Source of the DNA: a virus
Reading direction: 5' to 3' (one strand)
Length of the DNA: 22,592 bases
Virus record (IMG/VR): IMGVR_UViG_3300044617_000670
Span: 1 to 22,592 of that record
The notes under the pieces were generated by a model that saw nothing but the letters and a program-made list of their open reading frames with translations, did not search any database and was not told the DNA's origin. Position numbers and translations under genes: made by a program. The first letter of the stretch is position 1. Every line of letters starts with the position of its first letter. Shown piece by piece: positions 1 to 22,592 of the stretch.

Positions 1-2
1 CC

Positions 3-818
3 GCAGCTGCGGCTTCTGCTGCTTCGGCATTGTCTGCACTTGACTCATTTGACGATCGCTATCTTGGGGCAAAAACCTCTGACCCAACGCTTGACAATGA
101 TGGCAATGCGCTAGTCGCTGGGGCCATTTACTTCAACAGCGTGGCCGGTGTGATGAGGCTGTACACCGGCACAGTCTGGGTTGCCGCCTATGTCCAAGGC
201 CTGGCTTCAGACATTGGCTTCAGCCCAGCTGGGAACATTGCAGCCAACACTGTGCAAGCTGCGATTCAAGAGCTTGATACTGAGAAACAGCCATTAGACG
301 CAGAGCTGACCGCCATTGCCGGGCTATCTGCCAACGGTCTAATCACCCGTACCAGTAGCACCACCGCAGCAGCCCGCACCATCACCGGCACGACCAACGT
401 CATCACGGTGACAGACGGCGACGGCGTGAGCGGCAACCCGACTCTGACGGTCGGCAGCCTAGTGGCCAGGACGGACACTGTCCAGACCTTCACGGCGGCC
501 CAGCGTGGTGGCGTGTCGGCTCTGACGGATGGCGCAACCATCACGGCCAACTTCGCACTGGCGAACAATTTCAGCGTGACGCTGGGCGGCAACCGCACGT
601 TGGCTAACCCGAGCAACCAGACGGCTGGCCAGACCGGCGTGATCACGATCACTCAGGACGGCACCGGCTCGCGCACGCTGGCTTATGGCAGCAACTGGAA
701 GTTCCCGAACGGGACGGCACCCACGCTGACCACCACTGCGAACGCGGTGGATGTCTTGGCCTACTATTGTGAAAGTGCCAGCCGCATCACGGCTCGCCTG
801 ATTACGGATGTGCGCTGA
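3..818 (+). CDS. Phage tail fibre protein, C-terminal part (5' end cut by window)
   Basis: Structural protein of the tail, probably part of a fibre that contacts the host. The frame is open to the window edge and begins with an Ala/Ser-rich stretch (AAAASAASALSAL), followed by the phrase FDDRYLGAK and a DNDGNAL segment. This combination is familiar in many phage fibre and collar proteins, where an Ala-rich coiled coil precedes a small beta domain. The rest is Thr/Ala/Gly-rich with beta-repeat character, typical of trimeric fibres. A TTG at position 30 could be called as a start, but the Ala-rich frame runs through it, so I treat the gene as 5'-partial. Its TGA overlaps the next ATG (TGATG), so the two are translationally linked. 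The fibre role is family resemblance; the receptor is unknown. Confidence 0.8.
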   Translation, partial: AAAASAASALSALDSFDDRYLGAKTSDPTLDNDGNALVAGAIYFNSVAGVMRLYTGTVWVAAYVQGLASDIGFSPAGNIAANTVQAAIQELDTEKQPLDAELTAIAGLSANGLITRTSSTTAAARTITGTTNVITVTDGDGVSGNPTLTVGSLVARTDTVQTFTAAQRGGVSALTDGATITANFALANNFSVTLGGNRTLANPSNQTAGQTGVITITQDGTGSRTLAYGSNWKFPNGTAPTLTTTANAVDVLAYYCESASRITARLITDVR

Positions 819-3190
819 TGTTTGGCAACCCTCTACTCCTTACTGACGACGGTTACCAGATCAGCCGCTCGGTGCGGCTGCGGTCTAGCGCGAGTGCGTA
901 TTTCAATCGGACGCCAGCAAGCGCCACAAACCGCAAAACGATGACGCTGTCAACGTGGCAAAAGCGCGGAGAATTCTCCAGCAGTCAAGAGCCGGCAATT
1001 ATGTGGGCTGGAACAAACTCCAGCAATTACACGCTCTTCCGCTGGGGCAACGGTGTCGGCAACTCAGATTCTAAGTTCTTCCTGAACTTGAATATGTACA
1101 CCGGCACGACCAACATTAATTTGGTCACTACGCCTCTTTTCCGAGATCCTTCTGGTTGGTATCACATTGTTTTATCCATAGACACAACCCAAGCGACGGC
1201 GGCGAACCGTGTGCGGTTGTATATTAACGGCGTTGAAGTCACTTCGTTTTCGTCCGCAAGCTATCCGAGCCAAAACCTAGACTTGCTGTTCAACTCCACG
1301 AACTCCCACGAAATCGGAAGATTCAACTTTGGAAGTTACCTTGACGGTTACCTTACCGAGATCAACCTGATCGACGGCCAAGCCCTGACGCCCAGCAGCT
1401 TCGGCGAAACCGACGCCATCACCGGCGTCTGGAAGCCCAAGAAGTACGTCGGAACCTACGGCACGAACGGCTTCTTCCTGAACTTCAGCGACAACAGCAG
1501 CAACACCGCGACCACCATCGGCAAGGACTACAGCGGCAACGGCAACAACTGGACGCCGAACAACATCAGCGTGACCAGCGGGGTGACCTACGACTCCATG
1601 CTGGATGTGCCGACGCTGTGGGCTGATGGCGGGAATGGGCGGGGAAATTATGCGGTGCTGAATCCTGTTCAGAACCCTCCCAGTGGGGCGGTCAGCACTG
1701 CGTACAGCAACGCGAACCTCACCACCACGCTGGACAGTTCAGTGGCGCGGTCAACTATCGGCGTTTCCAGCGGCAAGTGGTACGCAGAGTTTGTTATTAC
1801 CTCCGCGACCTTAAGCACCGACACCCGATTCGCGATTGAGCCTTCTGATGGGAACACCTTCTCGGGTAACGCCGGGCAAGGCCGCGCATACTCTGCCAAC
1901 GGCAACAAGGTTTTCAACGGTTCATCGACTGCTTACGGAAGCACATGGACGACCAATGATGTGATTGGATGCGCGCTCGACCTCGATAACGGGAAGGTCT
2001 GGTGGTCAAAAAACGGGACATGGCAAGCCAGCGGTGACCCGGCTGCCGGGACAGGCGAGGCGTATTCCGGCCTTTCTGGCACCCACCTGTTCACCATCGT
2101 TAACGGCAACTCGGCGGTCAGTAAGACGTTTAACGCCAACTTCGGCCAGCGCCCCTTCGCCTACACCCCGCCCACCGGCTTCAAGGCGCTGAACACGCAG
2201 AACCTGCCGGAGCCGACGATTAAGAAGGGAAACTTGTATTTTGATGCGACGACGTACACGGGGAACAACAGCACAAACGTCATCACGAACAGTGGCTCGA
2301 TGCAGCCGGATCTGGTTTGGATTAAGAGCCGCTCCAGCGCGTTTGATCATGCTTTGATAGATGCGCAGCGTGGCGTTACTAAGTGGCTTGCGTCAAACAG
2401 CACAGCAGCGGAGGCTACATCTGCTGCTGGCCAAGATCTTGTCAGTTTCAACTCCAACGGCTTCACGCTGGGGCCTGCCAATACCGCCTACGTCAACAAC
2501 AACAGCCTGACTTTCGTCGGCTGGCAGTGGAAAGAAGGCGCGACCCAGGGCTTCGATATCGTGACGTATACGGGCACGGGGGCGAACCGCACTATTGCTC
2601 ACTCGCTTGGTGTTGCTCCTTCCATGATGATTGTGAAGCGCCGCGACAGTAGCCCGTCATCGTGGACTGTTTGGCATTCGTCGTTCAGTTCAATTGAGTA
2701 CATCTACCTGAACCTCACCAACGCCAAGTCATCAAGCTCTGGCGCTACGGTGTGGAACAGCACGCTTCCAACCAGCTCGGTGTTTAGCCTCGGCACCTAC
2801 ACGGATGTAAACGCATCTGGCGGCACCCACGTCGCCTACCTCTTCTCCGAGGTCGCAGGCTTCAGCAAGTTCGGCAGCTACACCGGCAACGGCAGCAGCG
2901 ATGGGCCTTTTGTGTTCACGGGATTTAGGCCGAGGTGGGTGATGGTGAAGAAGACAAGCGCAACAGACGACTGGGTTGTTTTCGATACTGCCCGAGATAC
3001 GTTCAACGTAGTAAATGATTGGCTTTTCCCTAACTTATCAAATGCCGAACTGACTACAGCAGGTTCGCCTGATGTTTTAAGTAACGGCTTTAAGCTACGA
3101 TCAAACTCGGGGGCAACAAACGCAAGCGGCGCTAGTTTTATTTTTGCCGCATTTGCCGAGTCGCCTTTCAAAACGGCTCTTGCCCTCTGA
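818..3190 (+). CDS. Large receptor-binding-type tail protein with LamG-like, SPRY-like and triple C-terminal repeats
   Basis: A 790-residue protein, probably exposed on the tail and binding host surface glycans or proteins. Residues about 40-200 resemble a concanavalin/LamG fold (GWYHIVLSID, then RVRLYINGVEV, then an IGRFNFG/LDGYLTEINLID segment). Residues about 315-460 resemble a SPRY domain (SGKWYAEF, DVIGCALDLDNGKVWWSKNG, NFGQRPF). Residues about 479-575, 583-680 and 688-782 look like three diverged copies of one unit: each opens with YTG, has a W-I-K / I-V-K-R / V-M-V-K-K strand, and ends in an aromatic or hydrophobic strand. This C-terminal unit is common at the ends of phage fibre-type proteins. 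It has no signal peptide or membrane segment. It starts with ATG overlapping the preceding stop. Base composition alternates between less and more GC-rich blocks, suggesting mosaic assembly. A DNA-metabolic role is very unlikely. Confidence 0.75.
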   Translation: MFGNPLLLTDDGYQISRSVRLRSSASAYFNRTPASATNRKTMTLSTWQKRGEFSSSQEPAIMWAGTNSSNYTLFRWGNGVGNSDSKFFLNLNMYTGTTNINLVTTPLFRDPSGWYHIVLSIDTTQATAANRVRLYINGVEVTSFSSASYPSQNLDLLFNSTNSHEIGRFNFGSYLDGYLTEINLIDGQALTPSSFGETDAITGVWKPKKYVGTYGTNGFFLNFSDNSSNTATTIGKDYSGNGNNWTPNNISVTSGVTYDSMLDVPTLWADGGNGRGNYAVLNPVQNPPSGAVSTAYSNANLTTTLDSSVARSTIGVSSGKWYAEFVITSATLSTDTRFAIEPSDGNTFSGNAGQGRAYSANGNKVFNGSSTAYGSTWTTNDVIGCALDLDNGKVWWSKNGTWQASGDPAAGTGEAYSGLSGTHLFTIVNGNSAVSKTFNANFGQRPFAYTPPTGFKALNTQNLPEPTIKKGNLYFDATTYTGNNSTNVITNSGSMQPDLVWIKSRSSAFDHALIDAQRGVTKWLASNSTAAEATSAAGQDLVSFNSNGFTLGPANTAYVNNNSLTFVGWQWKEGATQGFDIVTYTGTGANRTIAHSLGVAPSMMIVKRRDSSPSSWTVWHSSFSSIEYIYLNLTNAKSSSSGATVWNSTLPTSSVFSLGTYTDVNASGGTHVAYLFSEVAGFSKFGSYTGNGSSDGPFVFTGFRPRWVMVKKTSATDDWVVFDTARDTFNVVNDWLFPNLSNAELTTAGSPDVLSNGFKLRSNSGATNASGASFIFAAFAESPFKTALAL

Positions 3191-3205
3191 TATCTGGAGA
3201 AACCC

Positions 3206-3373
3206 ATGTTCCTGCTAAACGGCTCCCCTCTACAATTGGACACGCCATTCCGCGATGCCCAGGGAAACAGTTACCCTCCGAACTGGCTACGTCTGACCAG
3301 CCTGGAAGAAAAGAATGCTATCGGCATTACTGAGGTGCCTGACCCTCAGCCAGACCCTCAGCTTCCGGCTTGA
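3206..3373 (+). CDS. Small tail-fibre-assembly-like protein (55 aa)
   Basis: A short gene with a clear ribosome site (GGAGA, 3195-3199) seven bases before the ATG. The product begins MFLLNGSPLQLDTPF and contains PPNWLRLTSLEEKNAIGITEV, a phrase I recognise from small phage proteins encoded just after fibre genes; these resemble the N-terminus of DUF4376/tail-fibre-assembly-type proteins. It ends in a Pro-rich tail (PDPQPDPQLPA). Its position directly behind two fibre-type genes supports a role in fibre folding or attachment, but that is inference. It is only 55 residues, so it may be just the conserved N-terminal module of a longer family. Confidence 0.65.
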   Translation: MFLLNGSPLQLDTPFRDAQGNSYPPNWLRLTSLEEKNAIGITEVPDPQPDPQLPA

Positions 3374-3409
3374 TGGATACCTAGTGCAACCTGCTTGATG
3401 GAGGATTAA

Positions 3410-3622
3410 ATGGAACACGGTGAGATTGATCCTGTTCGTTATGGCGTGCTATGGGAGCGCGTCCAGAACATGGACAAGAAGATCGACAAGATGGAAGGCC
3501 AGATCGCGGAGCTGCTTGAGCTTGCCAACAAAAGCAAGGGCGGTTTCTGGATGGGCATGACCATCGCCAGCTCGGTCGGTGCTGCCGTGGCCTGGGTTGC
3601 TGGCCATCTAAAGGGAGGCTGA
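3410..3622 (+). CDS. Small coiled-coil membrane protein of the lysis region (70 aa)
   Basis: First gene of the membrane-protein cluster. Residues about 12-45 form an amphipathic heptad-like helix (VQNMDKKIDKMEGQIAELLE) and residues about 46-66 form one hydrophobic segment (FWMGMTIASSVGAAVAWVAG) with a short basic tail. This layout, soluble coiled coil then a C-terminal membrane anchor, resembles XhlA-type haemolysin/holin partner proteins, although I cannot confirm homology. The start is supported by a strong GGAGG at 3400-3404. The next gene begins two bases after the stop. Likely inner-membrane, taking part in or regulating lysis; the exact role is not shown by sequence. Confidence 0.65.
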   Translation: MEHGEIDPVRYGVLWERVQNMDKKIDKMEGQIAELLELANKSKGGFWMGMTIASSVGAAVAWVAGHLKGG

Positions 3623-3624
3623 CC

Positions 3625-4104
3625 ATGCTGCCGCTGATTGACCCGATGGACGCCTTGGCTGCTGTGAACAAGGCCGTGAAGATGGTCAAAATGGCGGCAA
3701 GCACGACCGACAACGTGGCCAGCCTGGGGCCGTTGCTGGGCAACTACTTTGAGGCCAAGCACCAGGCGGTGCAGTCAGCCCGAGCTGCCAAGAAAAAGGG
3801 CGGCTCCAATCTGGGCGCAGCTGTGCAGATTGAGATGGCCATCAAGGCGCAAAAGGATTTTGAAATACAGCTCAAGGGTCTGTTTTTCAGCTCCAACAAT
3901 ATGGATGTCTGGAACAACATCATGCAGCGTGTGGCTGAGATGGATGCTGCCGACCGCGTTGAGTCTGAACGCGAGAAGGCCCAGGCCGCCAGACGCAAGC
4001 GTCAGCAGCAGGAGTTCCGCGAACTAGCCATCGGCATCGTGATCGCCGTGGTCATCGTCAGCAGCGGCGGCTATCTCTTGGTCAAGATCCTAATGTCAGT
4101 ATGA
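3625..4104 (+). CDS. Tail-anchored membrane protein of unknown function (159 aa)
   Basis: The first 130 residues are charged and predicted helical, ending in a strongly basic stretch (QAARRKRQQQEFRELA). They are followed by one long hydrophobic segment near the C-terminus (IGIVIAVVIVSSGGYLLVKILM), so it should be a tail-anchored protein with its bulk in the cytoplasm. Ribosome site GGGAGG at 3613-3618 precedes the ATG. It sits inside the block between tail genes and the lysozyme, so a lysis or membrane-remodelling function is plausible, but I do not recognise the family. A virion-associated role is the main alternative. Confidence 0.65.
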   Translation: MLPLIDPMDALAAVNKAVKMVKMAASTTDNVASLGPLLGNYFEAKHQAVQSARAAKKKGGSNLGAAVQIEMAIKAQKDFEIQLKGLFFSSNNMDVWNNIMQRVAEMDAADRVESEREKAQAARRKRQQQEFRELAIGIVIAVVIVSSGGYLLVKILMSV

Positions 4105-4105
4105 G

Positions 4106-4282
4106 ATGCCAGACGATGATGACAATGACCCTGTCTCTGTTGCATTCAAGGCGCTGGACAAGTTCATCAAGATTGCCGCCTATATCGTCTTCATCAACTA
4201 CGCTTTTGATTTCATCATCACGCTACCACCGCACATCGCCAATCAGATCTTCGATTCGATCTTCAAGAAGTTAGGACTATGA
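4106..4282 (+). CDS. Small hydrophobic protein (58 aa)
   Basis: Starts with ATG one base after the previous stop and ends TGA overlapping the next ATG (ATGA at 4279-4282), so spacing on both sides fits a real gene in this compact operon. The N-terminus is very acidic (MPDDDDNDP) and the middle is hydrophobic and aromatic (IAAYIVFINYAFDFIITL), giving one likely membrane segment. I do not recognise it. Size, topology and position suggest a holin- or antiholin-like accessory, but that is inference only. Confidence 0.6.
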   Translation: MPDDDDNDPVSVAFKALDKFIKIAAYIVFINYAFDFIITLPPHIANQIFDSIFKKLGL

Positions 4283-4758
4283 GCTTCCTCAAGAAACCAG
4301 GCCCCAGCGCCAGCCGCTCTGAGCGCGAGGCCTACGTCAAAGCCTGGGCCGCCATCACCATTTCCATCTTCGCCCTGTTGCTGGCAGTCAACGGCTATTT
4401 CGGGGGCAGCAATTCCAGCCGGGTGCTGAACAAGACCATTGAGTCGAACAACCTGTGGGCCTGGTTCCAGGCCAAGAACATCCGCTCGGTGATCTACGAG
4501 GAAGGCGGCAAGGCAGATAAGGCTGCCAAGCAAAAGGCCGACATGGAGGAGATCAGCGAGAAGGCCCGCAAGGCTGAGGCTGAACGCGATGTTGCCAAGA
4601 ACAGAAGCCCCTGGTTCTCCTATGCAGGCATGGCCCTGCAACTTGCCATCGTCCTGTCCAGTGCCGCCATCTTGGCTGTGACGATGTTCCTGCTGTACGG
4701 CAGTGTGGTGGTCGGCGCGGCGGGCGCTGGGCTGCTTATCTATGCAATGGTGCTCTGA
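4279..4758 (+). CDS. DUF4337-like membrane protein (159 aa)
   Basis: The product has an N-terminal membrane segment (about residues 24-42), a central soluble part, and a hydrophobic C-terminal half (about residues 112-159) likely to form two membrane helices. The phrase NNLWAWFQAKNIRSVIYE matches the signature region of DUF4337 proteins (N-x-x-W-x-x-[FY]-Q-A-K). The role of that family is not established. It is coupled to both neighbours: ATGA overlap upstream and TGATG downstream. In this location it may help the holin or substitute for a missing spanin, but no sequence feature proves that. Confidence 0.7.
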   Translation: MSFLKKPGPSASRSEREAYVKAWAAITISIFALLLAVNGYFGGSNSSRVLNKTIESNNLWAWFQAKNIRSVIYEEGGKADKAAKQKADMEEISEKARKAEAERDVAKNRSPWFSYAGMALQLAIVLSSAAILAVTMFLLYGSVVVGAAGAGLLIYAMVL

Positions 4759-5258
4759 TGCTTTCTCTACTCTCGACCCTCGGCGGCATCCTACTCGGCG
4801 GCCTGCCCAAGCTCCTGGATTACTTCCAGGCCAAACAAGACCACAAGCATGAACTAGAACTGGCCAGGGTGCAGTCCGAGCGCGAGCTGCAGCTGGCGGC
4901 CCAGGGCTTTGCTGCCCAGGCCAAGGTCGAGGAGATCCGCTCCGACCAGATCGCCATGCAGACCGAGGCGGCCATGACGCAAGGCGCTCAGGAGCATGAC
5001 AAGAAGGTGCTGGAGAAGGCCAGCAAGTGGGTGGCCAACTATATCGGCACGGTGCGCCCGACGATCACCTACCTGTTTGTGCTGGAGCTGATGGCCATCA
5101 ACGGTTTCTTGGCCTTCTACCTGTGGAACCACCCCGAGCTAATCAAAAGCATCGACGATGTGATCAAGTACTCCGAGCTGATCTTTAGCTCCGATGAGAT
5201 GGCCATGCTGGGCGGGATCGTAGGGTTCTGGTTTGGCAGCCGAGGGTTCAAGAAGTGA
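4758..5258 (+). CDS. Putative holin (3TM-type) / lysis membrane protein (166 aa)
   Basis: A short hydrophobic N-terminus (about residues 1-17) is followed by a long charged helix (about 25-90). A strong membrane segment (about 98-122, beginning RPTITYLFVLEL) and a C-terminal hydrophobic stretch ending GFWFGSRGFKK come next. The RP-x(n)-membrane helix and terminal G-x-W-F-G-x-R pattern resemble the GTA/phage 3TM holin family. It lies directly before the lysozyme, whose GTG start overlaps its TGA, the usual holin-endolysin order. It would make holes in the inner membrane so the lysozyme can reach peptidoglycan. Of the five membrane proteins here it is the best holin candidate. Confidence 0.65.
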   Translation: MLSLLSTLGGILLGGLPKLLDYFQAKQDHKHELELARVQSERELQLAAQGFAAQAKVEEIRSDQIAMQTEAAMTQGAQEHDKKVLEKASKWVANYIGTVRPTITYLFVLELMAINGFLAFYLWNHPELIKSIDDVIKYSELIFSSDEMAMLGGIVGFWFGSRGFKK

Positions 5259-5764
5259 AACTAAGCCACGCCGGTGCGGAACTGATGCACCGCTACGAGG
5301 GCTGCAGGAATAAACCCTACCTGTGCCCGGCGCACATCTGGACAATCGGCTACGGCCATGTGCTATACCAAGAGCAGATCCGTCTGCCGATGGTCAAGAA
5401 GGAAGGTTACAGCGGGCAGATCCGCAAAGAGTTCCCGCTCGCTGAAGGAGACAACCGTGCCTGGACTAAGGACGAGATCAATCAGCTATTCGCAACTGAC
5501 GTTGCAAGTTTTGAACGCGGTGTTCTACGACTTGTTCCCGGCATTGCTGGCCGGCAAGGCAGCTTTGACGCTCTGGTCAGCTTTGCCTTTAATGCCGGGC
5601 TAGGCAACCTGCAGCGCAGCCAGATCCGCATGAGGGCCAACCGAGGCGATTGGCAGGGAGCAGGCGAGGCGCTGATGGATTGGACAAAGGGCGGGGGTAG
5701 GGTGCTGCCCGGCCTGGTCAAGCGACGCGAGGCCGAGCGAGCGCTGCTGCTGTCAGATGAGTAA
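5255..5764 (+). CDS. Endolysin: GH24 lysozyme (muramidase)
   Basis: Cleaves the glycan strands of peptidoglycan to release progeny. The N-terminal catalytic region shows Glu15 (HRYEGC), Cys24 and Thr30 followed by IGYGH, that is E-x8-C-x5-T. This is the GH24 active-site layout with Cys in place of the T4-type Asp, a variant known from other phage endolysins such as that of SPN1S. A conserved ALVSFAFNAGLG and the C-terminal GLVKRREAERALL also match the family, and 169 residues is normal length. There is no N-terminal membrane or signal-anchor segment, so export must rely on a holin. The start is GTG within the previous gene's stop (GTGA). It ends five bases before the convergent recT gene. Confidence 0.93.
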   Translation: MKLSHAGAELMHRYEGCRNKPYLCPAHIWTIGYGHVLYQEQIRLPMVKKEGYSGQIRKEFPLAEGDNRAWTKDEINQLFATDVASFERGVLRLVPGIAGRQGSFDALVSFAFNAGLGNLQRSQIRMRANRGDWQGAGEALMDWTKGGGRVLPGLVKRREAERALLLSDE

Positions 5765-5769
5765 CAATT

Positions 5770-6735
5770 TTATTGCGCCGCACCAAGCGCACGCAGGCGC
5801 TGCTGGTAGCCGGCCAGGTGCTTGGCCTTCCAGATCACATCCACCCGCTTGAGCAGGCCTTCGTTGGCCTCCTTGAGCTCGCGCAGCTTGGTCATGCGGT
5901 CACGCGCCGGCACCTTGCCCGCCTTGGCGGTCTTGTCGGACAGCTCTTCATACGCCGCCGCCCACTCATCTAGGTTGGCATGGGTGCTAAAGGGCGTTTC
6001 CCTGCCAGGCACCATCAAGGCAAACCCAGCCGCCTCACTGACCTGCGGCTCGCGCTCGACCGTCACCGCATCTGTGATCTGTTGCTCTACAGCAACAGTC
6101 TCCACCTGCTCGATGACTGCCTCGACCAGCACGGGATCTGCCGGCGGGGCCAGCGCGTCCAGTGGGTTGGCGGGCGTGATGTCGCGGGCCTGGCGCGGCT
6201 TGTCCTCGCTCGGGTAGTCCTGGGCCTCCTCGGCGGTGATCAGGCCCTTGAGCACATCGGGGAAGGCATCGCGCAGGGCAAAGCCTCTCGCCCGCATGGC
6301 CAGCATCCGCTTGGGGTAGGCCTGCCATGGCCCCTGCTTGCCCCATAGGCCGGCCCGCTTGGCGTCCTCGACGCTGAATGTGGAGCGCACCGGCTTGCGC
6401 CCCTTGCGGTGGGCCACGCAGACAGCGATGAGGTTGGTAGTGCCCTCGCCTTCGATGAACTCCTCGACGCCTTCGCACAGGGGGCTGGCCTGCACCAGGG
6501 CCATGGCTGCGTCACCGTAGACCGAGGGTTTGCCGTTGATGACGGCGATGTTCTGCAGCGCCTGCAGCGGGGCCAGGCCCAGCTCCATGCCCCATTGCAC
6601 ACAGACCATGATGTCCTGCGGTTTGCCCTGGTACTGCTTGGGCACCATCTGGCTGGAGGCCAGCATCTCGCTGAACTGGATGGCCTCGGTGATGGTGGTG
6701 GGCGCAAAGCCCTGGCGGGTAGTGGTCAGTTGCAT
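5770..6735 (-). CDS. recT: RecT-family single-strand annealing protein
   Basis: Binds single-stranded DNA and anneals complementary strands in phage recombination. The first 200 residues carry a RecT-like core: FSEMLASSQMVPKQYQGKP, then MELGLAPLQALQNIAVINGK, VYGDAAMALV, EGVEEFIEGEG and SVEDAKRAGLWGKQGPW with YPKRMLAMRARGFALRDAF. The remaining 120 residues form an acidic, Pro/Ala-rich linker and a charged helical tail, not part of the usual core. It is the last gene of the leftward operon, downstream of the partner exonuclease and overlapping the 59-aa gene by 10 bases. The pairing with a YqaJ-type nuclease strongly supports the assignment. Confidence 0.9.
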   Translation of the reverse strand: MQLTTTRQGFAPTTITEAIQFSEMLASSQMVPKQYQGKPQDIMVCVQWGMELGLAPLQALQNIAVINGKPSVYGDAAMALVQASPLCEGVEEFIEGEGTTNLIAVCVAHRKGRKPVRSTFSVEDAKRAGLWGKQGPWQAYPKRMLAMRARGFALRDAFPDVLKGLITAEEAQDYPSEDKPRQARDITPANPLDALAPPADPVLVEAVIEQVETVAVEQQITDAVTVEREPQVSEAAGFALMVPGRETPFSTHANLDEWAAAYEELSDKTAKAGKVPARDRMTKLRELKEANEGLLKRVDVIWKAKHLAGYQQRLRALGAAQ

Positions 6736-6905
6736 TTCATGTCTCCTTCGTTTGGCAGGTACTCTTTGATTGTTTGGAAGACCAAGGCGACGATGGAGGT
6801 AATGACCTCATCGGCCTCCTCCTCGGTCATGTCGGTTGCGTTGAGCAGCGCCACCAGCGCTCGGTTGTGGGCCTCCATGATGGCCGGCATACCTTCGTCC
6901 CTCAT
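6726..6905 (-). CDS. Small acidic helical protein between exonuclease and recT (59 aa)
   Basis: An ATG overlapping the stop of the exonuclease gene (ATGA, 6902-6905) opens a 59-codon frame that ends inside the start of recT. This kind of overlap on both sides is typical of real genes in this genome. The product is acidic and helical (NATDMTEEEADEVITSIVAL) and has no membrane segment. I do not recognise the family. The final codons contain a ribosome site for recT (GAAGGAGA), so translating this gene may help load ribosomes on recT. It could be a small partner of the exonuclease/annealase pair; that is inference. Confidence 0.6.
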   Translation of the reverse strand: MRDEGMPAIMEAHNRALVALLNATDMTEEEADEVITSIVALVFQTIKEYLPNEGDMKCN

Positions 6906-7864
6906 GCTTTCACCGGCTTGATGGTCAGGGTGGATTGACGGATGGTGTAGGCCTCCTTGGCCGGCACCATCTTGGCGGGCTGCGCCTGGTAGTGGCGGGT
7001 CGAGCGGATGATCTGGTACTGGCCGGCGATGCCCATCTCGGCCTTGCCCAGGATCTCCTTGAGCTTCTCCTCATCAGCGTCCAGGTCGGTCTGCAGCTTC
7101 TTGATCTCCTTGCGCTTGGCCAGGATCTTCTCGGCCCGCTCGATGCAGCTGTCATCCAGCACAGCAGGTACCGGGATGATGGGGTAGACGCCTCGGGTGT
7201 CTGGCCATTGCTCGCCCTCTGCCGGCGGGTAGTAGTCCACCAGGCCTGTCGTTTTCCATTCATCCAGCCGGCGCTGGAAGTCGATGGCCACCTCTGCAAT
7301 TTTTTTGACCGTTGCCTGGTGGGGAGCGAACACGAATACGCGCAGCTCGGTGCCCCGGTACAGGGTGCAGACCGCACCCCACTTGGCCTGCACGATGTCC
7401 ATCTGGGCCTGCAGCTGGATGGGGCCGCGCCACAAGGGCGGCACATCATCGGGCGGCATGGCCGTCAGCTTGGCCTCAAGCACCCCGACGCCGTCCAGTG
7501 TGATGCTGTCCTGGCCGATGACGTACACGCCGGCAGCCGGGTCGGTGCTGATGACCTGGCCACGCCCGTCTGCCGTGCCGTCCAGGCTGCAGCACAGGGG
7601 CAGGCTTTCGTGATACCGGGCGACCGGGTGATCGGTGACCATGTCGGTCAGCTCCAGCCGGCGGGCCGCGTCCTCCAGGATCAGCGGCTCCATGATGTTG
7701 CCCCAGGCCATGGCCTCATTGCCGATGTCCCGGCGCTCCTCGCCCTTGAGGGCGCGGATGCTGTATTCCAGCTCATCGTTGGGGGTCTGGTAGCGGCTGA
7801 TGCCCATGATGCCTGGCAGGCGGGATGCCGACAGCATGGTGTCGGGGGTGACTTTATTGACCAT
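6902..7864 (-). CDS. YqaJ-type viral exonuclease (lambda-exo-like, PD-(D/E)XK)
   Basis: Resects double-stranded DNA ends to make the single strands that RecT anneals. The N-terminus LSASRLPGIMGISRYQTPND is typical of YqaJ proteins. The nuclease core shows Glu59 (WGNIMEPLILE), Asp95 (SLDGTADG), Glu130-x-Lys132 (GVLEAKLT) and a Gln-rich helix (PIQLQAQMDI), matching the PD-(D/E)XK layout. At 320 residues with a C-terminal charged helical region (about 235-275) it is near the usual family length. It overlaps the 104-aa gene upstream by 11 bases and the 59-aa gene downstream by 4. It acts in the cytoplasm on phage DNA. Confidence 0.88.
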   Translation of the reverse strand: MVNKVTPDTMLSASRLPGIMGISRYQTPNDELEYSIRALKGEERRDIGNEAMAWGNIMEPLILEDAARRLELTDMVTDHPVARYHESLPLCCSLDGTADGRGQVISTDPAAGVYVIGQDSITLDGVGVLEAKLTAMPPDDVPPLWRGPIQLQAQMDIVQAKWGAVCTLYRGTELRVFVFAPHQATVKKIAEVAIDFQRRLDEWKTTGLVDYYPPAEGEQWPDTRGVYPIIPVPAVLDDSCIERAEKILAKRKEIKKLQTDLDADEEKLKEILGKAEMGIAGQYQIIRSTRHYQAQPAKMVPAKEAYTIRQSTLTIKPVKA

Positions 7865-8168
7865 TGGTTTCTCCTTGGTTGGTCAGCTGATAGACCCGGA
7901 CGACACGGGCGTGCGCCTGGGGATGGGTGGCCTCGGTGAAACCGACGGCCTTGAACTGCTTGGTCTTAAACACCGCGCCCAAGACGGACGGGTGCATCTG
8001 CGCGGGCAGCTCGATGCCGGCGCGGATGTCGTTGATGCTGACGGTGCCCTGCTTGCGGCAGACCTCGGCGGCCAGCAGCCGGCAGCGGGCCAGGAATACG
8101 GCGTCCCTAGCCTGGAACAGGTTGAGCTGGGCGTCACGGATTGCCGCACCGATGTCTTGCGGCTGCAT
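7854..8168 (-). CDS. Conserved phage protein of unknown function (104 aa)
   Basis: I place the start at the ATG whose product begins MQPQDIGAAIRDAQ, immediately overlapping the previous gene's stop; a longer frame exists upstream but would run into that gene. The central part (KQGTVSINDIRAGIELPAQM) and SVLGAVFKTKQFKAVG look like a small winged-helix fold with a GxVFK-type wing. This pattern is seen in small phage proteins of the recombination or early region. A DNA-binding or DNA-end-related role is therefore possible, though I do not recognise a named family. It sits between the membrane protein and the exonuclease. Confidence 0.6.
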   Translation of the reverse strand: MQPQDIGAAIRDAQLNLFQARDAVFLARCRLLAAEVCRKQGTVSINDIRAGIELPAQMHPSVLGAVFKTKQFKAVGFTEATHPQAHARVVRVYQLTNQGETNGQ

Positions 8169-8383
8169 CACTTGGTCACCCAGATGATGGCCAGGGCCAC
8201 TGCAGCGATGACGTACAAGCAACGCAGGAACAGCCACTCGGTCTGCTCGCCTACCGATCGCTTGTCACCCAGCAGCGCCGACTGCAGGCGCTCCTCGGTG
8301 GCGCTCAGGTTCACGCGCCTGGGGGGCTGGTAGTTGGAGCCGATCATCACTTTGCCGGTGTTGTAGGGGATCTTCTTTTCCAT
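8168..8383 (-). CDS. Small protein with C-terminal membrane anchor (71 aa)
   Basis: The ATG lies behind a clear ribosome site (GGAG in GAAGGAGAAAACC, read leftward). The first 45 residues are polar (KVMIGSNYQPPRRVNLSATE, then ERLQSALLGD), and the last 20 form one hydrophobic helix (LFLRCLYVIAAVALAIIWV). The phrase K-V-x-I-G-x-x-Y-x-P-P-x-R is one I have seen in short phage proteins of early regions, but no function is known to me. It lies between the serine recombinase and the 104-aa gene, so a membrane-anchored early function such as host takeover or exclusion is possible. Confidence 0.6.
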   Translation of the reverse strand: MEKKIPYNTGKVMIGSNYQPPRRVNLSATEERLQSALLGDKRSVGEQTEWLFLRCLYVIAAVALAIIWVTK

Positions 8384-8394
8384 GGTTTTCTCCT

Positions 8395-9063
8395 TCAGTT
8401 GCCGATGCGTTTGAGCAGGTTGGACACCTGGCTCGGGTTCCAGTTGATGTTGCCGCGAGGGGTTTCGATGCCGCGAGCGGTCAGAGCTGCAGCGATGTCG
8501 CGCAGGGTGCAGGCACCCGACTTGCGGACGATGTCCTGCACCAGGGGGCCAACGCGCTCGGCGTACCGGTCGGCCTTGGCCTGGATCTTGGCGATGCCCA
8601 AGGCGCTGCCGACCTCGGGAGTAGGGCAGCCCAGCTGGCGGCCCTGCGCCTTGACCTGGGCCAGGGCGGCCTTGGTGCGCTCGGAGATCTTGCGGGCCTC
8701 CCATTCAGCAAAGACGGCCATCATCTGCAGGAAGGTGCGGTCAGCCTCGGGCATATCGGCGCAGACAAAGGGGACAGAGCTTTCCAGCAGGCCGCTGATG
8801 AAGTGGACGTTACGGGCCAGGCGGTCGAGCTTGGCGATCACCAGGGTGGCCTTTGTACGCTTGGCCAGGCTCAGGGCGTGAGCCAGCTGCTCGCGGTCAT
8901 TCTTGCGGCCAGACTCCACCTCGGTGAACTCGGCCACCAGCTCGGCCTGGCCGATGTGGCGGGCAACGGCCTCGCGCTGGGCATCCAGGCCCAGGCCGCT
9001 CTGGCCCTGCTTGTCGGTCGAAACTCGGTAGTACGCGACGAACTTGCCGGTGTGCGGGGTCAT
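8395..9063 (-). CDS. Small serine recombinase / resolvase
   Basis: Cuts and rejoins DNA through a serine-phosphate intermediate. The start is taken at the ATG giving MTPHTGKFVAYYRVSTDKQ; a longer upstream frame would overlap the preceding gene. The catalytic domain shows Ser15 in YYRVSTDKQ, Arg13, the AKLDRLARN motif (about residues 77-85, with the conserved arginines) and the long E-helix AEWEARKISERTKAAL (about 119-134). The C-terminus (about 175-222, TLRDIAAALTARGI, WNPSQVSNLLKRIG) is a helix-turn-helix. At 222 residues it has the size of resolvases and invertases, not of large serine integrases. It lies in the recombination operon. Whether it resolves multimers, inverts a segment or integrates is not shown; no inverted crossover sites were seen. 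Confidence 0.9.
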   Translation of the reverse strand: MTPHTGKFVAYYRVSTDKQGQSGLGLDAQREAVARHIGQAELVAEFTEVESGRKNDREQLAHALSLAKRTKATLVIAKLDRLARNVHFISGLLESSVPFVCADMPEADRTFLQMMAVFAEWEARKISERTKAALAQVKAQGRQLGCPTPEVGSALGIAKIQAKADRYAERVGPLVQDIVRKSGACTLRDIAAALTARGIETPRGNINWNPSQVSNLLKRIGN

Positions 9064-9065
9064 AA

Positions 9066-9326
9066 TCAGGCTCCCAAGCTGTAGCCGAACATGAAGGCAG
9101 GCAGGGACTGCGTGCGAATCAGGCTGCGGCGGGTGCTGGGGTGGAGGTAGGCAACGTCCATCCACTTGTTGTGCGCCTCAATTGCAACGTCATGCTCCAG
9201 CAGGGCTGCTTGCGTGAGCTTGTCATTGCCGCCAAAGGTGGTGGCGTACAGCGCGTGGCGGGTCAGTGCGAGCTTGGCAGCGTGGCGAGCTGCCTCTGCA
9301 CGGGCGATGGCTTCTTGCTTGGTCAT
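9066..9326 (-). CDS. First gene of the recombination operon, unknown (86 aa)
   Basis: A gene with a good ribosome site (AGGAG, about 8 bases before the ATG in the leftward direction), read from the promoter at 9383-9410. The product is helical and Ala/His-rich (EAIARAEAARHAAKLALTRH) with no membrane segment or motif I recognise. It ends two bases before the serine recombinase start, so the two are co-transcribed and probably co-translated. As the promoter-proximal gene it would be the most highly expressed member of the operon. A role with the recombinase or as a small regulator is speculation. Confidence 0.6.
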   Translation of the reverse strand: MTKQEAIARAEAARHAAKLALTRHALYATTFGGNDKLTQAALLEHDVAIEAHNKWMDVAYLHPSTRRSLIRTQSLPAFMFGYSLGA

Positions 9327-9353
9327 GTCTGAACTCCTGTATCTCGGTGGTTC

Positions 9354-9374
9354 ACGATGTCACCGCGACATCGT
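9354..9374. promoter_or_regulatory. Candidate operator: perfect 8-bp inverted repeat
   Basis: The sequence ACGATGTC-accgc-GACATCGT is a perfect inverted repeat with 8-bp arms and a 5-bp centre. It begins just after the expected start of transcription of the leftward operon (about nine bases beyond the -10). This is where a repressor site would act. The ribbon-helix-helix protein encoded just to the right is an obvious candidate ligand, but this is inference. A short RNA hairpin at the 5' end of the leftward transcript is the alternative reading. Confidence 0.6.
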
Positions 9375-9382
9375 TGAAGCGA

Positions 9383-9410
9383 ATCATAGCAGAACCCGGC
9401 AGGGTGTCCA
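9383..9410 (-). promoter_or_regulatory. Sigma-70 promoter for the leftward recombination operon
   Basis: Read leftward: -35 box TGGACA (9405-9410, five of six consensus bases), 16-bp spacer, then an extended -10 TGC-TATGAT (hexamer 9383-9388, five of six) with the upstream TG. It lies about 57 bases before the ATG at 9326 and drives the minus-strand operon. The inverted repeat at 9354-9374 sits just downstream, so it is likely repressible. No equally good rightward promoter was found in the same intergenic region. Confidence 0.65.
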
Positions 9411-9516
9411 CAACCCAATCGGGCAACTATTTTCTAGGTGGTTACCCTAATGCTTGATCAGGGGCCTCGGCAGGCAGGAGTATGATCCGCGCCGTCACCG
9501 TGAATACAGGAGTGCC

Positions 9517-9708
9517 ATGAAACCCTCACCCAACAAGCCGCTGGTGGTTAGGCTGCGGCCCGACACTCGCGCCCTGCTTGACCGTGCAGCGGAAGACCAG
9601 CGCCGCAGCCTGGCCAGCATCGTGGATGAGGCTGTGCGGCAGCAGCTGCGTGACCGCTACGCCGATGTGAGCCAGCGCCTGGATCGCCTGCTGCAGGGGG
9701 CAAGATGA
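9517..9708 (+). CDS. Ribbon-helix-helix DNA-binding protein (63 aa)
   Basis: Small transcription regulator of the Arc/MetJ fold. The start is the ATG with GGAG in front (CAGGAGTGCC); a longer frame without a good site is ignored. The product shows the RHH pattern: a basic beta strand (KPLVVRLRP, about residues 7-15), helix A (DTRALLDRAAEDQRR) and helix B (SLASIVDEAVRQQLRDRY). The C-terminal coil is QRLDRLLQG. It stands at the divergent junction next to the inverted repeat at 9354-9374, the usual place for an autoregulator and a switch of the opposite operon. The next gene starts inside its stop codon (ATGA). Confidence 0.75.
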   Translation: MKPSPNKPLVVRLRPDTRALLDRAAEDQRRSLASIVDEAVRQQLRDRYADVSQRLDRLLQGAR

Positions 9709-9875
9709 CGCAGCAGGAGGCCATCAAGGTTCTGGACATGGCCCGCGAGGGCCAGCACCTGCCTGTCGAGGTGATCCAGCTGGCGCTGTCGGTCACCGAC
9801 CAACAGCCCCGGCCTGACCAGGCCGAGCGCTATGAGCAGTTCCTAGAGGCGCTGCGAAAGGCTGGCCTGCTGTGA
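9705..9875 (+). CDS. Small helical protein (56 aa)
   Basis: ATGA overlap with the ribbon-helix-helix gene upstream, and its stop overlaps the ATG of rusA (TGATG). The product is short and helical (EAIKVLDMAREGQHLP then a Gln/Pro hinge and ERYEQFLEALRKAGL) without any motif I recognise. It overlaps its neighbours so tightly that it is likely a real gene and a translation link between regulator and resolvase. Function unknown. Confidence 0.55.
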   Translation: MTQQEAIKVLDMAREGQHLPVEVIQLALSVTDQQPRPDQAERYEQFLEALRKAGLL

Positions 9876-10288
9876 TGCAGCTGCAGTTCATTGTGCCTGG
9901 CGAGCCGCAGGGCAAGGGCCGGCCACGCTTTGGCAACGGGCGCACCTACACGCCGGCCAAGACCGTGGCCTACGAGCAGCTGATCGCCCGCACCGCCGCC
10001 GAGGCCATGCGGCACCTGCCCTATGAGCTGACCGCCCTGCCCTGCTACGTCCGGGTGGATGTCTACAAGGGCGTGCCCAAGAGCTGGACGCAGGCCAAGC
10101 GAGCGCGTGCCCTGGACGGCCAGGAGATCCCCGGCAAGCCCGACCTGGACAACGTGGCCAAGGCGGTGCTGGACGCCCTGAACGCGGTGGTCTACGCCGA
10201 CGATGTGCAAGTGACCAGGCTGCTGGTGACCAAGCAATACAGCCTAGAGCCGCGCCTGGTGGTCAACGTGAAGGAAGACATTGAATGA
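9875..10288 (+). CDS. rusA: RusA-type Holliday junction resolvase
   Basis: Cuts four-way DNA junctions left by recombination and replication. The product begins QLQFIVPGEPQGKGRPRF, the usual RusA N-terminus. It has the acidic active-site region KPDLDNVAKAVLDALN with Asp90, Asp92 and Lys96, then YADDVQV with Asp110; these match the residues (D70, D72, K76, D91) of Escherichia coli RusA. Length 137 residues is normal. The ATG at 9875 overlaps the previous stop; a GTG three bases earlier is possible. It complements the RecT/exonuclease genes on the other strand. The next gene starts inside its last codons. Confidence 0.92.
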   Translation: MQLQFIVPGEPQGKGRPRFGNGRTYTPAKTVAYEQLIARTAAEAMRHLPYELTALPCYVRVDVYKGVPKSWTQAKRARALDGQEIPGKPDLDNVAKAVLDALNAVVYADDVQVTRLLVTKQYSLEPRLVVNVKEDIE

Positions 10289-10413
10289 ACGAACCAACCT
10301 TCTGGGAGAAGCTGCTCGCCTTCGTGATCACGGTGGCCGCCACGGGCGCGGCCATCTGGCTGGGCACGCACGCCATCAATGCCGGGTTCTCGCTGCTTGG
10401 GGGCTGCCGATGA
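10285..10413 (+). CDS. Very small membrane protein (42 aa)
   Basis: Starts ATGA inside the rusA stop and stops inside the next start (ATGA at 10410-10413). The product MNEPTFWEKLLAFV and onwards has one hydrophobic helix (about residues 10-33) with an acidic N-terminus, so it should insert in the inner membrane. I recognise no family. Overlap with neighbours on both sides supports expression. Possible early host-interaction peptide; function unknown. Confidence 0.5.
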   Translation: MNEPTFWEKLLAFVITVAATGAAIWLGTHAINAGFSLLGGCR

Positions 10414-10619
10414 CCCGCGACGACATCATCCGCATGGCGCGGAAGGCGGGGATAGCACAGTACGGGCTTGGGTGGACTTGCTGGGAGGGGCAGCTTGAAC
10501 GCTTCGCCGCCCTTGTCGCCGCAGCCGAGCGCGAGGCGTGTGCGCGGGTGTGTGAAGCAGATAAGCTGCTGTGGGGGCAGCGTTATGCCGCCCTCATCCG
10601 CGCAAGGGGGCAGCAATGA
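10410..10619 (+). CDS. Conserved small phage protein (69 aa)
   Basis: The start is the ATG giving MTRDDIIRMARKAG; a longer frame runs back over the previous gene and is not used. The phrase LERFAALVAAAEREACARVCE is one that occurs in many short phage proteins in replication or early regions, usually followed by RYAALIRARG as here. Its function is not known. It is soluble and helical with two cysteines in the conserved phrase (ACARVC), and is joined to the next gene by an ATGA overlap at 10616-10619. Confidence 0.65.
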   Translation: MTRDDIIRMARKAGIAQYGLGWTCWEGQLERFAALVAAAEREACARVCEADKLLWGQRYAALIRARGQQ

Positions 10620-10720
10620 TCTGGGCCTGCGCTCTTGCATTGGGGCTGGCCCTGTCGCTGCCGCTGCTGCTGGTGGCCATCGCCATCGTGGCCCTGCTCC
10701 AGGACAAAGACGATGCGTAA
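10616..10720 (+). CDS. 34-aa single-pass membrane peptide
   Basis: Begins ATGA in the preceding stop and ends eight bases inside the next gene. Almost the whole product is one hydrophobic helix (MIWACALALGLALSLPLLLV) with a short acidic tail (QDKDDA). It is too small for a catalytic role. Position within a chain of overlapping genes supports translation, but a leader role for the next gene is equally possible. Confidence 0.45.
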   Translation: MIWACALALGLALSLPLLLVAIAIVALLQDKDDA

Positions 10721-11174
10721 GCGCAGCAAGTACCGCCCCAAGGGCGTGATCCAGGACACCGTCAGCCATGTGCTGGGCGGCTTTCGCCTGGTGCAGCACA
10801 CGCCGCACGCCGTGACCCTGAAGATCAAGAACCACCAGGCCATGGCCAGCATGGTGGCCGGCACCGGCAGCCGGGATGACATCGACATCCTGATCGCGGC
10901 CATGAATGTGACCGAGGCCCTGGCCATTGCTGCCGAGCTGGGCCATGAGTACCGCTCCGAGATCACCGCCGCCCAGGACGCCATCCTGGCCATGGCCAAG
11001 CGGGGCCTGGAGCGCAGCCGCTTCCTGTTCACCGGGCCCGAGCTGACGGCCATGAACCTGGGCATGGAGATCCATGACGCGCAGCTGGACGCCTGCACGG
11101 TGCACCAGCTGGAGCGTGCGCTGGACTTCGTGGCCAGGGAGCTGTTGGCCAAGCGAGCGAGGGCCATCGTATGA
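10713..11174 (+). CDS. Conserved phage protein of unknown function (153 aa)
   Basis: The start chosen is the ATG of MRKRSKYRPKGV; the longer frame would erase the preceding gene. The basic N-terminus is followed by LKIKNHQAMASMV, a DDIDILIAAMNVTEAL segment and FLFTGPELTAMNLGMEIHDAQL, then TVHQLERALDFV. I have seen this arrangement in hypothetical proteins of phages of Gram-negative bacteria, always as a helical soluble protein of about 150 residues with unknown function. It is coupled to the Zn-ribbon-like gene downstream by ATGA. Confidence 0.65.
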   Translation: MRKRSKYRPKGVIQDTVSHVLGGFRLVQHTPHAVTLKIKNHQAMASMVAGTGSRDDIDILIAAMNVTEALAIAAELGHEYRSEITAAQDAILAMAKRGLERSRFLFTGPELTAMNLGMEIHDAQLDACTVHQLERALDFVARELLAKRARAIV

Positions 11175-11308
11175 ATGAAGATCAGAACGGGTATTGGTGC
11201 GTCATCTGCGGAAGGTTCCTGCCTGCCGACGATGACGGCGTCATCGTGCATGACGACATCGAACACCCTTCGGAGATGGCGTTCGACGATGAGGACAAGC
11301 CGCAATGA
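11171..11308 (+). CDS. Small Zn-ribbon-like acidic protein (45 aa)
   Basis: ATGA overlaps on both sides. The product begins MNEDQNGYWCVICGRFLP: the C-x-x-C pair (WCVICG), a DDDGVIVHDDIEHP segment with two His residues, and an acidic tail (FDDEDKPQ). The Cys pair plus the two histidines could bind one zinc ion. This short protein type is recurrent in phage early regions, where it is otherwise uncharacterised. Its acidity suggests a protein partner, perhaps the sigma-like protein next door, but this is inference. Confidence 0.6.
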   Translation: MNEDQNGYWCVICGRFLPADDDGVIVHDDIEHPSEMAFDDEDKPQ

Positions 11309-11736
11309 CCAACATGAGCAGAGGCAGGGGCACGCCCTGGTACGGCAAGCTGATGACCGAAAGCCTGCCCAGCGAGGTCAAGCACATCTGGTACAGCCGG
11401 GACGAGGAGCTGCCAGAGCTTCCACGGCACCGTTGGTCATGGGAGCTGCAGACGGACATGGGGCTGGTGGAGGCCAAGGATCTGCTGTTCAAGATCCTGG
11501 CCGATGCGCCGCTGACTGACCGGGAGATGCTGGCTGTCAGACTGATCGCGCATGAGGAAGCCACCCTGAAGGAGGCCGGCGAGCAGCTCGATTGCACGGT
11601 CGAGCGGGCCAGGCAGATCTACATGAAGGCCATGCGGAAGTTGCGCCAGCACCAGGCCAAGATCACCGGCGTGAAGGTGTGGGAAGTCGATTGCGAAGTC
11701 ACGACATGGCGTTCTTGGCGCAGGTGGTGCAGATGA
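11305..11736 (+). CDS. Sigma-70 region-4-like regulatory protein (143 aa)
   Basis: Residues about 70-115 (LTDREMLAVRLIAHEEATLK, then AGEQLDCTVERARQIYMKAM and RKLRQH) match the region-4 helix-turn-helix of sigma-70 factors, including the RxRQI..KA(M/L)RKLR end of the recognition helix. The N-terminal 69 residues (WSWELQTDMGLVEAKDLLF) show no region-2 or region-3 motif, so it cannot act as a full sigma factor. It probably recognises a -35-type element or modifies host polymerase, as phage sigma-like activators do. The last 20 residues are Trp/Arg-rich (TTWRSWRRWCR). It lies in the early region before the origin gene; target promoters are unknown. Confidence 0.7.
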   Translation: MTNMSRGRGTPWYGKLMTESLPSEVKHIWYSRDEELPELPRHRWSWELQTDMGLVEAKDLLFKILADAPLTDREMLAVRLIAHEEATLKEAGEQLDCTVERARQIYMKAMRKLRQHQAKITGVKVWEVDCEVTTWRSWRRWCR

Positions 11737-11945
11737 GCCTCTCCGATCACCAGGTTTTCATGCTCAAGCACTTCGCCATGGGCTGGCGGTTCAAGCTGAC
11801 CAACAACGTACCCGGCAGCTGGAACACCTACTGGTCGCTGCGCCGCCGTGGCCTGGTGAGCGCCGGCAGCATCGTGACCGACCTGGGCCGCAAGGTGCTG
11901 GCCAAGGAGCTGCAGCTGCAGGCCAAGCGGGAGGCCAAGCCATGA
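11733..11945 (+). CDS. Small winged-helix-like protein (70 aa)
   Basis: The start is the ATG overlapping the sigma-like gene's stop (ATGA). The product MSLSDHQVFMLKHFAMGWRF continues with NVPGSWNTYWSLRRRGLVS and IVTDLGRKVL. The pattern of a helix, a turn with a W-x-x-Y-W-x-L-x-x-R-G-L recognition helix and a wing ending in LGRKVL fits a small winged-helix fold, so DNA binding is likely. Such small proteins are common in phage early regions. No target is known. It is coupled to the next gene by ATGA. Confidence 0.6.
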   Translation: MSLSDHQVFMLKHFAMGWRFKLTNNVPGSWNTYWSLRRRGLVSAGSIVTDLGRKVLAKELQLQAKREAKP

Positions 11946-12172
11946 AGCGCCCATGGAAGCCCTGGTACCCCAAACACAGCGGCCCCCTGCCCGATCGCTG
12001 GGTGATGGAGCGCGGGGCTGCCAGGGAGCTGCTGACCACCTGGGAGCTGACCAAGGACAAGGCCCTGGTGGACAAGCACCTGGCCCGCATGGACAAGCTG
12101 TACGGCAAGGGTGCCGAGGAGCGCATCCGGGCCTACATGAGAGAGATCCGCAGGAATGAGCGCCTTGCCTGA
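11942..12172 (+). CDS. Basic small protein of unknown function (76 aa)
   Basis: Begins ATGA at the previous stop and overlaps the replication gene by 17 bases. The product is basic and Trp/Pro-rich at the N-terminus (MKRPWKPWYPKHSGPLPDRW) with helical remainder (EERIRAYMREIRRNERLA). I recognise no family. Possibly a nucleic-acid binding protein of the early region by charge, but no motif supports that. Confidence 0.55.
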   Translation: MKRPWKPWYPKHSGPLPDRWVMERGAARELLTTWELTKDKALVDKHLARMDKLYGKGAEERIRAYMREIRRNERLA

Positions 12173-13073
12173 CAACATCGTCGCCTTTCAGCTGCCCAAG
12201 CGCCCCAAGGTGCGCGAGAAGCAAGCCCCGCCAGACCAGCGCACGCTGTGCGTGCTGCCCTTCCGAGCGGTGGCCGACAAGCAGCTAACCGACGGGGCCT
12301 TGCGCGTCCTGGCGGCCATCTGCAGCTACTGCAACCGAGCCGGCATCACCTGGGTCAGCCAGGCCAAGATCGCCAAGGATCTGGGCGTCACCCAGCAGGC
12401 CATCAGCAAGCACGCCAAGCTGCTGGTCAGCCTGGGCTACCTGCAGATCGTGCGCAAAGGGTTCAGGGGCGAGCGCTCCAACACCATCCGCGTGATCTTC
12501 GATCCCACCGTGGACACAGACACCGCCATCGCCATCACCAGCGCACAGGAAGACACCAGGCCACCAGCCATGCAAGACACACCAGACCCAGCCGGCCAGG
12601 CACGCATCGCAAGCCTGATCGCCAAAGCCTTCAAGACACCACCAACCGAAAGGAAGACCATGCCAAAGACAGGCGAAACCAGGACAGTCAAAGCCATCAG
12701 AGAGGCCAACCAGAAGGCCACCAGGAAGCGCACATACACAACCCCAGAGGTTGTACATGAAGAGGCAGTTATCCACAGCCCACATACACAACCTGAGAGC
12801 CCTCCATACACAACCTCAGAGGTTGTGAGAAACACAGAGAACACAGGTATAGATAAGGTTAAGAGTAAGAGTATTAATACAGCTATAGGTGTTCTAGACA
12901 ACCTGAGCGCAGAGCAGCGAGCCGAGGTCGCAGCCGCCGGCGTGACCGACACCGAGGCCGGCCAGGCGCTGCAGCTGCTGCTCGACGCCTACCGAGCCGA
13001 GGGCATCACGCCCAATCCCGACCGCCTGGCAGCCGAGGTGATCAGCCTGGCAGATGCTGGACGGATCCAATGA
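12156..13073 (+). CDS. Lambda O-like replication initiator with winged helix-turn-helix
   Basis: Residues about 40-115 form a winged helix: LTDGALRVLAAICSY, WVSQAKIAKDLGVTQQAISKHAKLL and a wing ending GERSNTIRVIF. This DNA-binding N-terminus is the layout of lambda O and related phage replication proteins. Residues about 130-250 form a polar low-complexity linker, and the C-terminal part (about 250-305) is a small helical domain (SAEQRAEVAAAG, ALQLLLDAYRAEG) that might contact a partner. The linker DNA holds three iterons, a DnaA box and an AT-rich segment, so the gene probably contains the origin it binds. It starts inside the preceding gene; no helicase loader follows. A plain transcription regulator is the alternative. 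Confidence 0.75.
   Translation: MSALPDNIVAFQLPKRPKVREKQAPPDQRTLCVLPFRAVADKQLTDGALRVLAAICSYCNRAGITWVSQAKIAKDLGVTQQAISKHAKLLVSLGYLQIVRKGFRGERSNTIRVIFDPTVDTDTAIAITSAQEDTRPPAMQDTPDPAGQARIASLIAKAFKTPPTERKTMPKTGETRTVKAIREANQKATRKRTYTTPEVVHEEAVIHSPHTQPESPPYTTSEVVRNTENTGIDKVKSKSINTAIGVLDNLSAEQRAEVAAAGVTDTEAGQALQLLLDAYRAEGITPNPDRLAAEVISLADAGRIQ
12733..12815 (+). repeat. Three 11-bp iterons inside the replication gene
   Basis: The sequence CATACACAACC occurs exactly at 12733-12743, 12783-12793 and 12805-12815. Copies 1 and 3 are followed by matching inverted arms (ACAACC-n5-GGTTGT at 12738-12754, and CACAACC-n5-GGTTGTG at 12809-12827), while copy 2 is a half site. Copy 2 is in a different reading frame from copies 1 and 3 (offsets 50 and 72 bases), so the repeat is conserved as DNA and not as protein. 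They are likely binding sites of the winged-helix protein they sit in. Confidence 0.7.
12769..12777 (+). promoter_or_regulatory. Perfect DnaA box
   Basis: TTATCCACA matches the bacterial high-affinity DnaA box consensus at all nine positions. It lies between iteron copies 1 and 2, in the middle of the replication gene, where a phage origin would be expected. A single 9-mer can occur by chance, but its placement among the iterons makes it credible. It suggests that host DnaA takes part in initiation. Confidence 0.65.
12841..12895. other. AT-rich segment beside the iterons (candidate unwinding element)
   Basis: Directly after the iterons the coding sequence turns AT-rich in a GC-rich genome. 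It contains a direct repeat AAGAGT-AAGAGT (12861-12872) and a perfect 10-bp palindrome GTATTAATAC (12871-12880). In lambda the AT-rich region likewise follows the iterons inside gene O. It encodes an uninformative stretch of linker, so its composition is better explained by DNA function. Melting during initiation is inference. Confidence 0.6.
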
Positions 13074-13428
13074 TGCCCAGCAAGGCCTCTGGAAGCCCGC
13101 AGGAGCGCCGATCAGGGGCTGGGTGGTACATGGGTAGCCTCACGCCATCGCAGCGCCTTGTAGGCCCTGTGTCGCAAACCCAGACGAACGTATGGGAATT
13201 GGACAAGGGGGGGTGCTTGGCGTGTCTGGAGCCAGGGGGGAGGGGCAGCGTGTGCCCAGGGAGCCAAAGGCCAACCATATGCGCGGGCGCATCGCGCAGG
13301 CGATACCGCGTGCGTTGCCGTGCGCGTGAAGGCACCCCTTGCCCCCCGCCCCTTGGCATATGCGAGCGGGGCCCTCGCCAAAATTTTCTTCACCTTTTCG
13401 ACGACAATCTTTTTTAAGGAGAACGTAA
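13074..13428. other. Gene-free region between replication gene and SSB-like gene
   Basis: About 355 bases with no convincing gene. A 115-codon frame overlaps the replication gene's stop but its product is Cys/Arg/Pro-rich with no recognisable order, and I do not call it. The region holds runs of G (13207-13213, 13235-13240, 13242-13245) and later runs of C (13335-13338, 13342-13347, 13349-13352). It also has a perfect inverted repeat ATGCGC-GG-GCGCAT (13279-13292) and a weak stem GCGAG-n7-CTCGC (13362-13378). CACCCCTTG at 13333-13341 could pair with CAAGGGGGGGTG at 13204-13215 apart from three looped Gs. It may carry RNA structure, an attenuator or part of the origin. Confidence 0.5.
13415..13421 (+). 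promoter_or_regulatory. Strong ribosome binding site of the SSB-like gene
   Basis: TAAGGAG lies seven bases before the ATG at 13429, nearly the full anti-Shine-Dalgarno match, while most genes here rely on overlaps. It follows a T-run (13410-13415) and suggests strong, independently initiated expression of the gene after the gene-free stretch. Confidence 0.7.
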
Positions 13429-13713
13429 ATGGCTACTAACTACGAGATGCGCCCTGGACAGGGGTCTGCTTTCAAGAACGACAAGAAGACTGAGGACTGG
13501 CACCCTGCCTACAAGGGTAAGGTGATGCTGCCTGATGGGTCACTGCACTGGCTGGACATCACGCCCAAGAAGACTAAGGCTGGTGACACCTGGATTGCGG
13601 TGAAGGTGGGCAACCAGATCCAGGGTGCTGCCCAGCCGATGGACGCGCACAACCAGGCCAAGGGCAATGGGTATCAGCCGCAGAAGGAGGACGACAGTGA
13701 CATCCCCTTCTGA
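13429..13713 (+). CDS. Putative single-stranded DNA-binding protein (94 aa)
   Basis: The product ends EDDSDIPF, an acidic tail like the DDDIPF end of bacterial SSB that binds partner proteins. The body (SAFKNDKKTEDWHPAYKGKV, LPDGSLHWLDITPKKTKAGD, WIAVKVGN) has the beta-strand rhythm of a small OB-like fold and matches short phage proteins with a FKN-x-K-x-x-E-x-H-P-x-Y-x-G start. It would coat single strands made at the origin or by the exonuclease. At 94 residues it is shorter than Escherichia coli SSB. It has the strongest ribosome site in the region, in line with the high need for an SSB. The function is inferred mainly from the tail and context. Confidence 0.6.
   Translation: MATNYEMRPGQGSAFKNDKKTEDWHPAYKGKVMLPDGSLHWLDITPKKTKAGDTWIAVKVGNQIQGAAQPMDAHNQAKGNGYQPQKEDDSDIPF
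13682..13690 (+). promoter_or_regulatory. Ribosome site that fixes a GTG start at 13697
   Basis: AGAAGGAGG sits six bases before GTG at 13697, inside the end of the SSB-like gene. The upstream ATG in the same frame (13667) lacks any such site. I therefore start the next gene at the GTG, giving a 17-base overlap with the SSB-like gene. Confidence 0.7.
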
Positions 13714-14002
13714 TATTGCTGACCTGCTGCGGCCTGGTGCCATCGTGCCGGTTGACGCTGAGACTACGCGCAAGCTGTTGGATGCCTTGCGCAGTAACAA
13801 GGCGTACAAAAGTCAGAAGCACTATTCGCAGGCTTTTCCCAAGACTGTTACCGCCCAGGCAGGCATGAGCCTGCGCGATTACTTTGCGGCCAAGGCGATG
13901 CTGCACTTCCTGCAGACCAGCGAGGAAGGCTATGACGAGGTTGCGGAGGACGCCTACTTGGTTGCCGACGCAATGCTGAGTGCCCGAGATGCCAAGACCT
14001 AA
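13697..14002 (+). CDS. Conserved phage protein of unknown function (101 aa)
   Basis: Starts with GTG, chosen because of the strong ribosome site before it. The C-terminal half (GMSLRDYFAAKAMLHFLQTS, AEDAYLVADAMLSA) is a helical module that I recognise from many short phage proteins (MSLRDYFA..AM..L...), usually encoded near replication or terminase genes; its role is not known. The N-terminal half (DIADLLRPGAIVPVDAETTR) is different. It ends within the start of the terminase small-subunit-like gene. Confidence 0.65.
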   Translation: MTSPSDIADLLRPGAIVPVDAETTRKLLDALRSNKAYKSQKHYSQAFPKTVTAQAGMSLRDYFAAKAMLHFLQTSEEGYDEVAEDAYLVADAMLSARDAKT

Positions 14003-14423
14003 GTCCCGAGTCTCCGAGCAGATCCCGTCCCTAAAGAACTGGGGCGGGGTCAGGTCTGTCCAGCGCAGGCTGGAGCGCAGCAGCACCATCATGGCCAACC
14101 GTGAGGCTGTGGCTTATGCCCTGCTTTGCATGGCCAATACCAAGATCACTGATGTGATGACCTGGGGGGAGGATGGCCAGGTCAAGGTTAAGGCCGCATC
14201 GGACATTCCTGAACACGCCTTGCAGTCGATCAAGACGATCCGCACCCGCGTGGACAAGGAAGGCAACAGCACGCTGGAGATTGAGCTGTACGACAAGGTG
14301 GGTGTGCTGCGTCTGCTGGCCAAAGCCAGTGGCCTCTTGGACAACCCGGACGACGGCAGCGACAAACCCAGCGTGATTGATGTGAATGTGGTGGCCCCGC
14401 CGCCGGAGGTATCCCATGACTGA
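13989..14423 (+). CDS. Terminase small subunit-like protein (144 aa)
   Basis: Probably the DNA-recognition partner of the large terminase 900 bases downstream. The segment MANREAVAYALLCMANTKIT, the central beta hairpin (VDKEGNSTLEIELYDKV) and GVLRLLAKASGLL resemble the C-terminal half of phage small terminase subunits, where the phrase DK-x-x-x-L-x-x-L-x-K-x-x-G-L is usual. An N-terminal helix-turn-helix, normally about 60 residues, is not visible; instead there is a short basic leader (RPKSRVSEQIP). The ATG at 13989 overlaps the previous gene by 14 bases; a GTG nine bases earlier is possible. The assignment rests on the C-terminal pattern and on position. Confidence 0.55.
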   Translation: MPRPKSRVSEQIPSLKNWGGVRSVQRRLERSSTIMANREAVAYALLCMANTKITDVMTWGEDGQVKVKAASDIPEHALQSIKTIRTRVDKEGNSTLEIELYDKVGVLRLLAKASGLLDNPDDGSDKPSVIDVNVVAPPPEVSHD

Positions 14424-14841
14424 CCGAGAACTGATGCAGCAGGCGCTGGAGGCGTTAATTGGAGATAGAGCGTTTCTTGAAAGCGATGCGCCAGTTGAAA
14501 TATGGGGCGTGAATGACAAAGCCATCCCCGCCCTGCGCGAGCGGCTGGCGCAGCCGGAGCAGGCGCCGGTGGCGTGGTTGTGGCGGTGTAAGCCGCACTG
14601 CGGCTGGCCCGAATGGAGCGTGTCATTGAAGCGCCCAGCAGACGCTGGCTGTGACGGGAACAAGCGGACTGAAGGCTATGAGGACATCCCCCTCTACACA
14701 TTCCCACCACAGCGCAAGCCGCTGACGGATGAGCAGATTGAACGCGAATGGCAGTTTCTGCATGACGAAGAAGGCAATCCACCAGACCATCACGACTTCG
14801 CCCGCGCCATCGAAGCCAAGCTCAAGGAGAAGAACGCATGA
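14416..14841 (+). CDS. Conserved phage protein of unknown function (141 aa)
   Basis: Starts at an ATG behind GGAGGT (14405-14410), inside the end of the previous gene. The product begins MTDRELMQQALEAL, then RERLAQPEQAPVAWLWRC, IPLYTFPPQRKPLTDEQIER and FARAIEAKLKEKN at the end. This sequence plan (repeat-like helical start, a PVAW core, LYT.PPQR..LTDEQI, FARAIE) occurs in many phages of Gram-negative bacteria without a known function. The variable middle part suggests rapid change. It overlaps the next gene by ATGA. Confidence 0.75.
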   Translation: MTDRELMQQALEALIGDRAFLESDAPVEIWGVNDKAIPALRERLAQPEQAPVAWLWRCKPHCGWPEWSVSLKRPADAGCDGNKRTEGYEDIPLYTFPPQRKPLTDEQIEREWQFLHDEEGNPPDHHDFARAIEAKLKEKNA

Positions 14842-15056
14842 CTGACATAGAAACCCTGCGCGCTGCTGCCGAGCGTATTGCAGCGCACAACGTGGCCCTG
14901 CGGAGCTTCCTGCTGCGCTTGCTTGACCCTGAAGACCTGGGTCATGCGGTGAGCCAGGAGGTGCGCCAGAAGGCCACGGTGCTGCTGTCCATGCAGAACA
15001 TCTGCCCGCCGTGCAACAACCATTGCCGACAGGGCCGGGACTGCCCGAACAAATGA
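14838..15056 (+). CDS. Small Cys-rich-ended protein (72 aa)
   Basis: ATGA overlap at both ends. The first 50 residues are helical (ETLRAAAERIAAHNVALRSF) and the C-terminus carries four or five cysteines and a His in short order (ICPPCNNHCRQGRDCPNK), which could bind a metal ion. No named family. It lies among small genes leading to the terminase, so it may be an early or packaging accessory, but this is inference. Confidence 0.55.
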   Translation: MTDIETLRAAAERIAAHNVALRSFLLRLLDPEDLGHAVSQEVRQKATVLLSMQNICPPCNNHCRQGRDCPNK

Positions 15057-15325
15057 AGTACCAGTGCAAATGCTCGCCCCTGAGCGCCTTTCATTGGCGT
15101 GATCCTGACCGGCCCAGGCTCATTGATTGGTCTGATCTGAACAGGACGCAGGTGTCTTCCGCGCACTCCAGCGCGGTGGTCAATGCCAAGCGGGCCACCG
15201 GGGTGGATGTGGCCACGGTGCATGGCTTATCTAATAAGCAGCACCCGATGAAGCTCGACCCCAGACACTTCCACGTTTTTATGAAAGCGGTCACCAGCGA
15301 TGGCAAGAACAAAAGAGCAAAGTGA
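15053..15325 (+). CDS. Unknown basic protein before terminase (90 aa)
   Basis: The start is the ATG of MKYQCKCSPLSAFHW overlapping the previous stop; the longer frame begins inside the previous gene. The product is basic with a Cys-x-Cys near the start and a His-rich C-terminus (HPMKLDPRHFHVFMKAVTS). It overlaps the large terminase gene by 26 bases. It is too short to be a small terminase subunit by itself and I recognise no fold; the role is open. Confidence 0.5.
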   Translation: MKYQCKCSPLSAFHWRDPDRPRLIDWSDLNRTQVSSAHSSAVVNAKRATGVDVATVHGLSNKQHPMKLDPRHFHVFMKAVTSDGKNKRAK

Positions 15326-16859
15326 CAAGGCCGTAGCCATGTCTGGCCTGCGCCTGGACTTCAGCAAGTCCCCGGTCATCTACGACTTCATCCAGTCCAA
15401 TGCCTTTGTCCAGGGCCTCATGGGCCCGGTTGGATCGGGCAAGTCCTACGGGTGCGCCTCCAAGATCTTCATCAAGGCCGTGCAGCAAAAGCCCAGCCCC
15501 GTGGACAACATCCGCTACAGCCGCTGGGCGGTGGTCAGGAACAGCTACCCCATGCTGAAGACCACCACCATCAAGACCTGGCTGGATCTGTTCCCCGAGG
15601 CCACTTTCGGGCCCATGCTGTGGACGCCCCCCATCACCCACCACATCCGGCTGCCAGCCCGCGATGGCGCTGCAGGCATTGACTGCGAGGTGATCTTCTT
15701 GGCCCTGGATCAGCCCAAGGACGTTAGGAAGCTGCTCTCGCTAGAGCTGACCGGGGCCTGGGTCAACGAGGCCAGAGAGTTGCCCAAGGCGGTGATCGAC
15801 GGCCTGACTCACCGCGTTGGCCGCTACCCTACCAAGCGCGATGGCGGCGCTACCTGGCACGGCATCTGGATGGACACCAACCCGATGGACGATGACCACT
15901 GGTGGCACAACATGGCCGAGAAGGAGAAGATGACTGGCCCCTACGCCTGGAAGTTCTGGAAGCAGCCAGGCGGCGTGATGGAGGCAGACCCCGACGCCCT
16001 GCCGGACAACCCCGAGGCCAATGATCATGTGTTCTCAGCGGGCAAGTGGTGGAAGGTCAACCCCAAAGCTGAGAACATCAACAACCTGCCAGGCGGCTAC
16101 TACCCGCAGATGCTGCTAGGCAAGAACCTGGACTGGATCCGCTGCTACGCCGGGGGCTTGTATACCTACGTCCAGGAAGGCCGGCCTGTCTGGCCCGAGT
16201 ACGAGGACAGCACCATGTCCGGCGACACCGATGTAGACCCCACGGTGCCCATCCAGATCGGCCTGGACTTCGGCCTGACGCCGGCGGCCACCATCGGCCA
16301 GCGCCTGCCCAATGGTCGCTGGGTCATCCACAAGGAGATCGTCACCTTCGACATGGGCCTGGAGCGTTTTGGGCTGGAGCTGCTTGCCCTGCTGAACCAG
16401 CACTACCCCAACCACCAGGTGCTGCTGTGGGGCGACCCCGCCGGCATGGCCAGGGATGCGATCTACGAGGTGACCAGCTTCGACTTCTTGCGAACCCTGG
16501 GGCTACGGGCGCAGCCGACGGCCAGCAACGACTTCAAGGTGCGCCGCGAGGCTGCGGCAGCCCCCATGCAGCGCCTGATCGCTGGCAAGCCAGGGCTGAT
16601 CGTCAACAGGCAATGCAAGCTCCTCCGCAAGGCCCTTGGCGGCGGCTACCATTTTAAGCGCGTAGCAGTCGGCGCCGGCCAGGAAAGATTCAGGGACGCG
16701 CCCAACAAGAACGAGCACTCGCACATTGGCGACTCCTTCGGCTACCTGATGCTCGGCGGCGGCGAGTACAACCGCATGACCCGCACCCCCAGCTTGGGCG
16801 GCAGACCCATGAACCAGACCGTCATCATGAAGCAGGACTTCGATGTCTTCTCAGGATGA
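15300..16859 (+). CDS. Large terminase subunit (packaging ATPase and nuclease)
   Basis: Motor that packages phage DNA into the prohead through the portal and cuts it at the end. The ATPase domain has the Walker A motif GPVGSGKS (residues 42-49, Lys48). A Walker B-like region with a catalytic Glu (GAWVNEARE, Glu157) and a coupling motif DTNP (192-195) follow. The nuclease domain has Asp323 (GLDFG), Asp379 (WGDPAG) and Asp478 (HSHIGDSFGY) in the order expected for the RNase H-like fold. At 519 residues it is of normal length. An internal ATG (15339) is a less likely start. It is followed by a cupin gene and the coiled-coil genes before the portal. Confidence 0.93.
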   Translation: MARTKEQSDKAVAMSGLRLDFSKSPVIYDFIQSNAFVQGLMGPVGSGKSYGCASKIFIKAVQQKPSPVDNIRYSRWAVVRNSYPMLKTTTIKTWLDLFPEATFGPMLWTPPITHHIRLPARDGAAGIDCEVIFLALDQPKDVRKLLSLELTGAWVNEARELPKAVIDGLTHRVGRYPTKRDGGATWHGIWMDTNPMDDDHWWHNMAEKEKMTGPYAWKFWKQPGGVMEADPDALPDNPEANDHVFSAGKWWKVNPKAENINNLPGGYYPQMLLGKNLDWIRCYAGGLYTYVQEGRPVWPEYEDSTMSGDTDVDPTVPIQIGLDFGLTPAATIGQRLPNGRWVIHKEIVTFDMGLERFGLELLALLNQHYPNHQVLLWGDPAGMARDAIYEVTSFDFLRTLGLRAQPTASNDFKVRREAAAAPMQRLIAGKPGLIVNRQCKLLRKALGGGYHFKRVAVGAGQERFRDAPNKNEHSHIGDSFGYLMLGGGEYNRMTRTPSLGGRPMNQTVIMKQDFDVFSG

Positions 16860-16898
16860 TTGCGCCGCGCTATCGCTTCGCTTGCATCCTGTACAGAC

Positions 16899-16917
16899 AC
16901 CAATAGAATCTATTGGT
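16899..16917. promoter_or_regulatory. Perfect hairpin directly before the cupin ATG
   Basis: ACCAATAG-AAT-CTATTGGT is a perfect inverted repeat with 8-bp arms and a 3-base centre, ending at the base before ATG 16918. No T-run follows, so it is not a classical terminator. It contains a -10-like TAGAAT (16905-16910). It could be an operator, or an RNA hairpin controlling the start at 16918; if the earlier start at 16843 is used it is within the coding region. Confidence 0.5.
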
Positions 16918-17232
16918 ATGAGTATCGACATCGATCTTGGTGTGGTGCATCACTTCTCGACGGGCGTGTACGCCAAGCAGATGCACTTGCCTGCCGGCCA
17001 TTTTGCTGTGAGCCATGCCCATGCGTATGACCACATGAGCATCTTGGCCAAGGGCTGGGCCATGGTGGAGGTCGATGGGGTGAAGACTGAGTACAAGGCA
17101 CCGGCGTGCATCAACATTGAGGCGGGCAAGAACCATGAGGTGGCTGCCCTGACAGATATCGTTTGGTTCTGTGTCCACGCAACGGATGAGACAGACCCGG
17201 ACAAGATTGATGAAGTTCTAATTGGAGGATAA
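16918..17232 (+). CDS. Small cupin-domain protein (104 aa)
   Basis: A single-domain cupin barrel: LGVVHHFSTGVYAKQMHLPA leads to the metal motif SHAHAYDHMSIL (His33, His35, His39), then AKGWAMVEVDG. The second motif has His73 (EAGKNHEVAAL). This fits a metal-binding cupin of the small-sensor or enzyme type; no substrate can be read from the sequence. Start: an ATG at 16843 has an AGGA ahead and would add 25 residues, but these look unlike cupin sequence and overlap the terminase. I prefer 16918, where the cupin-like sequence begins, although it lacks an obvious ribosome site. Cupins of this kind are found in some phage structural regions without a known role. Confidence 0.75.
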   Translation: MSIDIDLGVVHHFSTGVYAKQMHLPAGHFAVSHAHAYDHMSILAKGWAMVEVDGVKTEYKAPACINIEAGKNHEVAALTDIVWFCVHATDETDPDKIDEVLIGG

Positions 17233-17234
17233 CT

Positions 17235-17681
17235 ATGCCGTGGATTGCAGCAGCGATCATTGCTTCAGCGGGCGTTAGCGCCTACCAGGCCAACAAAAGC
17301 CGACAGCAGGCGTCAAGCCAGCAACGTGAGGCGCTGGCCCAGCAAGCCGCAGATGCGGCCAGGATGCGCGAGGAGGTCACGCGCCAGACGCAGGCCTACA
17401 GCCAGCAGGCCACCTCGCTGCAGCAGCAGGCAGATCTGGCCCGTCAGCAGTTTGAGTTGCAATCGCAAACCTACCGCGACAACAAGCTGGCCATGGAGAA
17501 CAAGGCCAAAGAAGTGCAAGCTGCTGCTGACGAGGAGCGCCGCAAGGCCGCGGCCTCCGAGGCTTCAGCCCTTCGCGCTCGCACTCGCGGTGGCCGTCGC
17601 TCGCTGCTGTCTGGTGAGCGCATGGATTCCGAGCTTGGTGTGGGCATGAGCCTGGGCGGCTCCTCGGGAATGTTGCAGTAA
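17235..17681 (+). CDS. Coiled-coil virion-type protein (148 aa)
   Basis: The product has a hydrophobic N-terminus (MPWIAAAIIASAGVSAYQAN), a long Gln/Ala-rich coiled coil (about residues 20-105) and a basic Gly/Arg end (ARTRGGRRSLLSG) with a Gly/Ser-rich tail. GGAGG lies ahead of the ATG. In phages with T7-like portals, small proteins with this plan lie between terminase and portal and are thought to be internal or tail components of the virion. The resemblance of the hydrophobic start to internal ejection proteins is suggestive only. It overlaps the next ATG by one base. No enzymatic motif. Confidence 0.65.
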   Translation: MPWIAAAIIASAGVSAYQANKSRQQASSQQREALAQQAADAARMREEVTRQTQAYSQQATSLQQQADLARQQFELQSQTYRDNKLAMENKAKEVQAAADEERRKAAASEASALRARTRGGRRSLLSGERMDSELGVGMSLGGSSGMLQ

Positions 17682-18259
17682 TGGCCACGTTCCGTCCAAC
17701 CCAAGTCAATCTAGCCAGGCTGTCGCGCCGCACGGGTGGCCTGGATAAGCTGGCGGGCGTGTACAAGCAACAGGTCGCGGATCTGACGGGTGAATACGCC
17801 AAGAGCTTCAGTGAATATCAAAGCCGCGTAAGCCAGCAAATGTCTCCATTTGAAGCGGCCATGAAGCAGTACCAAGAGGTGGCTAATCCTCAGTACCAGG
17901 CCGCGTTGTCTGATTACAACGCCAAGCTGGAGGCCTACCGCCAGCAGCTAACCGAGTTGGAAAAAGACCCGGTCATTGAGCGCCAAGGAGAAGCGTCATA
18001 CCGCACTTGGTACGGCAAACAAAAAACCGAGAGGTTCACCTACTACGAGCCCAAAGAGATCCCAACCTTCAGCGAGAAAGCGCCGACTGCACCTGATGTG
18101 CCGACGGCCCCGCAGGTTGAGCAATTCACGGGCGGTGGCCAGTTTGAAGAAAAGCGTGCCCAGTTGGGCCAGACCATGCAGCGCGAGGTCGGTGAGCGCC
18201 GCGCTGCTCGCCTGCAGGCCACGCGCCGCAGCAGCCGCACGATGTTGGGAGGTCGATGA
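17681..18259 (+). CDS. Coiled-coil virion-type protein (192 aa)
   Basis: Starts within the TAA of the previous gene (TAATG). Long helical first half with Gln/Tyr-rich heptads (YKQQVADLTGEYAKSFSEYQ, NPQYQAALSDYNAKLEAYRQ). A Pro/Thr-rich middle (SEKAPTAPDVPTAP) and a basic end (RAARLQATRRSSRTMLGGR) follow. The end resembles that of the previous gene's product (R-S-L-L-S-G versus R-T-M-L-G-G), so the two may interact or share a signal. Probably a structural or assembly component of the head-tail junction; the family is not recognised by name. Confidence 0.65.
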   Translation: MATFRPTQVNLARLSRRTGGLDKLAGVYKQQVADLTGEYAKSFSEYQSRVSQQMSPFEAAMKQYQEVANPQYQAALSDYNAKLEAYRQQLTELEKDPVIERQGEASYRTWYGKQKTERFTYYEPKEIPTFSEKAPTAPDVPTAPQVEQFTGGGQFEEKRAQLGQTMQREVGERRAARLQATRRSSRTMLGGR

Positions 18260-18429
18260 TGGACAAGGTTCAAAAGGTCATGCGTGAGTACAAAGAGGGC
18301 ACGCTGCACTCCGGCAAGGGTGGCCCGGTAGTCAAGAATCCAAAACAGGCAATTGCAATTGCTCTGTCCGAACAACGCCGCTCACGCGCCAAGCGTAAAG
18401 GTGGTTTGATGAAAGAAGCCTCAGCATGA
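18259..18429 (+). CDS. Small DUF6496-like basic protein (56 aa)
   Basis: The ATG at 18259 sits six bases behind GGGAGG (18247-18252); an ATG three bases earlier is possible. The product KVMREYKEGTLHSGKGGPVV followed by KNPKQAIAIALSEQRR matches the DUF6496-type phrase (F/Y-K-x-G-T-L-x-S-G... K-x-x-K-Q-A-I-A-I-A-x-S-E). It is strongly basic and may bind DNA or RNA. This kind of protein occurs in phages and in bacteria; its role is unknown. It lies before the portal. Confidence 0.7.
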   Translation: MDKVQKVMREYKEGTLHSGKGGPVVKNPKQAIAIALSEQRRSRAKRKGGLMKEASA

Positions 18430-18599
18430 AAATCGAAATCGACATTGAGAAGAACGGCGAGGGCAAGTCGATGGAAGAAGACAAGCCCGAGCTGGAGGAC
18501 GAGCAAAAGGTTGCTCTTGGCAAGAAGCTGCAGAAGAACATGACGCTCACGCGCATGGAGCGCAAGCTGCTGGCTGCCTATCTGCTCAAAGAGGACTGA
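18426..18599 (+). CDS. Small charged helical protein (57 aa)
   Basis: ATGA overlap with the previous gene. The product MKIEIDIEKNGEGKSMEEDK continues with ELEDEQKVALGKKLQKNMTL and TRMERKLLAAYLLKED. Acidic first half, helical basic second half, no membrane segment. Its stop is seven bases before the portal start. I recognise no family; a head assembly accessory is possible by position. Confidence 0.55.
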   Translation: MKIEIDIEKNGEGKSMEEDKPELEDEQKVALGKKLQKNMTLTRMERKLLAAYLLKED

Positions 18600-18606
18600 T
18601 TGAATC

Positions 18607-20220
18607 ATGGAATACAACGACAAAACCGGCGGGATGCGCCTGACGCCCGAGCAGATCATCAAGCGCCAAGACATCGCCCAGAAGAAGAAGGACGAGTTCC
18701 AGGCGCTATACATGGACTGCTACGAATACGCTCTGCCCCAGCGCCAGCTCTATGGCGTGTGGGAGGGCAACTACACGGGCAAGAACAAGATGACGCGGGT
18801 CTTTGACTCGACGGCCATTAACAGCACCCAGCGCTTTGCCAACCGCCTGCAGTCTGCTGTCTTCCCGCCGCAGCGCAAGTGGGCACGCCTTGACGCTGGC
18901 AGCGACATCCCTGCTGACCGCACTGATGTCGCAAAGGCTGTGCTGGAGCAGTACGGGGACAAGATGTTCACCGTCTTGCGCCAGTCCAACTTTGACATCG
19001 CCATGGGCGAATTCCTGCTCGACCTGGCTGTGGGCACTGCCTGCATGATGGTTCAGCCTGGCGACGATGTCAGCCCCATCAACTTCATCCCGGTGCCCCT
19101 GTTCCTGGTCACCTACGAGGAAGGCGCGAACGGCCAGGTGGATAACGTCTACCGCAAGATTCGCATGAAGGCTGAGTCCATCCAGCGTCAGTGGCCCGAT
19201 GCAAAGATTGAGGGCCAACTAGCACGCCTGATCCAGGACAAGCCGACCGAGGATGTGGAGTTGCTGGAGGCCACCATCTTCGACGCCAAGCGTGGCGACT
19301 ACTGCTACCACGTTATCTACAAGCACGGCAAAGAAGAGCTGGTCTACCGCCGGCGTAAGTCCAGCCCCTGGGTTGTCTCGCGCTACATGAAGGTGGCCGG
19401 AGAGATCTACGGTCGCGGCCCACTGCTCACGGCCCTGCCGGACATCAAGACCCTGAACAAGACCATTGAGCTGCTGCTCAAGAACGCCAGCCTGGCTGTC
19501 TCTGGGGTCTACACCGCTGCCGATGACGGGGTGCTCAACCCCAACACCGTCAAGCTGGCCCCCGGCGCGATCATCCCCGTGGCCCGCAACGGTGGCCCGC
19601 AAGGCCCTGCCCTGCTGGCCCTGCCCCGCTCGGGCGACTTCAACGTCAGCCAGTTGGTCATCAACGACCTGCGCCAGAACGTCAAGCGCATCTTGCTGGA
19701 CGAGTCCCTGCCGCCAGACAACATGAGCGCCCGCTCGGCCACCGAGATCGTGGAGCGCATGAAAGAGCTGTCCCAGAACCTGGGCAGCGCCTTTGGCCGG
19801 CTGATCAACGAAACCATGATCCCGCTGGTCACCAAGATCCTGGAGGTCATGGACGAGCGCGGGCTGATTGATATGCCGCTGCGCGTCAACGGCCTGGAGG
19901 TCAAGGTGGTGCCCGAGGCCCCGCTGGCTCAGGCCCAGGCCATGGACGAGGTGCAGGCCATCTTGCAGTACGCCCAGATCATGCAGGGCTTTGGCGCTGA
20001 CGGTGCTGTGGCCATCAAGTCCAACATCTTGCCGGACTACCTGGGCGACAAGCTCGGGGTGCCCATGGCTGTGCGTAACAACCAGGCCGAGCGTGCAGTG
20101 CTGCTGGAGGAGGCCCAGAAGGCCCAGCAAGGCCAGCTGATGGCCCAGGCTATGGCGATGCAGCAGCAAGCCGGCGCAGCGCCTATGGGGCCGCCTATGG
20201 CTGAGGAGATGCCCGCATGA
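18607..20220 (+). CDS. Portal / head-tail connector protein (T7-like family)
   Basis: Twelve-fold ring at one vertex of the capsid, through which DNA enters and leaves, and to which the tail attaches. The 537-residue product matches the T7-like head-tail connector family: N-terminal helical part (YEYALPQR), FDSTAINSTQRFANRLQSAV with FPPQRKWARL, the central domain (PVPLFLVTYEEG and SSPWVVSRYMKVAGEIYGRG) and the segment MSARSATEIVERMKELSQNL. The C-terminus is Gln/Met-rich (about 500-537). Length is normal for the family. It supports a podovirus-type virion. The next gene overlaps its stop (ATGA). Confidence 0.92.
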   Translation: MEYNDKTGGMRLTPEQIIKRQDIAQKKKDEFQALYMDCYEYALPQRQLYGVWEGNYTGKNKMTRVFDSTAINSTQRFANRLQSAVFPPQRKWARLDAGSDIPADRTDVAKAVLEQYGDKMFTVLRQSNFDIAMGEFLLDLAVGTACMMVQPGDDVSPINFIPVPLFLVTYEEGANGQVDNVYRKIRMKAESIQRQWPDAKIEGQLARLIQDKPTEDVELLEATIFDAKRGDYCYHVIYKHGKEELVYRRRKSSPWVVSRYMKVAGEIYGRGPLLTALPDIKTLNKTIELLLKNASLAVSGVYTAADDGVLNPNTVKLAPGAIIPVARNGGPQGPALLALPRSGDFNVSQLVINDLRQNVKRILLDESLPPDNMSARSATEIVERMKELSQNLGSAFGRLINETMIPLVTKILEVMDERGLIDMPLRVNGLEVKVVPEAPLAQAQAMDEVQAILQYAQIMQGFGADGAVAIKSNILPDYLGDKLGVPMAVRNNQAERAVLLEEAQKAQQGQLMAQAMAMQQQAGAAPMGPPMAEEMPA

Positions 20221-20480
20221 GCTGGGAAGACCTGGACACAGCCGACCAGACCGAGGACAGGCGCGAGGCCACACAAAAACGTGAAGACCTGATGCGCCTG
20301 TGCCTGCGGGTGTTCGGCTCCGAGGACGGCCAGAAGCTCCTTGAGTGGCTGCGCGAGATGTATGTGGATGTGCCCGTTGCCGTGCCGGGTGCTGATCCCT
20401 CCCATGCCTTCTTTGCCGAAGGGCAGAGGAACGTGGTGCGGGACTTGATCGCACGGATTCAACAAGCAAGGAAGCTCTAA
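20217..20480 (+). CDS. Bbp19-like virion-region protein (87 aa)
   Basis: Product about 87 residues with the conserved plan R-x-x-F-x-x-x-D-G-Q-x-x-L-x-W-L (LRVFGSEDGQKLLEWLREMY) and a final FFAEGQRNVVRDLIARI. This matches the family named after Bordetella phage BPP-1 protein Bbp19, whose genes lie next to the portal and scaffold. Function unknown; presumed part of virion assembly. Starts ATGA in the portal stop and ends three bases before the scaffold start. Confidence 0.75.
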   Translation: MSWEDLDTADQTEDRREATQKREDLMRLCLRVFGSEDGQKLLEWLREMYVDVPVAVPGADPSHAFFAEGQRNVVRDLIARIQQARKL

Positions 20481-20483
20481 CCA

Positions 20484-21257
20484 ATGGCAGACACTAACGA
20501 CCAACCCGGTGGCGACACCGGCCTATTGGACTCGGTCACCGTCGAAGACCCCAACAAACCTGCGGAACCGCAGAAAGCGGAGATTCCGCACAAGGCCGCA
20601 GACCCTGCAGCTGCAGCCCAAACCGCCGCCCCAGAAGCCCCGCCTGAGTGGCTCCCGGAGAATTTCGTCAAGGACGGCAGGCCCGACTACGAAAGCCTGG
20701 CCAAGTCCTGGCGCGACCTGCGCGGCAAGATCAGCAAGGGCGCACACAATGCACCGGCTGACGGCAAGTACGACACCAGCAAGTTCGGAGAGGCCGCAGC
20801 AGATAACCCAATGGCAAGCACCATTGTGGGCTGGGCTAAAGAAAACGGCCTAAATCAGGCGCAGTTTGACGACTTGGTTGACCGTCTGCAGACCAATGCT
20901 CAGGAAATCATGGCCGGCGACATGCTCGATCCCAAGGCCGAGATGGCCAAGCTCGGCCCCAACGCGAACGCCTTGGTCAACGGGATGGTGGATTGGGCGC
21001 GTGGTCTGGTCAACAAGGGCGTCTGGGCCAAGGAGGATTTTGAGGAGTTCAAGATCATGGGCGGCACTGCCCGTGGTTTGCAGGCTTTAGTAAAGATCCG
21101 CGAGGCTTATGAGGGCCGGGTGCCCATTGAGACTGTCCCCATCGACGGCGCTCCGTCCAAAGAGGAGCTGTATGCCATGGTGGGCGATCCCAAGTACAAG
21201 ACCGATGCTGCCTACCGGCAAAAGGTCGAACGCCTGTTCAACCAGGTGATGAGCTGA
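20484..21257 (+). CDS. Putative head scaffolding protein (257 aa)
   Basis: Sits between Bbp19-like and major capsid genes, the usual place of the scaffold. The first 65 residues are acidic, Pro/Ala-rich and disordered-looking, followed by PPEWLPENFVKDGRPDYESL and SWRDLRGKISKG. A helical C-terminal half follows (WAKENGLNQAQFDDLVDRLQ, VDWARGLVNKGVWAKEDFEE). The PEWLPE..F....P.YE.LAKS start is a common feature of phage scaffolds of T7-like heads. It would form the inner core of the prohead and be released or cleaved before DNA fills the head. It is followed by a terminator, so it is the last gene of its transcription unit. Confidence 0.75.
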   Translation: MADTNDQPGGDTGLLDSVTVEDPNKPAEPQKAEIPHKAADPAAAAQTAAPEAPPEWLPENFVKDGRPDYESLAKSWRDLRGKISKGAHNAPADGKYDTSKFGEAAADNPMASTIVGWAKENGLNQAQFDDLVDRLQTNAQEIMAGDMLDPKAEMAKLGPNANALVNGMVDWARGLVNKGVWAKEDFEEFKIMGGTARGLQALVKIREAYEGRVPIETVPIDGAPSKEELYAMVGDPKYKTDAAYRQKVERLFNQVMS

Positions 21258-21270
21258 TTGTCTCCAAGGG

Positions 21271-21284
21271 CTGCCGCAAGGCAG
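21271..21284 (+). promoter_or_regulatory. Tetraloop hairpin 1 (before the terminator)
   Basis: CTGCC-GCAA-GGCAG is a 5-bp stem with a GNRA-type loop, 14 bases after the scaffold stop. The same short element CCGYAAG is present twice more in the capsid leader (21388-21394, 21432-21438). Possible protein recognition site or RNA stability element. Confidence 0.45.
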
Positions 21285-21293
21285 TTGCCATTT

Positions 21294-21323
21294 ACCCCGG
21301 CCTAACCCGCCGGGGTTTTTTTT
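21294..21323 (+). terminator. Strong intrinsic terminator between scaffold and capsid
   Basis: Stem ACCCCGGC (21294-21301) pairs perfectly with GCCGGGGT (21309-21316) across a 7-base loop, and is followed by a run of eight T (21316-21323). This is the clearest rho-independent terminator in the window. It ends the portal-scaffold transcript and separates it from the capsid gene, which has its own promoter just downstream. Confidence 0.9.
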
Positions 21324-21345
21324 GTACAAATCGCAACAGGGGCTG

Positions 21346-21372
21346 TTGACAACGTCGTTTTTTCCCTACAAT
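21346..21372 (+). promoter_or_regulatory. Sigma-70 promoter for the major capsid gene
   Basis: Perfect -35 TTGACA (21346-21351), then a 15-bp spacer, then -10 TACAAT (21367-21372, five of six). The spacer is two bases short of ideal, so strength may be moderate. It lies 23 bases after the terminator and 137 bases before the capsid ATG, giving a long leader with hairpins. It explains how the capsid protein can be made in large amounts independently of the upstream genes. Confidence 0.75.
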
Positions 21373-21385
21373 CATGGCCAAGGCC

Positions 21386-21397
21386 CACCGCAAGGTG
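21386..21397 (+). promoter_or_regulatory. Tetraloop hairpin 2 (capsid leader)
   Basis: CACC-GCAA-GGTG: 4-bp stem with a GCAA (GNRA-type) loop, about 14 bases after the -10 box, so close to the 5' end of the capsid transcript. The same loop with a different stem occurs in hairpin 1, which points to conservation of loop rather than stem sequence. Confidence 0.4.
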
Positions 21398-21428
21398 ACC
21401 CTGACCGCAGCGAGATGCTGACGAGCGG

Positions 21429-21441
21429 CTGCCGTAAGCAG
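21429..21441 (+). promoter_or_regulatory. Tetraloop-type hairpin 3 (capsid leader)
   Basis: CTGC-CGTAA-GCAG: 4-bp stem closed by a CGTAA loop, or a GTAA loop with one bulged C. It is the third copy of the CCGYAAG theme. A further small stem CCGG-TTCT-CCGG follows at 21453-21464. All precede the capsid ribosome site (GAGGT, about 21500). Confidence 0.4.
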
Positions 21442-21509
21442 CAAGCACAGGCCCGGTTCTCCGGCTCACCGACGCGCAAACCCTGTCCAACAACCGAATG
21501 AGGTAAATC

Positions 21510-22364
21510 ATGAGCGTTTCTCTGTCGAACGCCTTTGTGACCCTGTTCGACGCTGAGGTCAAACAAGCCTACCAGGGCAAAGCAATGCTGGTGGGCGCTG
21601 TGCGTCAGCGTCGGGGTGTCGAAGGCTCCACCGTTAAGTTTCCCAAGGTTGGCAAAGGCGTGGCTACTGCCCGCGTGACCCAGACCGATGTCACGCCGAT
21701 GAACGTCGGCTTCTCCACCGTGACCTGCACGATGGGTGATTGGAATGCCGCTGAGTACAGCGACATCTTCAGCCAGCAGAAGGTCAACTTTGATGAGCGT
21801 AGCGAACTGGCCCAAGTGGTCGGTGCAGCAATTGGCCGCCGCCAGGATCAGCTGATCCTTGATGCGCTGTCTGCTGCTTCCGGCACCGGCACTGTCGCCA
21901 ACTCCATCGGCGGTGCTAACACCAACATGAACATCGCCAAGCTGCGCGAGGCTGCCAAGATCCTGAACGCCAAAAACGTTCCGTCCGATGGCCGCCACAT
22001 CATCATCCACGCCAACTCCCTGGCCGCGATGCTGGAGCAGACCTCGGTGACCAGCTCTGACTTCAACACGGTCAAGGCGCTGGTTCAGGGCGAGATCAAC
22101 GCATTCATGGGCTTCCAGTTCCATGTGCTGGGTGATCGTTCTGAAGGTGGCCTGCCCATCGACGGTTCTTCCGACCGTACCCTGTACGCCTTCCATAGCC
22201 AAGCGATTGGCTACGCCGAAGGCATCGCTCCTCGCACCGAGATCAACTACATCCCCGAGAAGACCAGCTGGCTTGTCAACGCCCTGTTCTCCGCTGGGTC
22301 TGTGGCAATTGACGCCGAGGGTATCGTCAAAATCACCGCCCGCGACACTGCGGCTGCGGCTTAA
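21510..22364 (+). CDS. Major capsid protein (284 aa)
   Basis: Main building block of the icosahedral head. The product MSVSLSNAFVTLFDAEVKQA, continuing AYQGKAMLVGAVRQRRGVEG, has the N-arm and P-domain plan of T7-like capsid proteins (FDAEVKQAYQ, GSTVKFPKVGKG, VTQTDVTPMNV). The spine (RRQDQLILDALSAA), a later IIIHANSLAAMLEQ segment and the final ALFSAGSVAIDAEGIVKITA also fit. At 284 residues it is compact, with no extra domain. It starts behind GAGGT, five bases from ATG. It has its own promoter and leader and follows the scaffold; the next gene starts behind AGGAGGG. Assembly uses the scaffold and portal proteins encoded upstream. Confidence 0.9.
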   Translation: MSVSLSNAFVTLFDAEVKQAYQGKAMLVGAVRQRRGVEGSTVKFPKVGKGVATARVTQTDVTPMNVGFSTVTCTMGDWNAAEYSDIFSQQKVNFDERSELAQVVGAAIGRRQDQLILDALSAASGTGTVANSIGGANTNMNIAKLREAAKILNAKNVPSDGRHIIIHANSLAAMLEQTSVTSSDFNTVKALVQGEINAFMGFQFHVLGDRSEGGLPIDGSSDRTLYAFHSQAIGYAEGIAPRTEINYIPEKTSWLVNALFSAGSVAIDAEGIVKITARDTAAAA

Positions 22365-22380
22365 TAGGAGGGTCTGAAAT

Positions 22381-22592
22381 ATGGCTTACTCTGCTGACGG
22401 CTTTACCGCGTACAGCGCATCCAAGCGTGGCAATGCCCCGTCGATGTATGGTTACAAAACCACCGACGCCATTGCTGATGTCAACACCAGCGGGTACTTC
22501 AACTCGCTGGCCAACACCCTGGAAGTTGGCGATGTCATCCACTGCGTGACCTCCACCGGCACTACCGCCGTGGAGGTCACGCAGTGGATGAC
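22381..22592 (+). CDS. Gene after the capsid gene, 5' part only (window end)
   Basis: ATG at 22381 behind a strong ribosome site AGGAGGG (22366-22372). The visible 70 residues (MAYSADGFTAYSASKRGNAP, SMYGYKTTDAIADVNTSGYF, SLANTLEVGDVIHCVTSTGT) contain the phrase YGYKTTDA-x-A-x-V-x-T-x-x-Y-F. This occurs in small proteins encoded directly after capsid genes in phages of this type, possibly head decoration or head-tail proteins. The gene is cut by the window end, so size and identity are unsure. Confidence 0.65.
   Translation, partial: MAYSADGFTAYSASKRGNAPSMYGYKTTDAIADVNTSGYFNSLANTLEVGDVIHCVTSTGTTAVEVTQWM

Follow-up and report, generated by a model that had tools for sequence, protein, structure and literature searches.

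A putative replication origin within the initiator gene of an environmental phage and its relatives

Origins located within initiator genes

In lambdoid phages, the O protein and the origin are type-specific. The lambda origin lies inside gene O and has inverted-repeat sites with an AT-rich stretch adjoining them (PMC5043065), and footprinting with DnaA has been reported at DnaA-box-like sites that lie near this origin, downstream of the lambda pO promoter (PMC3985674). In the pSK41-type RepA_N plasmids, the origin is central in rep, and the peptide coded there is a dispensable linker; the N-terminal winged helix-turn-helix (wHTH) of these initiators binds the sites, the C-terminal domain contacts host replication proteins, and DnaA boxes are reported as undetected (PMC5703833). 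The N-terminus of the hybrid pPR9 Rep is a pfam13730 HTH of phage type (PMC5703833). Gram-negative iteron plasmids (P1, R6K, pSC101, RK2) combine initiator sites, DnaA boxes and an AT-rich element, and their iterons are mostly direct repeats bound by monomers (PMC5043065).

The DNA considered here (the window) is the whole 22,592-nucleotide stretch of the viral record IMGVR_UViG_3300044617_000670. Judging from its sequence, positions 12733-12887 are very probably a phage replication origin, situated in the linker-coding part of the initiator gene, bound by that gene's own product and probably assisted by host DnaA. Like ori-lambda, this putative origin lies inside the initiator gene, has inverted-repeat sites of 18-19 bp and adjoins an AT-rich stretch. 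However, lambda has four tandem iterons, whereas the window has two full palindromes and a single half-site. Furthermore, a consensus DnaA box lies inside the array of the window, while the 2.5 kb of lambda examined contain no such box even with one mismatch allowed. Lambda also carries a P gene, while none is recognised in the window, and the initiator has no match to Pfam Phage_rep_O (PF04492), either in a scan of the protein or in a six-frame search of 13 records. Only the broader O-like profiles of PHROG match it. Of the lambda ori-in-O plan invoked by the first-pass annotation, the inverted-repeat iterons in an initiator gene beside an AT-rich stretch hold.

The pSK41 origin is likewise within rep, the top PDB matches of the window's protein include N-terminal structures of RepA, and the N-terminal HTH of pPR9 Rep belongs to the same Pfam family as the window's initiator. 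However, pSK41-type replicons are Gram-positive plasmids, and the window's initiator has neither a RepA_N match in the Pfam scan (pfam06970 / PF06970) nor a plasmid relative. The iteron plasmids P1, R6K, pSC101 and RK2 share with the window the combination of initiator sites, DnaA boxes and an AT-rich element, but they have Rep_3-type initiators, a match to which is absent from the Pfam scan of the window's protein. To our knowledge, these plasmids do not have their origins in the linker-coding sequence of the initiator gene. The best reading is that the window's origin would work like ori-lambda and the pSK41 origin, although its initiator is outside the Pfam lambda-O and RepA_N families. Given that initiator sites together with DnaA boxes are usual in Gram-negative iteron plasmids, and that DnaA has been footprinted near ori-lambda (PMC3985674), this arrangement is a variant rather than a new kind of origin, and there is some precedent for a link between DnaA and a phage origin.

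Organisation of the sites

The initiator gene and the sites within it are as follows.

12156-13073, plus strand: replication initiator gene, 305 aa (Pfam, PHROG, AlphaFold model)
12733-12759: inverted-repeat site 1, CATACACAACC-CCAGA-GGTTGTACATG, with a counterpart in nearly all relatives
12769-12777, plus strand: perfect DnaA box TTATCCACA; boxes are enriched in the linkers of relatives
12783-12793, plus strand: single half-site CATACACAACC (copy 2) in a shifted frame; a lone half-site between palindromes recurs in many relatives
12805-12827: inverted-repeat site 2, whose core CACAACCTCAGAGGTTGTG is a perfect 19-bp palindrome (12809-12827)
12828-12887: AT-rich stretch, putative unwinding element, 68% AT in a gene of 39% AT
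12898-12903, plus strand: further ACAACC, a doubtful extra half-site within DNLSA codons, kept in close relatives

The first-pass annotation had pointed to an 11-mer occurring three times in the linker-coding part, and this is borne out: CATACACAACC has exact copies at 12733-12743, 12783-12793 and 12805-12815, and no other copy in the 22.6 kb record. Their offsets in the gene (577, 627 and 649) give frames 1, 0 and 1, so that copy 2 is indeed out of frame with the other two. Copies 1 and 3 extend into inverted arms, as had been proposed: copy 1 is followed, after a 5-base spacer, by GGTTGTACATG at 12749-12759, and copy 3 runs into CACAACCTCAGAGGTTGTG. The term iterons was therefore apt in that the repeat is real, but what is repeated is an inverted-repeat half-site and not a plain direct iteron. 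The DnaA box noted between copies 1 and 2 is present, is the sole perfect one in the window, and lies 27 bp from the centre of site 1. The AT-rich stretch reported after the sites shares with one other 60-mer the highest AT content in the window. It contains the expected perfect palindrome, GTATTAATAC, at 12871-12880, which is broken in the relative L007 and is not treated as essential. A better description of the array is a pair of inverted-repeat sites with one single half-site and a DnaA box, and an AT-rich stretch after them. The additional ACAACC at 12898-12903 may be of chance or coding origin. As single-stranded DNA, 12733-12825 folds strongly (z -4 to -5), as the inverted repeats lead one to expect.

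The linker is A/C-rich and predicted to be disordered, a setting in which repeats could arise by chance or through coding in low-complexity sequence. The copies are, however, in different frames, and among 20,000 protein-preserving codon shuffles of the initiator gene only 9 give any 11-mer three times; as many inverted pairs are reached in 124 of 20,000. Together with the conservation across 66 loci, against empty flanks (see below), this makes a chance or coding origin of the repeats barely credible. The DnaA box appears in 8.6% of shuffles of this gene, and is thus not unusual alone; across the family it is unusual.

The initiator protein

The protein matches Pfam HTH_36 (E 2e-10), with the wHTH at approximately residues 36-114 and QQAISKH as the recognition helix. 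It also matches PHROG replication initiation and O-like profiles, and phrog_270 is matched by all 50 of 50 homologues. An AlphaFold model built from 50 homologues has a mean pLDDT of 73; the wHTH is confident, residues 192-243 are of low confidence and probably form a disordered linker, and a helical C-terminal domain is predicted at residues 238-300. Residues 192-243 are encoded by bases 12729-12884, and so the disordered linker coincides with the putative origin.

A sequence search of the PDB returned generic wHTH proteins only. In the fold search, the best matches to the model include, weakly (E about 2e-3), the N-terminal domain of staphylococcal plasmid RepA; none is below 1e-3. The entries concerned (4pql, 4pt7 and 5kbj), labelled in the search as DNA-binding protein, initiator and Rep-DNA complex, we take to be RepA.

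MarR/CodY-like wHTH folds are common among the structure-search matches, which would also suit an operator cluster through which the winged-helix protein represses or roadblocks its own gene, with replication starting elsewhere. Such regulation would explain binding to the own gene equally well. However, the sites lie mid-gene beside an AT-rich stretch, and a promoter and terminator scan of 11900-13500 found no promoter-like site (and no terminator). Given also that DnaA boxes are co-enriched with the sites and that the protein matches replication-initiation families, an operator cluster is improbable.

Conservation of the plan in relatives

More than a hundred loci were recovered by scanning viral contigs, and these were reduced to 66 non-redundant genes. 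Nearly all of these relatives have two or three inverted repeats in the linker-coding region and an AT-rich stretch past the last, and a single half-site between the inverted repeats is frequent. The AT-richest 50-mer of the gene lies after site 2 in nearly all. The letters of the half-site vary by group, being ACAACC, GCAACC, GGACAC, GTCAACC or GACAACA. Inverted pairs of the locus's own class number 93 in 35 kb of initiator linkers, against 0 in 347 kb of flanks; protein-preserving codon shuffles give 7.2 on average and at most 16 in 1000 trials. The count of 93 is somewhat favoured because the classes were defined on the loci that were counted, although flanks and shuffles were scored with the same classes. 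The sites are thus conserved beyond coding need. A comparison of homologues had been suggested as a check, and it shows that sites and box persist where the linker peptide and the half-site sequence differ. By contrast, the GC-skew inflection that had been anticipated at the site was not seen: there is no origin-like minimum there in the window or in four related records, in a measure that is weak and confounded in phages.

No relative was confirmed in a bacterial genome collection, and plasmids gave no match. The sole match in a named phage is to Methylophilales phage MEP301; it covers the wHTH only, and the MEP301 protein (gp55) is short. Reading of the MEP301 sequence by eye revealed no comparable array, and the stretch examined has no perfect DnaA box. 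No description of this family was found among the open-access search results that were read.

Co-variation of recognition helix and half-site

The half-site follows the recognition helix. Where the first residue of the helix is Q, the half-site is ACAACC (31 of 31). Helices that start with R and have N at position 6 go with GGACAC (12/13), and other R-first helices with GCAACC (12/13). K-first helices are split between GTCAACC (5/9) and GACAACA (4/9). The exceptions to the rule are L061 and L066, which have no clear half-site class. On a tree built without the helix and linker columns, Q versus non-Q and ACAACC versus other half-sites changed jointly in 7/7 independent pairs on supported branches (median p 0.016); the sub-rule for R with N at position 6 rests on 1-2 independent pairs. 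Over the tree columns, the window shares 89% identity with L005, yet the window combines QQAISKH with ACAACC and L005 combines RQAITNQ with GGACAC.

This pattern is expected if the initiator binds the sites in its own gene, and in related phages the initiator protein and its sites have changed jointly. Exchange of a cassette of helix plus origin between phages would give the same pattern. Clustered inverted repeats also occur in partition and packaging sites, and a centromere-like or packaging site could merely lie in the initiator gene. This is very improbable, since changes in the sites track the recognition helix encoded by the gene in which they lie, and annotation places the family among initiators. 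In the GGACAC-class origins, the linkers of L005-L007 still have, between the palindromes, one single half-site of the GCAACC type (CATAGGCAACC), which may be left over from an earlier specificity.

DnaA boxes

Unlike the half-site classes, the DnaA box consensus was fixed before counting. The 35 kb that code for the linkers and C-terminal parts contain 27 copies of the perfect box TTATCCACA (in 26 of the 66 loci), against a single copy in 348 kb elsewhere; protein-preserving codon shuffles across the family give 1.9 on average and 6 at most. With the relaxed form TTRTCCACA, there are 47 boxes in 43 loci, where the shuffles predict 4.3. Consensus DnaA boxes in the origin therefore exceed coding or chance expectation. 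They lie on either side of the first inverted repeat, their distance from it taking one of a few values, and some form tandem pairs spaced 12 bp apart. Over their full length, the records of L005 and L007 each have a single TTRTCCACA, which is inside the initiator gene.

From these boxes we infer direct use of host DnaA by the phage origin, which is probably assisted by it. Given that 23/66 loci lack TTRTCCACA, not every member of the family can require the box. These absences are also in keeping with a narrower alternative, namely that the sites form an origin but TTATCCACA is a by-product of the peptide VD(N/K), or the site of another protein, and is not used by DnaA. This alternative bears on a single step of the proposed mechanism, with which it overlaps. 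Forward boxes occur in two representatives, the window and L008, and the boxes of the rest are in reverse orientation; the reverse boxes are in one frame and code VD(N/K), so that part of their conservation could be that of the peptide. However, codon shuffles that keep the peptide fail to reproduce it, the forward boxes of the window and L008 are on the other strand and code VIHS, and boxes are nearly absent from the rest of the genomes. That the box is not a DnaA site is thus unlikely, although this reading deserves to be kept in mind.

Proposed initiation mechanism

The first-pass annotation had remarked that no lambda P-like loader gene follows the initiator. In agreement with this, lambda-P, IstB/DnaC and DnaB_C (PF06992, PF01695, PF03796) have no match in the 13 records searched, which comprise that of the window and 12 from relatives (33-35 kb) and may be incomplete. 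It is possible that the phage has a loader of an unrecognised type.

In the mechanism favoured here, the winged-helix initiator would bind both inverted repeats, probably as dimers, as well as the single half-site. Host DnaA would bind the box between the inverted repeats and assist, and the assembled complex would open the adjacent AT-rich stretch. Because the phage has no recognisable helicase or lambda-P/DnaC loader, the loading of host DnaB at the opened stretch is assigned to the C-terminal domain of the initiator and/or to DnaA.

More broadly, and more tentatively, these loci may represent a widespread, almost uncharacterised environmental phage family in which origins are intragenic, helix and iterons change jointly according to a short code, and a phage helicase loader is replaced by host DnaA; this is a reasonable conjecture on which the balance tips slightly to the negative. 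The relatives provide a natural series of initiator/origin pairs whose specificity appears to have changed repeatedly, which makes a recognition code directly testable. They also suggest a plan for a phage origin that places a host DnaA box among the phage sites without a recognisable phage loader, and indicate that origins of environmental phages can be found by sequence alone.

Neighbouring genes and a conserved downstream element

The surroundings of the initiator gene contain the following.

5770-7864 and 8395-9165, minus strand: RecT-like annealing protein and YqaJ/RecE-like exonuclease (Pfam/PHROG)
11305-11736: 143-aa protein with a sigma-70 region 4 domain (Pfam E 2e-11)
11942-12172: 76-aa ORF overlapping the initiator start
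13178-13203: conserved DNA element
13429-13713: SSB-like gene, the next conserved gene after the initiator

The 76-aa ORF has relatives in 42/66 loci, mostly just upstream of the initiator, and no Pfam or PHROG match; it is a candidate loader or regulator.

The gap between the initiator and the SSB-like gene (13074-13428) holds a conserved element consisting of CCCAGACGAACGTATGGG followed by TTGGACA (TTyTGTACA in relatives). It is near-palindromic around ACGAACGT and lies about 105-125 bp past the initiator stop in most of the 66 loci. It is single-copy in each of the five genomes whose records were checked, with two mismatches in one of them. Rfam gave no match for it. The element may serve as a promoter or as a site for a protein, or may itself belong to the replication region.

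Relatives of the sigma-70 region 4 protein lie upstream of the initiator in 27 loci. The RecT-like and YqaJ/RecE-like genes adjoin a serine recombinase of the resolvase/invertase type, on the minus strand.
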